From contig CP069418.1 of NCBI GenBank assembly GCA_017569305.1, positions 868,001 to 932,000 of the forward strand: a stretch of 64,000 bases of DNA. Reading direction: 5' to 3'. Made by a program: the position numbers and the translations under genes. Below are positions 1-64,000 of the stretch, in pieces. Within the stretch, counting starts at the first letter, position 1. Every line of letters begins with the position of its first letter. The notes under the pieces were generated by a model. It was not told where the DNA came from, made no database searches, and saw only the letters and a list, made by a program, of their open reading frames with translations. The stretch comes from Clostridiales bacterium FE2011. Its GTDB lineage: Bacteria; Bacillota; Clostridia; Christensenellales; Aristaeellaceae.

Positions 1-758
1 AGCAGCCTTCCTCCAATCACAATCACGGCAGTCAGCACCAGTTCTGTCACCTGCAGGAACCATCCTGCCAGATCGCCCGTCACGCCGCCGAACTGCCGGT
101 AAGCCATGCGCCTGTACCCCAGGACACAAAGCACCGCCGCAGCCGCGCAAAACACTGCGATCCAGCCGCCCGTCAGCGCCCAGATAACCAGGCAGATCAG
201 GGCATATATCCCGCCGCTGACCGACACCATCCTGATTCGGGTAACCCTGGAAAAATCGTCCAGCATTCCCTGTTCCCTGGCGCCCTTCATCACAGCCAGC
301 GCCCATGCGCTGAGCGCCCTGGACAGAACAAAGACACAGATCAGGCCGGGGCCCGCCGATGCGAATACCTCACTGTACAGGGCAGCCGAAAGCAGCAGAT
401 AACCTGCGCAGGCCATCACTGCGAAAGCTCCCGTATGGCTGTCTTTCAGGATCTCCAGGCGCTTTTCCGCCGGTTGCCAGGACGCCAGCGCGTCCACGGT
501 ATCCATAAAGCCGTCCATATGGATGCCCCCGGTAATCACCAGCGGCACAAGCGCTGCCACCGCGCCCCGGAGAAACAGATCTATTTCGAAATGATCACAC
601 AATGCCAGCCATCCCCACAGCACCAGGCCTGTCACCAGCCCGACCAGGGGAAAGAAACACATACTGTACCGCCGGTTTTCCTCTGTCCATTCCACCTGCG
701 GAACCGGAATCCGTGAATAGGTGGAGAAAGCGATCAGCAGGGATCGGATCAAACGCAT
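1..758 (-). CDS. cobS: Adenosylcobinamide-GDP ribazoletransferase (cobalamin synthase), partial
   Basis: Membrane enzyme that joins adenosyl-GDP-cobinamide to alpha-ribazole(-phosphate), the closing step of nucleotide-loop assembly. Translating the minus strand from the ATG at 758 gives 252 open codons that run off the left edge, so the extreme C-terminus and stop are missing; the family is usually about 245-260 residues, so little is lost. The family motif GGIHMDGFMDTVDA lies at about residues 77-90, and most of the rest is hydrophobic, fitting a multi-pass protein. FGGVTGDLAGWF near the C-terminal end also matches the family. The start has AAGGAG 7 bases upstream and overlaps the end of cobU by 10 bases, indicating translational coupling. 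Last visible gene of the cob operon. Confidence 0.93.
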   Translation of the reverse strand, partial: MRLIRSLLIAFSTYSRIPVPQVEWTEENRRYSMCFFPLVGLVTGLVLWGWLALCDHFEIDLFLRGAVAALVPLVITGGIHMDGFMDTVDALASWQPAEKRLEILKDSHTGAFAVMACAGYLLLSAALYSEVFASAGPGLICVFVLSRALSAWALAVMKGAREQGMLDDFSRVTRIRMVSVSGGIYALICLVIWALTGGWIAVFCAAAAVLCVLGYRRMAYRQFGGVTGDLAGWFLQVTELVLTAVIVIGGRL

Positions 759-1264
759 GGTAATTCTCCTTTCAGGGAAACAGGAATGGAATAAACCACT
801 TCAACCACGCAGTCGGCCATTTCCGCCGCCTGCCGGTTAATCTCTGCCAGGCACCGCAGGTATTCCTGTACGGAAGGTGAATACTCCGCGCCGTCCGAAA
901 ACAGGTCGTTGGTGACCATCACCAGATGACGGGACCGCGCAGCCAGCATCCGGAGTGCCGGAGCAATCCGTTCCGGATCACCTCCGTCAAACATCTCATT
1001 GGCTGTCAAATTCACCAGGTCTTCCAGCAGGACGGTGCCGCCGTCTTCAATCGGAGCTCCAGCCAGGTCCTTTTCACACTCAACTGTCCGGAATCCTTTG
1101 TCTGCCCGCTGCTTCCTGTGCCGTTCCACACGAAGTTCCGACTCCCTGTCGTATACCTGCATGGTCGCGATGTATACGCGTTTCTCTTCCGTCAAGGTCT
1201 GGATCAGTTTTTCCGCCCAGGTGGATTTCCCGCAGCCGCTGCCGCCGGTTACCAGAACAATCAT
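749..1264 (-). CDS. cobU: Bifunctional adenosylcobinamide kinase / adenosylcobinamide-phosphate guanylyltransferase
   Basis: Phosphorylates adenosylcobinamide and then transfers GMP from GTP to give adenosyl-GDP-cobinamide, the CobS substrate. The 171-residue length is normal. The P-loop GGSGCGKS sits at residues 7-14, and the RVERHRKQR stretch carries a His at about residue 49, at the place where the family has its guanylylated His. C-terminal EVVYSIPVSLKG is also typical. Start and stop overlap the neighbours cobT (4 bases, ATGA type) and cobS, so the three are read as one message. Cytoplasmic. No sign of damage. An archaeal-type CobY can be excluded by the P-loop arrangement. Confidence 0.95.
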   Translation of the reverse strand: MIVLVTGGSGCGKSTWAEKLIQTLTEEKRVYIATMQVYDRESELRVERHRKQRADKGFRTVECEKDLAGAPIEDGGTVLLEDLVNLTANEMFDGGDPERIAPALRMLAARSRHLVMVTNDLFSDGAEYSPSVQEYLRCLAEINRQAAEMADCVVEVVYSIPVSLKGELPCV

Positions 1265-2280
1265 GCTTTTCCCTCCTGCGGCGTATAAGCTTCCATTCCC
1301 AGGTTGCTGAAGGTATGGGGCCCGTTATATACCCGCAGCGCCATATCCAGCAGCGGTAGCAGCATCACGCCTCCTGTTCCTTCTCCCAGGGCTGTCTGCG
1401 CATGGATCACCGGTTTCATATCCAGGGTTTCCATAATCAGCCTGTCCGCCGGCTCCTTGCTCATCGTTCCCGGCAGGATGGACCGTATAACGTCGGGATT
1501 CATCCGCGCGGCTGCCAGGGCAGACGCTGCCGGGATCATGCCGTCCGGTATCGTCGGAATATGATATTTCAATCCGCCCAGATAGGCGCCGGCCATACCT
1601 GCCAGTTCAAATCCGCCTACCTTGGCCAGCACGTCCACCGGGTCATCCGCGTCAGGCCTGTTTACCTGAATGGCCTTCCGGATCGCGCTGATTTTCCTTT
1701 TCAGTCCGGCATCGGATAGTCCGGCGCCGCGGCCTGTCACTTCTTCGGGATCCATTCCCAGCAGCACGGCAGAAACCGCGCTGGCCGCAGTTGTATTGCC
1801 GATGCCCATTTCACCGATAACGGCAATCTGATATCCCTGCTCATGAAGCTCTTTCATCTGCTCCATACCGGCCCGGATTGCTTCCTCCGCCTGTGCCCGG
1901 GTCATGGCCGGCCCTTCCGTCATGTCAGCGGTTCCCCGGCCGGCATGCCGGTCCACAGTGCCCGGCACAGGTTTCAGCATGCCCATGTCTACAGCCAGCA
2001 CGTCCGTATGAGCCTCTGCTGCCATCAGGTTGATGTTCCCGGTTCCTTCTCCGATCGCTTTAGCCACCAGTGCCGTTACGCTGCTGTCCGTCTGGCTGAC
2101 GCCCTGCCGGACCACTCCGTGATCCCCGCAGAAAACCAGCGCGCACCGGTGGTCGATACACACGTTTTCCGTTCCCTGGATGCCCGCGATCCGGACAACC
2201 AGATCCTCCAGGAGTCCCAGGGAATGCAGCGGCTTTGCCACACTGTCCCAGCGCCTGCGGGCTTCTTCCTGTACGTTCAT
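1261..2280 (-). CDS. cobT: Nicotinate-nucleotide--dimethylbenzimidazole phosphoribosyltransferase
   Basis: Makes alpha-ribazole-5'-phosphate from the lower-ligand base (5,6-dimethylbenzimidazole or another benzimidazole/purine) and nicotinate mononucleotide. The 339-residue protein has the family landmarks: an N-terminal RRWDSVAKPLHSLG, CGDHGVVRQGVS, the GEMGIGNTTAASA loop in the middle, and GEGTGGVMLLPLLD near the C-terminus, which contains the catalytic Glu region. It overlaps both the small Cys-rich gene upstream and cobU downstream by four bases. Together with CobU and CobS it completes the lower nucleotide loop. No gene for making the lower-ligand base (bzaA-F or bluB) is visible here, so the base is unknown. 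Confidence 0.95.
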   Translation of the reverse strand: MNVQEEARRRWDSVAKPLHSLGLLEDLVVRIAGIQGTENVCIDHRCALVFCGDHGVVRQGVSQTDSSVTALVAKAIGEGTGNINLMAAEAHTDVLAVDMGMLKPVPGTVDRHAGRGTADMTEGPAMTRAQAEEAIRAGMEQMKELHEQGYQIAVIGEMGIGNTTAASAVSAVLLGMDPEEVTGRGAGLSDAGLKRKISAIRKAIQVNRPDADDPVDVLAKVGGFELAGMAGAYLGGLKYHIPTIPDGMIPAASALAAARMNPDVIRSILPGTMSKEPADRLIMETLDMKPVIHAQTALGEGTGGVMLLPLLDMALRVYNGPHTFSNLGMEAYTPQEGKA

Positions 2281-2561
2281 AGATTCTCTCCGTCCATCAT
2301 CCGGACCACTTCTTTGATTTCATCAAACCGGGCTGTCACCTTCCCGTAATTATCCCTGATATGCGGGAAGACACAGTTGATACAGCTTTTGATGTTTTTG
2401 TCCGTGTAAACATAGTTTCCCCCACACTTCCTGCCCAGCGTATACAGGGGACAGTAGCAGAACAGGCAGTTGAATTCTTCTTCCGGCACTCCCTTATGGC
2501 AAGGAAAATACCGGCATTCCCTGTTCTGGAAAAAGTTGCTGCTGTTTTGGGTCTTTTCCAT
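2277..2561 (-). CDS. Cysteine-rich small-domain protein within the cob operon
   Basis: A 94-residue protein with eight cysteines (about positions 16, 21, 32, 35, 37, 46, 60 and 63) in a pattern that suggests a zinc or iron-sulfur knuckle, for example the NCLFCYC cluster and the later CINC pair. It resembles the short cysteine-rich small domain (Pfam PF04071-like) that recurs in cobalamin gene clusters of anaerobes, sometimes fused to cobyric acid synthase; its biochemical role is not established to my knowledge. It is translationally coupled to cobT by a four-base overlap and lies ten bases after cbiB, so it belongs to the same message. Likely cytoplasmic: no signal peptide or membrane segment. 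Confidence 0.8.
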   Translation of the reverse strand: MEKTQNSSNFFQNRECRYFPCHKGVPEEEFNCLFCYCPLYTLGRKCGGNYVYTDKNIKSCINCVFPHIRDNYGKVTARFDEIKEVVRMMDGENL

Positions 2562-2571
2562 CTTCAGTCTC

Positions 2572-3513
2572 CTATTTCACTAATCCGGTCACTGCAGCAA
2601 TCAGCATCATCAGTCCGCTGGTCACATAGAGAAGGCGGTTAACCTTTCCGATATCCTCTTCCTCCGCCGGCCGGTCATCATCGCCGATCGTCGGCTTCTC
2701 CACCGGTTTGCCGAAGTAGAGATGCGTTCCGCCCAGCTGAATATGCAGGGCGCCCGCCGCCGCGGCTTCGCTCCAGGCACTGTTGGGGCTCTTGTGATTG
2801 GCGTGATCCCTGTGGACGATGCGCAGGGCGTTTTTCGCATCCAGGCCGGTCAGCCGCGCGGCAAGAGCCATCAGCAGGGCGGTCAGCCGGGCCGGGAGAT
2901 AGTTCAGGACGTCATCCAGTTTTGCGCTGCTCCAGCCGATATCCCGGTATTTCTCATCCATATATCCCACCATGGAATCCAGTGTATTCACCGCTTTATA
3001 TCCCCACAGCAGCACCGGTCCGCCTATCAGCGCGTACAGGATCGGTGAAATGACCCCGTCCGTAGTATTCTCAGCCACCGTTTCAACCGTAGCTTTGATA
3101 ATCTCTTCCTCGTTCAGGCCCTCCGTATCTCTTCCGACAATGCGGGCCACCTGTTTTCTGGCCGGACCGACCCCCAGTTTCAGGGCTTTTCCGACTCCCC
3201 TGGCTTCCTTTGCCATGCAGGTAACCGCAATACCCATCCAGTCCATCAGCGCCATGCCGATAAACAGCGGAACGTCTCCCCCCAGCTTAAGCAGCCACAG
3301 GATCAGGGCAGCTGCCGCCATGGTCAGCAATGTGGTGGAAACTGTCAGGATCAGGGCGCTGATCCGCAGGTTTCCGCCCCTTTCCCGGAGACGTTTTTCC
3401 GCAAAGGATATGTATTTCCCAATCAGCCGTACCGGATGATAAAGCCATTCCGGATCACCCAGCAGCAGATCCAGCAGATAACCGGCAATCAGCGCAGCAA
3501 TACCCAGTTTCAT
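2572..3513 (-). CDS. cbiB: Adenosylcobinamide-phosphate synthase
   Basis: Membrane enzyme that attaches (R)-1-amino-2-propanol phosphate, made by the CobD-type decarboxylase, to adenosylcobyric acid. The 313-residue length is usual. Recognised from the N-terminal YLLDLLLGDPEWLYHPVRLIG, the central TVAENTTDGVISPILYALIGGP, and the C-terminal HRDHANHKSPNSAWSEAAAAGAL region. Several hydrophobic segments fit an integral membrane protein. It overlaps the upstream cbiP by four bases and is followed by the Cys-rich small gene. No altered key residues were noticed. Confidence 0.95.
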   Translation of the reverse strand: MKLGIAALIAGYLLDLLLGDPEWLYHPVRLIGKYISFAEKRLRERGGNLRISALILTVSTTLLTMAAAALILWLLKLGGDVPLFIGMALMDWMGIAVTCMAKEARGVGKALKLGVGPARKQVARIVGRDTEGLNEEEIIKATVETVAENTTDGVISPILYALIGGPVLLWGYKAVNTLDSMVGYMDEKYRDIGWSSAKLDDVLNYLPARLTALLMALAARLTGLDAKNALRIVHRDHANHKSPNSAWSEAAAAGALHIQLGGTHLYFGKPVEKPTIGDDDRPAEEEDIGKVNRLLYVTSGLMMLIAAVTGLVK

Positions 3514-5018
3514 TCTCTGTCCTCCCCGCGCATGATAGCATAGACCTTTTCCATATCCACACTGCTCCGCACAATGGCGGCAATCCGTTCAAATTCCTTT
3601 TCCCGGAATTCCTCAAAGCTGACCGGAATGCTTTCTTTATCGGTTTCTCCCCGCGCTTCACGGATCCGTGCGGCCATGGCGGCAAAAAGCTTTCCATCGT
3701 CAAATACGCCGTGCAGATAACTGCCCAGCACATTACCGCCCGCATTCATGATGCCGTCCGTTCCCTCCGCTGTCCGCAGCCAGGGTTGCGCACCTTTCCC
3801 AAGGATATTCTGTCCCGCGTGGATTTCATAGCCGTCCATGGAGGTTCCGTTGTACTTCTCCAGCCAGCCGGATGCACACTCCACTGTGCCGACCGCCTGT
3901 GTTGTCTGTTTTTCTTTTTCAAAAATGACGTCCATGTCCAGCAGTCCGAGTCCGGATGCCTCCGGTACTCCGGATTCCGTATGTTCCGGATCTTTCAGCT
4001 GGTTTCCGAGCATCTGGTATCCGCCACAGATGCCGAACACCATTCCCCCGCGGCGCGCATGCCGGATAATCGCCTGGTCCATTCCCCGGTTGCGCATGTC
4101 AATCAGGTCCTCAATGGTATTCTTCGTACCCGGAAGCACAACCAGGTCTGCCTTTTCCAGGTCTGCGGCGCTTTCCGCATAGCGCAGCCTGCAGCCCGGC
4201 TGCAGTGCCAGGGACTGGAAATCCGTAAAGTTGGAAATATGCCGCAGTTTCACCACGGCCACGTCAATGTCACCTTCGCCGCTCTGCCTGCGGAAGCGTT
4301 CCGTAACGCTGTCTTCGTCTTCCAGTTCCACATTCATCCACGGCACGACACCGATCACGGGAACATGGATCCTGTCCTCCAGCATACGGAGGCCCGGCTC
4401 CAGGATTTTGACGTCACCCCGGAACTTGTTGATGATGATTCCCCTGACGCGTTTCCTTTCCTCTTCTGTCAGCAGCATCACTGTTCCCAGCAGGGAAGCG
4501 AATACGCCTCCCAGGTCAATATCTCCTACCAGAATTACGGGAGCGTCGGCAGCCTCCGCCATGCTCATGTTGACAATATCGCCTTCCCGCAGGTTAATCT
4601 CTGCCGGGCTTCCCGCACCCTCGATAATCACATAATCGTTTTCCGCCTCCAGCGAATCATAGATTTCCTTGATTCTCTTGCGGAGCGCGGGCTTGTATTC
4701 ATGATATTCCATCGCTGTCATGGTACCGATGGCTTTTCCTTCAACGATCACCTGGCTGCGCCGGTCGCTGGTTGGTTTCAGCAGCACAGGATTCATCCGC
4801 GCGTCCGGTTCCATGCCGGCGGCCTGCGCCTGTGTCACTTGTGCCCGGCCCATTTCCAGGCCTTTTTTTGTCACAAAGGAATTCAGGGACATATTCTGTG
4901 CTTTAAAGGGAGCCGCTTTCCATCCGTCCTGCTTCAGGATCCGGAGCAGCGCGCTGCAAAGCACGCTTTTCCCGACCGAGGAAGCTGTTCCTTGGATCAT
5001 CAGGCATTTACCGTACAT
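3510..5018 (-). CDS. cbiP: Cobyric acid synthase (glutamine-hydrolysing)
   Basis: Amidates adenosylcobyrinic acid a,c-diamide at four side chains using ATP and glutamine. The N-terminal dethiobiotin-synthetase-like ATPase domain has the P-loop GTASSVGKS; the C-terminal type I glutamine amidotransferase domain has GICGGYQML with the catalytic Cys and SYLHGVFD with the catalytic His. I place the start at the ATG at 5018 (502 residues) because GGAGGA lies eight bases before it; an in-frame ATG at 5042 would lengthen the overlap with cobD to 35 bases and lacks a comparable ribosome site. The stop overlaps the cbiB start by four bases. Confidence 0.95.
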   Translation of the reverse strand: MYGKCLMIQGTASSVGKSVLCSALLRILKQDGWKAAPFKAQNMSLNSFVTKKGLEMGRAQVTQAQAAGMEPDARMNPVLLKPTSDRRSQVIVEGKAIGTMTAMEYHEYKPALRKRIKEIYDSLEAENDYVIIEGAGSPAEINLREGDIVNMSMAEAADAPVILVGDIDLGGVFASLLGTVMLLTEEERKRVRGIIINKFRGDVKILEPGLRMLEDRIHVPVIGVVPWMNVELEDEDSVTERFRRQSGEGDIDVAVVKLRHISNFTDFQSLALQPGCRLRYAESAADLEKADLVVLPGTKNTIEDLIDMRNRGMDQAIIRHARRGGMVFGICGGYQMLGNQLKDPEHTESGVPEASGLGLLDMDVIFEKEKQTTQAVGTVECASGWLEKYNGTSMDGYEIHAGQNILGKGAQPWLRTAEGTDGIMNAGGNVLGSYLHGVFDDGKLFAAMAARIREARGETDKESIPVSFEEFREKEFERIAAIVRSSVDMEKVYAIMRGEDRE

Positions 5019-5994
5019 GCAGTATTTCCTCCAGTCCGGCAATCAGCCGTGTGTTGTCTTCCTCTGTTTTCACCGCCAGCCTCCAGAAGCTTCCCGGCAG
5101 TCCGAAGGATCCGCAGGTGCGGACCAGGATCTTCTTTTCCTTCAGTTTCTCTGCCGCGGCCGTCATGTCCCGTTGAAAATCAGCCAGCAGGAAATTTCCT
5201 TCCGAAGGATAAACTTCCGCGCCAAGCTTCTCCAGCTGTTCTCTGAACAGGCTTCTTCTTTTCCGATTCAGCTCGCACTCCGCCGCAATCTGTTCCCTGT
5301 GTCCGGGAAGCACTGCGGCGATTTCAGTTGCCGCCGCGTCCGGTGTCCAGGGAAGCATCTTCTGCCGGAATTTGTCAATGGTTTCCGGTTCCGCGCAAAG
5401 ATAGCCGAGACGTATGCCGGGAGTACCGAGAATCTTGGAAAAGGATCCCAGGATAATCAATCCCGGACGCAGGTCCCTGCGCAGGCTGTATTCCGGACAG
5501 TATTCAATAAATGCTTCATCCACAGCCAGGCTTCCGCCGCCCGCTTCCGTTTCTGCCAGCAGCGCCAGCAGTGTTTCCTTTGTCCGGATCTCGCCTGTGG
5601 GGTTATTGGGATTGCACACAATCAATGTATCCCCCGGTTCACAGGCGCCCTCCCACACAGCCGTCTTTCGCCCATGGATTGCTGCCCGCGCGGTGTATTC
5701 TCCGAAGGTCGGAGGCTGTGTTAAAACCCGGCCGTCTGTCAACTGTACAACCAGATCGATGGCCGCTGCTCCGCCGGTAACGGGCAGGACACATTCATCA
5801 GGTACGCCCAGAAAAAGAGCGATCCCCTTGCATGCCCGCTTCATTTCAGGATCCGGGTAGTATCGTATATTGTCAAGGGATTGCCGAATTACTCCCGGAA
5901 TCCATTCTGCCGGGCCTTCCGGCCTCAGGTTTGCGGAAAAATCAAGCCATTCAGACGGGTTCTCAGTGACCCACACATTGCCTCCGTGATTCAC
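5008..5994 (-). CDS. cobD: Threonine-phosphate decarboxylase, CobD/CobC type
   Basis: PLP enzyme that converts L-threonine O-3-phosphate to (R)-1-amino-2-propanol phosphate, the linker used by CbiB. At 328 residues it is a short class I/II aminotransferase fold, with HGGNV at the N-terminus, NPNNPTG in the middle and the PLP lysine in LGSFSKILGTPGIRLGY. The start is a GTG at 5994 with AAAGGGGGA six bases upstream; no ATG fits. First gene of the cob operon. A histidinol-phosphate aminotransferase is the main alternative, but the neighbours and N-terminus favour CobD. Confidence 0.9.
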   Translation of the reverse strand: MNHGGNVWVTENPSEWLDFSANLRPEGPAEWIPGVIRQSLDNIRYYPDPEMKRACKGIALFLGVPDECVLPVTGGAAAIDLVVQLTDGRVLTQPPTFGEYTARAAIHGRKTAVWEGACEPGDTLIVCNPNNPTGEIRTKETLLALLAETEAGGGSLAVDEAFIEYCPEYSLRRDLRPGLIILGSFSKILGTPGIRLGYLCAEPETIDKFRQKMLPWTPDAAATEIAAVLPGHREQIAAECELNRKRRSLFREQLEKLGAEVYPSEGNFLLADFQRDMTAAAEKLKEKKILVRTCGSFGLPGSFWRLAVKTEEDNTRLIAGLEEILHVR

Positions 5995-6035
5995 TGCCCG
6001 TCCCCCTTTATTGTATATGATCGGATTATGTCAGT

Positions 6036-6064
6036 ATTTTACAATGGATAAACAGGCACGTCAA
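6036..6064 (-). promoter_or_regulatory. Sigma-70-type promoter of the cob operon
   Basis: On the minus strand TTGACG (6059-6064) is followed after exactly 17 bases by TAAAAT (6036-6041), about 40 bases before the cobD GTG start. The short leader contains no cobalamin riboswitch core that I can recognise. Confidence 0.7.
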
Positions 6065-6097
6065 TTTGCCGTACTGATCTGCCGCGACAGAAAACCC

Positions 6098-6128
6098 TTG
6101 ACTTAAAGCTTACTCTAAGTTCTATCAT
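6098..6128 (+). promoter_or_regulatory. MerR-type promoter/operator upstream of the alcohol dehydrogenase unit
   Basis: TTGACT (6098-6103) and TATCAT (6123-6128) are separated by 19 bases rather than the usual 17. The spacer holds an imperfect dyad CTTAAAG-CTTA-CTCTAAG (6102-6119). A 19-bp spacer with a central dyad is the hallmark of promoters activated by MerR-family regulators, and the CTCTAAG half-site resembles those of the AdhR/NmlR branch. A very similar site faces the rhamnosidase gene at 11035-11065. Confidence 0.75.
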
Positions 6129-6184
6129 GATTTCAGTGAGATCCTGAACCATATTGATCATATATACAGTCTGGAGGGAATACG

Positions 6185-7363
6185 ATGTTTGGATTCAACT
6201 ACTACACCCCCACCAAAGTAGTCTTCGGTAAAGAAACGGAGACACAGGTTGCTTCCCTGATTAAGGAATTTGGCGGAAAAAAGGTCCTGATTCATTACGG
6301 CGGCGGCAGTGTGATCCGTTCAGGCCTGATGAAGAAAGTAACAGATTCGCTTGACGCGGCCGGAATCCCCTATGTCATGCTCGGCGGTGCCGTACCGAAT
6401 CCCCGCCTCTCTCTGGTATACGAAGGCATTGACCTGTGCAAAAAAGAAGGCGTTGATTTCCTGCTGGCCGTAGGCGGCGGAAGCACCATCGACTCTGCCA
6501 AAGCCATCGGTTACGGTGTCACCAACGAAGGGGACGTCTGGGACTTCTATGATTACAAGCGGAAAGCAACAGCCTGTCTGCCGCTGGGCGTCATCCTGAC
6601 CCTCGCCGCCACCGGCAGCGAAATGAGCGACTCCTCTGTCATCACTAAGGAAGAAGGCCTGGTCAAGCGCGGCTACAGCAGCGATTACTGCCGTCCGAAA
6701 TTTGCGATCATGAACCCGGAACTGACCATGACCCTTCCGGACTACCAGACCGCCTGTGGCTGCACCGATATCATGATGCACACCATGGAACGCTATTTCA
6801 CCAACGGCGGAAACATGGAAATCACTGACGCCCTGGCCGAAGGTCTGATCCGCACCGTAATGAAGAACGCGGAAATCCTTGTTAAGGATCCGAAGAATTA
6901 TGATGCCCGCGCTGAGGTCATGTGGGCCGGAAGCCTGTCCCATAACGGACTCACTGGCTGCGGCAATGACGGCGGCGACTGGATGACACATAAACTGGAG
7001 CATGAGCTGGGCGGCCTGTATGACGTGGCCCACGGTGCCGGACTGGCTGCCATCTGGGGAAGCTGGGCCCGGTACGTCTGCGGAAACTGCCTGCCCCGGT
7101 TTAAGCAGTTTGCCGTCAATGTCATGGGCGTCGAACCTGTCGGTTCAGATGAGGAGATCGCGCTGAAGGGTATTGAAGCCATGGAAGACTTTTACCGCCG
7201 GATTCATATGCCCACCAACCTGCGTGAACTCGGTGTCAACGCTACGGACGAGGATCTGGTCGAAATGGCTCATAAGTGCGCCGTGGGTGTAGGCGGCTCC
7301 ATGGGTTCCGCCCGGCTGCTTTATGAAAAAGACATGCTGGAAATCTTCAAAGCCAGCAGATAA
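6185..7363 (+). CDS. Iron-containing alcohol dehydrogenase (butanol dehydrogenase/YqhD-like)
   Basis: NAD(P)H-dependent group III alcohol/aldehyde oxidoreductase of 392 residues. The N-terminus FNYYTPTKVVFGKE and the cofactor loop GGGSTIDSAKAIGYG (about residues 98-112) are characteristic of the BdhA/YqhD branch. Metal-binding residues are expected in DYQTACGCTDIMMHTMERY (about 190-208) and in the HKLEHELGG...AHGAG region (about 265-283). It begins a plus-strand unit with a short-chain dehydrogenase and a flavoprotein, downstream of a MerR-type promoter; such regulators often sense aldehydes or reactive electrophiles, so detoxifying reduction of aldehydes is a plausible role. The true substrate cannot be read from sequence. 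Confidence 0.9.
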   Translation: MFGFNYYTPTKVVFGKETETQVASLIKEFGGKKVLIHYGGGSVIRSGLMKKVTDSLDAAGIPYVMLGGAVPNPRLSLVYEGIDLCKKEGVDFLLAVGGGSTIDSAKAIGYGVTNEGDVWDFYDYKRKATACLPLGVILTLAATGSEMSDSSVITKEEGLVKRGYSSDYCRPKFAIMNPELTMTLPDYQTACGCTDIMMHTMERYFTNGGNMEITDALAEGLIRTVMKNAEILVKDPKNYDARAEVMWAGSLSHNGLTGCGNDGGDWMTHKLEHELGGLYDVAHGAGLAAIWGSWARYVCGNCLPRFKQFAVNVMGVEPVGSDEEIALKGIEAMEDFYRRIHMPTNLRELGVNATDEDLVEMAHKCAVGVGGSMGSARLLYEKDMLEIFKASR

Positions 7364-7379
7364 TGAAAGGAAGACAGAC

Positions 7380-8132
7380 GTGTATCAGGTTAAAGGAAAG
7401 TGGGCGCTGATAACCGGAGCCGCCCGTGGGATTGGTTATCTGACAGCCAGATTCATGGCGGAACAGGGTTGCAATCTGATCCTGCACAGCCGGAATCTCG
7501 CCCATACGGAAAAAATCCTGGATGAAGTCCGGGCATGCGGTGTTTCCGCGTATTCTGTTGCCGCAGATCTCAACGACCTCAGTGCTGTCAGAAGGATGCT
7601 GGATGAAATCGACGGTCTCGGCGTGGATGTGGACATTGTGCTGAATAACGCCGGTCTCCAGATCGCTTACCGGACTGATTACTGTGCCACACCGGCGGAA
7701 GACTATGAAATCAGTTTCCGTGTAAATACGATTGCTCCCGCATTAATCTGTTATCACTTCCTGCCCAGAATGATCAGCAGGGGAACCGGCCGCATCCTGA
7801 ACACCACCAGCGGAATCGCCCTGGATGTCTGTCAGGCCGGCTATTCTGCCAGTAAAGCAGCCCTGGATAAGATCACCGTCGACCTGGGATCAAAGGTTGA
7901 AGGCACCGACGTCCTGATCAATCTGACCGATCCCGGCTGGTGCCGGACGGACCTGGGCGGACCGCAGGCACCGAACGCGCCGGAAAGCGCCATCCCGGGC
8001 ATTGTAACCGGCGTCTTTGTCAACGACGGCAAATCCGGCCGGCATCTCGGCGCCCAGCACTTTGCCGGCATGACGCTGGAAGACGCGGTGAAAAAAGCCG
8101 AGGCTGAATTCGACAGTCCTTACGGAAAATAA
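7380..8132 (+). CDS. Short-chain dehydrogenase/reductase
   Basis: Classical SDR oxidoreductase of 250 residues with a Rossmann fold. The nucleotide motif TGAARGIG is at about residues 11-18, the NNAG motif lies near residue 89, and the catalytic Ser and YxxxK are seen in NTTSGIA and YSASK. I place the start at the GTG at 7380, preceded by AAAGGAAG at 7366-7373, which sits 17 bases after the alcohol dehydrogenase stop; extending further upstream would overlap that gene. C-terminal GRHLGAQ suggests no membrane anchor. Substrate unknown; co-transcription with an aldehyde/alcohol dehydrogenase suggests carbonyl reduction. Confidence 0.87.
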   Translation: MYQVKGKWALITGAARGIGYLTARFMAEQGCNLILHSRNLAHTEKILDEVRACGVSAYSVAADLNDLSAVRRMLDEIDGLGVDVDIVLNNAGLQIAYRTDYCATPAEDYEISFRVNTIAPALICYHFLPRMISRGTGRILNTTSGIALDVCQAGYSASKAALDKITVDLGSKVEGTDVLINLTDPGWCRTDLGGPQAPNAPESAIPGIVTGVFVNDGKSGRHLGAQHFAGMTLEDAVKKAEAEFDSPYGK

Positions 8133-8154
8133 GCCTGACAGAGGAGAAAACGGA

Positions 8155-8787
8155 ATGGAAAGCAGAATGAATGTGCTGATGCTCAACGGAAGCCCGCGGA
8201 CGAACGGCAATATCGCCCTGGCCTTTCAGGAGATGGAGCAGGTGTTCCGGGAGAACGGCATCGGCGTGGAAAACATCCAGCTGGGCAAGCAGGTCATCCG
8301 GGGCTGCATCGCCTGCGAATCCTGCCGGAAAACCCACAAATGCGTCTTTGACGATATTGTCAACAAGCTGGCCGAAAAGTTCGAAGCCGCGGACGGGCTG
8401 GTCATCGGTTCCCCGGTGTACTTCGGTTCCGCCAACGGCACCCTGATGTCCGCGCTGCAACGGCTGTTCTACAGCACCTCCTTCGACAAAAGCCTGAAGG
8501 TCGGCGCCAGCGTGGTCAGCGCCCGGCGTTCCGGCTGCACCGCCACCTTTGACGAGCTGAACAAGTTCTTCACGCTGGCCAATATGCCGGTGGCCACCAG
8601 CCAGTACTGGAACAACATCTACGGCTGGGAACCCGGCGAAGGCAAGGCGGACGCGGAAGGCCGCCAGGTGATGCGGGTGCTGGCCCGCAACATGGTTTTC
8701 CTCATGAAAAGCATTGCCCTCGGAAAACAGGAACTGCTCGTTCCCGGTTCCGAGGAGCAAAGGGTCTGGACCAACTTTTTCCGTTAA
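8155..8787 (+). CDS. NAD(P)H-dependent flavoprotein with an iron-sulfur-flavoprotein-like Cys motif
   Basis: Flavodoxin-fold oxidoreductase of 210 residues. The FMN phosphate loop NGSPRTNGN lies at about residues 11-19 and the second FMN loop GSPVYFGS at about 85-92. Cysteines 51, 54, 57 and 63 form C-x2-C-x2-C-x5-C, the compact motif that binds a 4Fe-4S cluster in Isf-type iron-sulfur flavoproteins; many relatives have some of these cysteines without a cluster, so this is a possibility only. A GAGGAG ribosome site lies nine bases before the ATG. Third gene of the MerR-promoter unit; 31 bases separate its stop from the convergent rhamnosidase. Confidence 0.85.
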   Translation: MESRMNVLMLNGSPRTNGNIALAFQEMEQVFRENGIGVENIQLGKQVIRGCIACESCRKTHKCVFDDIVNKLAEKFEAADGLVIGSPVYFGSANGTLMSALQRLFYSTSFDKSLKVGASVVSARRSGCTATFDELNKFFTLANMPVATSQYWNNIYGWEPGEGKADAEGRQVMRVLARNMVFLMKSIALGKQELLVPGSEEQRVWTNFFR

Positions 8788-8818
8788 ACAATAGAAAGGC
8801 TTTTTCAGCAGCAGGGGA

Positions 8819-10984
8819 TCAGAACAGGTAGCGTCCTTTTCCGACCGTTCTGGACTTTCCGTTCAGGATGATTTCCGTCGGAACCGGGGTATCTATCTCG
8901 TATCTGATCCCCTGTTCCGTATGTTTCCAGGCGGAGCGGATCCGGCCGTGCACGGTGTCCAGCACCGCGCAAAGGCTGTTCAGCCGCGGATCCGGCTGCG
9001 GCGCGATCCGGGCCCGGGCATACCCCGGCTCCGCCGGCTGGATGCCGCAGGCCACCCCGAACACCCAGTCGGCCACGGAACCGTAGGCATAATGGTTATA
9101 GGAGTTCATATCATCCGACCAGAAGGAACCGTCCGGCTTGATGCCGTCCCAGTGTTCCCACATGGTCGTGGCGCCCTTTGAGATGGGATAAAGCCAGCCG
9201 GGATACTCCTTGCGCAGGAGCAGGGACCAGGCGATATCCGCATGGCCGTACCGGCTCAGCTCATGCAGCAGGTACGGGGTGCCGACCAGGCCGGTCTGCA
9301 GCTTCATGCCGCAGTCCCTGACCTGCTCCGCCAGGCTGTCCGAGAGCGCCTGCGGATCCTCCGCCAGGTTGAAATGCAACGTGAGCACCTTTTCCGTCTG
9401 GGTGTTCAGGCGGCCGCCGAACCGTTCCCGGTATGCGCGGACAATCTGTTCATGCAGCTCCTCATATTCGCTCACGTCCCGCCCCAGCAGCCGGCCGGTC
9501 CGGATGACGATAGCCACCGAGTTGGCATAGAACGCGCTGCAGACCAGGTCGTCGTCGCTGTAGCCGCGTTTGGAATCCTCCATATCCTTGGGCTGGTAAT
9601 CCTCCGGCGCGTCCAGCGCCAGCCAGTCGCCGTAGGTCCAGACGCCGGTACACAGGTCTTTGGCGGTGGAAACCGTGGGGATATAGGCAATCCATTTTTC
9701 CATGGCGTTATACATATCCGCCAGGAAGGAAACCTCCCCGTAGGTCTGGTACAGCTGCCAGGGAATAATGGTCACCGCGTCGGACCAGGCGCTGCCGCCG
9801 GGCTTGTAGGCCGTCAGGCTGGGCACCACGTCCGGCACCCACCCGTTCTCATGCTGCGCGGCCCGCACGTCCGCCAGCCATTTGCGGAAGAACTGCCGCA
9901 CGTCATACTGCAGGGTGGCCGCCCGGCAGAAAATCTGGCTGTCGCCTGTCCAGCCGTACCGTTCGTCCCGCTGGGGACAGTCCGTCGGGATATCCAGGTA
10001 ATTGCCCTTCTGGCTCCAGAGGATATTGCTGAACAGCTGGTTCAGCGTCGGGTCGCTGCTGTCCAGCCAGCCGGTACGCTTCATTTCCGAGTGAAGCACC
10101 ACCGCATGGATCTGATCGGCGTCAAACCCTTCCGGGGCTTCATCAATCCGCAGATACCGGAAGCCGAAGAAGGTAAACCGGGGTTTATAGCTCTGGTATC
10201 CTTCCCGGCAGATATAATGCAGCTGGCTGCGGGCGGAACGGTAATTGGCGGTATAGAAATTGCCGTCCCTGTCCAGCACCTCCGCCGTGGATATAGACAG
10301 TTTTTCCCCGGCACGGGCGTCCAGCTCAAAGGCCATATACCCGGTCAGATTCTGGCCGAAGTCAATGACCCATTCTCCCTTCGGCGTCCGGAAAGAGGAG
10401 CGGGGATACACAATCTCCTGCTCATGAACCTCCGGCCCCTCCTGCGGAATCAGGATGGATTTCGGATAATCGCAGACCTGCGCGGGGCGGAACGCCGGCA
10501 CACGGGTCATATCAACATCTTCGCCGATGAAGATGCCGCTGAGCGTGACGGTACTTTCGGAAACCTCCCATGCCTCGTCGGTGAGGATAACGGTCTCCTC
10601 GCCGTCCTCCGTCACCACCCGCAGGGCGGCGATCAGCATGGCCGGAAGGAACTCATCCGGATTGTGCGTCCCGGTCCAGGGCGCGTTTGTCCGGCGGTAC
10701 CAGCCGTTGGCCACGGTGATCTCCAGCGTGTTTTCCCGCGCCAGCAGATCCCGGATATCATAGGCCTGGACCTGCAGGCGCTTGCGGTATTCCGTCCAGC
10801 CGGGCGCCAGGATGAAGTTCCCCACCCGTTTCCCGTTCAGCACAGCCTCATAGACGCCGTCACAGGTCACTTCCAGCGTTGCGGAGCAGATGGGCCGGCC
10901 GCAGGAAAAACGTCTGCGGAACACCGGCACCACGGTGGACGCCGCGTCTTTCATGGTAATCCAGGATGCGTTCTGAATCAGCAT
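8819..10984 (-). CDS. Alpha-L-rhamnosidase, GH78
   Basis: Inverting glycosidase that releases terminal alpha-L-rhamnose from plant polysaccharides or glycosides. About 721 residues, with an N-terminal beta-sandwich (TCDGVYEAVLNGKRVG) and the alpha/alpha-barrel motif CPQRDERYGWTGDSQIF near residue 330, which contains catalytic carboxylates of GH78, plus ATTMWEHWDGI further on. No signal peptide is evident, so it probably acts on imported oligosaccharides. I choose the ATG at 10984 because AGGGGG lies six bases before it; an in-frame ATG at 11008 lacks a good ribosome site. Its promoter (11035-11065) is of the MerR type, matching that of the divergent-side dehydrogenase unit. Confidence 0.9.
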   Translation of the reverse strand: MLIQNASWITMKDAASTVVPVFRRRFSCGRPICSATLEVTCDGVYEAVLNGKRVGNFILAPGWTEYRKRLQVQAYDIRDLLARENTLEITVANGWYRRTNAPWTGTHNPDEFLPAMLIAALRVVTEDGEETVILTDEAWEVSESTVTLSGIFIGEDVDMTRVPAFRPAQVCDYPKSILIPQEGPEVHEQEIVYPRSSFRTPKGEWVIDFGQNLTGYMAFELDARAGEKLSISTAEVLDRDGNFYTANYRSARSQLHYICREGYQSYKPRFTFFGFRYLRIDEAPEGFDADQIHAVVLHSEMKRTGWLDSSDPTLNQLFSNILWSQKGNYLDIPTDCPQRDERYGWTGDSQIFCRAATLQYDVRQFFRKWLADVRAAQHENGWVPDVVPSLTAYKPGGSAWSDAVTIIPWQLYQTYGEVSFLADMYNAMEKWIAYIPTVSTAKDLCTGVWTYGDWLALDAPEDYQPKDMEDSKRGYSDDDLVCSAFYANSVAIVIRTGRLLGRDVSEYEELHEQIVRAYRERFGGRLNTQTEKVLTLHFNLAEDPQALSDSLAEQVRDCGMKLQTGLVGTPYLLHELSRYGHADIAWSLLLRKEYPGWLYPISKGATTMWEHWDGIKPDGSFWSDDMNSYNHYAYGSVADWVFGVACGIQPAEPGYARARIAPQPDPRLNSLCAVLDTVHGRIRSAWKHTEQGIRYEIDTPVPTEIILNGKSRTVGKGRYLF

Positions 10985-11034
10985 AATGATCCCCCTGTTG
11001 TCCTGCATAGGATATTCATTTTCTTCTGTCCATG

Positions 11035-11065
11035 ATTTTACAGGTTAAAGCAAGCTCTAAGTCAA
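11035..11065 (-). promoter_or_regulatory. MerR-type promoter/operator upstream of the rhamnosidase
   Basis: Minus strand TTGACT (11060-11065), 19-base spacer, TAAAAT (11035-11040). The spacer begins TAGAGCTTGCTTTAA, giving a dyad CTTAGAG-CTTG-CTTTAAG-like that closely matches the 6098-6128 site in reverse arrangement of its strong and weak half-sites. The two sites flank a 5-kb block, suggesting one shared MerR-family regulator encoded outside the window. Confidence 0.75.
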
Positions 11066-11089
11066 GGGGCCTTTTCCCGCAGAAAACAC

Positions 11090-11120
11090 TTGACGAAACG
11101 CCCGGGAAATGATTTATCAT
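11090..11120 (+). promoter_or_regulatory. Possible promoter of the kinase-VOC unit
   Basis: TTGACG (11090-11095) and TATCAT (11115-11120) are spaced 19 bases, with a CCCGGG palindrome in the spacer but no CTCTAAG-type half-sites. It lies 43 bases before the kinase start. It may be a weak sigma-70 promoter or one needing an activator. Confidence 0.4.
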
Positions 11121-11162
11121 GATGGAAAGAGCTTCGGCAAGAAAGCGGGAAGAGGAAAAAAG

Positions 11163-12056
11163 ATGAGAATCCTGAACTTCGGTTCCCTGAACCTGGACTA
11201 CGTATATCAGGTGGATCATTTTGTGCAGCCCGGCGAAACCCTGTCCGCCCTGTCCCGGGCGGTCAAGGCCGGCGGAAAAGGCCTGAACCAGTCCGTCGCC
11301 CTGTCCCGGGCCGGCGCCGCGGTCTGCCATGCCGGCTGTTACGGCGCGGACGGCGCGGTGCTGAAAGACCTGCTGGAGGAAAACGGGGTGGATACGGCGT
11401 TCCTGCTTCCGGTTCCGGAAGCCCAGGGGCATACCGTCATCCAGGTCAGTCCGGAGGGGGAAAACTGCATCCTGCTTTACGGCGGGTCCAACCGGTGTAT
11501 ACCGGAAGAGCATATCCGCCGGGTTCTCGGCTCCTTCAGCCGGGGAGACTGGCTGGTCCTGCAGAATGAAATCAACGATCTTCCCCTGATCGTGGAGCTT
11601 GCCTCCGCGCGGGGCCTGCAGATCGTGCTGAATCCTTCGCCGTACAACCGGGCGCTGGACAGGGTGGACTTCGGGGTGCTGGACTGGCTGCTGGTAAATG
11701 AAATTGAAGCGGAACAGATTACCGGGGAAACGGAACCGGAAAAGGTCTGGGAAACGCTTCACCGGCAGTACGGCCGCCTGTCGCTGCTGCTCACCCTTGG
11801 AAAAGAGGGCAGCATGGCCTGGCGGGTCAAAGACGGTACAGTTGAAACCCACCGGGAAGCCGCCGTCAGCGTCCGGGCAGTGGACACCACCGCCGCCGGC
11901 GATACCTATACGGGATATTTTCTGGCCGGGCTGGCGGAGGGCCTGCCCCTGCAGGAATGCATGAAGCGGGCCAGCCGGGCCGCGGCGATATCCGTCACCC
12001 GTCCCGGCGCGGCGGAATCCATTCCCTGGAAAAAGGAACTGAACGAAAACAGATAA
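11163..12056 (+). CDS. PfkB-family (ribokinase-like) carbohydrate kinase
   Basis: ATP-dependent sugar kinase of 297 residues in the ribokinase fold. The first signature is seen as KAGGKGLNQSVALSRAGA (about residues 37-54) and the second as VDTTAAGDTYTGYF (about 238-251), which holds the catalytic Asp and anion hole. The overall layout is closest to ribokinase/fructokinase. The start at 11163 is set by AGAGGAAAAAAG directly before it; an in-frame ATG at 11109 overlaps the likely -10 element. It neighbours rhamnosidase and a VOC protein; substrate unknown, with ribose or a deoxysugar product conceivable. Confidence 0.85.
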   Translation: MRILNFGSLNLDYVYQVDHFVQPGETLSALSRAVKAGGKGLNQSVALSRAGAAVCHAGCYGADGAVLKDLLEENGVDTAFLLPVPEAQGHTVIQVSPEGENCILLYGGSNRCIPEEHIRRVLGSFSRGDWLVLQNEINDLPLIVELASARGLQIVLNPSPYNRALDRVDFGVLDWLLVNEIEAEQITGETEPEKVWETLHRQYGRLSLLLTLGKEGSMAWRVKDGTVETHREAAVSVRAVDTTAAGDTYTGYFLAGLAEGLPLQECMKRASRAAAISVTRPGAAESIPWKKELNENR

Positions 12057-12071
12057 AGGAGAGAGCCGAAA

Positions 12072-12521
12072 ATGAGTCAGAAACAGGCGGTAGAGGGCCT
12101 GTCCCATATTGCGATCCGCACCCGCGATATCCTGGAAAGCGTCCGGTATTACACGGAGACGCTCGGTCTGCCGGAAGCCTTCCGCATGCACGGGGAAGAC
12201 GGTTCCCTGGCTACGGTATATATTTTCCTGGCGCCCGGGCAGTATCTGGAGCTGTTCGCCAACGGGCGGAAAGAAACAGCAGCTGATTCGGAGTCAATCG
12301 GCTTTTGCCATCTATGCCTGATGACCCATGATATCCAGCGTTCCTATGAAACCGTCCGGGCAAAGGGCGGGCCATTGGATTCGGAGATCCGCCGCGGCCT
12401 GTCCCGGTGTCTGATGTTCTGGACCCATGATCCGGACGGTACACAGATCGAAATTATGGAGATGCCGCCGGAATCCCTCCAGGCTCAGGCGGACAAACGT
12501 CTTTCCGGTTCAAAGGAGTAA
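12072..12521 (+). CDS. VOC (glyoxalase/bleomycin-resistance fold) family protein
   Basis: 149-residue metal-dependent protein of the vicinal oxygen chelate superfamily. The first half begins GLSHIAIRTRDILESVRYYTETLGLP, giving the usual His ligand, and the second half FCHLCLMTHDIQRSYETVRAKG repeats the beta-alpha-beta-beta-beta unit. FWTHDPDGTQIEIME supplies the C-terminal Glu ligand. This resembles lactoylglutathione-lyase-like or methylmalonyl-CoA-epimerase-like proteins, but neither activity can be assigned. It follows the kinase by 15 bases with AAGGAGAGAG upstream, so they are probably co-transcribed. Ends just before a bidirectional hairpin. Confidence 0.8.
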   Translation: MSQKQAVEGLSHIAIRTRDILESVRYYTETLGLPEAFRMHGEDGSLATVYIFLAPGQYLELFANGRKETAADSESIGFCHLCLMTHDIQRSYETVRAKGGPLDSEIRRGLSRCLMFWTHDPDGTQIEIMEMPPESLQAQADKRLSGSKE

Positions 12522-12715
12522 CTCAAGTCAAAAAACGCACAAAAAAAGCTCAGATCGTAATCACCACGATTCTGAGCTTTCCTTTTACGTGAATAAATCT
12601 TCCTGCTGTCCACGGTTTTCGTGACCGGGCTGAATTCCCAGGTAACACGCCGCTGACGGTTGAGTTCCTTCTGAGCTTTCTTGCTCATTTTGTCCTTAGG
12701 AACAAATCTGGCCAT
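12485..12715 (-). CDS. Small basic protein whose frame crosses its own terminator (candidate ribosome-rescue factor)
   Basis: 76 codons from an ATG at 12715, preceded by AAGGGAG nine bases upstream and by its own promoter at 12748-12776. Residues 1-50 are strongly basic and hydrophilic (MARFVPKDKMSKKAQKELNR, then FSPVTK and YSRKRK), like a conserved small Clostridia protein of unknown function. Codons for about residues 44-56 form the hairpin of an intrinsic terminator with a T-run on this strand, so most transcripts should end near codon 58, before the stop at 12485. The part beyond is hydrophobic (FFCAFFDLSYSF). ArfA of E. coli and BrfA of Bacillus have this nonstop-mRNA design with a basic core and are controlled by tmRNA. 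The role here is inference; a simple gene with a coincident convergent terminator is the alternative. Confidence 0.6.
   Translation of the reverse strand: MARFVPKDKMSKKAQKELNRQRRVTWEFSPVTKTVDSRKIYSRKRKAQNRGDYDLSFFCAFFDLSYSFEPERRLSA
12541..12585. terminator. Bidirectional intrinsic terminator
   Basis: Arms 12547-12558 and 12566-12578 pair over 12 bases with one bulged base around a 7-base loop. On the minus strand the stem is followed by at least six T; on the plus strand by TTTCCTTTT. It ends the VOC unit and lies inside the reading frame of the small minus-strand gene. Confidence 0.85.
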
Positions 12716-12747
12716 AGTAATCATCTCCCTTCGTATGGCGCAGGAGG

Positions 12748-12776
12748 ATTCTATCATTTTTTCACAGCCTTTACAA
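12748..12776 (-). promoter_or_regulatory. Promoter of the small basic protein
   Basis: On the minus strand TTGTAA (12771-12776), a 17-base spacer and TAGAAT (12748-12753), placing transcription start some 25 bases before the ATG at 12715. Confidence 0.6.
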
Positions 12777-12791
12777 GGATTGCACAGCACA

Positions 12792-12817
12792 GCGGCCCCC
12801 GCCTTCACGGGGGCCGC
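12792..12817 (-). terminator. GC-rich hairpin after the ABC importer operon
   Basis: Perfect 10-bp stem (GCGGCCCCCG with its complement) around a 6-base loop, 25 bases past the last ATPase stop. There is no T-run on the minus strand, so it may act as a 3' end-stabilising hairpin or a Rho-assisted terminator. Confidence 0.55.
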
Positions 12818-12841
12818 CATTCTGATTGTCTGTCTGTTTTT

Positions 12842-13954
12842 TTACACAAGCTGTCTACGGGCACGTTCCTTTTCCGCGGCTTCGTCATCCGCCGGATACC
12901 ACATAGGCTCCACCAGATGGACGCTGCATGCCTCGCCCTGGGCAAAGGTAACGCGATGGGGTGTCTGTACCTTCAGCAGCTGGTCGCCCACAGGCACAAG
13001 GTATTCCGTGCGGTCTGTCAGGAAAATACGTTTTTCAACATGGGTCGCAAAACCGTCATCATCCGGACCTGTCAGGGCAATCTCATTGGGACGAGTGGCC
13101 ACCACCATTTCCTCGGCCGCATCAGCAGGCACGGTAAGATTCAGGGGCTGATCCATATGGCCTTTAGGATAAGCCTTGCCGTCCTGGATAACCACATTGA
13201 TAAAGGTACTCTCACCCAGGAAGTTATGAACGAATCGGTTGCAGGGTTTATTGTACAGGTTTTCCGGAGTATCAATCTGCATGATTTTACCCATATCACA
13301 CACCATCATCCGGTCCGAGATCGCCATGGCTTCAGACTGGTCGTGGGTTACGAAGATAATGGTGAAGTTGAACTTCCGCTGCAGGGCTTTGATTTCAAAG
13401 CGCATGGTTTCCCGCAGTTTGGGGTCCAGATTCGACAGGGGCTCATCCAGCAACATAACCTTGGGATTTGTGACAATCGCCCGGGCTAGGGCGATACGCT
13501 GCTGCTGGCCGCCGGACAGGTCGCCCGGCCAAGCTTTTTCCAGCCCCGTCAGGCTGGTATGATGCAGCGCTTCATTCACCCGGCGGACGATATCCGTCTT
13601 GTTCAGTTTCTGGATGCGCAGTGGAAAGGCTACGTTCTCAAAAACATTCATATGCGGCCAGACCGCAAAGGCCTGGAATACCATACCTAGTCCCCGTTCT
13701 TCCGGTGGAACATACAGATTCTTTTTGCTGGAAGATACCAACCTGCCGCACAGTTCGATCTCACCTTCTGTCAGATCCTCAAATCCGGCAATCATGCGCA
13801 GGGTGGTTGATTTGCCGCAGCCGGAGGGGCCCAGGAAGGAGAAGCATTCACCTTCGTGCACCCGCAGGTTGAAATCATCCACAGCCACGATATTGCCCAG
13901 CGTTTTTGTCGTGAATACTTTGGTAACATGATCCAGGATAATCTGATCTCCCAC
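12842..13954 (-). CDS. ABC transporter ATP-binding protein (FbpC/PotA type), second ATPase
   Basis: 370-residue import ATPase. Walker A GPSGCGKST is near residue 39, the signature [14 protein letters not shown] near 138, and Walker B VMLLDEPLSNLD follows; beyond about residue 240 lies a TOBE-type regulatory domain (ENLYNKPCNRFVHNFLGEST). The start is GTG at 13954 with a GGGGG-containing ribosome site overlapping the permease stop. It follows the fused permease by three bases. The operon has two different ATPases and one permease with two transmembrane modules, so the working complex may be a heterodimer of ATPases. Iron(III), phosphonate or small organic-phosphate substrates are typical of this family. 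Confidence 0.9.
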   Translation of the reverse strand: MGDQIILDHVTKVFTTKTLGNIVAVDDFNLRVHEGECFSFLGPSGCGKSTTLRMIAGFEDLTEGEIELCGRLVSSSKKNLYVPPEERGLGMVFQAFAVWPHMNVFENVAFPLRIQKLNKTDIVRRVNEALHHTSLTGLEKAWPGDLSGGQQQRIALARAIVTNPKVMLLDEPLSNLDPKLRETMRFEIKALQRKFNFTIIFVTHDQSEAMAISDRMMVCDMGKIMQIDTPENLYNKPCNRFVHNFLGESTFINVVIQDGKAYPKGHMDQPLNLTVPADAAEEMVVATRPNEIALTGPDDDGFATHVEKRIFLTDRTEYLVPVGDQLLKVQTPHRVTFAQGEACSVHLVEPMWYPADDEAAEKERARRQLV

Positions 13955-13957
13955 GGA

Positions 13958-15685
13958 TTACACCCCCTTCCTGTCCTTGGTAATCTTGGTTACGATGGTA
14001 TTCAGGATAATGATAATACCAATCGCCACCGTTGCCAGTGCAGCTGCCTGGGGAATCATGCCCGCGTCGCGCAGGGAGTAGATCTGTACGCCCAGCGTGC
14101 GGGTATAGGGGCCGTACAGCAGGATGGATGTCGTAACCTCGCGCATGGCCGGCAGGAAAATCAGGAAGAAGCCGCTCACCATGGCCGGGCGGATCAGGGG
14201 CAGGGTAATATCCGCCAGTCCCTCGGTATGGCTGGCGCCGCAGACGCGGGCCGCCTCTTCCAGGGAAGAGTGCACCTGCAGCAGGGCTGCCGATGAGGTC
14301 TTCATGCTGAAGCTCAGATACCGTGCCAGGTAAGCCACCAGGATAATCCAGATAGTGTTGTACAGGTTGATGCCTGCGATGCGTCCGCTCCAGGCCAGGA
14401 TCACACCGATGGACAGCACCGTGCCGGGAATGGCGTAGGGCAGCATGGAGGTGACCTCCAGGATACCTTTTCCCTTGGGCCTGATCTTCTGCACCACATA
14501 GGCCACCAGCGTACCCAGGAACATACAGATGATACCGGCCGTGATGGAAACGAACAGGGAGTTCCGGATAGCGGCAATGGTACCGTTGGCCGTGAACACC
14601 TTGACGTACTGCGCGAACGTAAAGTTCTCGAAGGCAATCGGCAAACCGTAGGCTTTTAGGAAGGAAACCAGCACAATCATCACCAGCGGCACGATCACGA
14701 TCAGGATCAGTGTCAGGATTGCCAGCAGGAACAGGGGAACCTTCGCGCCACGCAGCTTGATCAGCGTGGGGCGCATGGATTTACCCTTGATGATGTCGTA
14801 GTTGCCCGAGGATAGGATCTTGTTCTGCAGGATCAGGGCAATGGCTACAACCACCACCAGCATGACAGAGAGCGCCGCGCCCTGGCGGATACCGTCAAAG
14901 GATCCGCCGGAGTTGTAGATCACGGCGTAAATCCGGGTCGGCAGGGTATATATGCCCTTGGCATAGCCCAGGATGGAAGGTACGCCAAAATGGGCCAGGG
15001 AGGTGGTCAGGATCAGCAATGCGCCGGCGGAAATAGCGGGTTTCACCAACGGCAGGGTGATCTTCCAGATCACCTGGCGCTGCTTCGCGCCGGCAATGCG
15101 CGCGGATTCCTCCAGCGTGGGATCCATGCGTTCCAGTGCAGATACCACCTGCATGAACACAAAGGGGAAATAGTAACTGACTTCAACAAACACGATACCC
15201 CAGACGGAGTTGATGTTGATGGGCATACCGCTCAGATGGAACAGGTCCCTGAGCCATTTGTTGATGTAGCCGGAGCGGCCGTTGAACATCATGTCCCAGG
15301 CCATGGCTCCCAAAAACGGCGGGAACATGTACGGAATGTTGAACAGCGCCCGCATCAGGCCCTTGGCCGGAATATCGCTTCGGCCAAGGAGCCAGGCATA
15401 GAACACACCCATAATGGTTCCCAGGATGGTCGCGAACACAGCGATCTTCAGGGTGTTCCACATAGCCTCCAGGTTCTTGCCGTCCGTCACCTGTTCCACG
15501 AACATGTCGATTTCCGGCTTTCCCTCGTTGAAAAAGGCGTTGTAGATAATCATCACAATGGGAATCACCACGATGATGAGCAGCAGGATAAAGCAGACCA
15601 CCGTCATGACCTTATCCATGTTCAGCCGTTTCCGTCCGTCCACGGCTGCCAGCTCTGCGCTGACATGACTGCCGTAGCGTCTCAT
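13958..15685 (-). CDS. ABC transporter permease with two fused transmembrane modules (FbpB-like)
   Basis: 575-residue inner-membrane permease made of two homologous halves. Each half has about six membrane segments and an EAA coupling loop: ESARIAGAKQRQVIWKITLP in the first (about residues 195-215) and EAARVCGASHTEGLADITLP in the second (about 485-505). Fusion of both halves in one chain is usual for the iron(III)/thiamine/2-aminoethylphosphonate type importers. Starts within the stop of the upstream ATPase (four-base overlap) and ends three bases before the second ATPase. Substrate not determinable from this chain. Confidence 0.92.
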   Translation of the reverse strand: MRRYGSHVSAELAAVDGRKRLNMDKVMTVVCFILLLIIVVIPIVMIIYNAFFNEGKPEIDMFVEQVTDGKNLEAMWNTLKIAVFATILGTIMGVFYAWLLGRSDIPAKGLMRALFNIPYMFPPFLGAMAWDMMFNGRSGYINKWLRDLFHLSGMPININSVWGIVFVEVSYYFPFVFMQVVSALERMDPTLEESARIAGAKQRQVIWKITLPLVKPAISAGALLILTTSLAHFGVPSILGYAKGIYTLPTRIYAVIYNSGGSFDGIRQGAALSVMLVVVVAIALILQNKILSSGNYDIIKGKSMRPTLIKLRGAKVPLFLLAILTLILIVIVPLVMIVLVSFLKAYGLPIAFENFTFAQYVKVFTANGTIAAIRNSLFVSITAGIICMFLGTLVAYVVQKIRPKGKGILEVTSMLPYAIPGTVLSIGVILAWSGRIAGINLYNTIWIILVAYLARYLSFSMKTSSAALLQVHSSLEEAARVCGASHTEGLADITLPLIRPAMVSGFFLIFLPAMREVTTSILLYGPYTRTLGVQIYSLRDAGMIPQAAALATVAIGIIIILNTIVTKITKDRKGV

Positions 15686-16767
15686 GCGGATGCGCCTCCT
15701 TTCTTTGCGGGATAGCAGCGGGTGTTCAGGAACCGGATTCCCACGGTTTCCCCTTCATTGGCCACGCCCGTTGTCCGGGCGTCCAGCATGGACTGCTGCA
15801 CACGGATCTGTTTCTGTCCCAGGGAAAGGAAGTAGTTATATTCACTGCCCAGGAACACCCTGGAATCCACTTTGGCCTTCAGCGGTGACTGAGAATCAAA
15901 GACGATATCGTTAGGCCGTACGCCGATTTCGTATCCGCCGTTCGCTGCCTCTTCAGGTACCTCCAGGGGATAGGGAATCTTTTCGCCACAGTTCAGGAAC
16001 AGGCTGTCTCCCTCCTTCTCCAGGGGCAGGAAATTGGAAACACCGATGAACTCAAAGGTGAAACGGTTGGCCGGACGCAAGATGATCTCCTCGTCTGTTC
16101 CGTACTGACAGAGGGTGCCGTCCTGCTCCATAATCGCCATCTTGTCGCACAGCTGCAGCGCGGACTGTTGATCGTGGGTGATATACAGGATCGTAGCATT
16201 CAGCCTCTTCTGGATCATCCGGATTTCCAGCAGCATTTCTTCCCGCAGCTTGGCGTCCAGGTTGGTAATGGGTTCATCCATAACCAGCAAGTCACTGTCA
16301 ATGACAAGGGCACGGGCGATTGCCACGCGTTGCTGCTGTCCGCCTGAAAGCTGGTTCGGCAAGTGATTGGCGTATTCCGTCATATGCACCTGTTCCAATG
16401 CTTTCATGGCCCGCTGGCGGATTTCATCCTTGGGCCTGCGCTGCTTTTTCAGGGGATAGCTTACGTTTTCCAGTACCGTCATGTGGGGCCACACGGCGTA
16501 GTCCTGGAACACAATGCCGATATTTCGTTTTTCCGCCGGCACATTCACGCGTTTCTTCGCGTCAAACAGCACCCGGTCGCCCACGGTGATCGAGCCCGTT
16601 TCCGGTTTGTTCAATCCCAACAGGGCACGCACCAGTGTTGTTTTACCGCATCCGGACGGTCCTACCAAGCACACGATTGTTCCGCTTTCCACTTCCAGTG
16701 AAAAGTTTTCCAGTACCGTGTTCGTGCCGTAGCGGAAAGTGATATTGTCAAATTTGACGTTTGCCAT
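15682..16767 (-). CDS. ABC transporter ATP-binding protein (FbpC/PotA type), first ATPase
   Basis: 361-residue import ATPase with Walker [10 protein letters not shown] near residue 36, signature [15 protein letters not shown] near 135, Walker [14 protein letters not shown], and a C-terminal TOBE-like domain ([20 protein letters not shown]). The gene follows the substrate-binding protein gene after a terminator and overlaps the permease start by four bases. It is clearly a paralogue of the ATPase at 12842-13954, with the same domain order but different C-terminal domain sequence. Both probably energise the same permease. Confidence 0.9.
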
Positions 16768-16818
16768 CTATCATTCTCCTTGTGTTCTTTCTTTCCCCTT
16801 TGCTGCTTTTTTCGATAG

Positions 16819-16860
16819 AAAAAAGCGGGCATGCTCCCCGGTGAACGGACGCGCATGCCC
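16819..16860 (-). terminator. Intrinsic terminator between binding protein and ATPase genes
   Basis: GGGCATGC (minus strand, 16853-16860) pairs with GCATGCCC (16827-16834), followed by GCTTTTTT. Partial read-through would give more binding protein than membrane complex, a common arrangement in importer operons. Confidence 0.8.
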
Positions 16861-16876
16861 AGAGGAAACAGAAGGA

Positions 16877-17863
16877 TTACTTATCGAAGATCTTGTTGAA
16901 GTTGTCCAGGTAAGTCTGCAGGTTTGCTCCCAGGTCGTTGTAATCAACTTCCATGTTAATGGCGGCAATAGCGGAAGTATCCACTTGCATCTCCACGTCG
17001 TCACGGACAGAAACCAGGTTGTTGGCTACCAGCACTTCCTGTCCTTCCTTGGAAAGGATAAAGTCCATCAGCAGTTTGGCGTTATCCTCGTTTGCGCAGC
17101 CCTTGATCATAGCAATGGGGCTGGTCATGGTGATAACGTCTTCTGTGGTGTAGTGGAATGCCATGGGAGAACCTTCAGCAATCAGGTTTGCGGACACATA
17201 GTCCAGGCAGATACCCACTTCGTAGGAAGCATCAGCCACGCGGTTGTGAGTGGCGGTAGTGCCGCTCTCCAGTTCCACGCCGTTGGCCTTCAAGGCTTTA
17301 AAGTAATCTTCACCGTACTTGGGATTCTGCATCATGGCAGCCATCCAGTACTTGGTGGTGGAAGCCTGAGACGGGTCGGTCATGATAATCTGGCCCTGCC
17401 ACTTGGGATCCAGGAAATCATTCCAGGTCTGGGGAGCATCCGCTTCATCCACCAGGCCGATATTCCAGGCCACGCCCATGGTCACAAGACGGCCGGCGGT
17501 GTAGTATCCATCGGGATCCATATATTCCTTGGCAATGTGATCCGTTTCAGGAGATACGTAGGGCTGCAGCCAGCCATTGGCCTTGAAAGCTTCATAGTCG
17601 GACGGGTCGCCCAGCCACACGAGGTCGCTGGCAATCTGGCCGTTATCCTGGGCTTCAGTGGTCATCTTGGTAACCAGCTTACCGCCGCCGGCATAATAGT
17701 ATTCCATATCCACATCGGGATATTTGGCTTCAAATGCCTGTTCAATGGCCTGCAGCTGCGCTTCCTGCATGGAAGAATAGAGCATAACCTTTCCTTCTGC
17801 CATCGCCATGGAAGCCATAGCAAGCACAGTCAGGGCAAGCAGTAGAGCGACGATTTTCTTCAT
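16877..17863 (-). CDS. Extracellular substrate-binding protein of the FbpA/AfuA-like family
   Basis: 328 residues with a clear signal peptide (hydrophobic residues 4-20, then AMAEG). There is no lipobox cysteine. The mature protein begins KVMLYSSMQEAQLQAIEQAF, typical of type 2 periplasmic binding proteins for iron(III), 2-aminoethylphosphonate or phosphoglycerate-like compounds. I could not point to the paired tyrosines that hold iron in FbpA, so the ligand is open. It is the first gene of a minus-strand operon, with a good promoter at 17905-17933 and a terminator after it. How an anchorless protein is retained is unclear; an uncleaved signal peptide or cell-wall trapping could do this. Confidence 0.9.
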   Translation of the reverse strand: MKKIVALLLALTVLAMASMAMAEGKVMLYSSMQEAQLQAIEQAFEAKYPDVDMEYYYAGGGKLVTKMTTEAQDNGQIASDLVWLGDPSDYEAFKANGWLQPYVSPETDHIAKEYMDPDGYYTAGRLVTMGVAWNIGLVDEADAPQTWNDFLDPKWQGQIIMTDPSQASTTKYWMAAMMQNPKYGEDYFKALKANGVELESGTTATHNRVADASYEVGICLDYVSANLIAEGSPMAFHYTTEDVITMTSPIAMIKGCANEDNAKLLMDFILSKEGQEVLVANNLVSVRDDVEMQVDTSAIAAINMEVDYNDLGANLQTYLDNFNKIFDK

Positions 17864-17904
17864 GTGAGAGTCCTCCCTTTCAATTTTGGCTTTTTTATAA
17901 CCAT

Positions 17905-17933
17905 ATTATGCAAACGCAGTTTCTTTTTGTCAA
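17905..17933 (-). promoter_or_regulatory. Promoter of the FbpA-like importer operon
   Basis: Minus strand TTGACA (17928-17933), 17-base spacer, CATAAT (17905-17910); about 40 bases before the binding-protein start. Confidence 0.75.
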
Positions 17934-18078
17934 TGGACAATCTGATTGTATTTGACCGGATTATTTACAATATTTTCCAGGTTTGATGATTATCATGTCC
18001 GGCATTTCTTTTCAGGATTCTGTAATCTGTGTTAGAATCATACAGAACCATTAATCAGATTAATAAGGCGGCATACAT

Positions 18079-18591
18079 ATGAGAATTGAAACGGAAAGAC
18101 TGATCATTACCGAATTCACCCCGGACATGGCACAGGCTGTCCATGAAAACTCCCTTGACGAAGACAACCGGAGATTCGTTCCGGATGAAGTGTTTGAAAC
18201 TGTTGAGGAAGCCCGTGAAACCATTGAATTCCTCATGGGGCAGTATGGCCGGACTGACGGCCCCCTGGTATACCCGGTCCTGACAATAGTCGGCGTTAAA
18301 AACATCGGATATGTCCAGATGGCCCCCGTCGGAGACGGGATCTGGGAAATCGGCTATCACATCGCGAAGCAGTATACCGGCAACGGTTATGCCACAGAAG
18401 CTGTCAACGCTTTCCTGCCCGTCATTGTTGAATTGATCGGTATTGATAATGTGTATGGAATCTGCCTCAGTGACAATATCGCCTCAAAGCACGTCCTGAA
18501 AAAATGCGGATTCGAGCCGGTGTTTGAAGGCGTCAGCGACTACCAGGGGGAACAGCGGGAGGTATTCCGGAGCCTCTGGAAAAGATCCTGA
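18079..18591 (+). CDS. GNAT-family N-acetyltransferase (RimJ/RimL-like)
   Basis: 170-residue acetyl-CoA-dependent acetyltransferase. It opens with IETERLIITEF, typical of the RimJ/RimL-type Acetyltransf_3 group, and carries the acetyl-CoA-binding region around GYHIAKQYTGNGYATEAVNAF (about residues 93-113) and NIASKHVLKKCGFEPVFEG (about 138-156). Substrates in this group range from ribosomal proteins to small amines and antibiotics; nothing here decides. It is divergent from the importer operon and 95 bases before the AraC regulator. A weak CTGACA/TGTCAG hairpin lies at about 18610-18645. Confidence 0.85.
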   Translation: MRIETERLIITEFTPDMAQAVHENSLDEDNRRFVPDEVFETVEEARETIEFLMGQYGRTDGPLVYPVLTIVGVKNIGYVQMAPVGDGIWEIGYHIAKQYTGNGYATEAVNAFLPVIVELIGIDNVYGICLSDNIASKHVLKKCGFEPVFEGVSDYQGEQREVFRSLWKRS

Positions 18592-18686
18592 ACCCCGGCG
18601 GAAAGTGACCTGACAAATCTTCGCAAACCCGGAAATGTCAGCTTTTCAGATTGCCTGTATAGTATGTCTCGACAGGAGGGAAACGT

Positions 18687-19577
18687 ATGGAGTGGATCGC
18701 GGCAATGCAGCAGGCAATCACTTACATGGAAGAGCATCTGCTGGAAGAAATCAACTATGAAGACGTGGCGAAGCATGTGCACACTTCGTGTTATGAGTTT
18801 CATAGGGCTTTCAGCTTCCTGACTGGAATCACTGCCAACGCGTATATCCGTAACCGCAGGTTGTCCCTGGCAGCTCGTGAAATCGTTGAAACCAATGCTT
18901 CCATCACAGACATTGCACTGAAATACGGATACGAAACGCCGGAAAGCTTCACCAAAGCCTTTGCAAGGTTCCATGGAATAGCTCCCAGTTTTGCCAGGCA
19001 GAAATCCGCAAAGCTCGTACTTTTCAACCCTCTGACAATCAAATTGACAGTGGAAGGCGGTAAAAGTATGGACTACAGAATCGTTCAGACAGAGCAGCAG
19101 AAGTTTATTGCCATGGTTCGGAGTTTCCCGATTGAGATCATCAATGACGATGACAACCACGATGTTGCTGATTTCTGGGAAGAATGCAATCAGAAGAACC
19201 TGATCGGCCCGATGTGCGGCCTGCGTCCGGATGGCAAACGGGACCTGTACGGCCTCTGCACCCCGACAAAAGAAGGCAAGGATACGTTTGAGTATGGAAT
19301 CGGCGTCCTGCTCGACAAGGAGACGGCTCCGTTTGACCTTGCGGAAATGGAAAAAGCGGGATATAGCCTCTGGGATGTGAAGCCGGGAACCTATGTGGTC
19401 TTTGACTGCATCGGAGAGGACGGAGACTGCATCACCGAAACCTGGTCAAAATTCTACAAGGAATTCCTGCCCCAGATGGGCTATGAATCCTCCGAAGAAA
19501 CTGATTATGAAATCTATTATGAAAAAGGCAGGCCCGGCCTCTTCTGTGAGCTGTGGATCCCGGTAAAGAAAAAGTAA
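18687..19577 (+). CDS. AraC-family regulator with C-terminal GyrI-like effector domain
   Basis: 296-residue transcription regulator. The DNA-binding part is at the N-terminus (about residues 1-105): two helix-turn-helix units with the AraC signature in ASITDIALKYGYETPESFTKAF. The C-terminal part from about residue 130 (MDYRIVQTEQQKFIAMVRSF onward) is a GyrI/Cass2-like small-molecule-binding domain, the Rob-like order. Such proteins sense amphipathic drugs or metabolites and control efflux or stress genes. AGGAGGG lies upstream of the ATG. Followed by a strong terminator, so it is probably transcribed alone; its targets are not evident. Confidence 0.88.
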   Translation: MEWIAAMQQAITYMEEHLLEEINYEDVAKHVHTSCYEFHRAFSFLTGITANAYIRNRRLSLAAREIVETNASITDIALKYGYETPESFTKAFARFHGIAPSFARQKSAKLVLFNPLTIKLTVEGGKSMDYRIVQTEQQKFIAMVRSFPIEIINDDDNHDVADFWEECNQKNLIGPMCGLRPDGKRDLYGLCTPTKEGKDTFEYGIGVLLDKETAPFDLAEMEKAGYSLWDVKPGTYVVFDCIGEDGDCITETWSKFYKEFLPQMGYESSEETDYEIYYEKGRPGLFCELWIPVKKK

Positions 19578-19595
19578 CATATAATTCCTTTTAGG

Positions 19596-19622
19596 CAGGG
19601 CGCTGCGGCGCCCTGTTTCTTC
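19596..19622 (+). terminator. Intrinsic terminator after the AraC regulator
   Basis: CAGGGCGC-TGCG-GCGCCCTG stem-loop (19596-19615) followed by TTTCTTCTTT. Confidence 0.85.
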
Positions 19623-19679
19623 TTTCAGGTTATCTTCTGCATTTTCAGTGTACAGGATCAAAGAATCTGATTTCCGGTG

Positions 19680-19708
19680 TTGACAGGAAAATAAATGCGT
19701 GCTATAAT
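19680..19708 (+). promoter_or_regulatory. Consensus promoter of cysK
   Basis: TTGACA (19680-19685), 17-base spacer, TATAAT (19703-19708): a perfect sigma-70 consensus, implying control by repression rather than by a weak promoter. Confidence 0.9.
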
Positions 19709-19712
19709 ATTG

Positions 19713-19736
19713 CCTATAAATCAGATAGGTTATCTG
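19713..19736. promoter_or_regulatory. Putative Rrf2 operator at the cysK transcription start
   Basis: CCTAT-AAATCAG-ATAGG (19713-19729) is a perfect 5-bp inverted repeat over the predicted start point, and it overlaps a second one, CAGATA-GGT-TATCTG (19722-19736). The first matches, at 12 of 17 positions, a sequence inside the promoter of the nearby rrf2 gene (25102-25117, read on the minus strand). Confidence 0.6.
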
Positions 19737-19756
19737 TGATTTGGAGATGAAGTGAA

Positions 19757-19786
19757 ATGAAATTCCTCCTCAGTAAGCGATGTTGA
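19757..19786 (+). CDS. Nine-residue leader peptide MKFLLSKRC upstream of cysK
   Basis: ATG at 19757 with GGAG ten bases upstream; the only Cys codon (TGT, 19781-19783) is the last sense codon before TGA. Codons 4-5 contain CTCCTC (19766-19771), exactly complementary to the GAGGAG ribosome site of cysK (19831-19836). A ribosome waiting for Cys-tRNA at codon 9 would cover CTCCTC and free the cysK ribosome site. I infer a translational attenuator sensing cysteine supply; the small size means peptide expression itself is unproven. Confidence 0.55.
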   Translation: MKFLLSKRC

Positions 19787-19846
19787 CCCGGCAGGCAGGC
19801 CATATGAAGCACTGAAATGCAGCAGATTGAGAGGAGTATAAACATC

Positions 19847-20776
19847 ATGAATACCTACGACAGAATTACCGACCTGATCGGGGGAACCCCGCTTTTAAAG
19901 CTTACGAACTATAACCGGCTGAATTCACTCGGCGCAACGGTCTACGGAAAGCTGGAATACTTCAATCCCGCCGGCAGCGTAAAAGACCGGATTGCGAAAG
20001 CAATGATCGACGATGCGGAAACCAAGGGGATTCTTAAGCCCGATTCCGTTATCATTGAGCCCACCAGCGGGAACACCGGCATTGGCCTGGCTGCTGTCGC
20101 GTCGGCCCGCGGTTACCGGATTATCCTGACCATGCCTGAAACCATGAGCATTGAGCGCCGCAATCTTCTGAAGGCATACGGTGCCGAGCTTGTGCTGACA
20201 GAGGGTGCCAAGGGAATGAAGGGCGCAATTGAAAAAGCCCACGAAATCGCAGCCGAAACACCGCACAGCTTCATCCCCAGCCAGTTTACAAACATCGCCA
20301 ACCCGAAGGCGCACTATGATACAACCGGTCCGGAAATCTGGGAAGATACAGACGGCAAGGTCGATATCTTCGTCGCAGGAATCGGTACGGGCGGTACCAT
20401 TTCCGGTGTCGGCCAGTACCTGAAGGAACAGAATCCCAATGTCAAAGTTGTCGCGGTTGAGCCCGCAGGTTCGCCGGTGCTTTCCAAGGGAGCCTCCGGA
20501 CCGCACAAGATTCAGGGAATCGGCGCAGGCTTTGTACCGGACACCCTCGATACCGGAGTCTATGATGAAATCATCACGGTAGAAAACGAGGATGCTTTTG
20601 AAACCGGCAGAACCCTGGCCAGGAAGGAAGGCCTGCTGGTCGGTATCTCTTCCGGCGCCGCGGTCTGGGCCGCAACTGAACTGGCAAAGCGTCCGGAAAA
20701 CAAGGGCAAAATCATCGTTGCCCTGCTGCCGGATACCGGTGAGCGCTATCTGTCCACTCCCATGTTCTCCGATTAA
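19847..20776 (+). CDS. cysK: Cysteine synthase A (O-acetylserine sulfhydrylase)
   Basis: PLP enzyme forming L-cysteine from O-acetyl-L-serine and sulfide; 309 residues, the normal length. The PLP lysine is K46 in [13 protein letters not shown], the substrate loop [10 protein letters not shown] lies at about 73-82, and [18 protein letters not shown] binds the cofactor phosphate. The EPTSGNTG form separates it from the MccA-like paralogue at 23662, which has EGTAGNTG. The start at 19847 ([19 protein letters not shown]) has GAGGAG ten bases upstream; an earlier in-frame ATG at 19817 would include that ribosome site inside the gene. Regulated by a consensus promoter, a likely Rrf2 operator and a Cys-codon leader. 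Confidence 0.95.
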
Positions 20777-20792
20777 TCAGAAGAGGAATAAA

Positions 20793-20924
20793 ATGATGAA
20801 ATTTGCCGCACGCCCCCTGAACAGCCTGGATACCGGAGCGATCATCCGTCGCCCCGCCGGTTTTGCTGCTTCCGCGGGCATGTGTCGCTGTCTGTGTTGT
20901 CATAAAGGCACAGGCGGCAGATAA
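20793..20924 (+). CDS. 43-residue leader peptide with a CRCLCC run (cysteine attenuator)
   Basis: Starts at ATG 20793 (a second ATG follows at once) with AGAGGA five bases upstream, 16 bases after cysK. Near its end, codons 31-36 read Cys-Arg-Cys-Leu-Cys-Cys (20883-20900), followed by eight more sense codons... ending in TAA at 20922. The segment ACAGGCGG (20910-20917), inside the last codons, is exactly complementary to CCGCCTGT (20952-20959) in the 5' arm of the terminator that follows. Ribosomes stalled at the first Cys codons would leave ACAGGCGG free to form an antiterminator; ribosomes reaching the stop would cover it. This is the logic of classical amino-acid attenuators. No similarity to a functional protein is seen. 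Confidence 0.7.
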   Translation: MMKFAARPLNSLDTGAIIRRPAGFAASAGMCRCLCCHKGTGGR

Positions 20925-20947
20925 AGCATAAGCAATCACCCCCACTG

Positions 20948-21009
20948 AATCCCGCCTGTTCCGTTTCGCACTCCTGCGGAAAAAGAACACGGCGGGATTT
21001 CTGTATTTT
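20948..21009 (+). terminator. Attenuator terminator before the methyltransferase-luxS operon
   Basis: AATCCCGCC (20948-20956) pairs with GGCGGGATT (20991-20999), extended by TGTTC/GAACA inside, and is followed by TTCTGTATTTT. Its 5' arm can instead pair with ACAGGCGG in the preceding Cys-rich leader, so formation should depend on translation of that leader. Confidence 0.8.
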
Positions 21010-21033
21010 GAGACTGTATAAAGAGGTGGTTTT

Positions 21034-21969
21034 ATGATCGATGATATGGAAAGCATCACAGCGAAGCTTTGCTCTTTCGCCCGCGCTTACCATTCCAACC
21101 ATGAGAAGAATAAGATTTTTGATGATTATCTTGCCTATGACCTGATGGGCAAGGAAGAATATGATGAAATCGGCCAGCTGATCGAGCATGAATACGACAA
21201 AAACCGGTTTGATCTGGCCTATACCTTCAGCGGAAAAAGAATCCGCGACAAACTGAACCGGTATATCTCCCCTATTCCGCTCTCCCGCGCCGCCTTTGCC
21301 GAGCGGGAGCTCACCCGGTTCACCTGGCAGCGGGGAAAATGCCAGTACGTGATCTGCGGAGCCGGCATGGATACCTTTGCCTTCCGGAATGACAATCCCA
21401 ATATCCAGGTTTTTGAAATCGACCATCCCGATACCCAGCGCTACAAGCTTGAGAAAATCCGGCAGCTGGAATGGAATATTCCGTCCAATGTCCACTATGT
21501 TGCTGTGGATTTCGCAAAGGACGATATGGCCGCAGAACTGAAAAAAGCCGGATATGATCCCGCTGCGCCGTCTTTCTTCGCGATTCTCGGCGTCACTTAC
21601 TACCTGACGCTGCCGGTCTTTGAAGAAACCCTGGAGCGGATCGGCGCTATCTCTTCCTTTGGCAGCAAACTCGTTTTTGATTTCCCGGATGACACCACCT
21701 TCTCCCCGGATACGGCAGAACGGGTGCACCGCCTGTCGGAAATCACCCGTTCCCTCGGTGAGGAAATGCAGCATGGCTATGCGCTGTCAGAGGTTTCGGA
21801 AGCGTTGGAACGGCATGGTTTCCTGCTGGATGAGCATAATTCACCGGAGAAAATCCAGAAGCGTTTCTTCGACGGCCGGTCCGATGGCCAGAAGGCTTAT
21901 GAAAACATCCACTTTATCCTGGCGAAAAAGGGAGACCGCTTCAACGAAAGCTATTATCTGTATATCTGA
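21034..21969 (+). CDS. SAM-dependent methyltransferase, PPM1/TcmP (leucine carboxyl methyltransferase) type
   Basis: 311 residues. The SAM-binding region reads CQYVICGAGMDTFAFR (about residues 105-120), with the acidic ribose-binding residue in VFEIDHPDTQ and GVTYYLTLPVFEETL later on; this is the PPM1/TcmP O-methyltransferase group. Substrate unknown. It is the first gene of an operon with luxS, mccB and mccA, comparable to the Bacillus subtilis yrrT-mtnN-mccA-mccB operon, where a methyltransferase also leads. Its reaction would yield S-adenosylhomocysteine, feeding sulfur to LuxS after nucleoside removal. GAGG-type ribosome site 8-10 bases upstream. Expression is gated by the upstream attenuator. 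Confidence 0.85.
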   Translation: MIDDMESITAKLCSFARAYHSNHEKNKIFDDYLAYDLMGKEEYDEIGQLIEHEYDKNRFDLAYTFSGKRIRDKLNRYISPIPLSRAAFAERELTRFTWQRGKCQYVICGAGMDTFAFRNDNPNIQVFEIDHPDTQRYKLEKIRQLEWNIPSNVHYVAVDFAKDDMAAELKKAGYDPAAPSFFAILGVTYYLTLPVFEETLERIGAISSFGSKLVFDFPDDTTFSPDTAERVHRLSEITRSLGEEMQHGYALSEVSEALERHGFLLDEHNSPEKIQKRFFDGRSDGQKAYENIHFILAKKGDRFNESYYLYI

Positions 21970-22017
21970 TTCTCCCTTATCGGAGAAACAGGATGATTAC
22001 GTAAAGGAGAGACAATC

Positions 22018-22473
22018 ATGGACAGGATCGCCAGTTTTTCGGTCAATCATGACCTGCTGGAAAAAGGAATGTATATATCCCGCGTGGACGGTGACGTTGT
22101 CACCTATGATATCCGGATGAAAAAGCCCAATGGCGGGGATTACCTCGGCTATGCCGAGCTTCACACCTTTGAACATCTGTTCGCCACTTACGCGCGGAAC
22201 AGTGCTTACAAAGACAGTGTGGTTTATGTCGGTCCCATGGGATGCCGCACAGGTTTCTACCTGTTGCTTCGGGATACGGTCAGCAGCCGGGATGCCATCG
22301 ATCTTGTCAGGCAGTCATTCAGCTTTATCTCGGAGTTTGAGGGCGAAATTCCCGGCGCAAAGCGTCAGGAATGTGGAAACTGGCTGGAGCACGATCTGGC
22401 TGGAGCACGGCGGACAGCGGCGGACATGCTTGCTGTCCTGGAAAATTGGAACACGGAAAAACTTGCGTACTGA
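22018..22473 (+). CDS. luxS: S-ribosylhomocysteine lyase
   Basis: Cleaves S-ribosylhomocysteine to homocysteine and 4,5-dihydroxy-2,3-pentanedione (the AI-2 precursor). 151 residues, standard length. The metal-binding motif H49-T-F-E52-H53 and the catalytic Cys in GPMGCRTGF (C76) are present, as is the third metal ligand region AKRQECGNWLEHDL. It lies 48 bases after the methyltransferase with AAAGGAGAG upstream. Together with a Pfs/MtnN nucleosidase, not seen in this window, it recovers homocysteine from S-adenosylhomocysteine for the following mccA/mccB steps. AI-2 production is possible but may be only a by-product. Confidence 0.96.
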   Translation: MDRIASFSVNHDLLEKGMYISRVDGDVVTYDIRMKKPNGGDYLGYAELHTFEHLFATYARNSAYKDSVVYVGPMGCRTGFYLLLRDTVSSRDAIDLVRQSFSFISEFEGEIPGAKRQECGNWLEHDLAGARRTAADMLAVLENWNTEKLAY

Positions 22474-22501
22474 ATCATACACAACAGGGAGGAAAAGGAT
22501 T

Positions 22502-23659
22502 ATGGCTCACTACAAAAAAACAGGCACCGCGCTGATCCACGGCGGTATTTACGGAGACAAGGTAACCGGGGCGGTCAATACGCCCATTTATCAGACTTCC
22601 ACCTATGAACAGCATGGCCTGGGAGAAAACACCGGCTGGGAATATTCCCGCACAGGCAATCCGACCCGCGCCGCGCTGGAAGCGCTGATTGCAGAGCTGG
22701 AAGGCGGAACGGCGGGTTTTGCCTTCGGCTCCGGCATGGCGGCAATCACAGCCGTCCTGACGCTGTTTAAAACCGGTGATAAAGTGATCATTTCATCCAA
22801 CGTTTACGGCGGAACTTTCCGCGTGCTGGATAAGGTGTTCAAAAACTTCAACCTCAGTTACGAGATTGTCGATACCTCAGATCTGGCGCTGCTGGAAAAA
22901 AGCATTTCGCCGGATGTCAAAGCAATCCTCGTGGAAAGCCCGGCCAATCCTCTCCTGACTGTCACCGACCTGGGCGCCGTGGCAAAGATCGCGAAAAATC
23001 ACGGAATCCTGTCCATCGTGGACAATACCTTCATGACGCCTTATCTCCAGCAGCCGATTCGGCTGGGTGTGGACATCGTCGTTCACAGCGCCACAAAATA
23101 CCTCGGCGGGCACAGTGATCTTGTGGCAGGCCTGGTGGTAGTGAATGACGCCGCTCTGGCTGAGCGCCTCGCCTTTATCCAGAATGCCACAGGCGGCGTA
23201 CTCGGGCCCTTCGATTCTTTCCTGCTGATCCGCGGCATCAAGACGCTGGGTGTCCGGCTGGACCGTCATGTGGAGAATGCGGAAAAAGCCGCGGCGTTCC
23301 TCAAGAATCACAAAGCAGTGAAAAAAGTTTATTATCCGGGACTGCCAGACGCGCAGGGGTATGAAATCAATAAACGGCAGGCTAAAAACGGCGGTGCAAT
23401 GATTTCCTTCGAACTGAATGAACGTCATAACATCCGTAAATTCTTTAAAGCGCTGAAACTCATTGCCCTGGCCGAAAGCCTCGGCGGTGTGGAAAGCCTT
23501 GTCTGCCATCCCGCAAGTATGACCCATGCCTCCATCCCGAAGGAAGTGCGGGACCGGGTCGGCATTACGGACGGACTGATTCGCCTGTCCATCGGTATTG
23601 AGGATATTGAGGACCTGCTTGCAGACCTTGAGCAGGCCATTGCGGAAAGCGAGGAGTAA
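22502..23659 (+). CDS. mccB: Cystathionine gamma-lyase / homocysteine gamma-lyase type enzyme
   Basis: Cys/Met-metabolism PLP enzyme, 385 residues. The PLP lysine is in VVHSATKYLGGHSDLVAG (about residue 197) and the N-terminus carries YSRTGNPTR, the usual cofactor-phosphate loop from the partner subunit. Lyase (MccB), gamma-synthase (MetB) and O-acetylhomoserine sulfhydrylase activities are hard to separate by eye; the neighbours luxS and an MccA-like enzyme favour cystathionine gamma-lyase in reverse transsulfuration. Start at 22502 with AGGGAGGAAAAGG upstream. The mccA start is two bases after its stop, so the two are coupled. Confidence 0.85.
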   Translation: MAHYKKTGTALIHGGIYGDKVTGAVNTPIYQTSTYEQHGLGENTGWEYSRTGNPTRAALEALIAELEGGTAGFAFGSGMAAITAVLTLFKTGDKVIISSNVYGGTFRVLDKVFKNFNLSYEIVDTSDLALLEKSISPDVKAILVESPANPLLTVTDLGAVAKIAKNHGILSIVDNTFMTPYLQQPIRLGVDIVVHSATKYLGGHSDLVAGLVVVNDAALAERLAFIQNATGGVLGPFDSFLLIRGIKTLGVRLDRHVENAEKAAAFLKNHKAVKKVYYPGLPDAQGYEINKRQAKNGGAMISFELNERHNIRKFFKALKLIALAESLGGVESLVCHPASMTHASIPKEVRDRVGITDGLIRLSIGIEDIEDLLADLEQAIAESEE

Positions 23660-23661
23660 AA

Positions 23662-24573
23662 ATGAGCTATTTTGAATCAACCCAGGATCTGATCGGCAAT
23701 ACGCCGATCGTGAAGCTTTCCCACCTGAACCTGCCTGAAGGGGTCAATCTGTTTGCGAAACTGGAACTGTATAATCCGGGCGGCAGTGTCAAAGACCGGA
23801 TCGGCAGGTCCATGCTTGAGGATGCCGAGGAAAAAGGCCTGCTGAAGCCCGGCGGAACCATTGTCGAAGGCACCGCCGGAAACACCGGCCTCGGAATCGC
23901 TTTTGCGGCGCTGAACCGGGGCTACCGGGTCATCTTTGTCGTGCCGACCAAGTTCTCCGTGGAAAAACAGACCCTCATGCGCGCACTGGGTGCGGAAATC
24001 ATCAATACCCCCCGGGAGGAAGGAATGCTCGGTGCGGAAGCAAAGGCAGAGGAACTGCGCGCCTCCATTCCCGGCGCCGTAACCCTGCGGCAGTTCAAAA
24101 ACCTTGCCAACCCCAAAGCACATTATGAAACAACCGGTCCGGAAATCTGGCGTGACCTGGAGGGAAAAATTGACTACCTGGTGGCCGGTGCCGGCAGCGG
24201 CGGCACTTATTCCGGCGTCGTTCGCTATCTGAAGGAGCAGAATCCGGCCATCAAAGGGATCCTGGCCGACCCGGTCGGTTCCACCATGGGCGGCGGAGAG
24301 CACGGGGATTATAACATCGAAGGGATCGGCAATGATTTCGTCGCTGATACCATGGATATGTCCCTCGTGGATAAAGTGGTCAAGGTGGATGATAATGATG
24401 CCTTTACCGGTGCCCGGGAACTGGCCAGAAAAGAGGGCATCTTCGGCGGCTCCTCCTCCGGTGCTGCACTGAGCGCGGCGAAGAAGCTCATTGACTCAGG
24501 AGCCCGGGGCAATATCGTGGTCATCTTTCCCGACAGGGGCGACCGCTATTTCAGCAAAAACCTGTATGCATAA
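23662..24573 (+). CDS. mccA: MccA-like cystathionine beta-synthase (CysK paralogue)
   Basis: 303-residue PLP enzyme. The PLP lysine is K44 in NPGGSVKDRIGRS, and the substrate loop reads EGTAGNTGLG rather than the [10 protein letters not shown] of true CysK, as in MccA/CBS-type enzymes that condense homocysteine with serine or O-acetylserine. GAGSGGTYSGVVRYLKEQNP is the phosphate loop. It is the last gene of the methyltransferase-luxS-mccB-mccA unit; the stop is followed by a GC-rich hairpin that faces the convergent rrf2 gene. The combination gives homocysteine to cystathionine (MccA) to cysteine (MccB). Confidence 0.87.
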   Translation: MSYFESTQDLIGNTPIVKLSHLNLPEGVNLFAKLELYNPGGSVKDRIGRSMLEDAEEKGLLKPGGTIVEGTAGNTGLGIAFAALNRGYRVIFVVPTKFSVEKQTLMRALGAEIINTPREEGMLGAEAKAEELRASIPGAVTLRQFKNLANPKAHYETTGPEIWRDLEGKIDYLVAGAGSGGTYSGVVRYLKEQNPAIKGILADPVGSTMGGGEHGDYNIEGIGNDFVADTMDMSLVDKVVKVDDNDAFTGARELARKEGIFGGSSSGAALSAAKKLIDSGARGNIVVIFPDRGDRYFSKNLYA

Positions 24574-24579
24574 AAATCA

Positions 24580-24605
24580 GGCGCGCCTGATGATTCAGAC
24601 GCGCC
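24580..24605. terminator. Hairpin between convergent mccA and rrf2
   Basis: GGCGCG (24580-24585) pairs with CGCGCC (24600-24605), with TGA/TCA inside; a shorter alternative is the palindrome TCAGGCGCGCCTGA (24577-24590). T-runs are weak on both sides. Confidence 0.5.
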
Positions 24606-24629
24606 GTTTACTTCCCGCGGTATAACAAT

Positions 24630-25067
24630 TCAGATTACATAGTCGTTTGCGTACCGGTCACGCTGCCGGTCCAGGATATCCTGCAGGGTGATACTGTCGA
24701 GATATTCATTGATGACCCTGGACAGTCCCTGCCAGACCGGAAGTATCACACAGTATGCGCTGCGTTCACACTCAACAGGATCCTGGTCAGCACAATCCAC
24801 AGGTGCCAGCGATCCCTCCGTGCAGCGCAGGATATCACCGACGGTATACTTGTCCGGTGACTTGGCCAGCATATATCCGCCCTGGGATCCGCGATTCGCC
24901 CTGAGAATATCCGTCTTGTTGAAGATCGGAATAATCTGTTCCAGGTACTTTTTGGAAATGTTCTGGCGCTTCGCAATTTCATTCAGGGAAATATATCCTG
25001 CCTGCTGGTGCTCTGCAAGGTCAAGAAGAAAACGAAGTGCATAACGGCCTTTTGTGGAAATCTTCAT
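24630..25067 (-). CDS. Rrf2-family repressor (CymR/IscR-like)
   Basis: 145-residue winged-helix regulator. KISTKGRYALRFLLDLAEH and the recognition region NISKKYLEQIIPIFNKTDIL are family hallmarks. Cysteines 92, 100 and 106 (plus C82) resemble the three-Cys cluster site of IscR, so an iron-sulfur or thiol sensor is possible; CymR, in contrast, has few cysteines and acts with CysK. Location between the cysteine operon and the LysR gene makes it the likely local sulfur repressor. I start it at 25067, where GAGG lies eight bases upstream, rather than at 25073. Its own promoter contains an operator-like element, suggesting autorepression. Confidence 0.88.
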   Translation of the reverse strand: MKISTKGRYALRFLLDLAEHQQAGYISLNEIAKRQNISKKYLEQIIPIFNKTDILRANRGSQGGYMLAKSPDKYTVGDILRCTEGSLAPVDCADQDPVECERSAYCVILPVWQGLSRVINEYLDSITLQDILDRQRDRYANDYVI

Positions 25068-25095
25068 CGTCATTACCTCACAATCTTATAACCCC

Positions 25096-25124
25096 ATATT
25101 ACCATCTATTTTGTAGGAATTCAA
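25096..25124 (-). promoter_or_regulatory. rrf2 promoter with operator-like element in the spacer
   Basis: Minus strand TTGAAT (25119-25124), 17-base spacer, TAATAT (25096-25101). The spacer contains CCTACAAAATAGATGG (25102-25117), which matches the CCTATAAATCAGATAGG element at the cysK start. Confidence 0.65.
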
Positions 25125-25152
25125 TAGTGGAAGCAAAAGCAAGGAGAAACAG

Positions 25153-26097
25153 ATGACAATACAGCAACTGAAATATGTGATCGCCATCTCGGAAGCCGGT
25201 TCTTACAACAAGGCTGCGGATCTGCTGTACCTTTCACAGCCGACGCTGACCAATTCCGTCCGGGAGCTGGAGAAGGACCTGGGCATTACCATCTTCAACC
25301 GCGGCGGCCGGGGCGTATCCCTGACGAATGACGGCGTTGAATTTGTCCATTATGCGAAACAGGTGGCACAGCAATATGAGCGCCTGCTGGAGAAATACGG
25401 CAAGGACGGAAAGCTGAAAAAGAAATTCGGCATCTCCGCACAGCATTATTCCTTCGCAGTCAAAAGCTTTGTGGAAATGGTGAAGGAATTCGATACGGAA
25501 GAATATGAATTCGCGATCCGGGAAACAAAAACCAGTGAGGTCATTGATGATGTCTCCACCGGAAGAAGCGAAATCGGTATCCTCTACCTGAGTGATTTCA
25601 ACCGAAAGGCTATCCAGAAAATCCTGCGGACCAACAGTCTGGAGTTTCATCATCTGATCGACTGCAATGCTTATGTCTATTTATGGAAAGGCCACCCGCT
25701 TGCCGGCAGGAAATCCATCCGGTTCGGAGATCTCGTGGATTATCCGTGCCTTTCCTTTGAGCAGGGAGCAAATGGCTCCTTCTACTACGCGGAGGAAATT
25801 CTGAGCACCAACGAGTATCCCCGGACAATCAAAGTCAACGACCGGGCAACAATGCTGAATCTCATGGTCGGACTGAACGGGTATACGCTCTGTTCCGGCA
25901 TCATCTGCGAGGAGCTGAACGGTTCCGATCATATCGCTGTCCCCTTTGAAACAGACGGAGATCCGGCCGGAAGCAGAATGGAAATCGGGTTTATCGTAAA
26001 GGAAAACATGATCCTGAGCCGGATGGGTCAGCTGTATATTGAAAAGCTTCGCAAATACTTGGAAAACAAGTCACAGAGTGAAAAGCAGCACAAGTGA
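25153..26097 (+). CDS. LysR-family transcriptional regulator
   Basis: 314 residues: N-terminal winged helix (MTIQQLKYVIAISEAGSYNK; recognition helix within SQPTLTNSVRELEKDLGITIF, about residues 30-50) and a C-terminal ligand-binding domain. AAGGAG lies upstream of the ATG. It is divergent from rrf2 and stands directly before the Cys-leader operon, so it probably controls that operon, in the manner of CysB/CysL-type sulfur regulators; the ligand is unknown. The 42-base stretch to the next promoter contains AT-rich repeats (CCTATTATTCCTATATGAT) that could be its binding site. Confidence 0.85.
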   Translation: MTIQQLKYVIAISEAGSYNKAADLLYLSQPTLTNSVRELEKDLGITIFNRGGRGVSLTNDGVEFVHYAKQVAQQYERLLEKYGKDGKLKKKFGISAQHYSFAVKSFVEMVKEFDTEEYEFAIRETKTSEVIDDVSTGRSEIGILYLSDFNRKAIQKILRTNSLEFHHLIDCNAYVYLWKGHPLAGRKSIRFGDLVDYPCLSFEQGANGSFYYAEEILSTNEYPRTIKVNDRATMLNLMVGLNGYTLCSGIICEELNGSDHIAVPFETDGDPAGSRMEIGFIVKENMILSRMGQLYIEKLRKYLENKSQSEKQHK

Positions 26098-26138
26098 GTT
26101 ATAGCCGGAGGCTATTACCTATTATTCCTATATGATAT

Positions 26139-26167
26139 TAGACAAATGTGTGAACGTCATGTACAAT
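26139..26167 (+). promoter_or_regulatory. Promoter of the Cys-leader/importer/oxidoreductase operon
   Basis: TAGACA (26139-26144), 17-base spacer, TACAAT (26162-26167). It creates a leader of about 215 bases before the first structural gene, holding a small reading frame and a terminator. Confidence 0.65.
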
Positions 26168-26198
26168 ACGGTCATACTTTTGAAGGGAGGAACGGGGC

Positions 26199-26297
26199 AT
26201 GTCACTGAAGCAGACTGGCACACGAATGGGCATGTGTTTATGTACGATGCGGTTCAGCGTTTCCCGGATCGGCCGATGTTGCACGTCCCGAATGTGA
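26199..26297 (+). CDS. 32-residue leader peptide with Cys-Leu-Cys and Cys-Cys
   Basis: ATG at 26199 with a near-perfect ribosome site AAGGGAGG eight bases upstream. The peptide begins MSLKQTGTRMGMCLCT and later has GRCC; Cys codons are at 26235-26237, 26241-26243 and 26277-26282. The segment TTCAGCGTT (26253-26261), between the two Cys groups, can pair with AACGCTGGA (26327-26335, one G-U), which overlaps the 5' arm of the terminator downstream. The design matches a cysteine-responsive attenuator, though how ribosome position switches the fold is less clear than at 20793-21009. Confidence 0.6.
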   Translation: MSLKQTGTRMGMCLCTMRFSVSRIGRCCTSRM

Positions 26298-26331
26298 CAG
26301 CTCAACAAAAAGGTTCAGATAAGCGGAACGC

Positions 26332-26360
26332 TGGAAGTATGTGTAAGACTTCCATTTTTT
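26332..26360 (+). terminator. Attenuator terminator in the operon leader
   Basis: TGGAAGT (26332-26338) pairs with ACTTCCA (26348-26354) around a 9-base loop and is followed by TTTTTT. It lies between the Cys leader peptide and the first structural gene. Confidence 0.8.
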
Positions 26361-26391
26361 ATACTCATTTTACGGTTTGGAGGGCACTCGA

Positions 26392-26700
26392 TTGATTCAA
26401 TTCCTTAGTCTCGTTCTCAGCTTCATCTTCCTCTTCTTTGCCGGAAGCATCCGGAGTGCAGAACCCGGTGATTGCTGCGGCCGGGAAGGAACGAACAGCT
26501 GCTGTCAGCAGGAAGCCGTGAAAGAGACTGTTTCAGAAAAAACTCCGGACTGCTGCATTCCGGAAGCGGCGAAGGAAAACACTTCGGAAAACGCTCCCGA
26601 CTGTTGCAGCCAGGAAAACCGGGAAACAGAAAGCTGCTGTCAGGAGGAAAGCCATGAAAAGAGCCTTCCGGATAATATTCCTGACTGCTGCGGAACCTGA
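26392..26700 (+). CDS. Exported Cys-Cys-repeat peptide of unknown function
   Basis: 102 residues from a TTG start at 26392, chosen because GGAGGG lies seven bases upstream. Residues 3-18 are strongly hydrophobic (FLSLVLSFIFLFFAGS), a signal peptide or membrane anchor. The rest is acidic and repetitive, with twelve cysteines as six CC pairs, mostly DCC or SCC (PDCC occurs three times), spaced by Glu/Lys-rich linkers; there are no other cysteines. This could bind soft metals or thiol compounds outside the membrane. I do not recognise the family. It is the first structural gene behind a cysteine-type attenuator and 49 bases before the importer's binding protein. Confidence 0.6.
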   Translation: MIQFLSLVLSFIFLFFAGSIRSAEPGDCCGREGTNSCCQQEAVKETVSEKTPDCCIPEAAKENTSENAPDCCSQENRETESCCQEESHEKSLPDNIPDCCGT

Positions 26701-26749
26701 TCACACCGGCTTACAGGCAGACTGAAAAAGATTGAAAGGATGATTTTCC

Positions 26750-27805
26750 ATGAAAAAGATTGTTGCAATTGCCGCGCTTCTGGCGCTGGTGCTTACGCTG
26801 GCCGTTCCGGCCGGTGCGGAAAACGCCGCTGTTGAAAAGGCTGATTTCGGCCTGGGCTACCTGAACTCCACCGCTCACCTGCTCGGCTTCATCGCCAAAG
26901 AGGAGGGCTACTTTGAGGAAGAAGGCCTGAACGTTACCCTGACGCAGTTCTCCAGTGCGTCCGAACTGGCCACCGGCCTGATCTCCGGCAAACTGGATGT
27001 CGCGTTCATCGGTTCCGTTCCGATCCTCTCCTTCCAGAGCCAGGGCCAGGATCTTTCCATCTTCGGCGGCGCAATGACAAACGGCCACGGATATGTGATC
27101 AAGCCCGAATATACGGAGGGCCTGGAAGACTGGGATGTTTCCATCTTGAAAGACCGCAATGTGGCTTCCGTCAAAAACAGTGTCCAGGACGCTGAACTGC
27201 AGATCCTCCTGAAAAACGCCGGCATTGAAATCGGCGAGGGCGAAGGCCAGGTGCACATCATCTACTTCGACAGCCAGAAGGATGCCTTCAACGCCCTGCA
27301 GAACGGCTCTATCGACGCAGCTTCCGTTTATTCTCCCTACGCCTCACTGGCCAAGGGCCTGGGATATGAAATTGTGTATCGCTGCTCCGAGGAGGAGGCC
27401 CTGAAGAACCAGCCCTGCTGCCGTCAGGTCGCGCCGACCGCAGCGCTGGCGGATTACCCCAACGCCTATAACGCGTTCGAGCGTGCCCTGATCAAGGCTT
27501 ACAAGTTCTCTCAGGACCATCAGGATGAATCCATCCGGGATATCAAGCAATACATCGACATTGATGAAGACTATATCAGAACTGAGGTCTACGGCGGATA
27601 CGGCACTTCCGTTCCCGATCCGGACAAACAGGGAACGGTCGCGCTCAAGGCTTCCATTGTTGAACTGGGTTACATTCAGGACTATGACATAGATCCCCTC
27701 TACAACACGGCGGTCTATGACAAGGCTCTTGCCAGCATCCTGGCAGAGTTCCCCGACGATCCTGTTTACCAGTCCCTGAAGGAGCACTTTGATCTGTACG
27801 AGTAA
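26750..27805 (+). CDS. SsuA/TauA-like (NMT1) ABC substrate-binding protein
   Basis: 351 residues with a signal peptide (residues 4-22, ending AGAEN), no lipobox. The mature part (FGLGYLNSTAHLLGFIAKEE, then GLISGKLDVAFIGSVPILSF) has the fold and order of binding proteins for sulfonates, taurine, nitrate or thiamine precursors. Partner ATPase and permease follow in the same operon. Given cysteine-type regulation upstream, an organosulfur or carboxylate ligand is a reasonable inference. A GC hairpin after the gene probably adjusts its expression relative to the membrane parts. Confidence 0.88.
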   Translation: MKKIVAIAALLALVLTLAVPAGAENAAVEKADFGLGYLNSTAHLLGFIAKEEGYFEEEGLNVTLTQFSSASELATGLISGKLDVAFIGSVPILSFQSQGQDLSIFGGAMTNGHGYVIKPEYTEGLEDWDVSILKDRNVASVKNSVQDAELQILLKNAGIEIGEGEGQVHIIYFDSQKDAFNALQNGSIDAASVYSPYASLAKGLGYEIVYRCSEEEALKNQPCCRQVAPTAALADYPNAYNAFERALIKAYKFSQDHQDESIRDIKQYIDIDEDYIRTEVYGGYGTSVPDPDKQGTVALKASIVELGYIQDYDIDPLYNTAVYDKALASILAEFPDDPVYQSLKEHFDLYE

Positions 27806-27817
27806 TCCGTTCATTTC

Positions 27818-27848
27818 ACGGGACGGGAGAAACGCTCTTCCGTCCCGT
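27818..27848 (+). terminator. Hairpin after the binding-protein gene
   Basis: ACGGGACGG (27818-27826) pairs with CCGTCCCGT (27840-27848) across a 13-base loop; only a weak CTCTCTG tract follows, so it may stabilise the upstream message or terminate part of transcription. Confidence 0.6.
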
Positions 27849-27893
27849 CTCTCTGTAACACACCAGCGGAAAACGAACTGTGAGGTGAAACAC

Positions 27894-28706
27894 ATGAGTA
27901 AGATCGAGATCAGCCATTTGTCCGTGGATTACACAGAAAAGAATAAGCACTTTACGGCACTGAATGACGTATCCTTCTCTGTGGAAAACGGCGAATTCGT
28001 CAGTGTGATCGGATCCAGCGGTTGCGGAAAAAGCACCCTGCTCAGCATCCTGGAAGGCATCAGGCATCCTTCCGAAGGTTCCATCCTGATCGACGGAGAG
28101 CCGGTCAGGGGCACAGGGAATGACCGCGGTGTGGTCTTCCAGAACTATTCCCTTTTCCCCTGGATGACCGCCAGAAAGAACGTGGCTTTCGGGGTAAAGC
28201 AGGCCCGGCCGAAGCTTTCCAAAGCAGAGCGCTTCAGGGTGGCGGATGAATTCCTGGACCGGGTCGGCCTGGATGCCTTCAAGGGCAAGTATCCTTCCCA
28301 GCTTTCCGGCGGCATGCAGCAGCGCGTGGCGATTGCCCGGGCCCTGGCCATGGATACGGACATCCTGCTCATGGATGAACCCTTCGGCGCGATTGACGCC
28401 AAAAACCGGACCATTCTCCAGGAGCTTCTGCTCAAGCTGTGGGAAGGCGACGGAAAAACGGCAAAGAAAACCGTCCTGTTTGTCACCCATGATATTGATG
28501 AGGCCATTCTGCTGTCAGACCGTATTGTCATGATGTCAGCAAGCCCGGGCCGCGTGTATAAGGAGATCATCGTGCCCTTCTCCCGGCCCCGGAATCGCTC
28601 TGAACTGGTCCAGACGCCGGAGTACAGTGCCTTCCGTAACAGGCTGCTTTCCCTCTTCTATGGGGATATCGGGGACAAAATCGGCGGAGATGAGGTGGTG
28701 TTGTAA
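27894..28706 (+). CDS. ABC transporter ATP-binding protein (SsuB/TauB-like)
   Basis: 270-residue import ATPase: Walker A GSSGCGKST near residue 39, Q-loop in VVFQNYSLFPWMTARKNV, signature [16 protein letters not shown] and Walker B DILLMDEPFGAID, the last of which is typical of the nitrate/sulfonate/taurine group. The C-terminal TAKKTVLFVTHDIDEAILL also fits. Start at 27894 with GAGGTGAAACAC upstream; a longer upstream frame would run into the hairpin. Its stop overlaps the permease start by one base (TAATG). Confidence 0.92.
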   Translation: MSKIEISHLSVDYTEKNKHFTALNDVSFSVENGEFVSVIGSSGCGKSTLLSILEGIRHPSEGSILIDGEPVRGTGNDRGVVFQNYSLFPWMTARKNVAFGVKQARPKLSKAERFRVADEFLDRVGLDAFKGKYPSQLSGGMQQRVAIARALAMDTDILLMDEPFGAIDAKNRTILQELLLKLWEGDGKTAKKTVLFVTHDIDEAILLSDRIVMMSASPGRVYKEIIVPFSRPRNRSELVQTPEYSAFRNRLLSLFYGDIGDKIGGDEVVL

Positions 28707-29626
28707 TGAGTTTGGGGAAACGCTTCCTCAGGGTCACGAATCTCCTGTTCCTGATCCTGGTTGCCGTGCAGTTCCTGCCGGACAGGACCGCCAAGCCGGC
28801 TGAATGCCTCAACGTGCTCTGGTTCGCCATAGGGCTGGAAATCCTTGTGCTGATTGTGTCCGCGCTGATCAAGAAGCCGGAAGGCCTGGCGCTGTTTCTC
28901 GACATCATCGGCTTTGTGTATGTCTTCCTGATCCTGTGGACCCTGGCTTCCGCAAAGCTGATGTGGCTGAAGGAAACGCTCTTTCCGCCGCCCGGCAGGG
29001 TTTTCGCCCAGTTCATCACTGATTTCCCGAAGATCATGGTGAATATCCAGAGTTCGCTTTCCATCATCATCCAGGGTTACCTGCTGGCCGCGCTCGTTTC
29101 CATTCCGCTGGGGCTGCTCCTCGGCTGGAAAGCGCGGGTAGGCAATGCCGCCACTTATATTTCCAAGTTTCTGAGCGCCATTCCGCCGATTGTCTACATT
29201 CCTTACGGTATTGCGCTCCTGCCCACCTTCCGTTCCGTTTCCGTCATGGTAATCTTTCTCGCCACCTTCTGGCCGGTGCTGGCCAGCACAATGAGCGGGG
29301 TGCTGAATGTAGAACAGAAGATCATCGATTCAGCCCGGGTACTGAATGTGAATCCCTTCACAATGCTGTTTTCCGTGATTCTTCCCGCTTCCCTGCCGCA
29401 GATCTTCATCGGCTGCAACCAGGGCCTGACGGTTTCCTTCATTCTGCTGACCTCAGCCGAAATGATCGGCGCCCGGGACGGTCTGGGATATTACGTCAAG
29501 AATTACTCCGATTTCGGTGACTATACGAGAACCATTCTCGGAATCATTGTCATCGGTATCGTGGTTGTCGCAATCTCATTCCTTTTCAATAAGCTGCAGC
29601 AGCACCTGCTTCGGTGGAAGAAATAA
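28706..29626 (+). CDS. ABC transporter permease (SsuC/TauC-like)
   Basis: 306-residue membrane protein with two N-terminal membrane segments (about residues 8-25 and 38-58) ahead of a standard six-segment permease core. The coupling loop reads IIDSARVLNVNPFTMLFSVILPASLPQ (split here as DSARVLNVNPFTM and SVILPASLP), as in the sulfonate/taurine permeases. It starts within the ATPase stop and is followed by the oxidoreductase gamma subunit 12 bases later, so transport and metabolism are read together. Confidence 0.9.
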   Translation: MSLGKRFLRVTNLLFLILVAVQFLPDRTAKPAECLNVLWFAIGLEILVLIVSALIKKPEGLALFLDIIGFVYVFLILWTLASAKLMWLKETLFPPPGRVFAQFITDFPKIMVNIQSSLSIIIQGYLLAALVSIPLGLLLGWKARVGNAATYISKFLSAIPPIVYIPYGIALLPTFRSVSVMVIFLATFWPVLASTMSGVLNVEQKIIDSARVLNVNPFTMLFSVILPASLPQIFIGCNQGLTVSFILLTSAEMIGARDGLGYYVKNYSDFGDYTRTILGIIVIGIVVVAISFLFNKLQQHLLRWKK

Positions 29627-29637
29627 GAGGAGGACTT

Positions 29638-30162
29638 ATGACAGAGATCTTATGGCACGGAAGAGGCGGCCAGGGGGCCTTCACTGCCGCCAGGCTGCTG
29701 GGTGCGGCTTATGTTGCGGAAAGCGACGGCTTTTACGCGCTGGCGTTTCCCTCCTTCGGTCCTGAACGGCGGGGCGCACCGATCCGGGCGTTTACCAAGC
29801 TCAGCGATTCTCCTGTCGGAGACCGGAGCCAGGTGGTCAGGGCGGATTACAGCATCTACCTGGATGATACGCTTTTCACAGACGCTGCTTTTGATGAGCT
29901 GAAGGAAAACGGAAAAATCATCCTGAACACCCGGCGGAAAGTTGATGATGAACGGGTCATCACCCTGGATGGAACCGCGATCGCGCAGGAGATCCTGCAT
30001 ATGCCGATCACCAACACCATCATGCTGGGCGCCTTCGCGGCGGTTTCCGGAATTGTCTCCGCCGGCGCTGTAGAGCAGGCCATCCAGGAGAATATGCCGG
30101 AAAAACTGCAAATCCGGAATATTGCCGCCATCAACGCGGCGATCAGGGAGGTGGCCGGATGA
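29638..30162 (+). CDS. 2-oxoacid:ferredoxin oxidoreductase, gamma subunit
   Basis: 174-residue gamma subunit of a four-subunit ketoacid oxidoreductase (PorG/VorG/KorG type). The N-terminus ILWHGRGGQGAFTAARLLG is the conserved gamma-domain start, followed by FPSFGPERRGAP. In these enzymes the gamma subunit helps build the CoA site. Start at 29638 with GAGGAGG seven bases upstream. It overlaps the delta subunit by four bases. Substrate specificity (pyruvate, branched-chain, aromatic or other 2-oxoacid) cannot be read from this subunit. Confidence 0.92.
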   Translation: MTEILWHGRGGQGAFTAARLLGAAYVAESDGFYALAFPSFGPERRGAPIRAFTKLSDSPVGDRSQVVRADYSIYLDDTLFTDAAFDELKENGKIILNTRRKVDDERVITLDGTAIAQEILHMPITNTIMLGAFAAVSGIVSAGAVEQAIQENMPEKLQIRNIAAINAAIREVAG

Positions 30163-30449
30163 AACCGTATCTGAGAGAGCATATTCCGCAGGCATTTTCA
30201 GAAATCCCCGATACAACGTCGTATGAAGCGGGTTACCTGGTTTCGAAAAATGCCGGATGGCGCAGTGTTCGTCCCGTCATTGACACAGACCGATGCGTCG
30301 GCTGCCTGCAGTGCTATCTTCACTGTCCTGACGGCGTCATTTTCAGGAAGGATGGCAAGGTAGCCATTGACTATGATTTCTGCAAGGGCTGCGGCATCTG
30401 TCTGAAGGAATGCCGGCCGGGGGCAATCAGGATGGAGGCGGAAAAATAA
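30159..30449 (+). CDS. 2-oxoacid:ferredoxin oxidoreductase, delta (ferredoxin-like) subunit
   Basis: 96 residues with two 4Fe-4S motifs: CVGCLQCYLHCPDG (about residues 47-60) and CKGCGICLKECRPGAI (about 74-89). It passes electrons between the thiamine-diphosphate centre and external ferredoxin. The roughly 45-residue N-terminal extension before the first cluster (YLVSKNAGWRSVRPVID) is normal for PorD-type subunits. Translational overlaps with the gamma gene (four bases) and the alpha gene (one base, TAATG) indicate a tightly coupled operon. Confidence 0.94.
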   Translation: MKPYLREHIPQAFSEIPDTTSYEAGYLVSKNAGWRSVRPVIDTDRCVGCLQCYLHCPDGVIFRKDGKVAIDYDFCKGCGICLKECRPGAIRMEAEK

Positions 30450-31615
30450 TGGCAAAGAAGTTTCTTTCCGGCAACGAGGCCTTCGCCGAAGGCGTCCGGC
30501 TCGCCCGGCCCCAGGTCATCTCCGCCTACCCCATCACACCCCAGACCATTGTCGTGGAAAAGCTCTCGGAAATGGTGGAGGACGGCAGCCTGAAGTCTGA
30601 GTTCATCCACGTGGAATCAGAGCATTCAGCCCTGTCCTGTGCCATGGGTGCCTCATCGGTCGGCGCCCGGGCATTTACCGCCACCTCGTCCCAGGGTCTG
30701 CTGTATATGGCGGAATGCCTGACCTACGCGTCCGGCGGCCGCTTCCCGATCCTGATGATGAACGCCAACCGGTCCACGGCCCTTCCCTGGAACATCTACG
30801 GCGATCAGCGGGATTCCATTTCCCTCCTGGACAGCGGATGGATTCAGGCTTACGCGGAGAATGCGCAGGAAGCGCTGGATCTGGCGCTGCTGGGCTATTA
30901 CATTGCGGAAAAGAAAGAAGTATCCACCCCGTATATGGCCAATCTGGACGGCTTTGTCCTTACGCACACCTATGAGGTGGTGGATGTGCCGACCCGGGAG
31001 CAGGCGGATGCCTTCCTGCCTCCTTTTGAAACGGATAACCGCCTGGATCTGGAGCATCCGCGCAATCTTGGATTCTCCGCCGGTCCGGACTATAACACCC
31101 AGTTCAAGATGAAGGAGCATGCAGGGCTGCTGAAAGTCCGGGAGGTTGTGGCGGAAGCGGAAGACCGCTTCGCGGCTATCTTCGGCAGGCAGTATACCGG
31201 GCTTACGGAAAGCTACCGGACGGAAGATGCGGATTACATCCTGATCACGCTCGGCAGTATTGCAGGCCTGGTCCGTGAAACCGTGGATGCGCTGAGAGCC
31301 AACGGAAAGAAAGTCGGCCTGCTGCGGCTCCGGTACCTGCGCCCCTTCCCCAATCAGGAAATTGCCTCCGCTGCGGCAAACGCAAAAGCGCTGGCCGTGC
31401 TGGAAAAAGACATCTCCTTCGGCAATGAGGGAACGGTTTATACCAATGTGGTTTCCGCGCTCCACAAGGCGGGGATTGCCATTCCCACAGCCAACTATGT
31501 GGGAGGACTCGGCGGAAAGAATATCTCCGCGGAGGATATCCGGCAGATCTTTGAGGATCTGTCACAGGGGCAGCAGGGACTGCATTTTGTCGGAACCGGA
31601 GGTGAAGCGGATTGA
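30449..31615 (+). CDS. 2-oxoacid:ferredoxin oxidoreductase, alpha subunit
   Basis: 388-residue PorA/VorA-like subunit. FLSGNEAFAEGVRLARP and YPITPQTIVVEKL near the N-terminus and FIHVESEHSALSCAMGAS, which contains the conserved Glu activating thiamine diphosphate, mark domain I; GSIAGLVRETVDALRANG and RYLRPFP mark domain II. The start at 30449 overlaps the delta stop by one base; a longer frame from 30410 would only read over the delta gene. Close in form to pyruvate and 2-oxoisovalerate enzymes; exact substrate open. Confidence 0.93.
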   Translation: MAKKFLSGNEAFAEGVRLARPQVISAYPITPQTIVVEKLSEMVEDGSLKSEFIHVESEHSALSCAMGASSVGARAFTATSSQGLLYMAECLTYASGGRFPILMMNANRSTALPWNIYGDQRDSISLLDSGWIQAYAENAQEALDLALLGYYIAEKKEVSTPYMANLDGFVLTHTYEVVDVPTREQADAFLPPFETDNRLDLEHPRNLGFSAGPDYNTQFKMKEHAGLLKVREVVAEAEDRFAAIFGRQYTGLTESYRTEDADYILITLGSIAGLVRETVDALRANGKKVGLLRLRYLRPFPNQEIASAAANAKALAVLEKDISFGNEGTVYTNVVSALHKAGIAIPTANYVGGLGGKNISAEDIRQIFEDLSQGQQGLHFVGTGGEAD

Positions 31616-32517
31616 GCCTGAATGCAAGAACACTGAATGAAGAGGAATTCTTCTACGGTCACAAAGCCTGTGCCGGCTGCGGCGGAAGCCTGGCCGTCCG
31701 CATAGCGCTCAAGGTGCTGGGAGAACGGTCCATTGCCGTGCTGCCGGCGGGATGTATGTCAGCAGTCGGATTCAATTTTCCGCAGCTGTGCTTCGGCAAT
31801 AACGCGATCATCTCCACCTTTGCCGGAACCGCGTCCATGCTCACGGGTATTGAAGCGGGACTCCGGGCCAGAGGGGAAACCAATTATCACGCGGTCGGTT
31901 TTGCCGGTGACGGCGGTACCGCGGATATCGGTATCCAGGCCCTGTCCGGGGCGATCGACAGGAACGATGACATCCTGTACATCTGCTACGACAACGAAGC
32001 CTACATGAACACCGGCATCCAGAAAAGCTCCCTGACCCCCTTCGGAGCCAGGACGACCACAACGCCGGCAGGAAAAAACATCCGCGGAAACCTCCGCCCG
32101 AAGAAAAACATGTTTGAAATCGTAGCCGCCCACGGAATCCCCTATGCGGCCACGGCAAGCATCGGATACCTGAACGACTTCATCGCCAAGGTGGAAAAAG
32201 CCTCGAAGATCCGCGGAACGAAATACATCCACATTATCGCTCCGTGTCCCACCGGCTGGGGAATTACCACGGATGAAACCGTGGAGGTGGCCCGCCAGGT
32301 GGTGGACTGCGGCCTGTGGTACCTGGCCGAGTATGAGAACGGAAACTTTACGCTGACGCATCAGCCGAAGCAGCTGGCCGATCCCGCGGATTACCTGAAG
32401 CGGCAGGCCAGGTTCAGGCACCTGACGGAAGAGGATATTGAACTCATCCGGCAGTCCAGGGACCTGAAATGGGAACAAATCAGAAAAAACTATAAAAACA
32501 TACAGGAGGAAAAATAA
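31612..32517 (+). CDS. 2-oxoacid:ferredoxin oxidoreductase, beta subunit
   Basis: 301-residue thiamine-diphosphate-binding subunit. CAGCGGS (about residues 20-26) supplies cysteines for a 4Fe-4S cluster, and GFAGDGGTADIGIQALSGA (about 98-116) with YDNEAYMNTG is the thiamine-diphosphate/Mg site. The start is a TTG at 31612 overlapping the alpha stop, supported by GGAGGTG seven to eight bases upstream; no nearby ATG would keep the N-terminus. It completes the gamma-delta-alpha-beta enzyme and is followed two bases later by the CoA ligase. Confidence 0.93.
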   Translation: MSLNARTLNEEEFFYGHKACAGCGGSLAVRIALKVLGERSIAVLPAGCMSAVGFNFPQLCFGNNAIISTFAGTASMLTGIEAGLRARGETNYHAVGFAGDGGTADIGIQALSGAIDRNDDILYICYDNEAYMNTGIQKSSLTPFGARTTTTPAGKNIRGNLRPKKNMFEIVAAHGIPYAATASIGYLNDFIAKVEKASKIRGTKYIHIIAPCPTGWGITTDETVEVARQVVDCGLWYLAEYENGNFTLTHQPKQLADPADYLKRQARFRHLTEEDIELIRQSRDLKWEQIRKNYKNIQEEK

Positions 32518-32519
32518 CC

Positions 32520-33860
32520 ATGAGCAGAGATGTGAATAACAAGTACTGGGATAAGGAACTGGAAACCATGCCCCGTGAGGAGCTTGAAAAGAAGCAGCTG
32601 GAGGATCTGAAGGAGATTGTGCAGTTCGCCTACGATCATGCCCCCTACTACAAAAGATCCTTTGATGCGGCAGGAGTGAAGCCCTCCGACATCAAAACCT
32701 TAAAGGACATTCAGAAGTTCCCCTTCATCGACAAGCGGACCCAGCGTGACACCCAGGGCGTCGGTTCCTTCCTTGGTGAACTGTGCGCCGTACCGGAAGA
32801 AGACGTAGTCTTCATTTCCACCTCCTCCGGCTCCACCGGTGTTCCGACCATGAGTCCCTTCACCAAGAAGGACTTTGATGAGTTCCAGGAAACGGAAAGC
32901 CGCTGGTTCTGGCAGGTGGGTATGCGTCCCAGCGACCGCTATGTCCATGCGCTGAACTTCTCCCTGTATGTCGGCGGCCCGGACGTCATCGGCGCCCAGA
33001 ACCTCGGTGCGCTGTGCATCTGGGGCGGCACGCTGCCCAGCGAACGCCTGCTCTACGTGCTGAAAACCTATCAGCCCACCGTTATCTGGACCAGTCCTTC
33101 CTATGCCTGGCAACTGGGTGAAAAGGCGCTCAAGAGCGGCATTGATCCCAAGAAGGACCTGAACATCAAGAAGATCATTGTGGCCGGTGAGCTTGGCGGC
33201 TCCATTGAAGCGACGCGCCATGCCATTGAGGAACTCTGGGGTGCTGAGGTTTATGACTTCTACGGCCTCTCTGACATCTTCGGTGCCTGCGCAGCCATGT
33301 GCGAAGCCAAGAACGGCCTGCACATTGCAGAAAACCATATCCTGGTGGAGACAGTTGATATCCATACCGGCGAAGTGCTGGAGCCCGGCCAGGTCGGCGA
33401 ACTTGTTTTCACCACGCTGCGCAAGCATGCCCGTCCCCTGATCCGTTTCCGCACCGGTGATATCGGCTGGATCGACACCACGCCCTGCTCCTGCGGCAGA
33501 ACGCATGGCCGGATCCACATCAACGGCCGGAAGGATGACATGTTCATCGTTTCCGCCGTCAATGTCTTCCCGAGCGATATCGAAGCGGTCATCCGCGACC
33601 TGCACGGCATCACCGGTGAATACCTGATCCGTGTATTCGAGAAGGACTTCACCTGCAAGTACTCCGTGGAAATTGAAAAGAATTCTGACAATCCCGCGTC
33701 CGATGACGCCGTCGCGGCTGAAGTATCCGCCGCGCTGAAGGCGCGCATCGGCGTGAAACCCGCCCAGGTGGTTGTCCATCCGGACGGCGGCCTGAATACA
33801 CGCAGCGAACACAAATCCAAGCGTATCATCGACGAACGCAACCTGAGCTATGATATCTGA
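32520..33860 (+). CDS. PaaK-like AMP-forming acyl/aryl-CoA ligase
   Basis: 446-residue adenylate-forming enzyme related to phenylacetate-CoA ligase; it activates a carboxylic acid to its acyl-CoA via an acyl-adenylate. The P-loop STSSGSTGVP is at about residues 100-109, FYGLSDIFG is the A5-type motif, and the FRTGDIGW...HGRIHINGRKDDM region is the hinge. C-terminal VVVHPDGGLNTRSEHKSKRI holds the family's basic tail. The neighbours suggest that its acyl-CoA is the substrate (or product) of the oxidoreductase in the same operon: acid + CoA, then reductive carboxylation to a 2-oxoacid, or the reverse. Confidence 0.9.
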   Translation: MSRDVNNKYWDKELETMPREELEKKQLEDLKEIVQFAYDHAPYYKRSFDAAGVKPSDIKTLKDIQKFPFIDKRTQRDTQGVGSFLGELCAVPEEDVVFISTSSGSTGVPTMSPFTKKDFDEFQETESRWFWQVGMRPSDRYVHALNFSLYVGGPDVIGAQNLGALCIWGGTLPSERLLYVLKTYQPTVIWTSPSYAWQLGEKALKSGIDPKKDLNIKKIIVAGELGGSIEATRHAIEELWGAEVYDFYGLSDIFGACAAMCEAKNGLHIAENHILVETVDIHTGEVLEPGQVGELVFTTLRKHARPLIRFRTGDIGWIDTTPCSCGRTHGRIHINGRKDDMFIVSAVNVFPSDIEAVIRDLHGITGEYLIRVFEKDFTCKYSVEIEKNSDNPASDDAVAAEVSAALKARIGVKPAQVVVHPDGGLNTRSEHKSKRIIDERNLSYDI

Positions 33861-33878
33861 CCGGGAGGAATAACCATT

Positions 33879-35048
33879 ATGCCGCAGCTGTCAAGAAGAA
33901 CGGAAACCTTTACTGACTCAGTCATCCGCCGTATGACGCGGGTATCCCTGAAATACGGTGCGGTGAATCTGTCCCAGGGGTTCCCGGATTTTGAGCCGCC
34001 CAGGGAAATCCTGGACCGCCTTGCAGAAGTCTCCCGGGAGGATTTCCATCAGTATTCCATCACCTGGGGTGCCCAGAACTTCCGGGAAGCCCTGGCGGAA
34101 AAACAGTCGAGGCTGATGGGCAGGACGATCGATCCGAACAGCGAAATCGTCGTCACCTGCGGCAGTACGGAAGCCATGATGGCAGCCATGATGACGATTG
34201 CCAATCCGGGAGATAAGGTCATCGTCTTCTCCCCGTTCTATGAGAACTACGGTGCGGACGCAATTCTCTCCGGTGCCGAGCCGATCTATGTGCCGCTGTA
34301 TCCTCCGGATTTCGGTTTCAAAGCGGACGAACTGGAAGCAGCCTTCCGCCAGAAACCAAAGGCACTGATCCTCTGCAATCCTTCCAATCCCTGCGGCAAG
34401 GTGTTCACCTATGAGGAACTGAAGCTCATCGCGGACCTGGCGGCAAAATACGACACCTTTGTCATCACGGACGAAGTATATGAGCATATCGTCTATGCGC
34501 CCAGCAAACATGTCTATTTTGCTTCACTGCCGGGAATGTGGGAACGGACAATCTCCTGCTCTTCCCTTTCCAAGACCTATTCGATTACCGGATGGCGTCT
34601 GGGATACATCATCGCCCCGCCGGAAATCATCGACGTGGCCCGGAAAGTCCATGACTTCCTGACCGTCGGTGCGGCAGCACCGCTGCAGGAAGCCGCCGTG
34701 ACCGGTCTTCGTTTTGGCGACGAATACTATGCCGATCTGGCTGCGAAATATACAGCCAAGCGCAATCTGTTCCTCAAGGGACTGGATGACCTGCACATCG
34801 CGCATACGGTTCCGCAGGGCGCCTATTACATCCTGCTGGATATCTCTGAATTCGGTTTTGAAAGCGACCTGGAATTCTGCGAGGTCCTGGCAAGGGATGT
34901 AGGGGTCGGCGCCGTTCCCGGATCCAGCTTCTTCCGGGAACCGGTCAATCACCTGATCCGCCTGCACTTTGCCAAGCGTGATGAAACGCTGTATGACGCG
35001 TTGAACCGCCTGGAAGACCTGAGGAAAAAAATCCCCGTAAGGCGATAA
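33879..35048 (+). CDS. Class I/II PLP aminotransferase
   Basis: 389-residue fold-type I aminotransferase. NLSQGFPDFEPPREI at the N-terminus, NPSNPCGKVFTYEEL in the middle, the PLP lysine in SCSSLSKTYSITGWRLGY (about residue 235) and the C-terminal HLIRLHFAKRDE region with the carboxylate-binding Arg are all visible. The order resembles aromatic/aspartate or kynurenine-type aminotransferases. Last gene of the operon, before a strong terminator; it likely interconverts the oxidoreductase's 2-oxoacid with an amino acid. Which amino acid is not decided by sequence alone. Confidence 0.9.
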   Translation: MPQLSRRTETFTDSVIRRMTRVSLKYGAVNLSQGFPDFEPPREILDRLAEVSREDFHQYSITWGAQNFREALAEKQSRLMGRTIDPNSEIVVTCGSTEAMMAAMMTIANPGDKVIVFSPFYENYGADAILSGAEPIYVPLYPPDFGFKADELEAAFRQKPKALILCNPSNPCGKVFTYEELKLIADLAAKYDTFVITDEVYEHIVYAPSKHVYFASLPGMWERTISCSSLSKTYSITGWRLGYIIAPPEIIDVARKVHDFLTVGAAAPLQEAAVTGLRFGDEYYADLAAKYTAKRNLFLKGLDDLHIAHTVPQGAYYILLDISEFGFESDLEFCEVLARDVGVGAVPGSSFFREPVNHLIRLHFAKRDETLYDALNRLEDLRKKIPVRR

Positions 35049-35052
35049 TGAA

Positions 35053-35078
35053 AAGGCACGCTCGGCGTGCCTTTTTTA
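35053..35078 (+). terminator. Intrinsic terminator ending the importer/oxidoreductase operon
   Basis: GGCACGC-TCG-GCGTGCC stem-loop (35055-35071) followed by TTTTTTA. Confidence 0.92.
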
Positions 35079-35151
35079 TTGCACACTTTTCCGGATTCAC
35101 CGGCCGGTATCCGTTGCAAACCTTTTCACCGAAAGAAAACAATGCCGGTTG

Positions 35152-35180
35152 TTGAGAAGCAATGATTTACATGGTAAAAT
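35152..35180 (+). promoter_or_regulatory. Promoter of the membrane glycolipid-type operon
   Basis: TTGAGA (35152-35157), 17-base spacer, TAAAAT (35175-35180), 85 bases before the first gene. Confidence 0.65.
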
Positions 35181-35265
35181 TCGAATTATCACTTCAAGGC
35201 AATAGTATTGAATGCATGAATCCCGTCCCCGGGAAGATGCGCAGAATAATGAGGAGGTATCATTT

Positions 35266-36159
35266 ATGTTTGGACGCAGACCGGATGGAAGACGCCTGAA
35301 GAAACAGGACCCTATTGTGCAGATGACCCCTTATCTGATGCCGATGCGCTGTGACGCGCAGGTGTTTCTGGAGCACAAGGCAGACTTTGAGAAGCTGAGC
35401 CGGTATATCGTGGACAAAGCCAGGGAGGGGCAGAAGATCACCTTCATGCAGATCCTGGTGGCCGCCTATGTCCGGGCGATCAGCAAAAATCCGGAAGTGA
35501 ACCGGTTCATTTTCAACAAGCAGTATTATATCCGGAACAACTGTTCCGTCTCCTATACCGTGCTGAAGGATCCCCAGGATCACAACAGCAACGAGACCAC
35601 CGTGCGCATTCTCTTTGACCTGACGGATACGGTCTTTGATGTCCGTGACCGGATGAATGCCGCGGTGGAACAGAGCCGTGCCACAGAGGACGGGGATTTC
35701 GTGATCCGGCTGGCCAGTGCGCTCCTGTCCATTCCCGGCCTTGCCACGCTGGTTGTCGGCCTCGTGAAACTGCTGGACAAATACGGGATCGCGCCGCCCG
35801 TGCTGATCCGGGAGCTGCCCTTCTACAGCGGCATGTTTATCACCAATAACGGATCCATCGGCTTGCATCATCCCCTGCATCACATCTATAATTTCGGTGA
35901 CGTGAGTCTTTTCATCGGCATGGGCAGCGTCCAGAAGGAAGCCTTTGTGGAGCCGGACGGAAAGACCAGGATGCGCCGCTGGCTGCCGCTGGGCATCACC
36001 GCCGATGAGCGGGTCTGCTCCGGCGCGCATTACGCCGCCTTCTTCGCTGAGGTGATCCGCCTGCTGGACAATCCGGAAGAACTGGAAACCCCGCCGCAGG
36101 AAGTGCGCTTTGAGCAGGGCGTGGAGTATCACGTACCAAAGATTTCAGAACAGAAATGA
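35266..36159 (+). CDS. E2/chloramphenicol-acetyltransferase-fold protein lacking the catalytic His-Asp
   Basis: 297 residues resembling the catalytic domain of 2-oxoacid dehydrogenase acyltransferases (E2) and CAT. In active enzymes the C-terminal motif is HRVxDG; here the matching stretch reads ADERVCSGAHYAAFF, so both the general-base His and the structural Asp are replaced (by Glu and Ser). There is no lipoyl domain. It may be a non-catalytic or altered-chemistry member. Start at 35266 with GAGGAGG upstream. It heads an operon with a YbhN-like membrane protein, a GT4 glycosyltransferase, GtrA and a PlsC-like protein, suggesting a role in membrane lipid decoration. Confidence 0.75.
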   Translation: MFGRRPDGRRLKKQDPIVQMTPYLMPMRCDAQVFLEHKADFEKLSRYIVDKAREGQKITFMQILVAAYVRAISKNPEVNRFIFNKQYYIRNNCSVSYTVLKDPQDHNSNETTVRILFDLTDTVFDVRDRMNAAVEQSRATEDGDFVIRLASALLSIPGLATLVVGLVKLLDKYGIAPPVLIRELPFYSGMFITNNGSIGLHHPLHHIYNFGDVSLFIGMGSVQKEAFVEPDGKTRMRRWLPLGITADERVCSGAHYAAFFAEVIRLLDNPEELETPPQEVRFEQGVEYHVPKISEQK

Positions 36160-36169
36160 GACATTGATT

Positions 36170-37219
36170 GTGAACGAAAACCGACAGGAAAGGAAAAAGA
36201 AGACAGTCTGGACAGCGTTGTTTGTCCTGATCAATATAGCGGTCATCGCCGCCACCGCGGTCAATGAGTTTTCAGGGACCACTGCCGGAACTTTTCAGTT
36301 TGGCTTCACGAAGCGGGCCCTTTTCTTCCTGGGGTGTACCGGGCTTTGCCTGGTTGTGCTGCTGTGTGCGGAAACCCTGAAGTATCTGCTGATGATGAAG
36401 TCCCTCGGGGAACCGGTTTCTGTCCGCATCGCGTTTGAGACGGCCGCCCTCGGAAAATACTATGACTGCATCACGCCTTCCGGGGCCGGCGGACAGCCCT
36501 TCCAGATTCTCTGGCTCCACAGGCACGGATATTCAGACGGGGCTTCCTCCGCAATGACAATCAGCGCCTATATCACCATGCAGGCCGGTTTCATTCTGCT
36601 GGCGCTGGGCGTCTTCATCTCCCACCGTTCCGTGGAGCTGGACGCCATCCGCTATACGGCTTATTTCGGCTTGCTGCTCTTTTCCCTCATTCCCTGCCTG
36701 CTGGCTTCGTTTTCCTTCATGCCGAAGACCGTCAGACGCATCATCACCGCCGTCATCCGCCTGTGCGGCCGGCTGCGTCTGGTCAAAAAGCCGGAGGAAT
36801 CCACGCAGCAGGTCCTGGGCATGCTGGACAGTTATCACACCAGCTTCTCGGTGATTGCAAAGAACAAGGTCATGCTGTGCCTCCTGCTGGTCCTGTCCCT
36901 GATCTACCGGATTGCCCTTTGCAGTATGCCCTACTTTGTGCTGAAAATGTTCGGTGCCTCTGTCAGTTTCCTCCATATTTTTGCCTCCACCATCTATATT
37001 TATGCCGCAATCTGCCTGGTGCCCACACCGGGCAATGCAGGCGCGGCGGAAGGCGCATTCTATCTTGTCTTCTCCGCCATGGGATCTGACGGTGTGTTCT
37101 GGGCCATGCTGATCTGGCGGATTTTCTGCTATTATTCCTTTATTGTCATCGGTGCCGGAATTTACGGGGTCAACGCGATCCGCGGAAGACGGGCCCGGGG
37201 AGGAAAAAAGGATGAATGA
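36170..37219 (+). CDS. YbhN-like (lysylphosphatidylglycerol synthase transmembrane domain) membrane protein
   Basis: About 349 residues, multi-pass, with the UPF0104/LPG_synthase_TM features: KYYDCITPSGAGGQPFQILWL (about residues 95-115 from this start), a long loop with YHTSF, and PTPGNAGAAEGAFYLVF near the end. Proteins of this family are thought to move or transfer groups onto phospholipids; this one lacks the C-terminal aminoacyltransferase domain of full MprF. The start is uncertain: GTG at 36170 and TTG at 36164 are both possible and neither has a strong ribosome site. It overlaps the glycosyltransferase start by eight bases. Confidence 0.82.
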   Translation: MNENRQERKKKTVWTALFVLINIAVIAATAVNEFSGTTAGTFQFGFTKRALFFLGCTGLCLVVLLCAETLKYLLMMKSLGEPVSVRIAFETAALGKYYDCITPSGAGGQPFQILWLHRHGYSDGASSAMTISAYITMQAGFILLALGVFISHRSVELDAIRYTAYFGLLLFSLIPCLLASFSFMPKTVRRIITAVIRLCGRLRLVKKPEESTQQVLGMLDSYHTSFSVIAKNKVMLCLLLVLSLIYRIALCSMPYFVLKMFGASVSFLHIFASTIYIYAAICLVPTPGNAGAAEGAFYLVFSAMGSDGVFWAMLIWRIFCYYSFIVIGAGIYGVNAIRGRRARGGKKDE

Positions 37220-38384
37220 TCTTCAGGCGCTGCGCCCGGTGGAGTTTATTGATAACTATTTCCCGGTGATCGACGGTGTGACGGAAACCGTCCATGAATA
37301 TGCCCGGCATATGGAGAACGCCACCGTGGTCTGCCCGGCTATGGAAAGCCATTACCTGGAAAAGCACAGTTTCCCTTATCCGCTGCTCACGTCCATGACC
37401 TTCCGGGTTCCCTTTTCCCGCTATGCCAGTGCGGTTCCGAAGATGGACCGTGAGCTGGAGGCGGGAATCGCGAAAGCAAATCCGGATATCTTCCATATCC
37501 ACAGTCCTTCCCTGCTTGGCAAGTATGCGGTTTCCCTGGGAAAGAAAAAGAAGATTCCCGTTGTGGCAACCTTCCATTCCAAGTATTATGACGCGATCCT
37601 GGAATTCACAAAGAGCCGGGCCATCGCGAAAATGGTCACGAACCAGATCGTGAAGGTTTTTGAAAGCTGTGACGAGGTCTGGGCCTGTTCGGAGGAAACC
37701 GGTGAAACGCTCCGCTCCTATGGTTATACCAAACCCTATCATGTTATGCCTAACGGAACGGACGTATCCGTTCCCGAAAACGCGCAGGAGCTGAAAGAAA
37801 AAGCCGCTTCCCGTTTTCAGCTGCCGCAGGACAAACATGTCCTGTTGTTTGTCGGCCAGCAGATCTGGTATAAAAACCAGCGCCTGATCCTGGATACTTT
37901 CCGGCTCCTCTGTGATCAGAGCAACGATTGGTTCCTGGTCATGGTCGGTACCGGAAAGGATGAACAGGATATAGAGCGCTACGCTGCTTCCCTGAACCTG
38001 ACGGATCATATCCGTTTCACCGGCCAGGTGAAGGACCGGGATCTGCTCAGGGGCATCTACCTGAACGCGGATCTGCTGTTCTTCCCCTCCGTGTTCGACA
38101 ACGCGCCCCTCGTTCTGCGGGAAGCCGCGGTCCTGGCCGTTCCAACGCTGGCGACCGAGGGTTCCAATGCTGCCGGGGCAATCCGGAAGAATTTCAGCGG
38201 CTTCACTGCCGCCGCCGATCCGCAGGCCATGCACGACGAGCTGGTCCGGATCTTTACCGAAGAGGACGTTAAAAAGATCGGTCAGAATGCCCGGGAAACC
38301 ATTCCCCTTTCCTGGGAAAAGCTCATCCCGATGGTGCTCGACCGGTATCAGACGGTCATCGACCGGTATGAAAGGACAAGGTGA
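37212..38384 (+). CDS. GT4-family glycosyltransferase
   Basis: 390 residues, GT-B fold. The N-terminal domain has VEFIDNYFPVIDGVTETVHEYA and DIFHIHSPSLLGKYAV; the C-terminal nucleotide-sugar domain has LLFVGQQIWYKNQRLIL and FPSVFDNAPLVLREAAVLAVP, where the usual E-x7-E appears as D-x7-E. This resembles diacylglycerol/polyprenol-linked mannosyl- or glucosyltransferases. ATG at 37212 is preceded by AGGAAAAAAGG and overlaps the upstream gene. Flanked by membrane proteins, it may build a glycolipid head group at the cytoplasmic face. Confidence 0.88.
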   Translation: MNDLQALRPVEFIDNYFPVIDGVTETVHEYARHMENATVVCPAMESHYLEKHSFPYPLLTSMTFRVPFSRYASAVPKMDRELEAGIAKANPDIFHIHSPSLLGKYAVSLGKKKKIPVVATFHSKYYDAILEFTKSRAIAKMVTNQIVKVFESCDEVWACSEETGETLRSYGYTKPYHVMPNGTDVSVPENAQELKEKAASRFQLPQDKHVLLFVGQQIWYKNQRLILDTFRLLCDQSNDWFLVMVGTGKDEQDIERYAASLNLTDHIRFTGQVKDRDLLRGIYLNADLLFFPSVFDNAPLVLREAAVLAVPTLATEGSNAAGAIRKNFSGFTAAADPQAMHDELVRIFTEEDVKKIGQNARETIPLSWEKLIPMVLDRYQTVIDRYERTR

Positions 38385-38389
38385 GGATC

Positions 38390-38875
38390 ATGACAGAAGA
38401 AACCAGGAATCCGGAACAGGAAAAGCAGCCAAAGGACCGGAGTGAACTGATCCGCACAATCAAATTTGTGTTGTTTTCCATCTCTGCCGGTGTCATTGAG
38501 ATCGGCGTATTCACCGTTCTTTATGAGCTGCTGCACTGGGAATACTGGGTAGCCTATCTCATCGCGCTTGTTCTCTCCGTGGTCTGGAACTTTACCCTGA
38601 ACCGCGAGTTCACTTTCCGTTCCGCCAACAACGTTCCCATCGCCATGCTGAAGGTCGCGGCCTATTACGCGGTCTTTACCCCCGTGACCACGATCCTGGG
38701 CAACTACCTCGAAGGCACCTGCGGCTGGAACGGTATGCTCGTCACGATCATGAACATGCTGCTCAACTTCGTCACGGAATACCTGTATGACCGGTTTGTT
38801 GTCTTCGGGAAGTCCATTGATACAAACAGCCGTGCGCAGGCGCAGGCACAATCAAAGTCGGAAGGAAATGAATGA
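38390..38875 (+). CDS. GtrA-family membrane protein
   Basis: 161 residues with four predicted membrane segments (from about residue 23 to 135) and the family features IKFVLFSISAGVIEIGVF, LSVVWNFTLNREFTF and NFVTEYLYDRFVVF. GtrA proteins assist transfer of lipid-linked sugars across the membrane or their use in glycosylation. Start at 38390 with GTGAGG six bases upstream. Overlaps the next gene by four bases. The C-terminal tail is rich in Gln/Ala/Ser and probably disordered. Confidence 0.9.
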   Translation: MTEETRNPEQEKQPKDRSELIRTIKFVLFSISAGVIEIGVFTVLYELLHWEYWVAYLIALVLSVVWNFTLNREFTFRSANNVPIAMLKVAAYYAVFTPVTTILGNYLEGTCGWNGMLVTIMNMLLNFVTEYLYDRFVVFGKSIDTNSRAQAQAQSKSEGNE

Positions 38876-39627
38876 TCATGCCGTCACAGTCCCCCCTGCT
38901 GTATCGCCTGATTCGCCGGGTGATATGGCTGTTATCCCCCAAATACAAGCTTTACGGCACGGAAAATCTTCCGCCTGAGCCCTGTATAATCGTCGGCAAC
39001 CATTGTCAGATGTACGGCCCCATCGCTGCCGAGCTTCATCTGACCCGGCCGCATTATATCTGGTGCATCGGGGAAATGATGAACCGGAAGGAAGTTCCGG
39101 CATACGCTTTCCAGGATTTCTGGTCCATGAAGCCCCGCCGGTGGCATTGGTTCTACCGCCTGCTCAGCCACCTGATTGCGCCGCTTGCGGATTATATTTT
39201 CAACCATGCCCATACGATTCCGGTATATCATGACACCCGGGTCATGACCACCTTCCGCCAGTCGGTGGACCGCCTGAAGGAAGGCGCGGATGTTGTCCTC
39301 TTCCCCGAAAAGAATGAACCGTATAACGGAATCCTCTGGCAGTTCCAGGAGCACTTTGCGGATCTGGCTAAGCTGTATTATCGCAGAACCGGAACAGCCG
39401 TCTGTTTTGTGCCGATGTATACCGCGCCGAGGCTCAGCAGCATCCGCTTCGGTGAACCTGTCCGGTATAATCCTGAGGCTGATGCCGCGGAGGAACGTCT
39501 CCGCATCTGCCGGGCCATGCAGGAATCCATCTCCGATCTGGCGTCCGCGCTGCCGCAGCATACCGTCATCCCCTACGTCAACATTCCGAAGAAACAGTAT
39601 CCCCTGAATACAGACCGAAACTTCTGA
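38872..39627 (+). CDS. PlsC-like acyltransferase-fold protein with altered catalytic motif
   Basis: 251 residues like 1-acylglycerol-3-phosphate acyltransferases. The block I motif, normally N-H-x4-D, reads GNHCQMYGP (about residues 42-50), with Gly in place of Asp. The later block reads DVVLFPEKNEPYNG instead of FPEG(T/S). The loss of the charge-relay Asp means either unusual chemistry or no transfer activity. Last gene of the operon, ending just before a perfect palindromic terminator. AAGGAAA lies before the ATG at 38872; a second in-frame ATG is six bases on. Confidence 0.75.
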   Translation: MIMPSQSPLLYRLIRRVIWLLSPKYKLYGTENLPPEPCIIVGNHCQMYGPIAAELHLTRPHYIWCIGEMMNRKEVPAYAFQDFWSMKPRRWHWFYRLLSHLIAPLADYIFNHAHTIPVYHDTRVMTTFRQSVDRLKEGADVVLFPEKNEPYNGILWQFQEHFADLAKLYYRRTGTAVCFVPMYTAPRLSSIRFGEPVRYNPEADAAEERLRICRAMQESISDLASALPQHTVIPYVNIPKKQYPLNTDRNF

Positions 39628-39631
39628 ATCA

Positions 39632-39661
39632 CAAACCCCAGCCGGATCCGGCTGGGGTTTG
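39632..39661. terminator. Perfect 30-base palindrome, bidirectional terminator
   Basis: CAAACCCCAGCCGG followed by ATCC-centred complement gives a 13-bp stem with GATC at the tip; GGTTTG ends each arm. It separates the convergent PlsC-like and DUF4317 genes. Confidence 0.85.
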
Positions 39662-39678
39662 TGGTTATACAGGATCAT

Positions 39679-40827
39679 TCACTTTTTGGGGAAAACGGGC
39701 TGTCCGTTCACAGCGATGTCGCCCTCGATCGGAATCAGCAGATAGCTGCGGCCGTCAATCACCCGCGTTTCAAGGATATCCGCCTGTTTGGGATCCACCT
39801 TGATGGATACGCTGGGCAGGTCCACCTTGAACTGTTTGGGGGCAATCACATTCACGGCAGGAAGCGCCGCACCGGTGCCGAAGGTTTTATCAAATCCGTC
39901 CTGGAAGGCTTCAACCCGTTCCGGAGATACGCCGCCGTCAGTAAGAACCTTGGCAACGTCCTGCTTGGAAAGCAGCAGCGGCTCAGCGTCCTTGTCCTGC
40001 TCTTCAATCAGGGTGGAAACTACTTCATGCATCTCCTGAACCACGTCCAGGGAGCACTCCGTCCCTAGCGTCTGCGCCAGGAGAGACTGGAAGTTCTCCG
40101 TCTGCTCTGCGGCAGGCATCACTGCGTCAGCATTGAAGGAAGCTTTCAGGAATGCCTCATGGGCCTCTTTGCAGTCCTTGCTGAAGAAAAGCATGGTATT
40201 TACGTCCGCGGATCCGCCTTCGTACAGTGGGAAGAGGAATCCCATCACCGGCGTGCTGGCCAGCCACTCCGGTGCCCGCTCATGGAACATTCCGTCCGAG
40301 GGAACGTACCGCAGCGCCGGTTTATCCCGCTTTACAGGACAGACCGCGCAGAGGCAGTAGCTGAAAGAACGGTCGGAGTTCTCATAATCAATCTCATCGT
40401 TCACGTCCCGTTTCCGGACGTCCAGATCGTCGTGAAGCATCAGGATCAGCCAGTTCTCAGCATTCTGCGCGTCTTCCACAGACTGCATGTCAGGATGTTC
40501 CGCCCGGATGCCCGCGATCATTTTGGTGAAGAGCTCCTGCATTACGGCATCGTCTTTCATACCAGTATCCCGGACCTTCATCAGGAGGCTGATGCTTTCA
40601 GACGGCATGGCGATCGGATTCAGTGCCTGTCCAAGCTGACCGGAAAGCACCTTCTTGAAGATGGACATGAATTTGATATTTTCATTCTCATACAGGGTTG
40701 CCACAGGAACGGCAAAACTCGTGATCGGGTTTCCGATATAGTCAACATAGCAGCCGCAGATCAGGGAAGGGTGGCGCTTGTCCGGATTCAGCCTTCTTTT
40801 GATTTCAGCCAGGTCTCTTTGATTCAT
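39679..40827 (-). CDS. DUF4317 family protein
   Basis: 382-residue protein of a family common in Clostridia and without known function. Recognised from the N-terminus MNQRDLAEIKRRLNPDKRH and CGCYVDYIGNPI, and the conserved PVMGFLFPLYEGGSADVNTML in the middle. No signal peptide, membrane segment or obvious catalytic motif; the C-terminal end (VIDGRSYLLIPIEGDIAVNG) is predicted to be beta-rich. AGGAAGG lies before the ATG. It is transcribed alone, convergent to the glycolipid operon and separated from the tRNA gene by about 325 bases of duplicated tRNA-flanking sequence. Confidence 0.88.
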   Translation of the reverse strand: MNQRDLAEIKRRLNPDKRHPSLICGCYVDYIGNPITSFAVPVATLYENENIKFMSIFKKVLSGQLGQALNPIAMPSESISLLMKVRDTGMKDDAVMQELFTKMIAGIRAEHPDMQSVEDAQNAENWLILMLHDDLDVRKRDVNDEIDYENSDRSFSYCLCAVCPVKRDKPALRYVPSDGMFHERAPEWLASTPVMGFLFPLYEGGSADVNTMLFFSKDCKEAHEAFLKASFNADAVMPAAEQTENFQSLLAQTLGTECSLDVVQEMHEVVSTLIEEQDKDAEPLLLSKQDVAKVLTDGGVSPERVEAFQDGFDKTFGTGAALPAVNVIAPKQFKVDLPSVSIKVDPKQADILETRVIDGRSYLLIPIEGDIAVNGQPVFPKK

Positions 40828-40880
40828 GAATTGTGTCCTTCCTGAAAGTATTATGGTTATGAAACCCGACCTCCCGCCCG

Positions 40881-41167
40881 GAGGTTCTTTCTGCTTGGCA
40901 GATCAATCAGAAGCCGGTCCCCTTCTTTGGGTTGCACCCATGGGAGGGGAGTGATCCGAGTGTCAGCCCTGTGGGCTGTCTGTCGAAGACAGAAACGAGG
41001 TGAACGAGTCAACCGAAAAGGAGGGCAAAGCTCGCTCCAAGAGCTTTGAACGACTATTGAGGTTGCGGAACTCGAGCCTCTGGCCCAGAGGTTCTGATCT
41101 GCCTCGCAGATCAATCAGAAGCCGGTCCCCTTTATGGGAACCGGCTTTTGGTGGCACCCACGGGAGG
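40881..41167. repeat. Direct duplication of the tRNA-Arg 3' end and its downstream flank
   Basis: A 27-base sequence at 40898-40924 recurs exactly at 41106-41132. The match continues on one side as GAGGTTCT (40881-40888 and 41088-41095) and on the other as GCACCCATGGGAGG (40934-40947) against GCACCCACGGGAGG (41154-41167), which is the tRNA acceptor/T-arm end. The left copy has lost about 12 bases and the rest of the tRNA. The 140 bases between carry no gene. Same-orientation duplication of a tRNA 3' end is what integrase-mediated insertion leaves. Confidence 0.7.
41119..41147 (-). terminator. Hairpin downstream of tRNA-Arg
   Basis: AAGCCGGT (minus strand, 41140-41147) pairs with ACCGGCTT (41119-41126), with CCC/GGG inside one mismatch; no strong T-run follows. 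Confidence 0.5.
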
Positions 41168-41228
41168 ATTCGAACCTCTGGCCTGCCGCTTAGGAGGCGG
41201 CCGCTCTATCCGACTGAGCTACGTGGGC
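41152..41228 (-). tRNA. tRNA-Arg (anticodon CCU)
   Basis: Minus-strand cloverleaf starting GCCCACG at 41228. The D-arm is GCTC-AGTCGGATA-GAGC, the anticodon arm GCCGC-CTCCTAA-GCGGC with anticodon CCT (reads AGG), the T-arm contains GGTTCGAATCC, and the 3' end GGGTG-CCA has the CCA encoded in the DNA. A G-U pair closes the acceptor stem. Confidence 0.95.
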
Positions 41229-41419
41229 AAGACCTTGAAAAGTATAAGCTTCCGAGCCGCTTTTGTCAATCTCCTCCTGACTGTCATTACAGGCATCCGG
41301 GAATGCAGGTATACAATAAATCATGATTTTCATTCACATTCTTTTCTGTTACAATGTCAGCAAATACGGAAAGATACAGATTCCCTGGATATTCTTAAAC
41401 AGGAACCGGAGGATAGCAA

Positions 41420-43882
41420 ATGAACAGTATGAATCTTGATCGGGAGTGGACATTCCGGAAGGGGCTGCTGGATTCTGTCAGTCAGCTGAAATCAGATCCG
41501 GGAAAAGTGGTTAACCTGCCCCATGACGGCATGATCGGCACACCGGTGACGCCGGACGCTCCCGCCCGGTCGGATATGGGTTATTTTACCGGCGGACTGA
41601 GCAGCTATACCAAGTATGTTTCCATTCTCCGGGAATGGGAAAGCGGCTGCGTCGGCCTGCTGATTGACGGTGCGATGCTGAACGCTTCTGTGGAGGTCAA
41701 CGGCTGCAAAGCCGCTCTGCAGCATTACGGCTACGTTCCGTTTTATGTGGATCTGACCGGGCTGGTGGAATACGGTGCGGAAAACCGGATCACAGTCAAC
41801 GTGAACACAAGCATGCAGCCCAATTCCCGCTGGTACACCGGTTCCGGGTTGTACCGCGGCGTGAAACTGCTCCATGGACCGAAGGTGCACCTCGCTCCCG
41901 ACGGCATCTACGCCTTCACCCGTGAAGTGGCGGATGGTCTGGCCTTCCTGGAGGTTCAGGCGGAGATCGTGAACGCCGCAGGTGAAAACCGTCTGGCAGA
42001 AGCCGAAGCCGTCCTGCTGGAGGAAGCCACCGGAAAACGTGTTGCCGGGGCAAAGCAGGTGATCCAGGTCAACGCCGGAGGAGCCGAAACCGCCCGGATC
42101 CGTTTCACTGTGGAAAATCCGAAGCTCTGGGATGCGGAAACCCCCAACCTGTACCGGATCAAAGTGCTGGTCCGGGATCTGGGCATCTTCCGCACACACC
42201 TGGAAAAGAATCCGGATCCTTCTGTGGACGAAGGCAGCGTCCTCTTTGGCATCCGGACGATCACCGCGGACGCCCGCCGCGGACTACAGATCAACGGAAA
42301 AACAGTAAAGCTCAGGGGCGGCTGCGTCCATCATGACAACGGCCTCCTGGGTTCGGTCTCCCTCTATGAAGCGGAAGCCCGGAAGATTCGGAAGCTGAAG
42401 GAAGTGGGCTTCAACGCCATCCGTACCGCTCATAACCCGCCCTCCGCGGCGCTGATTGAAGCCTGCGACCGGCTGGGCATGTATGTGTTTGACGAAGCGT
42501 TTGACGCCTGGGGAATCGCGAAGCGCGGAGGCGATTACAGCCAGTTCTTCGCGGACTGCTGGGAAAAGGACCTGACGGCCTTTGTACGGCGGGACCGTTC
42601 CCACCCCAGCGTGATCCTCTGGTCCACAGGCAATGAAATTCCGGAGCGGGGCGGACTGAACAACGGATACCTGCTGGCAGCCCGCCTGGCGGAAACCATC
42701 CGCCGGCTGGACGGTACCCGGCCGGTCAGTAACGGCATCTGTTCCCTGTGGAGCGGACTGGATGACAGGCTGGCGGAAGGCCAGAACCAGGCGCAGAACG
42801 CCGGGGACGAGCGGGAGCTCCTGTGGGAAAAGGTCACCGAACCCTTTGCAAGCAATCTGGACGTTGTCGGATATAACTACATGGAAAGCCTCTACGAGCA
42901 GGATCATGAGCTGTTCCCGGAAAGGGTCATCCTCGGCTCCGAAAACTTCCCGAAGGAAATCGGCTTCCACTGGCCCCTGGTGGAGAAGCTGCCCTATGTC
43001 ATCGGCGAATTTACCTGGACCGCCTGGGACTACCTGGGTGAAGCCGGTATCGGGAAAGCAGTCCGCCTGCCCGCCGATGACCCGAAGATGAAGGAAGGCT
43101 GCTGGTCTCTGATGCCCCCGGACGCCTCCCCCTTCCCCTGGCGGACAGCCAATGACGCGGATTTCGACATCACCGGCGTCATGCTGCCCCAGGGCGCCTA
43201 CCGCAGCGTGGTATGGGGCTGCCCGGAAACCTTCCTCTATTCCCGGCTGCCGGAGGATTTCGGCAAGGATGAACTGATCACCCCCTGGGGCTTCCCGGGA
43301 CTGTTCTCCAGCTGGAACTATACCGGTTCTGAAGGAAAGCCCGTGGAAATCTCCGTTTTTTCCGCCGCGGAGGAAGTGGAGCTGTTCCTGAACGGCCAGT
43401 CCGTCGGCCGGAAGGCTGTTCCGCAGGAGGGGACAATGCCCCGCAGCGTCAACTTTGAAACAGCGTATCAGCCCGGCAGGCTGGAAGCCGTCAGCTACAC
43501 CGGTGGTAAAGAAGTCAGCCGCGCCGTGCTGGAAACGACGGGAAGGCCGGCACGGATCCGTCTGACTACGGATCAAAAAGCGCTGCGCCCGGACGGCCAC
43601 GATCTGGCCTTTGTGGAAATTGAACTTCTGGATCAGGAAGGACGCGTTGTGCCGGATGCGCAGATCGGCCTTTCCACAAGCATCTCAGGTCAGGGCTGGA
43701 TGGCCGGATTCGGCACCGGTAATCCTGTGACGGCGGAAGACTATACGGATAAAATGACCGTGAGCTGGCACGGACGGGCCTTAGCCGTGCTCCGTTCCGG
43801 CTATGAAAGCGGTGAATTGACCCTCACGGTTTCGGCAAGGGATCTGCCGGAAGAGCGGATCAGTCTCCGCGTGGAAGAATAA
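41420..43882 (+). CDS. GH2-family glycoside hydrolase (beta-galactosidase/beta-glucuronidase type)
   Basis: 820 residues in GH2 order: sugar-binding jelly roll (WFxK-like start, LPHDGMIG, WYTGSGLYRGV), an immunoglobulin-like domain (about 180-275), a TIM barrel (about 280-580) with RTAHNPPSAALIEACDRLGMYVFDEAF, the acid/base Glu in LWSTGNEIPE (about residue 413) and the likely nucleophile Glu in VILGSENFPKE (about 510), then C-terminal Big-like domains (VELFLNGQSVG and RPDGHDLAFVEIELLDQEG). No signal peptide, so it acts on imported oligosaccharides. Followed by a strong hairpin terminator. The exact sugar is not decided. Confidence 0.92.
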   Translation: MNSMNLDREWTFRKGLLDSVSQLKSDPGKVVNLPHDGMIGTPVTPDAPARSDMGYFTGGLSSYTKYVSILREWESGCVGLLIDGAMLNASVEVNGCKAALQHYGYVPFYVDLTGLVEYGAENRITVNVNTSMQPNSRWYTGSGLYRGVKLLHGPKVHLAPDGIYAFTREVADGLAFLEVQAEIVNAAGENRLAEAEAVLLEEATGKRVAGAKQVIQVNAGGAETARIRFTVENPKLWDAETPNLYRIKVLVRDLGIFRTHLEKNPDPSVDEGSVLFGIRTITADARRGLQINGKTVKLRGGCVHHDNGLLGSVSLYEAEARKIRKLKEVGFNAIRTAHNPPSAALIEACDRLGMYVFDEAFDAWGIAKRGGDYSQFFADCWEKDLTAFVRRDRSHPSVILWSTGNEIPERGGLNNGYLLAARLAETIRRLDGTRPVSNGICSLWSGLDDRLAEGQNQAQNAGDERELLWEKVTEPFASNLDVVGYNYMESLYEQDHELFPERVILGSENFPKEIGFHWPLVEKLPYVIGEFTWTAWDYLGEAGIGKAVRLPADDPKMKEGCWSLMPPDASPFPWRTANDADFDITGVMLPQGAYRSVVWGCPETFLYSRLPEDFGKDELITPWGFPGLFSSWNYTGSEGKPVEISVFSAAEEVELFLNGQSVGRKAVPQEGTMPRSVNFETAYQPGRLEAVSYTGGKEVSRAVLETTGRPARIRLTTDQKALRPDGHDLAFVEIELLDQEGRVVPDAQIGLSTSISGQGWMAGFGTGNPVTAEDYTDKMTVSWHGRALAVLRSGYESGELTLTVSARDLPEERISLRVEE

Positions 43883-43898
43883 TCCCCTTGGGAAACAG

Positions 43899-43932
43899 AA
43901 CAGCCTGCGATTAAATTCGCAGGCTGTTTCTT
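43899..43932. terminator. Bidirectional terminator between GH2 and aldolase genes
   Basis: AACAGCCTGCGA (43899-43910) pairs with TCGCAGGCTGTT (43917-43928) and is followed by TCTTT. Confidence 0.85.
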
Positions 43933-43954
43933 TATCCGTATCAGGAGATCCGGG

Positions 43955-44806
43955 TCAGCAGGTGCAGCGCCCCACGGAGCCAAACAGCTCCATCTTGTTC
44001 CTCACGACCTTCTTCATGGCTTCAATCTCATAGGGGATCAGTCCCATCATGGATGTTGCGCCTGCAGCCAGGCCTTCCTCAATACCAGCCTTTCCGGCTT
44101 TGTCGATATCTGTAAAGATATTGACCTTGCATATACCTCTCTGCACAGCTGTCCAGAAATCAGAATCAGACAGGCCGCTTCCGCCATGCAGCACAAGGGG
44201 CAGCCCGGTCTTTCCGGCAATCGTTTCAATGCGGTCAAAATCCAGTTTCGGCGGGAACTTGTAATCTCCGTGGGCATTGCCGACCGCAACAGCCAGGGAA
44301 TCGATCCCGGTCCGGCTGACAAAATCCGCCGCGGTATCCGGATTGGTGAAGTAATCCTCCGGATTTTCCAGCTTTCCGGTTCCTTCGTTATCCCCTACAT
44401 GGCCGAGTTCACCCTCCACGGTAACCCCTTTGGCATGACAGATCCGAACCATTTCCGCGACCTTATCAATGTTGACTTCATACGCCTCCGTTGAGCAGTC
44501 ATACATTACGGAAGTAAATCCCAGTTCCAGTGCCTCCATACATTTTTCAAATGTCAGGCCGTGGTCATAGTGGACACAGACCGGAACAGATGCCTTCCGG
44601 GCCATGGGAATCAGGTATTCCGCTACCCGTTCCAGGGGCATGGCCGGCAGAAGGATCTCCGCAGTCCCGACCATCACCGGAGCCCGTAGTTCCTCTGCGG
44701 TTTCAATGATAGCCCGGGCCATCTCCACGTTCACTGCATTGAAGAATCCGACAGCATATTTCCCCTCTTTTGCCGGAATCAGCACGTCGTTCATATTTAC
44801 CAGCAT
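43955..44806 (-). CDS. Class II (zinc) ketose-bisphosphate aldolase
   Basis: 283-residue aldolase of the FbaA/GatY/KbaY family, cleaving a ketose 1-phosphate or 1,6-bisphosphate to dihydroxyacetone phosphate and an aldehyde. Zinc ligands appear in VPVCVHYDHGLT (His), the Glu of VEGELGHVGDNEG, and LHGGSGL; the phosphate loop is in VNIFTDI. The start at 44806 has AAGGAGGG eight bases upstream. Last gene of a sugar operon with a PfkB kinase, lyxose-isomerase-like protein and ribose-type importer, which suggests a non-glycolytic ketose phosphate as substrate. Confidence 0.9.
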   Translation of the reverse strand: MLVNMNDVLIPAKEGKYAVGFFNAVNVEMARAIIETAEELRAPVMVGTAEILLPAMPLERVAEYLIPMARKASVPVCVHYDHGLTFEKCMEALELGFTSVMYDCSTEAYEVNIDKVAEMVRICHAKGVTVEGELGHVGDNEGTGKLENPEDYFTNPDTAADFVSRTGIDSLAVAVGNAHGDYKFPPKLDFDRIETIAGKTGLPLVLHGGSGLSDSDFWTAVQRGICKVNIFTDIDKAGKAGIEEGLAAGATSMMGLIPYEIEAMKKVVRNKMELFGSVGRCTC

Positions 44807-44819
44807 CCGTTTTCCCTCC

Positions 44820-45920
44820 TTACCAGCCTTTCCGGATTCTCTCTTCCAGTTCATCCAGCGGTTTTAGTCCGCTGAGCGTATCATAGGTTGTCACACAACA
44901 GGCGCCCTCCGCACAGGCCAGCGCCACGCACTCCGCCGGTTTCCTCCCGCTGAGTACCGCCGCCAGGAACGCCGCAATGCTGGTGTCTCCCGCACCGGCG
45001 CCGCTTCGTACAATATCCGCTTTGAAACAGGGTTGGAGCACAGTCCGGCTGCCCCACGCTTCCACGTCCAGTTCCAGCCGCGATCCAACCCTTTCCATGC
45101 ATGTCCTGTCGGCAGTCCGGAGTAGCATACCGCTTGTTCCGCATTTGATCATAGCTGCCCGGCATCCCATCGAAAGCACTTTTTCCGCCAAAGGCAGGAC
45201 TTCCGTTTCCAGGTCCAGGCCCTCTGTCATATCCCTGCCCCCGGCAGCCAGCCGGTCATACCGTTCCCTGTCCAGCATCCAGCAAAGCTCTTCAAAGCTC
45301 GGGACAAAGAAGTCAACATACGGCAGCACGCCGGACAGGATCTGCTCCCAGTCCGCCTGCCCTGCCGGAGTGCTTGGATCCACAGCTGCCAGATCCAGGC
45401 TGGTAGCAATCCCTTTATCTTTTATCCGCCGGAACAGGGCAATCAATTCCGCCCCGTCGTTTTCCCAGGTTCGGCGCATCAGCGGCGGATAGCCGAAGTG
45501 AAACAGTGCTGCGTCCTCCAGGGCTTCCTCCGGAATATCCGCGCCGGTAAAGGTATCATTTGCTCCCGGGCTGTGCAGGAAAACCCGGTCCTGACCGGGC
45601 ACAGCCAGTACAACAGAATAGGATGTGGAGCTTTCCGGGTCAACCAGCAGTCCCCCTGCTCCGTATTGGGCCAGGATACTCCGGATCATCGTCCCGAAGG
45701 AATCATCTCCAACCTTGCCCATCAGCGTCACGTCACATCCCAGCATTTTCAGCGCCAGGCCTGTATTGGCCACACTGCCGCCGGTATGTACGTCTGCCGC
45801 CTCCGTCTGGATCAGCTTGCCGGGAACCAGCAGGGATGACAGGCTGTCATACTGTTTCCCTGCCGGAAAGACCGGCGTAATATCCAGGCAGATATGACCT
45901 GCGGCAATCACCTTTCTCAT
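44820..45920 (-). CDS. PfkB-family sugar kinase
   Basis: 366 residues, ribokinase fold. The first signature is TGGSVANTGLALKMLGCDVT (about residues 47-66) and the ATP/anion-hole motif is SGAGAGDTSIAAFLAA (about 312-327). It is longer than usual (about 300-330), with an insert around residues 190-250. It lies between the isomerase and the aldolase, so it most likely phosphorylates the ketose made by the isomerase. GGAGG is six bases before the ATG. Product position (C1 or C6) unknown. Confidence 0.87.
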   Translation of the reverse strand: MRKVIAAGHICLDITPVFPAGKQYDSLSSLLVPGKLIQTEAADVHTGGSVANTGLALKMLGCDVTLMGKVGDDSFGTMIRSILAQYGAGGLLVDPESSTSYSVVLAVPGQDRVFLHSPGANDTFTGADIPEEALEDAALFHFGYPPLMRRTWENDGAELIALFRRIKDKGIATSLDLAAVDPSTPAGQADWEQILSGVLPYVDFFVPSFEELCWMLDRERYDRLAAGGRDMTEGLDLETEVLPLAEKVLSMGCRAAMIKCGTSGMLLRTADRTCMERVGSRLELDVEAWGSRTVLQPCFKADIVRSGAGAGDTSIAAFLAAVLSGRKPAECVALACAEGACCVTTYDTLSGLKPLDELEERIRKGW

Positions 45921-45939
45921 CTTTTACCTCCGCTTCCCG

Positions 45940-46623
45940 TCAGCGTGCGGGCGGATACTCATTGCACAACAGGCGATAGGGCGGTTCATCCTCCTCAATG
46001 GCAGGAAATCGTCCTACCGGTGTTTCAAAGCGGTTATCCGTTTCATCGTCATTGCACATGGAAACCTCGCCGATCAGGGCATAGTCATCTGCTTTCCCGA
46101 CGGTGAATTCATGATAGCAGCCAGGATGCAGCGTCAGGCTCTCCCCCGGTGCAATCACAATTTCCTCCCCTGCTGGAACTGTATATATTCTCCCATCCCG
46201 GTGCACGGTCACAGGAGCCCTGCGGTCCGGCAGTTCGTCTGCTCCGGCGTTCCATAACCGGAATATCACATTTCCTCCGCCCCGGTTGATAATATCCTCC
46301 ATTTTATGCCAGTGGAAATGGCAGGGGCAGGTCTGCCCGCCCCGCAGCATCATGATCTTCTCCGCATAGGGCTTCGGATATCTGTCCTCATGTGCGTTCC
46401 CGTTACGGAGTGTGATCAGGTAAAGCCCGCGGGAAAAGAAATCCCCGCTGCCGAAATCCGTCAGGTCCCATCCAAGAGCGTTGTCCCGTATTTCGTCATA
46501 CTCACTGCCTTTTGTCAGCCACTCCTCCGGGGTAAATGACAAAAACGGCGGCAGCATAAAACAGTGTTCCTGCAGAACAGCTTCAAACTCCCTGATATGG
46601 GCATTGATCTCGGAGCGTTTCAT
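45940..46623 (-). CDS. D-lyxose isomerase-like sugar isomerase
   Basis: 227-residue cupin-type enzyme of the D-lyxose isomerase family (YdaE/EcSI). The metal site is in CPCHFHWHKMEDIINRGGG (two His and the Glu) with a further His in LHPGCYHEF. These enzymes interconvert D-lyxose and D-xylulose, and often D-mannose and D-fructose. I choose the ATG at 46623, with AAAGGA ten bases upstream; a GTG at 46632 lies too close to that site. Downstream of the RbsABC-like importer after a hairpin, and 20 bases before the kinase. Confidence 0.85.
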   Translation of the reverse strand: MKRSEINAHIREFEAVLQEHCFMLPPFLSFTPEEWLTKGSEYDEIRDNALGWDLTDFGSGDFFSRGLYLITLRNGNAHEDRYPKPYAEKIMMLRGGQTCPCHFHWHKMEDIINRGGGNVIFRLWNAGADELPDRRAPVTVHRDGRIYTVPAGEEIVIAPGESLTLHPGCYHEFTVGKADDYALIGEVSMCNDDETDNRFETPVGRFPAIEEDEPPYRLLCNEYPPAR

Positions 46624-46670
46624 CCGGTTCACATCCTTTCACTCGGATGCTCCTGTCTTCCTGAGACGGC

Positions 46671-46700
46671 AAAAGCCGCCTGCAGGACAGGACGGCTTTT
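46671..46700 (-). terminator. Hairpin between permease and isomerase genes
   Basis: AAAAGCCG (minus strand, 46693-46700) pairs with CGGCTTTT (46671-46678) around a 14-base loop. It is a possible intrinsic terminator with partial read-through into the enzyme genes. Confidence 0.65.
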
Positions 46701-46718
46701 GTCAGATGTACGATATAC

Positions 46719-47675
46719 TCAGGATGCCTTCTTGCGGTTGCGCAGGAAGTCCATATACACAGCCGACAGGATAACGGCGCCCTTGATGATGTACTGCCAG
46801 TCGGAATTGACGCCCATCAGGTTCAGGCCGTTGTTCAGGATACCGATGATCAGCACACCGATCAAGGTTCCGCCCAGCTTGCCGGATCCGCCGGACATGG
46901 AGGTACCACCCACGACCACAGCCGCTATGGCGTCCATTTCCGCGCCGTCACCGGAGGTACAGGTTCCGGAGTACAGCCGGGATGCGATGGTGATACCGGC
47001 CAAGCCGGCCATCAGGCCGCTGAAGGAGTAAACAATCAGTTTAACCTTGGCGGTGTTGATCGCGGAGAATTTTGCTGCTGTATCGTTGCCGCCCACCGCA
47101 TAAATGTGCCTTCCGATCCGGGACCGGTTCAGGAACAGCACCGCGACGACAAACACAATGAACATCGTGATCACCGGCGTCGGGATGCCCGCCACGTTGC
47201 CGGCGCCCAGGAACTTCCAGGCGTCTGTCATACAGCGGATCGGCTTGCCGCCCGAATACACGTAGGCAATACCCTTCGCGATGTTCATGGATGCCAGGGT
47301 CACGATAAAGGGCGGGATCTTTGTCCGGGCGATGATCGTGCCGTTCAGCAGGCCGAACAGCAGGCCGGACAGGATGGCAATCAGGATGCCCACAATTTCC
47401 GGCAGCCCGTGCCATACAACCGCCGCCGCACCCAGCACGCCGGACATGGCGATGATGGAACCCACGGAAAGGTCAATGCCGCCCAGGATGATGACCATCG
47501 TCATGCCGCAGGCCAGCATCAGGTTGGTGGCGCTCTGTCGCAGCACGTTGAAGATATTGTTGGTAGTCAGGAACGTGTTATGGGTTTTCGGATAAACATA
47601 CAGGAACAGGATCATGGCGACCAGGGCCAGGATAATTCCCAGGTTGTCCTTCAGATACTTCTTAATGCCTTTCAT
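46719..47675 (-). CDS. rbsC: Ribose-type sugar ABC transporter permease
   Basis: 318-residue BPD_transp_2 permease with the RbsC pattern: NIFNVLRQSATNLMLACGMTMVIILGGIDLSVGSIIAMSGV (quoted in parts: GMTMVIILGGIDLSVGS), GLLNGTIIARTKIPPFIVTL, GGNDTAAKFSAINT and the C-terminal GGTLIGVLIIGILNNGLNL. About ten membrane segments. It starts inside the rbsA stop (four-base overlap). Partner of the ATPase and binding protein upstream. Sugar specificity is not fixed by the permease; the isomerase downstream hints at a pentose or mannose-like sugar. Confidence 0.93.
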   Translation of the reverse strand: MKGIKKYLKDNLGIILALVAMILFLYVYPKTHNTFLTTNNIFNVLRQSATNLMLACGMTMVIILGGIDLSVGSIIAMSGVLGAAAVVWHGLPEIVGILIAILSGLLFGLLNGTIIARTKIPPFIVTLASMNIAKGIAYVYSGGKPIRCMTDAWKFLGAGNVAGIPTPVITMFIVFVVAVLFLNRSRIGRHIYAVGGNDTAAKFSAINTAKVKLIVYSFSGLMAGLAGITIASRLYSGTCTSGDGAEMDAIAAVVVGGTSMSGGSGKLGGTLIGVLIIGILNNGLNLMGVNSDWQYIIKGAVILSAVYMDFLRNRKKAS

Positions 47676-49189
47676 GCTTTGGCCCCTCCTGCTGTCTCCA
47701 GGGTCGCGAGATGCATGATCGCTTCCTGGCTGACGTTTTCATAATCGATGCAGCCGGTGATCCGGCCGTCGTACATCACATAGACCCGGTCTGCCATATT
47801 GATGATCTCCGGCAGTTCCGAAGAAACCATAATAATGGCCACACCCTGTTTGGTCAGTTCATTCATAATCTCATAGATTTCCGCCTTGGCACCGACGTCC
47901 ACGCCGCGGGTCGGCTCATCCAGGATCAGCACCTTCGGTTTCGTGGCAAGCCAGCGTCCGATCATGACCTTCTGCTGGTTTCCGCCGGACAGGTTGGAGA
48001 CCCGCTGCTCATGGGAGGGGGTCTTCGTCTGCATTTTATCAATGAACTCCTGGGTGATCTCGTGTTCCCGTTTCTCGTTCACGCGCAGGTGATTGATGAT
48101 TTCATGGAGCACCTCAATGGTGGTGTTGAAACTCACGGACTGAATATGGTAAAGCCCTTCCAGTTTCCGGTTTTCCGGCACCATGGCAATACCGTACTTC
48201 ATTGCGTCCACCGCACTGGAGATATTCAGCTTTTTCCCTTCCAGGGTAATGGTTCCAGTAGCTGTATTTGTCAGGCCGAAGATGCACTGCATCGTCTCGC
48301 TGCGTCCGGCACCCACCAGTCCCGCGAAGCCGACGATCTCACCTTCCCGCACCTCGAATGAAACGTCATTCACCCGCTTGTGGTGCTTTTTGCCGTCATC
48401 GATATGCTCACACTTGAAGAAGACCGGCGTATTCTTGACGTGGTCGCGGGTATAATACTGGTCCAGCTCCCGGCCGACCATCATGGTGATCAGTTCATCC
48501 CGGGGAGTATCCGCAACCACGCGTGTGCCCACGTACATGCCGTCACGCAGTACTGTCACCCGGTCGCAGACCTCGTTCAGTTCACTCATCTTGTGACTGA
48601 TGTAGATGATACCCACGCCCTGGGCCGCCAGATTACGCATGATTTCAAACAGCTGCGTAACCTCACGGTCGGAAATGGAGGAAGTAGGCTCATCCATGAC
48701 CAGGATGCGGCAGTTAAAGGAAATAGCTTTGACAATTTCCACCATCTGCTGCTGCGCGATGGAAAGATCAAAGATTTCATCTGTTGCGTTGATTCCCAGG
48801 TCAAACTTGTCCAGCATTTCCTGTGCGGACGCTGCCATCCGCTTATAGTCCACGCCGAACTTTCCCATGGGTTCCCGGCCGAGGAAGATATTCTCCGCCA
48901 CGGTCATATGCGGCACCAACACCAGTTCCTGGTGGATAATGGAAATGCCGTTGTCACGGGCAGCATTTACGCCGTCAATAACAACCTTCTTTCCGTCGAT
49001 GCGGATCTCGCCTTCCTCCGCGATATAGATGCCGCCCAGCACCTTGATCAGCGTGGATTTGCCCGCACCGTTCTCACCCAGCAGCGCGTGGATCTCTCCG
49101 GCTTTCAGCTGAAACTCCACATTCTGCAGTGCCTTGACGCCCGGAAAGGATTTATAGATTCCTTTCATCTCGAGCAGGTATTCGCTCAC
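47672..49189 (-). CDS. rbsA: Ribose-type sugar ABC transporter ATPase (two fused ABC domains)
   Basis: 505 residues with two nucleotide-binding domains. The N-terminal one is complete: Walker A GENGAGKST (about residues 37-45), signature SIAQQQMVEI and Walker B ILVMDEPTSS. The C-terminal one has the degenerate Walker A GLVGAGRSE usual for this family, then LSGGNQQKVMIGRWLA and LILDEPTRGVDVG. The start is GTG at 49189, with GGTGGTGAG upstream. Downstream of rbsB after a terminator, as is common for such importers. Confidence 0.94.
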   Translation of the reverse strand: MSEYLLEMKGIYKSFPGVKALQNVEFQLKAGEIHALLGENGAGKSTLIKVLGGIYIAEEGEIRIDGKKVVIDGVNAARDNGISIIHQELVLVPHMTVAENIFLGREPMGKFGVDYKRMAASAQEMLDKFDLGINATDEIFDLSIAQQQMVEIVKAISFNCRILVMDEPTSSISDREVTQLFEIMRNLAAQGVGIIYISHKMSELNEVCDRVTVLRDGMYVGTRVVADTPRDELITMMVGRELDQYYTRDHVKNTPVFFKCEHIDDGKKHHKRVNDVSFEVREGEIVGFAGLVGAGRSETMQCIFGLTNTATGTITLEGKKLNISSAVDAMKYGIAMVPENRKLEGLYHIQSVSFNTTIEVLHEIINHLRVNEKREHEITQEFIDKMQTKTPSHEQRVSNLSGGNQQKVMIGRWLATKPKVLILDEPTRGVDVGAKAEIYEIMNELTKQGVAIIMVSSELPEIINMADRVYVMYDGRITGCIDYENVSQEAIMHLATLETAGGAKA

Positions 49190-49245
49190 AAAGTCTCACC
49201 ACCGTTTTGCTTAGGATGTTCTGAGGGAAAGACCCGGATACATCC

Positions 49246-49280
49246 GGAAAAGGGCTTTGCTCAGATGGAACAAAGCCCTT
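49246..49280 (-). terminator. Terminator between rbsB and rbsA
   Basis: AAGGGCTTTG (minus strand, 49271-49280) pairs with CAAAGCCCTT (49250-49259) and is followed by TTCC. Partial read-through would favour binding-protein synthesis. Confidence 0.75.
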
Positions 49281-49342
49281 CGTTTATCGCCGGGTCTTCC
49301 CCTTCAGAAAAGAGGCTGACTCAAAGGATCGGCTTTACTGGC

Positions 49343-50251
49343 TTACTGCCATCCGCCGTTGTTGTATTCAGCGATATTGTCAGAGTTAATCATGAAGGTC
49401 GCGATCGGATAACGGGCTTCCACAGTTTCGCCGGCCTTCCACTTGTAGTACAGTTCAGCGATGGTCTTGCCGATGGAGATCGGGGACTGAGCACCGGTAC
49501 CGGTGACTTTGCCTTCCGCGATCAGGGCCTTGATGTCGGGAGAACCGTCAACGCCGTAGATCAGGGCCTTGGACTGAGCAGCTTCCGCAGCAGCGGCAGC
49601 ACCCAGAGCGGTGGGGTCATTTCCGCCGAAGATGGCGACAGCGTCCGGATGGGCGATCAGGGCGTCGGTACCGTTCAGGTTGCCCTGTTCCTGGTTGCCC
49701 ATGCAGTCCTTCTGGAAGACCACTTCAAAGCCCTTGCCGTCAATGGCTTCGAGGAAGCCGTTGGTGCGGTCCACAACAGACTGCATTGTGGGAGAATCCA
49801 GCACGATGATGGGGCCGCCGTCGGGCAGCTTGGCCACCAGGTCTTCACCGCAGACCTTACCGGCGTTGTAGTTGTCGGATCCGGCGTAGGTTACCAGGTA
49901 GGACATATCAGCCACTTCGGTATCAAAACCGAACATGGGGATGTTGGCTTCCTTCAGCTTATCCAGGCCGGCGATGATGCCGTCTTTGTCAACGGGGTTG
50001 ACGAACATAGCCACAACACCGTTGGAGATCATATCTTCGATCTGGGCAATCTGTTTTTCATTGCTGTTCTGGGGATCCAGGGAAATCAGTTCATCGCCGT
50101 TGGCTTCCACAACCTCACGGATAGCGGCTTCCAGGGCAACGAAGAAAGGATTCGTACCATCCATACAGGTATAGCCGACCTTATCGGCCATAGCGGCGGC
50201 ACAGCCCAGCGTCAGGGCGAGGGCCAAAATCAGGGCAACCAGTTTCTTCAT
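49343..50251 (-). CDS. rbsB: Ribose-type sugar-binding protein
   Basis: 302 residues with a signal peptide (residues 4-20, ending AAAMADK). The mature protein begins VGYTCMDGTNPFFVALEAAI, the periplasmic-binding-protein type 1 start, and has the sugar-pocket residues usual in RbsB-like proteins (NPFF near the N-terminus, GTDA and GGNDPTALGAAAAAEAA in the second lobe). No lipobox. AAGGAGG before the ATG, strong promoter at 50332-50360. First gene of the sugar operon. Confidence 0.92.
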   Translation of the reverse strand: MKKLVALILALALTLGCAAAMADKVGYTCMDGTNPFFVALEAAIREVVEANGDELISLDPQNSNEKQIAQIEDMISNGVVAMFVNPVDKDGIIAGLDKLKEANIPMFGFDTEVADMSYLVTYAGSDNYNAGKVCGEDLVAKLPDGGPIIVLDSPTMQSVVDRTNGFLEAIDGKGFEVVFQKDCMGNQEQGNLNGTDALIAHPDAVAIFGGNDPTALGAAAAAEAAQSKALIYGVDGSPDIKALIAEGKVTGTGAQSPISIGKTIAELYYKWKAGETVEARYPIATFMINSDNIAEYNNGGWQ

Positions 50252-50302
50252 AAAGAAACCTCCTTCTGGGGCAGATGCTTTCTGCCTGATATAAATTTGT
50301 TT

Positions 50303-50320
50303 GCGGATATACTGGTCCGC
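50303..50320. promoter_or_regulatory. Inverted repeat just downstream of the rbsB promoter
   Basis: GCGGA (50303-50307) and TCCGC (50316-50320), separated by 8 bases, lie near the predicted transcription start, where a repressor operator would act. No matching regulator gene is adjacent. Confidence 0.4.
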
Positions 50321-50331
50321 TTCTGATTATT

Positions 50332-50360
50332 ATTGTAAGCATCCTGGAAAACAATGTCAA
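50332..50360 (-). promoter_or_regulatory. Promoter of the rbs-like operon
   Basis: Minus strand TTGACA (50355-50360), 17-base spacer, TACAAT (50332-50337). The remaining sequence from 50361 to 50640 shows no gene; a weak -10-like TAAGAT/TGATAAGAT lies near 50575-50585 for the plus-strand gene. Confidence 0.8.
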
Positions 50361-50649
50361 CGAAATCGCCCTCCTGACAGAAGGTATAAAAAACGTATAC
50401 CCTGTTCCCTGCTGAATCCGTCGGATCCCTTGATCGGATTGATCTTGACCGTCCTCACCTCCCGCCATTGGCACTGTTCGGGCACTCCGCAGTTGGATTA
50501 TCGTTCACAAAGAATACTGTATCCAATATTTCGGGGCTGTTTTTGTTTTCTTTTTCCTTGTGTTTTCAGCCGTTCGTGATAAGATTGTATCCTGAATACT
50601 GTTAAGTCTGAAGGATCAGGCTGGATTGAAAAAGGCTGAGGATAACACA

Positions 50650-51156
50650 ATGGCAGAGAAGGCATTGTATATACTCGCAGGGTATGATGACCGGACCGAA
50701 GAAATCCTGTCCGGCCTCCGGAACAAACTGTATGATCAGGGCTTTTCCGGCCTGCAGACCAAGGATATTCCTATGCATTTCACCATGGGTTCCTATGCGG
50801 TCGAACAGGAAGAGGAACTGAAAAACCGTCTGGGAAAAATTGCGGAAACGCACAGGACTTTCGATACAGCGTTTAATCACGTCGGACTCTTCCGTCTGCC
50901 GGAAAACGACGTCCTGTTTGTCGCCCCGGAAGTCAGCAGGGAGATGCTGGCCCTGAAGGATGAATTCAGCGATAACAGGGATCAGTTCAACTGGTCTCCC
51001 CATACCACCTTGCTGATCGATAAACCGGCTGTCATTCAGGAAGCAACCCAGTCTGTGCTGAAGGAATTCACATCCTTCAGCGGAAAGGTTGCAGTCCTGC
51101 ATTTATACGAATTCTGGCCAACGAGGCATATCCTTTCCGTACGGCTTGCAGACTGA
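50650..51156 (+). CDS. 2H phosphoesterase / 2'-5' RNA ligase-like protein
   Basis: 168 residues of the 2H superfamily. The two His-x-Thr/Ser motifs are HFTMG (about residues 42-46) and HTTLL (about 116-120), which together bind a phosphate in cyclic phosphodiesterases and 2'-5' RNA ligases. The real substrate is unknown; RNA ends, cyclic nucleotides or ADP-ribose derivatives are all possible. ATG at 50650 is preceded by GAGGAT. It is followed 26 bases later by the YbaK-like gene, likely on the same message. Confidence 0.8.
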   Translation: MAEKALYILAGYDDRTEEILSGLRNKLYDQGFSGLQTKDIPMHFTMGSYAVEQEEELKNRLGKIAETHRTFDTAFNHVGLFRLPENDVLFVAPEVSREMLALKDEFSDNRDQFNWSPHTTLLIDKPAVIQEATQSVLKEFTSFSGKVAVLHLYEFWPTRHILSVRLAD

Positions 51157-51182
51157 TACAAAATGAACGGGACTGATGGATC

Positions 51183-51653
51183 ATGGCATTTGAGAAAGCG
51201 AAAGCATACCTGGAAGGCTTCGGCCTGGGAGACAAAATCATTGTAACGGAGCACAGCAGCGCCACCGTCGCGGAAGCAGCGCAAGCCATCGGCTGCGAGG
51301 AAGCGATGATCGCGAAAACCCTTTCCTTCCTGCAGGAAGACCGGCCCGTGCTGATCCTGGCGGACGGCACCGCCCGCATTGATAACCGGAAGTATAAGGA
51401 TCGTTTCGGATGCAAGGCAAGAATGATCCCGGGCGATCAGGTGGAGGCCCTCGTCGGTCACGCAATCGGCGGAGTCTGCCCCTTTGGTGCCAATGAGGGC
51501 GTCAGCGTCTATCTGGATGAAAGCCTGCGTCGGCATGAAATAGTCTATCCTGCCGTGGGCAATGATCACAGCGGCATAAAGCTGACCATTCCGGAACTGG
51601 AAAAGTGCAGCGGCTTCCTGGAATGGGTGGATGTCTGCAAGCAGCCGGAATAG
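51183..51653 (+). CDS. YbaK/EbsC-family aminoacyl-tRNA deacylase-like protein
   Basis: 156-residue protein of the prolyl-tRNA-synthetase insertion-domain superfamily. It carries HSSATVAEAAQAIGCEEAMIAKTL (in parts: EAAQAIGCEEAMIAKTL), the conserved Lys, and GGVCPFGANEGVSVYLDESL, the region that contacts the misacylated tRNA 3' end in YbaK/ProX. Such proteins hydrolyse Cys-tRNA(Pro), Ala-tRNA(Pro) or similar mischarged species. Cytoplasmic. Followed by a bidirectional terminator. Family clear, exact tRNA unknown. Confidence 0.9.
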   Translation: MAFEKAKAYLEGFGLGDKIIVTEHSSATVAEAAQAIGCEEAMIAKTLSFLQEDRPVLILADGTARIDNRKYKDRFGCKARMIPGDQVEALVGHAIGGVCPFGANEGVSVYLDESLRRHEIVYPAVGNDHSGIKLTIPELEKCSGFLEWVDVCKQPE

Positions 51654-51674
51654 TAACAGAATATCAGGCACAGA

Positions 51675-51711
51675 AAAAGCGCCGGGAGCTCGCAAGCACC
51701 CTGGCGCTTTT
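51675..51711. terminator. Bidirectional terminator between YbaK-like and MerR genes
   Basis: AAAAGCGCC (51675-51683) pairs with GGCGCTTTT (51703-51711); T-runs at both ends. Confidence 0.85.
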
Positions 51712-51715
51712 CCGT

Positions 51716-52519
51716 TTATCCGATCGGCAGGCAAACCTCTGTCACATATTCTTCCGGGTTTTGCGTCTGGGCCGGGCTCACATGATAAATATTGAACATA
51801 GGGCCGTTCGCTTCATACCCGTTCTCATTGATCCAGGACGCAACCGTGGCCATTGCGTCTCCCATCTGTTCATAGCTTCCCTTGATGATACAGCTGGCCA
51901 CCTTGACTGCCGGAAGGGTTTTGAACTTTACGTGTTCCGTATCCTCATATTTCCCCTTCACGGTCATCCAGACCTTAATCTCCACATTTTCTTCCTTGTA
52001 TTCCTTATCCAGGAACTCAGCCGCTGCCAGGCAGGGGTCAGCGGGGACCAGCGGCGTTTTGCACTCCGCCATCATGCCCCAGAGCATGCCCTCGTCCTCA
52101 TAATGGGGAACCACCATCTGCACCGTGGCCGCGTATCTTTCCGGAATGGTTTTGATTGTAACGTCATATTTCATAGTCTGCTCCTTTCTCAGCCTTTTCC
52201 GGGCTGTTTCCAGAAGCATCAGTTTATACTCCGTCTCCTTTGAGAGTTCGGACAATTCCTTTTCCCTCGCAGCCAGGAACGCGTCCATTTTCTCCGGATC
52301 GTCGTGAACCTCCAGCATCCGGATAATATCTGCCAGTGCGAAACCCATGTCCTTCAGGGCATTGATCCTTCCGATGGTGAACAGCTGTTCCTCACGGTAA
52401 TACCGGTATCCGGTAAAGTGATCAATCTCGGCGGGCTTCAGCAGTCCGATATCGTCATAGTGGCGGAGCATTCTGATGCTTACTCTGGACAGTTTTGAAA
52501 AATCTCCGATTTTAAGCAT
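51716..52519 (-). CDS. MerR-family regulator with GyrI-like effector domain
   Basis: 267 residues: N-terminal winged helix (LKIGDFSKLSRVSIRMLRHYDDIGLLKP), coiled-coil dimer helix (about residues 75-115) and a C-terminal GyrI/BmrR-type ligand domain from about residue 117 (YDVTIKTIPERYAATVQMVV onward). Such regulators bind hydrophobic cations or peptides and twist a 19-bp-spaced promoter. GGAGGG is eight bases before the ATG. The gene's own promoter at 52561-52591 has that architecture with a perfect dyad, so it very likely autoregulates. No efflux pump gene is adjacent. Confidence 0.9.
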   Translation of the reverse strand: MLKIGDFSKLSRVSIRMLRHYDDIGLLKPAEIDHFTGYRYYREEQLFTIGRINALKDMGFALADIIRMLEVHDDPEKMDAFLAAREKELSELSKETEYKLMLLETARKRLRKEQTMKYDVTIKTIPERYAATVQMVVPHYEDEGMLWGMMAECKTPLVPADPCLAAAEFLDKEYKEENVEIKVWMTVKGKYEDTEHVKFKTLPAVKVASCIIKGSYEQMGDAMATVASWINENGYEANGPMFNIYHVSPAQTQNPEEYVTEVCLPIG

Positions 52520-52560
52520 TGGGTTTACCCTCCATGGATGGTATTTCTGAGCTCGCCACT

Positions 52561-52591
52561 ACTCTAATCTCTCACACAGTGTGAGAGTCAA
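52561..52591 (-). promoter_or_regulatory. MerR-type autoregulated promoter with perfect dyad
   Basis: Minus strand TTGACT (52586-52591), 19-base spacer, TAGAGT (52561-52566). CTCTCACAC-A-GTGTGAGAG (52569-52587) is a perfect 9-1-9 dyad filling the spacer. Its sequence differs from the 6098 and 11035 sites, so a different MerR protein serves those. Confidence 0.85.
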
Positions 52592-52618
52592 TAGCCCCGA
52601 AAAATTTTTTTTTGCAGT

Positions 52619-52641
52619 CTGAACAGTTCCCTCCTGTTCAG
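52619..52641. terminator. Hairpin between MerR promoter and DUF2142 gene
   Basis: CTGAACAG (52619-52626) pairs with CTGTTCAG (52634-52641). No T-run follows on the minus strand, so it may only protect the 3' end of the DUF2142 message. Confidence 0.45.
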
Positions 52642-52661
52642 ATTTCTGTTTATGATATCAA

Positions 52662-54866
52662 TCAGGTAAAACGGCTGATACAGGTTGTATAGATCACATT
52701 AAAAAGAATGATCAGGGAAACAAGGAAGGCGCTTCCGTTATAGAGCCGCTGCTTCCATTCCTTGTCAATCTTCAGGATCTGCGCAAGGTAACCCGATCCG
52801 GCAAACATCAGCACAGGGAATATAAAGGGCAGGAAATACCTGTGCTGAATACCATTGACAAAGTTCAGGCCGACATCTGTAAAGGTTATATACAAGCAGA
52901 AGGCTATGATGCAGGTGCTGATGAATAACAGGAATAACCCCAGGATACGGATATGGGGCTTTCTTTCCAGTGGACGGTCACATGGTTTCTTGTCGGTCAA
53001 GGCCAGGATGACCAGCAAGGCGCAAAGAATTGTCCACCCGGAACCCGTCCCCTCATAACCAAAGGTTGTCAGCATCCCTGCACTGTTGGCCGGGTTAAAA
53101 TACTCCTTCAGGGTGCTAAGCATAATCTGGAGGTAACGCAGCGGATTTGCCAGGATAAAACGGATCTGTTCCATAGGTTCTCCTGAGGAGCCGCCCCTCA
53201 TATCCGTTACAATATTGCCCTGAAGCATTGGCAGGATATAGGGTACCAGGCTGATCAGCAAAACAACGTCTGAAAGAAGAAGGTACCTTTTCCTTGAAAT
53301 GTATTGCCGGCGTTCCTCCACATCTTCCGCCCATTTGCCTTTAGGCATAATGGCTGTCAGCAATAAAACCGGAGCATAAAATGCTTTCGTCAGGAGGGCA
53401 ATGGTCATGCTTCCCAGGATAACAAAAGCCTTTCGGTAAGTCAGCTTCTTCTCAGGCTCCTGCCATTCAGCAAAGTAATAGCTTAAGCCCAGAGACACAA
53501 AGGATATAACACCGTGATCATAGGAAAAAACCGACGCCAGGAAGACGTTTGTAGGGATCAGCAGTACGCAGGCCAGGATCATTTTGCCGCTCTTGAGCCG
53601 GCGGACAGCAAAGAAACCACATATGGCAGCGGTCAGCAGATTAAACAGCTTGGCAAAATACATGGTCCAGGGCCATGAAAGATGCATCAAGCGGCCCAGA
53701 TACATACCGGCTGCGGGAAATATCTCATAGATACTGTTGAGCATCAATCCCTTATTCTCTGTCATCACAACGCCCAGATCATACTGCTGGTTCTGCAATT
53801 CCTGGGAGTATACCCGTTCGTCCCAGACAAAGGAATCATGATTACCCTCCATAAAGATAATCATCGCGTCCGGATTCGTGAGACGTTCTTCCCCCAAATA
53901 GGAATACAGATGAGTTTGTTCAAAATGATATTCCATGTCCCAGTTAACAGATAAATCATTGGGGAATAGGAACAGGATCATCCATCCGGAAAGCAGGCAG
54001 AACAGCACAAACAGCCGTTCAGGTTTTGCCGCAAGCGTTTTCGGAAAAGACAGGAGGGCGCCGGCAGCCAATCCCGCCAGGACGCAGAAAAGATGCTTTG
54101 GAATGTTAACCATTCCGAAAAACGCACCGGACACAAGCCACCTGATCAAAGCATAAGCTACAAAGCTTATCAGCAGGAACCTGCATATCCTGAGCAGGAT
54201 CTTCCAGCGTTCTTCCCTGAGAAAAGAAACAGCCTGCCGATAAGATGCCGCCAGACGGCTGCCGGCATGGAACCAGCATAACACTGACAGGATAAAAAAC
54301 AGTACCGGAATCAGAATGCTGATTCTCCACAGGCGCATTTGTTCCGGAACAGGAACCCTTTCTGTGACTTCCGCCTGGCATTTCACGGAGCGAATCGTCA
54401 TTTTGTTATCCAGTTCAATTTTCAGGGCAGCATAATCATCCTCAGGAATCGTACCGGTCCAGATCACGGATTCCGGAACAGCCTGTATTTCAGTCACGTC
54501 TGTTTCGGAAAACTTTTCACCGTCTTTGGACCAATATACACGAATAGGGAAAGCAGAACGGATATGCTTTTTAGACTCAACCTGTAAAAAAGAAAGATGC
54601 TTAGCCGGCTGGAAACGAATTGTGACAACAGTTCCTTCTCCGCCGGTTTTCAGGCTGTCCCCGTCCAGTGTGGCGTTAACCAGCTCTGCCTGGGAAAAAT
54701 CCAGGTATTCTGCTTCCTTAACCACCCTCGGCTCATTCTCATAGATCGGCGGCTGGGTTCGTATCTGAAGAAACTCCAGCAATACAGCCAGTAAAACACT
54801 GGCCAGCAGGAGTAATCCGATCCTGACAATATGCTTTTTGATCCAGTTGATACATCCTGATATCAT
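52662..54866 (-). CDS. DUF2142-type large membrane protein
   Basis: 734 residues. One N-terminal membrane segment (about 15-33) is followed by an extracytoplasmic beta-rich domain (about 35-175) and then roughly ten to twelve membrane segments to the C-terminus. The pattern around NVFLASVFSYDHGVISFVSLG and the HRYFLPFIFPVLMF region near the end is typical of DUF2142 proteins, thought to be GT-C-like membrane glycosyltransferases or export factors for surface polysaccharides; I cannot show activity. Codon use is somewhat richer in AT than in neighbouring genes. Start at 54866 has a weak GGGGAG site ten bases upstream. Confidence 0.8.
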   Translation of the reverse strand: MISGCINWIKKHIVRIGLLLLASVLLAVLLEFLQIRTQPPIYENEPRVVKEAEYLDFSQAELVNATLDGDSLKTGGEGTVVTIRFQPAKHLSFLQVESKKHIRSAFPIRVYWSKDGEKFSETDVTEIQAVPESVIWTGTIPEDDYAALKIELDNKMTIRSVKCQAEVTERVPVPEQMRLWRISILIPVLFFILSVLCWFHAGSRLAASYRQAVSFLREERWKILLRICRFLLISFVAYALIRWLVSGAFFGMVNIPKHLFCVLAGLAAGALLSFPKTLAAKPERLFVLFCLLSGWMILFLFPNDLSVNWDMEYHFEQTHLYSYLGEERLTNPDAMIIFMEGNHDSFVWDERVYSQELQNQQYDLGVVMTENKGLMLNSIYEIFPAAGMYLGRLMHLSWPWTMYFAKLFNLLTAAICGFFAVRRLKSGKMILACVLLIPTNVFLASVFSYDHGVISFVSLGLSYYFAEWQEPEKKLTYRKAFVILGSMTIALLTKAFYAPVLLLTAIMPKGKWAEDVEERRQYISRKRYLLLSDVVLLISLVPYILPMLQGNIVTDMRGGSSGEPMEQIRFILANPLRYLQIMLSTLKEYFNPANSAGMLTTFGYEGTGSGWTILCALLVILALTDKKPCDRPLERKPHIRILGLFLLFISTCIIAFCLYITFTDVGLNFVNGIQHRYFLPFIFPVLMFAGSGYLAQILKIDKEWKQRLYNGSAFLVSLIILFNVIYTTCISRFT

Positions 54867-54884
54867 TCCTGTGATCTCCCCTGT

Positions 54885-55616
54885 TTATTTTCGAATCCCC
54901 ATGACTTTCTGTATTGTCCGGTCATCTGTGGCCGGATAAAACTTCCGGATCTGCTCCATAATCTGCTTCCAGGATGCTTCCGGGGATTCATTGCAGTCAT
55001 TCACCGCGTCATAGCCCCATTTTGTTTCCGGAGTCATCAGTTCCGCCACATGCCATCCGTACGCTTCCCCGCGTTTGTTCCGTCTCTGCCGGAAGTCGCT
55101 CATGATCAGGAAGGTCTTCATCTGCAGTTCTGTCATGGCTCCCTCAAAGCCTTTTTCCAGCGCAGCCCGTCTTTTGATCTCGCAGGTCAGCAGTTCCAGC
55201 CCGACAGCGTTCTCATCCGGCTCCAGGATGTCCAGGATCCGCTTGCAGCGGCTGGTCATCTTGCCGTCTTCATACAAGCCCTCATAGTCGTACCCGTCCC
55301 GGCGGTAATTCGCGAAACGGGCGAACCACTCTTTGGAAACAAAGCCTGCTTTCCTGTCGAAAAACTTTCCGTAGGCTACAAAGGCATTGGGAGCCAGAAC
55401 CTGCCGCCAGGCCCAGGGATCCTTCGCGGGATCCCCTATCCACCAGTCTTCCGCCGGTGTATGTTCCTCCACGGAAAAACCGGGGATATCATTGGAGAAC
55501 AAAGGAAGAAAGCCGATTTTCAAAACCAGCTCCAGCAGGTCTTCCGGAGAACGCAGACAATCCTTGTCCGTGCGCCTGCAGCCTTTCATAATCCATTCAC
55601 CGGCAATGGTATCCAT
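54885..55616 (-). CDS. Conserved cytoplasmic protein (AlkZ-related annotation likely)
   Basis: 243 residues with no signal or membrane segment. The conserved run FLPLFSNDIPGFSVEE, then WWIGDPAKDPWAWRQ, YGKFFDRKAGFVSKEWF, NYRRDGYDYEGLYEDGK and FRQRRNKRGEAYGWHVAEL matches a family widespread in Clostridia, which I remember being labelled AlkZ-related; whether it acts on DNA is unknown. Start at 55616 with AAAGGAG six bases upstream; a longer frame from 55691 would overlap the helicase end. Lies 40 bases after the helicase and may share its message. Confidence 0.72.
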   Translation of the reverse strand: MDTIAGEWIMKGCRRTDKDCLRSPEDLLELVLKIGFLPLFSNDIPGFSVEEHTPAEDWWIGDPAKDPWAWRQVLAPNAFVAYGKFFDRKAGFVSKEWFARFANYRRDGYDYEGLYEDGKMTSRCKRILDILEPDENAVGLELLTCEIKRRAALEKGFEGAMTELQMKTFLIMSDFRQRRNKRGEAYGWHVAELMTPETKWGYDAVNDCNESPEASWKQIMEQIRKFYPATDDRTIQKVMGIRK

Positions 55617-55656
55617 GTTTTCTCCTTTGTCTTCTCCGTCAGTATTCAGTCCATTC

Positions 55657-58086
55657 TTACCACCGGCGTCCCCGCCCGTAGCAGCTGTCACAGATGCGAT
55701 ATGGCCAGTTCCACGGCAGATGCCGCTTGCAGGAAGGACAGGTCCGCTGCTGCAACTTCTGGGTGGACAGGATGTGTACGATTCCCTGGGAAATCAGGTC
55801 CTTGCGGCGCTGAATCTCCGACAGGAGATTATCCGGCTCCGGCAGGAACAGGCGGGTGTAGTTGTAGTACAGGTCGCAGCGGCGGTAATCCGCCTCCAGT
55901 CCGTCCAGCATCCGGATCGTGCAGCTTTCGGGTTCCACAATTTCCGGCATCTCCGGCATCACGTCAACATGTTCCCCGCGGCACTCCGCATGGTACATTG
56001 CCTTCCAGCGGAACAGCAGGTCCGGATCCTTTTCATCAAAGGGAATGCAGATGAACCTGTACAGCAGCCGCCGATCCGTCTTGGGCGTTTCCATCATCGC
56101 GGCCAGTTCCGCCATCCGGACCGTGGATGCCTTGGAGAAGCATCCCTTGTCCTGCATGCGGATCCACTGATCCAGGATACCGGTCAGCGGCAGAGGAATA
56201 CCCAGCAGGGATTCCGGGAAGCCGATTACGCCTTCCGTCAACGGCAGCAGCGGCCGGGCCATCGCCCGTGCCACTTCCTGGCGGAAGCCGAAGGCGTTCA
56301 CATAACCGATCTCATATTTCCCGTACCGGCCGGCGCGGCCGGCAATCTGTTTGATTTCCGAATCCGTCAGCAGCCGGGTAATATCGCCGTCATACTTTTC
56401 CGATTCCAGGAAAACCACCCGCTGAATCGGCAGGTTCATACCCATGGCAATGGCATCCGTGGATACCACAACCTCGGTATCGCCCCGGTGGAACCGGTCT
56501 GCCTGGTTGCGCCGCACGTCCGGCGGAAGGGCACCGTAAATCAGGGATACCTTGTATCCCCGCGTCTTCAGTTCCGCAGCCACCGCGTGTACCCGTGCCT
56601 TGGAGAAAACGATCAGTGCGTCTCCCGGCCGGACGGATGCAGGGAACTGGAAGCCTTCCTTTTCCACTTCCAGCGGAGTCATCCGCTCATGGCGGATGAT
56701 GGTCAGCTCATCCCCGCAGTCTTCGATAATCCGTGTCAGCAGTGCTTCCGCGTCCGGGGAAGCACAGGCATGAATTTCATCCGCGCACAGTCCCAGGATC
56801 GCCGCCGTCCAGGCGCCGCCACGGTCCCTGTCGGCAATCATCTGGCACTCATCGATCACCGCCACGTCATAATGTGTCTGGAGATCCGCCATTTCCACCG
56901 TGGAGGACTGCACCCGGCTGAAGGGTACCCGGATCTGTTCCTCGCCTGTCACCAGCGAGCAGGGTACGTCCGCCAGGTTCAGTGCCTCAAACTGTTCCGC
57001 GGCCAGCAGCCTCAGCGGACCGAGATAAAGGCTGCAGCTGGCCGCCTGCAGCCGCTGGATACCTTCATAGGTCTTTCCGGAATTGGTAGGCCCCAGGTGC
57101 AGAAAGAAGTGCCTGCGCATCTGCCGGGCCAGCGGATACAGATCCCGGTAGTGCTCGGGAATCGCGTCCAGCAGTGCCGCCCGGATCCGTTTCTCCCGTT
57201 CATAGACAGCGTCCGCTTTCTTCTGCAGGCGGATCAGCGCCGCATTCTTTTCCAGCAGCCGACGAAGACGGTCTTTGGTAAATTTCTTGTCCAGCGCGTT
57301 GATCAGCAGCCTCGCACCCCGGTCCGCTTCCCGCCGTACGGCTGATGCCACCGTTTCCCCGGAGGGCAGCCGGACGTTCCGGCAGGCATTCAGTTCCGGG
57401 AAGGCTTTTCCGGCTTCCGCCCGCAGGTATCCCGCAAGCGAGCCCGGCTGGAAAGCCCGGTCCACCGCCTTGGGGGTCAGGCCGCCTGGAAAATACTTAT
57501 CCATCACGCGGCGGACAACGGAACGCTCCTCATCGTCTTCCTTCAGCCGCGCACCGTGATCCCCGGTCCGCAGCCACAATACCACCCGGTTTTCCGCCCG
57601 GGTGGTCATCTGCCCCATGCCATCGTCAAACCAGCGCCGCAGATCTCCCTCCCGGATAATCCGCAGCGCCTCATATGCCTTTTCCAGTGATACCTTGCTC
57701 TTTTCAACTGTACGCAGGAATGCCAGATCTATTTTATGTCCGTCATGCAGTTCCGTGGCAATCAGCCCAGCCAGCCGCTCATATTCCGCCTGGTCACCGA
57801 CCAGCACAAGTTCTCCCCGGAGCAGGCCCTGCCAGATCCTGTCCCGTCGCTGGAGTTGTCTTAATGTATTCAGAAATGCTTCGCTTTGCAGATAAGCTTC
57901 CTTTTCTGCAGGTTTCATGCTTCGGGTAATGACCCGCACCTTATTCAACGCATGCTGATACAGATACCGCTCCCGTTCAGGGCGCAGCGCCTGCACATAC
58001 GCATTCAGCAGTTCGTAATTCATACTATCACAACGCATTTCAGATTGATCCTTGCGGATCGATTTGATCTGTTCCATGTTTATCAT
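55657..58086 (-). CDS. SUV3-like superfamily 2 RNA helicase with C-terminal zinc ribbon
   Basis: 809 residues. The helicase core begins around residue 325: motif I HLGPTNSGKTYEG, motif II VIDECQMIADRDRGGAW, and motif VI SEIKQIAGRAGRYG, all in the form known from mitochondrial SUV3 (GPTNSGKT, DEIQMI, QIAGRAGR). The roughly 320 N-terminal residues are helical, of unknown function. The C-terminal end has CPSCKRHLPWNWPYRICDSC, a four-cysteine zinc knuckle. SUV3 works with RNases in RNA turnover; a similar role here is inference. The start is uncertain: ATGs at 58086, 58077 and 58023 all lack a strong ribosome site. Confidence 0.88.
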   Translation of the reverse strand: MINMEQIKSIRKDQSEMRCDSMNYELLNAYVQALRPERERYLYQHALNKVRVITRSMKPAEKEAYLQSEAFLNTLRQLQRRDRIWQGLLRGELVLVGDQAEYERLAGLIATELHDGHKIDLAFLRTVEKSKVSLEKAYEALRIIREGDLRRWFDDGMGQMTTRAENRVVLWLRTGDHGARLKEDDEERSVVRRVMDKYFPGGLTPKAVDRAFQPGSLAGYLRAEAGKAFPELNACRNVRLPSGETVASAVRREADRGARLLINALDKKFTKDRLRRLLEKNAALIRLQKKADAVYEREKRIRAALLDAIPEHYRDLYPLARQMRRHFFLHLGPTNSGKTYEGIQRLQAASCSLYLGPLRLLAAEQFEALNLADVPCSLVTGEEQIRVPFSRVQSSTVEMADLQTHYDVAVIDECQMIADRDRGGAWTAAILGLCADEIHACASPDAEALLTRIIEDCGDELTIIRHERMTPLEVEKEGFQFPASVRPGDALIVFSKARVHAVAAELKTRGYKVSLIYGALPPDVRRNQADRFHRGDTEVVVSTDAIAMGMNLPIQRVVFLESEKYDGDITRLLTDSEIKQIAGRAGRYGKYEIGYVNAFGFRQEVARAMARPLLPLTEGVIGFPESLLGIPLPLTGILDQWIRMQDKGCFSKASTVRMAELAAMMETPKTDRRLLYRFICIPFDEKDPDLLFRWKAMYHAECRGEHVDVMPEMPEIVEPESCTIRMLDGLEADYRRCDLYYNYTRLFLPEPDNLLSEIQRRKDLISQGIVHILSTQKLQQRTCPSCKRHLPWNWPYRICDSCYGRGRRW

Positions 58087-58150
58087 AATCTATTTTGCTC
58101 ATAAAATCCACACCATACAAACATCATCATATCCCTGACGGATAATGAAC

Positions 58151-58187
58151 AAGCCCGTCCTTCCGCGGTCTGGTAAAGGACGGGCTT
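58151..58187. terminator. Terminator after the DUF6320 gene
   Basis: AAGCCCGTCC (58151-58160) pairs with GGACGGGCTT (58178-58187), with short T-containing tails on both sides. Confidence 0.75.
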
Positions 58188-58223
58188 TGTTTCTGTCTGT
58201 GTTTTTTTGTTGTCTGATGCGGA

Positions 58224-58916
58224 TCAGAAGAAGAAGGTCTTCCGCAGGTGCGCGTGCAGCGGCGGAATCAGGGTGGCGATGAACAGGAAAAGTCCCAGTG
58301 CTCCGAATCCGCATACGCAGTAGAGGGACCATACCCACATGGGAGTCTGGAAAGTGATGCTCTGGAAAAACTCAACCAGCATGAAGCTGCAGCCGATCAG
58401 TACCAGGTACAGGCCCAGCAGCCGCAGCCGCCCCTTCCGGATATACCGGAAAATCGTCACGCCCAGCAGCGTAAGGATACAGGCAATACCCGTCACCGGG
58501 AACGCGAAGGACAGGAACCAGTTCTCTCCGTTCTTCAGGCATACATACAGCAGGAAGCCTGCCAGGCAGACAAAGTCAATCGGCAGGAAAATCATCGGCC
58601 GAAACCGGGGAAACAGCAGCGGGAACAGCACCACAATCCAGGCCAGCGCCCCGCCCATGAGCACATAGCCGGACCAGGAGGCCTCCCCGGCCGTGTTCAG
58701 GCAGACAATCAGGCTGCTCAGGCCCGCGGCGATCATCACCGCCGTGAGCATCCAGACCAGCAGCCCCCTGCCGGTTTTTTCCTTCTCCGGCAGGCGGTCC
58801 GAATAGGATGACCGGTCCCCAGCCGCCGTCTCCTGCGCAATCATCACCGGCGTACGGCACAGCGGGCATTCCTTTACCCCGTCCTGCAGCTTCACCCCGC
58901 AATATACACAATACAT
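58224..58916 (-). CDS. Zinc-ribbon multi-pass membrane protein (DUF6320-like)
   Basis: 230 residues. The N-terminus YCVYCGVKLQDGVKECPLCRTP holds two CxxC pairs for a zinc ribbon, followed by a linker and about six membrane segments (from about residue 52 to the end). This matches DUF6320 proteins, which often sit beside condensation-type acyltransferases, as here. Function unknown. Start at 58916 with AAAGGATG nine bases upstream; the frame could extend to 58955, but without a better site. Probably co-transcribed with the acyltransferase upstream, unless the hairpin at 58990-59025 stops transcription. Confidence 0.8.
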   Translation of the reverse strand: MYCVYCGVKLQDGVKECPLCRTPVMIAQETAAGDRSSYSDRLPEKEKTGRGLLVWMLTAVMIAAGLSSLIVCLNTAGEASWSGYVLMGGALAWIVVLFPLLFPRFRPMIFLPIDFVCLAGFLLYVCLKNGENWFLSFAFPVTGIACILTLLGVTIFRYIRKGRLRLLGLYLVLIGCSFMLVEFFQSITFQTPMWVWSLYCVCGFGALGLFLFIATLIPPLHAHLRKTFFF

Positions 58917-58959
58917 ATCTTCACATCCTTTCCTGATCTTCAGATCAGGACACAAATAA

Positions 58960-58990
58960 TTGTTAATTGTTCATTGTTAATTGTTAATTG
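58960..58990. repeat. Heptad tandem repeat (TTGTTMA)4 next to an inverted gene-end copy
   Basis: TTGTTAA, TTGTTCA, TTGTTAA, TTGTTAA, TTG in a row. It joins directly, through TTGAT, the left arm of the inverted repeat at 58990-59025. A sister array is at 60392-60422. Confidence 0.9.
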
Positions 58991-59025
58991 ATCGAAAGCA
59001 ATTCATTTATGAATTGCTTTCAATC
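58990..59025. repeat. Inverted copy of the end of the acyltransferase gene
   Basis: GAAAGCAATTCAT (58994-59006) is the exact inverse complement of 59009-59021, which codes the last residues and part of the stop; with one mismatch the arms extend to GAT/ATC (58990-59006 and 59009-59025). Only two bases separate the arms, and the TAA stop lies at the tip. Confidence 0.9.
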
Positions 59026-60275
59026 TCCACCGGTACCCCCAGCTCCACCAGCCGTGAGAACACCAGCCGCTCCAGCTCCGATTCCCGGATGCCCCGGATC
59101 ATGCTGATATACGTTTTGCCGTTGTAGGTCGCCACGGAGCAGTTGTTGGGATAGGTGTACTGGACGCCGATGACGAACTCAAACCGATCCACCAGCGGCT
59201 GCATGGCCTCCGGCACCGTCACAACACCCATGTTGGACAGGTTCAGGCAGCCTTTGTTTTCCCCGCTGAGCATATACACGCTGCGCATGCAGAGTGTCTT
59301 GATCGGCAGCGGGATCAGCCGCAGCAGCAGGTTCCGCTGCTGGTCCACGTTCTTGGCCACCCGTCCTGCCATCCGCTGGGGAATGGTTTCCGCCGCCAGC
59401 TGGTGTCCCATGAGGGAACAAATCTGTTCGTGGGTATATTCTCCCAGCCGCGGGTCAAACCCGATGTTCACCGCCAGGGTAAAATTCCGGAAAGTATTCA
59501 TCCCGAAGGTTTTACGCAGATTCACGGGAATAGTGATCTTCACCGGTCTGGCTCTCTTTCCCGTGCGGCCCTCTGCCAGCTGACGCTTCTCGATGGCCTC
59601 CGCCAGCACCGCGGCCAGGAACGCCGTGACGGTCACGCCCTGTTCATGCGCCTTTTCCTTCAGCTTATCCGCCGGCACAATGCCGGTGATGATATGCCGG
59701 AAGCGGTCTGCCTCCGGCGTTCCGCTCAGGCGGTAGGCGGTATCCTCCGCCCGGGACAGGCCCCGGGACGCGCCGCAGGACTGGAAGCAGTCCCGGGTCT
59801 CCTCCGCCTTCGGCTTGTCGTTGATATCCACAATATGCCCTTCCGGCGGAATCTCCGTGCCGTACTTCAGCGCCAGGTAACGGGCTGTGAGGTTTTTGAG
59901 CAGGATCAGTCCGCCCGTTCCGTCGGTCACGGAATGGAACACTTCCACGGCGATGCGGTTGTTGTAATACAGAAAGCGCACACAGCAGGTTCTCAGTTCC
60001 CTGCGCGTCATATGTGTGAGGGGATAGGCAAAGTCCTTCTGGCTCTTCGGTGCCTTCAGGATCGTCTCCAGGTAATACCAGAAAAAGCCTCTTCTCAGGC
60101 GAACAAAATAGGTTGGAAACCGGGGTTTCAGTGCTTCTATTGCCCGGTCCAGCACCTCTGGATCCACAGGCTCCTTCAGCGTGGCGGAAACCCGGAAAAC
60201 ATTGTTCCAGTTTTTCCGGATAATCGCCGGAAATATCAAGGCGGCATTGTCCAGCCGGTACCATTGCTTCTTCAT
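59007..60275 (-). CDS. Condensation-domain/alcohol-acetyltransferase-like acyltransferase
   Basis: 422 residues of the CoA-dependent acyltransferase/NRPS-condensation superfamily. The catalytic motif HxxxDG is intact in VEVFHSVTDGTGG (about residues 109-121), and the second family region PVNLRKTFGMNTFRNF (about 255-270) is present. It acts on acyl-CoA or carrier-bound acyl groups; substrates are unknown. GGAGGAAG precedes the ATG. Neighbours are a DUF6320 membrane protein downstream and, beyond the GH13 gene, an AMP-binding ligase that could supply acyl groups. The 3' end is part of the inverted-copy structure. Confidence 0.83.
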   Translation of the reverse strand: MKKQWYRLDNAALIFPAIIRKNWNNVFRVSATLKEPVDPEVLDRAIEALKPRFPTYFVRLRRGFFWYYLETILKAPKSQKDFAYPLTHMTRRELRTCCVRFLYYNNRIAVEVFHSVTDGTGGLILLKNLTARYLALKYGTEIPPEGHIVDINDKPKAEETRDCFQSCGASRGLSRAEDTAYRLSGTPEADRFRHIITGIVPADKLKEKAHEQGVTVTAFLAAVLAEAIEKRQLAEGRTGKRARPVKITIPVNLRKTFGMNTFRNFTLAVNIGFDPRLGEYTHEQICSLMGHQLAAETIPQRMAGRVAKNVDQQRNLLLRLIPLPIKTLCMRSVYMLSGENKGCLNLSNMGVVTVPEAMQPLVDRFEFVIGVQYTYPNNCSVATYNGKTYISMIRGIRESELERLVFSRLVELGVPVEIESNS

Positions 60276-60391
60276 TACTTCCTCCGGTATACAGGTCGTG
60301 AAAAAGCTGTCTTTTCACATATTGCATACACTTGGGGATGATATCACGATGCACTTTTCCCGTCAAACCAGGGAAAAGAAACACTATAGCA

Positions 60392-60422
60392 TTGTTAATT
60401 GTTCATTATTCATTGTTCATTG
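60392..60422. repeat. Heptad tandem repeat (TTGTTMA-like)4 next to an inverted gene-end copy
   Basis: TTGTTAA, TTGTTCA, TTATTCA, TTGTTCA, TTG; preceded by AAACACTATAGCA. It joins through TTGAT the left arm of the 60422-60462 inverted repeat, just like the array at 58960-58990. Confidence 0.9.
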
Positions 60423-60462
60423 ATGGCTTTATAAACGGTTCAAAACCGTTTATAAAGCCATC
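60422..60462. repeat. Inverted copy of the end of the GH13 gene
   Basis: Perfect 19-bp arms 60422-60440 and 60444-60462 with a 3-base tip. The right arm codes the last residues (WLYKRF) of the GH13 enzyme and the stop TGA lies at the tip, so the left arm is an inverted copy of the gene end placed after the stop. Confidence 0.92.
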
Positions 60463-62290
60463 TGAATCCGCCTGCCGGAACCTTGACAGATCCCGCCTTG
60501 CATCGGCGTCCGGTTTCCAGGTCGGTATACATGGTCTCGTCATGAATCCACGCGACCTGCGGCTCCTGGGAGAAGTTGAACACCGCCAGCAGTTTCTCTC
60601 CCAGGTAATACCGGCCGATGCCGAGCACCTGATCGTTGCCGGTATTCACAATCCAGACGTCCGCCCCGTCGTCAAAGACGCCGTACTGCTGCCGGAGCTG
60701 CTCCTGGCGTTTGATTTCCGCAAAGATCCTGCCTTCCGTGGTATCCGGATCCTTCCGCTTTTCCGCTTTCTGCCAGTCCATATCTCCCCGGTGCAGATAC
60801 CGGCTGTCTTCCGCCTTCAGCGGATCATCGTGATAAGCGTTGTCATTCTCCTGGGCAATCTCATCCCCGCTGTACAGCACCGGTACCCCGCTCAGGGTGA
60901 ACATAAGCGCGTGCAGCATGCCGTCCAGGCGGATGGCTTCCGTCAGTTCTTTTTCGTTGTTGTCCTTCCGTGCGCTTTCAATCCCGCACAGGGAGGCCGT
61001 TGTTCCGCAAAGGCGTGCATCCCCCAGCCGCGGATCGTCGTTGTACAGTTCTCCCCGTGCCCGGCTTCCCGGATACTTTCCGGTAAAATAGTCGTTCAGG
61101 TACCGCTTATGGGGCACCTGCTCCCAGGCAAAATTCCAGCGCAGGTAATCAAAATCCAGGCCCCAGCCGATGTCGTCATGGCAGCGCAGGTAATTGAGGA
61201 AGGTATACTGTCTCGGCAGCGCGAACACCTGTCCCAGCTGATGTCCCAGCAGTTTCACGTTCCGCGTGGCCACCGTGTGCCACAGGGAAGCCATCGTGGT
61301 CACGTTGTACAACAGGTGGCATTCCGGTTTCTGCACCGTGCCGAAGTAAGGCACCACCCGGCTGGGTTCCATCACCACTTCGCCCAGCAGCAGCGTACCC
61401 GGGCAGACGATCTCACAGACCATCCGCATCATTCTCACCAGCGTGTGTACCTGCGGCAGGTTCCGGCAGGTAGTTCCCGGCGCCTTCCAGATATAGGGCA
61501 CCGCGTCCAGCCGGATAATGTCCACGCCGTAGTTGCACAGGTTCAGCATGTTCTCCGTCATATCGTTGAAGACTACCGGATTGGCGTAGTTCAGGTCCCA
61601 CTGATAGGGATAGAACGTGGTCATCACGATCTTCCCGGCTTCCTCGCACCAGGTGAAATTGCCCGGTGCAGTCGTCGGGAATACCTGAGGCACGGTCTGT
61701 TCATACCAGTTGGGAATATCCCAGGTGTCATAGAAGAAATAGCGGCTCTGGTAGTCCGCTTCTCCCGCCTTTGCCCGCCGGGCCCATTCGTGGTCCTCGC
61801 TCGTATGGTTCATTACAAAGTCCAGGCACAGGGAGATGCCCTTCCCGTGGCAGTCCTCCGCCAGTTCCGCCAGGTCTTCCATGGTGCCCAGTTCCGGCTG
61901 AACCTTCCGGAAATCGCTCACCGCGTATCCGCCGTCGCTCCGTCCTTCCGGGCTTTCCAGCAGCGGCATCAGGTGCAGGTAGTTCACACCGCAGTCCTGC
62001 ACATAGTCCAGCCGTTTCCGGACACCCTGCAGCGTTCCGGCAAAAGCCTTCACGTACATCAGCATGCCGACCATGCTGTGTCCCCTGTACCAGGCCGGAC
62101 AGGCTTCCCGTTCCCGGTCGATCTTCCGGAGATTCTCCGGCCTGCTTTCCCACATGCGGTACAGCATTCCGGTAAAGTATTCCCACGCTTTTTTGTCCCC
62201 GTGATACAGTTCCATATACAGCCACTTCAGTTCATCCGCGTGACGCTCAAACCGTGCGGCAAATTCTTTATTCCACTCCTGATTGCTCAT
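60440..62290 (-). CDS. GH13 amylosucrase-like enzyme
   Basis: 616 residues. An N-terminal helical region (about 1-90) typical of amylosucrase/sucrose hydrolase (GH13_4) precedes the TIM barrel. Barrel motifs: DFVMNHTSEDHEW, VDIIRLDAVPYIWK with the nucleophile Asp, LLLGEVVM with the acid/base Glu, and CHDDIGWG with the third Asp; APGTTCRNLPQVHTL is amylosucrase-like as well. It may use sucrose to make glucans, or hydrolyse or phosphorolyse sucrose; sequence alone does not say. No signal peptide. The 3' end overlaps a perfect inverted repeat. Confidence 0.88.
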   Translation of the reverse strand: MSNQEWNKEFAARFERHADELKWLYMELYHGDKKAWEYFTGMLYRMWESRPENLRKIDREREACPAWYRGHSMVGMLMYVKAFAGTLQGVRKRLDYVQDCGVNYLHLMPLLESPEGRSDGGYAVSDFRKVQPELGTMEDLAELAEDCHGKGISLCLDFVMNHTSEDHEWARRAKAGEADYQSRYFFYDTWDIPNWYEQTVPQVFPTTAPGNFTWCEEAGKIVMTTFYPYQWDLNYANPVVFNDMTENMLNLCNYGVDIIRLDAVPYIWKAPGTTCRNLPQVHTLVRMMRMVCEIVCPGTLLLGEVVMEPSRVVPYFGTVQKPECHLLYNVTTMASLWHTVATRNVKLLGHQLGQVFALPRQYTFLNYLRCHDDIGWGLDFDYLRWNFAWEQVPHKRYLNDYFTGKYPGSRARGELYNDDPRLGDARLCGTTASLCGIESARKDNNEKELTEAIRLDGMLHALMFTLSGVPVLYSGDEIAQENDNAYHDDPLKAEDSRYLHRGDMDWQKAEKRKDPDTTEGRIFAEIKRQEQLRQQYGVFDDGADVWIVNTGNDQVLGIGRYYLGEKLLAVFNFSQEPQVAWIHDETMYTDLETGRRCKAGSVKVPAGGFRWLYKRF

Positions 62291-62430
62291 CTGTTACCCT
62301 CTCGTTTTTCTGTTTTCACTGTATATATTCTGTATTCTTCTTTTACCATTCTGCTTTATTTATAGCACACTTTACATTCCCGTACAAGACAACGTGCATT
62401 CACGTAAACACTATATAATTCTTCATTTCT

Positions 62431-62465
62431 CTTTCGGTTGCTTCACTTCGTGAAACAGCCGAAAG
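62431..62465. repeat. Imperfect hairpin in the GH13-ligase intergenic region
   Basis: CTTTCGGTTG (62431-62440) pairs with CAGCCGAAAG (62456-62465, one G-U) and TTCAC with GTGAA inside, tip TTC. Just left of it is AAACACTATATAATT, similar to the AAACACTATAGCATT before the 60392 array. The rest of 62291-62617 is AT-rich with no gene. Confidence 0.6.
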
Positions 62466-62490
62466 AAATTGTATGCACAACCGGCTTTTC

Positions 62491-62500
62491 ATGATATAAT
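62491..62500 (+). promoter_or_regulatory. Extended -10 element before the AMP-binding ligase
   Basis: TGATATAAT includes TATAAT (62495-62500) with the TGn extension; a TTGTAT 20 bases upstream is too far for a standard -35. It lies 118 bases before the start. Confidence 0.45.
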
Positions 62501-62617
62501 GAGATGATGCGGATTTCGGCATCGGGAAGATTTGATTTTTCTTATACGTTATTATTTTTTCCTTCCCTGCCGCCGTGTCAGAATATCGCTCTTGAACCGG
62601 AATGGAAGGAGGCTTTC

Positions 62618-64000
62618 ATGAGCAATCTTGACGCGCAGTCTGTTTGCAGCAGACTGGAAGCTGACCAAACGCTGGCCACCCTGTTCGACATCCTCCGGGA
62701 CTATGGTGAGGCCCCCGCTGCCTACTGGCTGGAAGGTGAACAGGAAAGAACCCGCTCCTATGCGGAAATGACCCTCCGGGCGGACGACTATGCCGCCTGC
62801 CTTAACTCCCTCGATCTTGAAGAAGGCTGGATCGGCGTTGCCGTGGACACCTGCCACGACTGGCCGTCTCTGTACTGGGGCATCATGCGCTCCGGACATA
62901 ACGCCCTGCTGCTGGACGCGTCCGCGCCCGACAACGTCATTCAGGGCCTGCTGGATGAAGCGCACTGCCGCCAGGTTATTTCCCTGAAACCCAGGGCCCT
63001 GTCCGGCAACGTCCGCCAGATCGACTTTAAAACCATCCGGGAAGCTCCGCGCACCATCGGTTTCACCCCTGTCTGGGGCGAATATACCGCCATGTGCACC
63101 AGCGGCACCACCGGCACCAGCCGCATCTTTGCCTACAACAGCAAGGCAATTTGCGCCCAGGCGCTGAACGCCTATGATCTTTTTAAGGTCAACCCCCGGA
63201 TTATCCACCCTGTGAACACCGGGCGTAAAACCCTGGCCTTCCTGCCCTTCCATCATGTGCTGGGATTCATGGGTAACATGATCCTTTCCATGTTCATGGG
63301 CACCGCCAACGTGTTCCTGCAGGATCGGACGCCCAACTCCATCCTGAACACCTGCCACCATTTCCCGCCGAACCTGCTGATCATGGTGCCCCTGGTAGGC
63401 AACAGCCTGGTTCGTTCCGTGGAAAAGGGACTGAAGAAAGAGAACAAGGCCAAGCAGAGCGCCTTTAAGACCCTGAAGGCCCTCTCCCTCGCCCGCCAGG
63501 CCATTTCTCCTGAAGCCGGCCTTAACTGGGCAGAAAAGTCCGCCTTTGCCGCGCTGAATGAGAAACTCATCGGCACCGAGGTGGATGTGGTCATCTTCGG
63601 CGGCAGCCATACACCGACTGAAACCCTGCGCACCCTGAATGCCCTGGGTTACTATACCGTCACCGGCTACGGCATGACGGAAACCGCCATCAACGGTTTC
63701 GAAAGGGAAATGTCCCTCAAGTACCGGCTGAACGGCTCCGTCGGTAAGCCCCTGCCCTCCGCTGAATACCGGATTGTCCCGGACAAGGAAGGCAGCAAAA
63801 CCGGCGAACTGCAGGTCCGCGGTTCCGGAATCCACTCCGGCCGGGTCATCAACGGCCAGATCCTCCCGCCCGACACAGTCGATGACGGCTGGCTGCCCAC
63901 CGGTGATATTGCCCAGCTGGACGCCACCGGCCGGCTGTATATCCGCGGCCGCCTGAAGGACGTCATCATTAACGAATCCGGCGAGAACGTCTATCCTGAT
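62618..64000 (+). CDS. AMP-dependent acyl-CoA/acyl-carrier ligase, partial
   Basis: 461 open codons from the ATG at 62618 to the right edge, no stop reached. AAGGAGG lies five bases before the start. It is an adenylate-forming (ANL) enzyme: A3 P-loop MCTSGTTGTSR (about residues 165-175), FLPFHHVLGF, A5 GYGMTETA, and the A7/A8 region TGDIAQLDATGRLYIRGRLKDVIINESGENVYPD (seen in parts: TGDIAQLD, GRLKDVIINE). The usual Lys after TSGTTGxS is Arg here. Because the sequence stops at A8, the C-terminal lid and any fused acyltransferase or carrier domain cannot be seen. It may supply the condensation-type acyltransferase at 59007-60275. Confidence 0.88.
   Translation, partial: MSNLDAQSVCSRLEADQTLATLFDILRDYGEAPAAYWLEGEQERTRSYAEMTLRADDYAACLNSLDLEEGWIGVAVDTCHDWPSLYWGIMRSGHNALLLDASAPDNVIQGLLDEAHCRQVISLKPRALSGNVRQIDFKTIREAPRTIGFTPVWGEYTAMCTSGTTGTSRIFAYNSKAICAQALNAYDLFKVNPRIIHPVNTGRKTLAFLPFHHVLGFMGNMILSMFMGTANVFLQDRTPNSILNTCHHFPPNLLIMVPLVGNSLVRSVEKGLKKENKAKQSAFKTLKALSLARQAISPEAGLNWAEKSAFAALNEKLIGTEVDVVIFGGSHTPTETLRTLNALGYYTVTGYGMTETAINGFEREMSLKYRLNGSVGKPLPSAEYRIVPDKEGSKTGELQVRGSGIHSGRVINGQILPPDTVDDGWLPTGDIAQLDATGRLYIRGRLKDVIINESGENVYPD

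Follow-up and report, generated by a model that had tools for sequence, protein, structure and literature searches.

A predicted ribosome-mediated cysteine attenuator between cysK and a methyltransferase-luxS-mccB-mccA gene set in a member of the Clostridia

In the genome of Clostridiales bacterium FE2011, which is a single contig of 3.56 Mb, cysK is separated from a methyltransferase gene, luxS, mccB, and mccA by a short frame with a cluster of cysteine codons near its end and by a hairpin behind this frame. The question raised by this arrangement is whether the intervening sequence is a switch operated by the translation of its cysteine codons, as an earlier note on this DNA had proposed, or serves another purpose. 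The whole stretch of DNA that was analyzed, referred to here as the window, is 64,000 nucleotides long, and all coordinates are counted from its first letter. The region 20793-21008, judged from its sequence and from that of its relatives, very probably acts as a ribosome-mediated transcription attenuator responsive to charged tRNA-Cys inside a cysK-methyltransferase-luxS-mccB-mccA unit.

The genes of this unit lie on the plus strand. A promoter matching the consensus at 12 of 12 positions (TTGACA-17-TATAAT, 19680-19708) stands before the gene of a cysK-type PLP enzyme (19847-20776; PF00291), the stop codon of which is 16 nt from the leader ORF. Behind the leader, profile matches bear out the methyltransferase-luxS-mccBA order named earlier, comprising a SAM-dependent methyltransferase of the LCM/TIGR00027 family (21034-21969; PF04072, with TIGR00027 above its cut-off), luxS (22018-22473; PF02664, with NF002604 above its cut-off), an mccB-type PLP enzyme of Cys/Met metabolism (22502-23659; PF01053), and an mccA/cysK-type PLP enzyme (23662-24573; PF00291, the best model being TIGR01136, which scores 342.8 bits, below its cut-off of 344.15). 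A scan of the plus strand revealed a weak promoter-like site (9/12) within cysK at 20538-20566 and no promoter-like site in 20567-21050; the promoter at 19680-19708 probably drives the whole unit, leader included. The methionine-to-cysteine pathway is assigned to these genes from established knowledge of MccA, MccB, and LuxS. The assignment rests also on the available text of PMC2940859. Further downstream, a gene for an Rrf2 regulator on the minus strand (24630-25073), for which the nearest models are rrf2_super, IscR, and CymR (115 bits against the CymR cut-off of 195), could provide a second, protein-based layer of control.

The leader ORF (MMKFAARPLNSLDTGAIIRRPAGFAASAGMCRCLCCHKGTGGR; 20793-20924, plus strand) appears in the ORF list and is preceded by the Shine-Dalgarno (SD) sequence AGAGG at 20782-20786. 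MCRCLCC stands near its C-terminal end, and the regulatory codons TGT CGC TGT CTG TGT TGT (Cys-Arg-Cys-Leu-Cys-Cys), read directly from the sequence, occupy 20883-20900; the Cys codons, all TGT, are at 20883, 20889, 20895, and 20898, and the stop codon is at 20922-20924. On re-reading, the coordinates and letters previously given for the SD-led frame and its Cys-Arg-Cys-Leu-Cys-Cys run were found to be right. The frame had been described as 43 codons long, and 20793-20924 is indeed open; its start is more likely at 20796, giving 42 codons, because the relative G035 carries ATC in place of the ATG at 20793. A simulation based on the Cys fraction of all long frames of the window (340/21,749) yielded p ~2e-5 for at least four Cys within a six-codon stretch of a 43-codon frame.

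Three helices can be drawn from the Cys codons onward. The first, overlooked in the earlier note, is an anti-antiterminator hairpin, P1 (20886-20920), seen in the minimum free energy (MFE) fold and in relatives, in which the antiterminator strand is held by the Cys codons (20886-20898 against 20907-20920, and three outer pairs). The second is the antiterminator, in which ACAGGCGG (20910-20917) is the exact 8-base complement of CCGCCTGT (20952-20959), as had been claimed, the latter strand lying within the 5' arm of the terminator; both strands are backed by duplex tests and alignment. The third is the intrinsic terminator that had been placed behind the leader, which folding recovered as a hairpin of 54 nt and -29.7 kcal/mol (20947-21000), followed by an interrupted U-run, UUUCUGUAUUUU (the whole element being 20947-21008), and which is further backed by covariation and background rates. 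Simple pattern scans for terminators did not list the hairpin 20947-21000, probably because their rule disallows such a structure and an interrupted U-run. The segment 20880-21010, containing both P1 and the terminator, has an MFE of -52.8 kcal/mol (z = -5.8), a value equaled by none of 200 shuffles. For the single window sequence, the antiterminator duplex gives p = 0.013 against dinucleotide shuffles, and the P1 leader-region fold gives z -2.3 and p = 0.028. Since strand 2 (20910-20917) pairs with either the codons or the terminator arm, the arrangement is the classical one of 1:2, 2:3, and 3:4 helices, and in this folding model it is P1 that completes the trp-type three-state logic. In the trp and his attenuators of enterobacteria, the regulatory codons lie inside strand 1, and the 1:2, 2:3, and 3:4 helices are mutually exclusive; the strand layout of the window is the same, whereas the amino acid, the host, and the position inside an operon behind cysK differ.

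From the ORF, its codons, and the three mutually exclusive helices, together with their conservation and gene context, we infer translation of the leader, stalling, termination, a response to cysteine, and kinetic antitermination. With ample Cys-tRNA, a ribosome would pass the Cys codons, reach the stop codon at 20922, and mask 20910-20917, upon which the terminator would form and only cysK would be transcribed. With scarce Cys-tRNA, the ribosome would stall within the Cys codons and open P1, and the freed strand 20910-20917 would capture 20952-20959 ahead of the synthesis of the 3' arm of the terminator; with the terminator blocked, polymerase would continue into the genes that turn homocysteine derived from S-adenosylmethionine into cysteine. 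If no ribosome were present, P1 would keep the antiterminator strand, and the terminator would form.

Orthologues of the window methyltransferase, defined by at least 48% identity to it, were collected by searches of 100 relatives, of a genome collection (13 loci), and of 391 genomes of the class; the remaining matches are regarded as distant paralogues, with at most 39% identity among the 100 relatives and E-values of 1e-72 and 1e-74 in the class search. In the latter, seven genomes had matches with E below 1e-70, G460 and G467 being distant, and no further orthologues were found in the four orders searched (58, 28, 51, and 9 genomes). The resulting 19 loci are the window, G001, G035, L032/G008, L035, L033, L034, L036-L043, L045/G157, L046/G259, L047/G226, and L048/G107. 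Their hosts are rumen and other gut bacteria, labeled as Oscillospiraceae and Lachnospiraceae bins, Ruminococcus flavefaciens, and, in one case, a Treponema contig, although these labels may be wrong because the sources are mostly metagenome-assembled. On the Treponema-labeled metagenome contig (L042), the operon is accompanied by a Cys leader whose P1 hairpin is near-perfect, reflecting either horizontal transfer of the operon and switch together or misbinning.

Conservation of the Cys codons in relatives had been named as a check, and it holds throughout: an SD-preceded ATG ORF with at least three Cys in seven codons is present in 19 of 19 upstream regions, compared with 28 of 3250 background windows, and four Cys in eight codons occur in 15 of 19 compared with 1 of 3250, where the rule covered the 300 nt before the gene and the background consisted of 300-nt windows on both strands of 16 sources, leader regions excluded. 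Upstream of the distant paralogues (L024-L030, L049, and L050), such a Cys-cluster ORF is found in 0 of 9 cases, L025 offering only 145 nt of upstream sequence. The leaders carry 4 to 8 Cys codons. A terminator-like hairpin with a U-rich tail was obtained by folding behind the leader in all 19 loci, in three of them once the search had been confined to sequence 3' of the stop codon; hairpins of -18 kcal/mol or lower occur in 15 of the 19 (background, 46 of 400 windows of 145 nt), and those of -22 kcal/mol or lower in 12 (background, 18 of 400).

The case put forward as speaking against attenuation was that of relatives with neither the Cys codons nor the alternative pairing. The opposite was seen, the pairing being kept in nine non-Ruminococcus lineages, in some with different letters. 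The strand behind the Cys codons, CAGGCGGC, is the same in the window, G001, G035, L032, L035, L033, and L034, and is slightly changed in L045 (CAGGAGGCGG) and L046 (CAGGTGGC); in L048, a strand of other letters, CATAGGCG, matches the terminator arm of the same locus, CGTCTATG, as does that of L042 (ACAGCGGTAA with TTACCGGCTGT, with one bulge). The features of trp/his-type attenuators occur together in this family, including the SD-led ATG ORF, Cys codons, a terminator, P1, and, in the nine non-Ruminococcus lineages, an antiterminator, and the comparison supports trp-type cysteine attenuation.

Covariation in both the terminator and antiterminator helices was the other check named, and it succeeded for the former only. 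In pair counts over seven alignable sequences, three of them from one genus, the terminator has 93.1% of cells paired and 12 double-changed cells, a number reached by 0 of 500 shuffles. The antiterminator has 94.6% of cells paired with one double change, and 68 of 500 shuffles attain its covariation score because six of its eight pairs never vary. For P1, 77.3% of cells are paired, and 42 of 500 shuffles attain the score; clear covariation is therefore confined, of the three helices, to the terminator. Against dinucleotide shuffles, the antiterminator duplex in eight non-Ruminococcus lineages without the window gives a combined p = 8e-5 (0.019-0.43 singly), being weak in relatives from the window's own genus (G035, p = 0.23; L032, 0.09; L035, 0.08). 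Permutation indicates that terminator arms pair better with their own strand than foreign arms do, with p = 2e-4 for nine non-Ruminococcus lineages including the window and p = 5e-5 for 15 lineages, values that may be inflated by kinship among the CAGGCGGC lineages. The P1 leader-region fold gives a combined p = 1.4e-4 in eight lineages without the window, L034, L043, L046, and L048 not falling below 0.05 singly, and p = 0.03 in Ruminococcus-type leaders. Covariation of the terminator and own-versus-foreign pairing support the proposed switch in the nine non-Ruminococcus lineages.

A shared antiterminator was also tried for the Ruminococcus-type leaders (L036-L041) and gained no support, the duplex giving a combined p = 0.39 for five of them and p = 0.34 for L041 separately, and the own-versus-foreign permutation giving p = 0.69 for all six. 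These leaders have Cys codons and terminators, and an antiterminator is not supported in them by the sequence comparison.

Ribosome positions were simulated in 11 loci by the crude means of blocking bases. When a ribosome occupies the Cys codons before the 3' arm of the terminator is made, the terminator arm finds an upstream partner in 11 of 11 loci, and in the window this pairing is the strand-2:3 helix. The states contrast clearly in no more than three loci, namely L033 (0 pairs if no ribosome is bound) and L047 and L042 (0 pairs if one occupies the stop codon); elsewhere, and also in the window, both of these states leave the terminator arm paired with different upstream sequence. The complete terminator, once made, is the most stable fold in every simulated state of all 11 loci, so that antitermination must be kinetic, which this simulation neither proves nor excludes.

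The distribution of the leader was explored at several levels. Searching with the leader peptide by tblastn yielded matches with E below 0.05 in 16 of 100 relatives, a number that counts the genome of the window itself. The 13 weak loci among them (L007-L019) were discarded: Cys-cluster frames lie near the match in 2 of 13 (L010 and L013), and these frames have GTG or TTG starts and nothing leader-like. A protein-level search returned one near-identical protein only. The covariance model R1, built from seven sequences, was searched over the window and 18 loci, and outside its training set it found full-length leader matches in L053 (E 1e-4) and L054 (E 1e-3), the latter not strong by itself because reverse-strand terminator matches reach E 0.001 in the same search; none of L036-L043 was matched at E up to 10. 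Among 45 genomes of the genus, strong R1 matches occur in G000, G001, G008, and G035, the same four that have a methyltransferase match with E below 1e-200, while G041 has only a distant methyltransferase paralogue (E 1e-33) and no leader match. Among the 391 genomes of the class, six have R1 matches with E below 0.001, namely G000, G157, and G259 together with the weak G317, G385, and G149. These three weak matches and G044 in the genus were set aside, having no Cys ORF within 150 nt and resembling ordinary hairpins or terminators by eye. The leaders of G107 and G226 are matched by R1 on direct search and are absent from the class-wide R1 results.

Stalling might instead work by translation attenuation or by arrest of the nascent peptide, in the manner of the polycysteine ORFs of mycobacteria, and would then affect downstream translation or Rho and leave the intrinsic terminator aside. 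Such a reading has a cysteine precedent in the polycysteine leaderless sORFs of mycobacteria, described as translation attenuation (Canestrari 2020, as cited in the available text of PMC13236596), and would accommodate both the Ruminococcus-type leaders without a supported antiterminator and the mini-leaders before cysK without a visible terminator behind them. It is nevertheless unlikely for the window, in view of the terminator-like hairpin that follows the leader in every locus and exceeds background at -18 kcal/mol or lower, and of the strand behind the Cys codons, which matches its own terminator arm in the nine non-Ruminococcus lineages.

The leader might instead encode a functional Cys-rich small protein for metal or redox binding, in which case the hairpin would simply terminate cysK, and leaky read-through would supply the methyltransferase operon. 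CxCxCC is similar to metal-binding motifs, and in 8 of 18 neighborhoods the leader follows cysK, as this reading would have it. However, the leader peptides of different lineages have little in common but their Cys runs, and the part behind these runs behaves as RNA: in L032 and L035, the leader stop codon precedes CAGGCGGC, so that the C-terminal part is lost, and in L033, the same block is read in another frame (CAC AGG CGG). Retention of CAGGCGGC out of frame or past the stop therefore indicates that the RNA, and not the peptide, is selected. Furthermore, the leader of L038 has its own 12/12 promoter, and no cysK-type best match was obtained on that locus; therefore, the terminator there lies within a 5' leader, and the switch is a true 5' leader in some hosts. 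In view of the peptide comparison and of L038, a small-protein role is very unlikely.

As to the wider gene context, a promoter scan before the leader of L042 found none. Behind the leader, mccB is downstream of the methyltransferase on the same strand in 16 of 18 neighborhoods (in six of these behind luxS), mccA in 14, and luxS in 7; of the two neighborhoods without mccB, L034 has a LysR gene in its place, and L035 ends with the contig.

A metabolite riboswitch or T-box with a chance Cys-rich frame deserves hardly any credence, for although a Cys T-box controls the matching operon type in other clostridia (PMC2940859, available text), no Rfam family save a tRNA, and thus no T-box, reaches the gathering score in the window, none of the 11 T-box matches of the genome with E below 0.01 (3 above the cut-off) falls inside its coordinates, and the conserved parts are codons and exclusive helices.

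Apart from the attenuator, two further Cys leaders were noticed in the window. One is a mini-leader of nine residues, MKFLLSKRC-stop (19757-19786), between the cysK promoter and cysK, behind which no terminator was seen; frames ending in RC-stop precede cysK in 6 of 8 cysK loci (window, L055, L032, L035, L043, and L051) and are absent from L034 and L052. The other, MSLKQTGTRMGMCLCTMRFSVSRIGRCCTSRM (MGMCLC...GRCC; 26199-26297), lies before the substrate-binding protein gene of a sulfonate-type transporter, has a hairpin and U-run behind it (26332-26360), and has counterparts in L055, L032, and L034; a full antiterminator for it was not significant in four loci (p 0.20, 0.23, 0.48, and 0.05). 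Additionally, all 6 Ruminococcus-type leaders (L036-L041) share an identical nine-base block, GCGATGTTG, which is also found in the cysK mini-leader of the window (19777-19785), where it is read as Arg(CGA)-Cys(TGT). A pairing partner for GCGATGTTG before cysK, sought around the start of that gene (AACATC in the window), was considered and dropped, being missing by eye in L055 and L032. Between the second leader and the transporter, the frame at 26392-26700 shows repeated CC pairs (GDCCG, SCCQ, PDCC...) and no NCBIfam match, and its product is possibly a secreted protein; in L038 and L039, CC repeats of a similar kind are visible by eye within the N-terminal region of the substrate-binding protein itself. 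In L037-L040, a TTCC-N4-GGAA palindrome (e.g., TTCCGATAGGAA) seen by eye just 3' of the promoter, upstream of the leaders, is a possible operator.

The two additional leaders and their counterparts suggest regulon-wide use of Cys codons and form the basis of a bolder reading, for which the chances appear evenly balanced, namely that Cys-codon leader ORFs instead of T-boxes run the whole cysteine regulon here through two classes of device. One class would be the three-helix attenuator. The other, perhaps translational, would comprise ORFs that end in or contain Arg(CGA)-Cys(TGT), often within GCGATGTTG and often just before the stop codon. Leaders with Arg(CGA)-Cys(TGT) precede cysK and the sulfonate-type transporter and occur among the Ruminococcus-type methyltransferase leaders.

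Several known systems resemble the proposed attenuator in part; the comparisons below rest on the available text of the papers cited. The closest in function are the ubiG-mccBA operons of C. perfringens, C. botulinum, and C. acetobutylicum, which are controlled by a Cys T-box, reportedly not fully functional in C. acetobutylicum (PMC2940859). These ubiG-mccB-mccA(-luxS) operons share with the window the pathway, the tRNA-Cys charging signal, premature termination, and a methyltransferase gene in first place; the T-box binds tRNA directly, whereas a translated Cys-codon ORF would be the sensor here, and UbiG stands where the window has an LCM/TIGR00027 methyltransferase (PMC2940859). The uORFC-8-2 motif before cysS in Rhodobacterales, for which ribosome-mediated attenuation is predicted, likewise combines tandem Cys codons with an intrinsic terminator (PMC8632094). 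That motif is alphaproteobacterial and comprises two Cys codons and two stems, unlike the 4 to 8 Cys codons, three exclusive helices, and biosynthetic operon found here in Clostridia (PMC8632094). Cys-codon ORFs before cysteine genes are also known from Actinobacteria, where Cys runs precede cys operons with no conserved terminators (PMC1262725), and from mycobacteria (PMC13236596, PMC4633059); these ORFs are leaderless and described as translational or are devoid of conserved terminators, whereas the window leader has both an SD sequence and an intrinsic terminator and so departs from the polycysteine type (PMC13236596, PMC1262725). Within the Firmicutes, leader-peptide attenuators are rarely reported, and the His leader peptides before hisZ/hisS* of bacilli, presented as noticeable, offer a case of a 'regular' leader peptide in place of a T-box, as here, for histidine in Bacilli instead of cysteine in Clostridia (PMC2965389). 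A cysteine leader peptide in Firmicutes was not found among the papers listed by searches of open-access literature, which omits most subscription journals; the cysteine cases that these searches yielded come from mycobacteria and other Actinobacteria and from cysS of Rhodobacterales. The best reading is a mechanism of known kind, trp-type, in a new combination of amino acid, host, and operon, not found for Clostridia in the literature searched.

The genome itself has T-box matches at other genes. A profile scan of the genes behind seven of the 11 matches indicated 2-isopropylmalate-synthase-, aminotransferase-, proline-symporter-, and acyl-CoA-ligase-like products, trpE, and two TrpX-like products, mostly below cut-offs, and the other four were assigned by eye to tryptophan-synthase-like, AMP ligase, and threonyl- and prolyl-tRNA-synthetase-like genes. 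The same decision, methionine to cysteine, appears to be taken on the same tRNA-Cys signal by an RNA device different from the T-box of other clostridia, making this locus a clean case of regulatory devices replacing each other. In the window's genus, a switch placed between cysK and the remaining genes would uncouple sulfide assimilation by cysK from methionine-to-cysteine conversion. Across the family, the switch would be a portable cysteine sensor, with 19 natural variants open to direct test.
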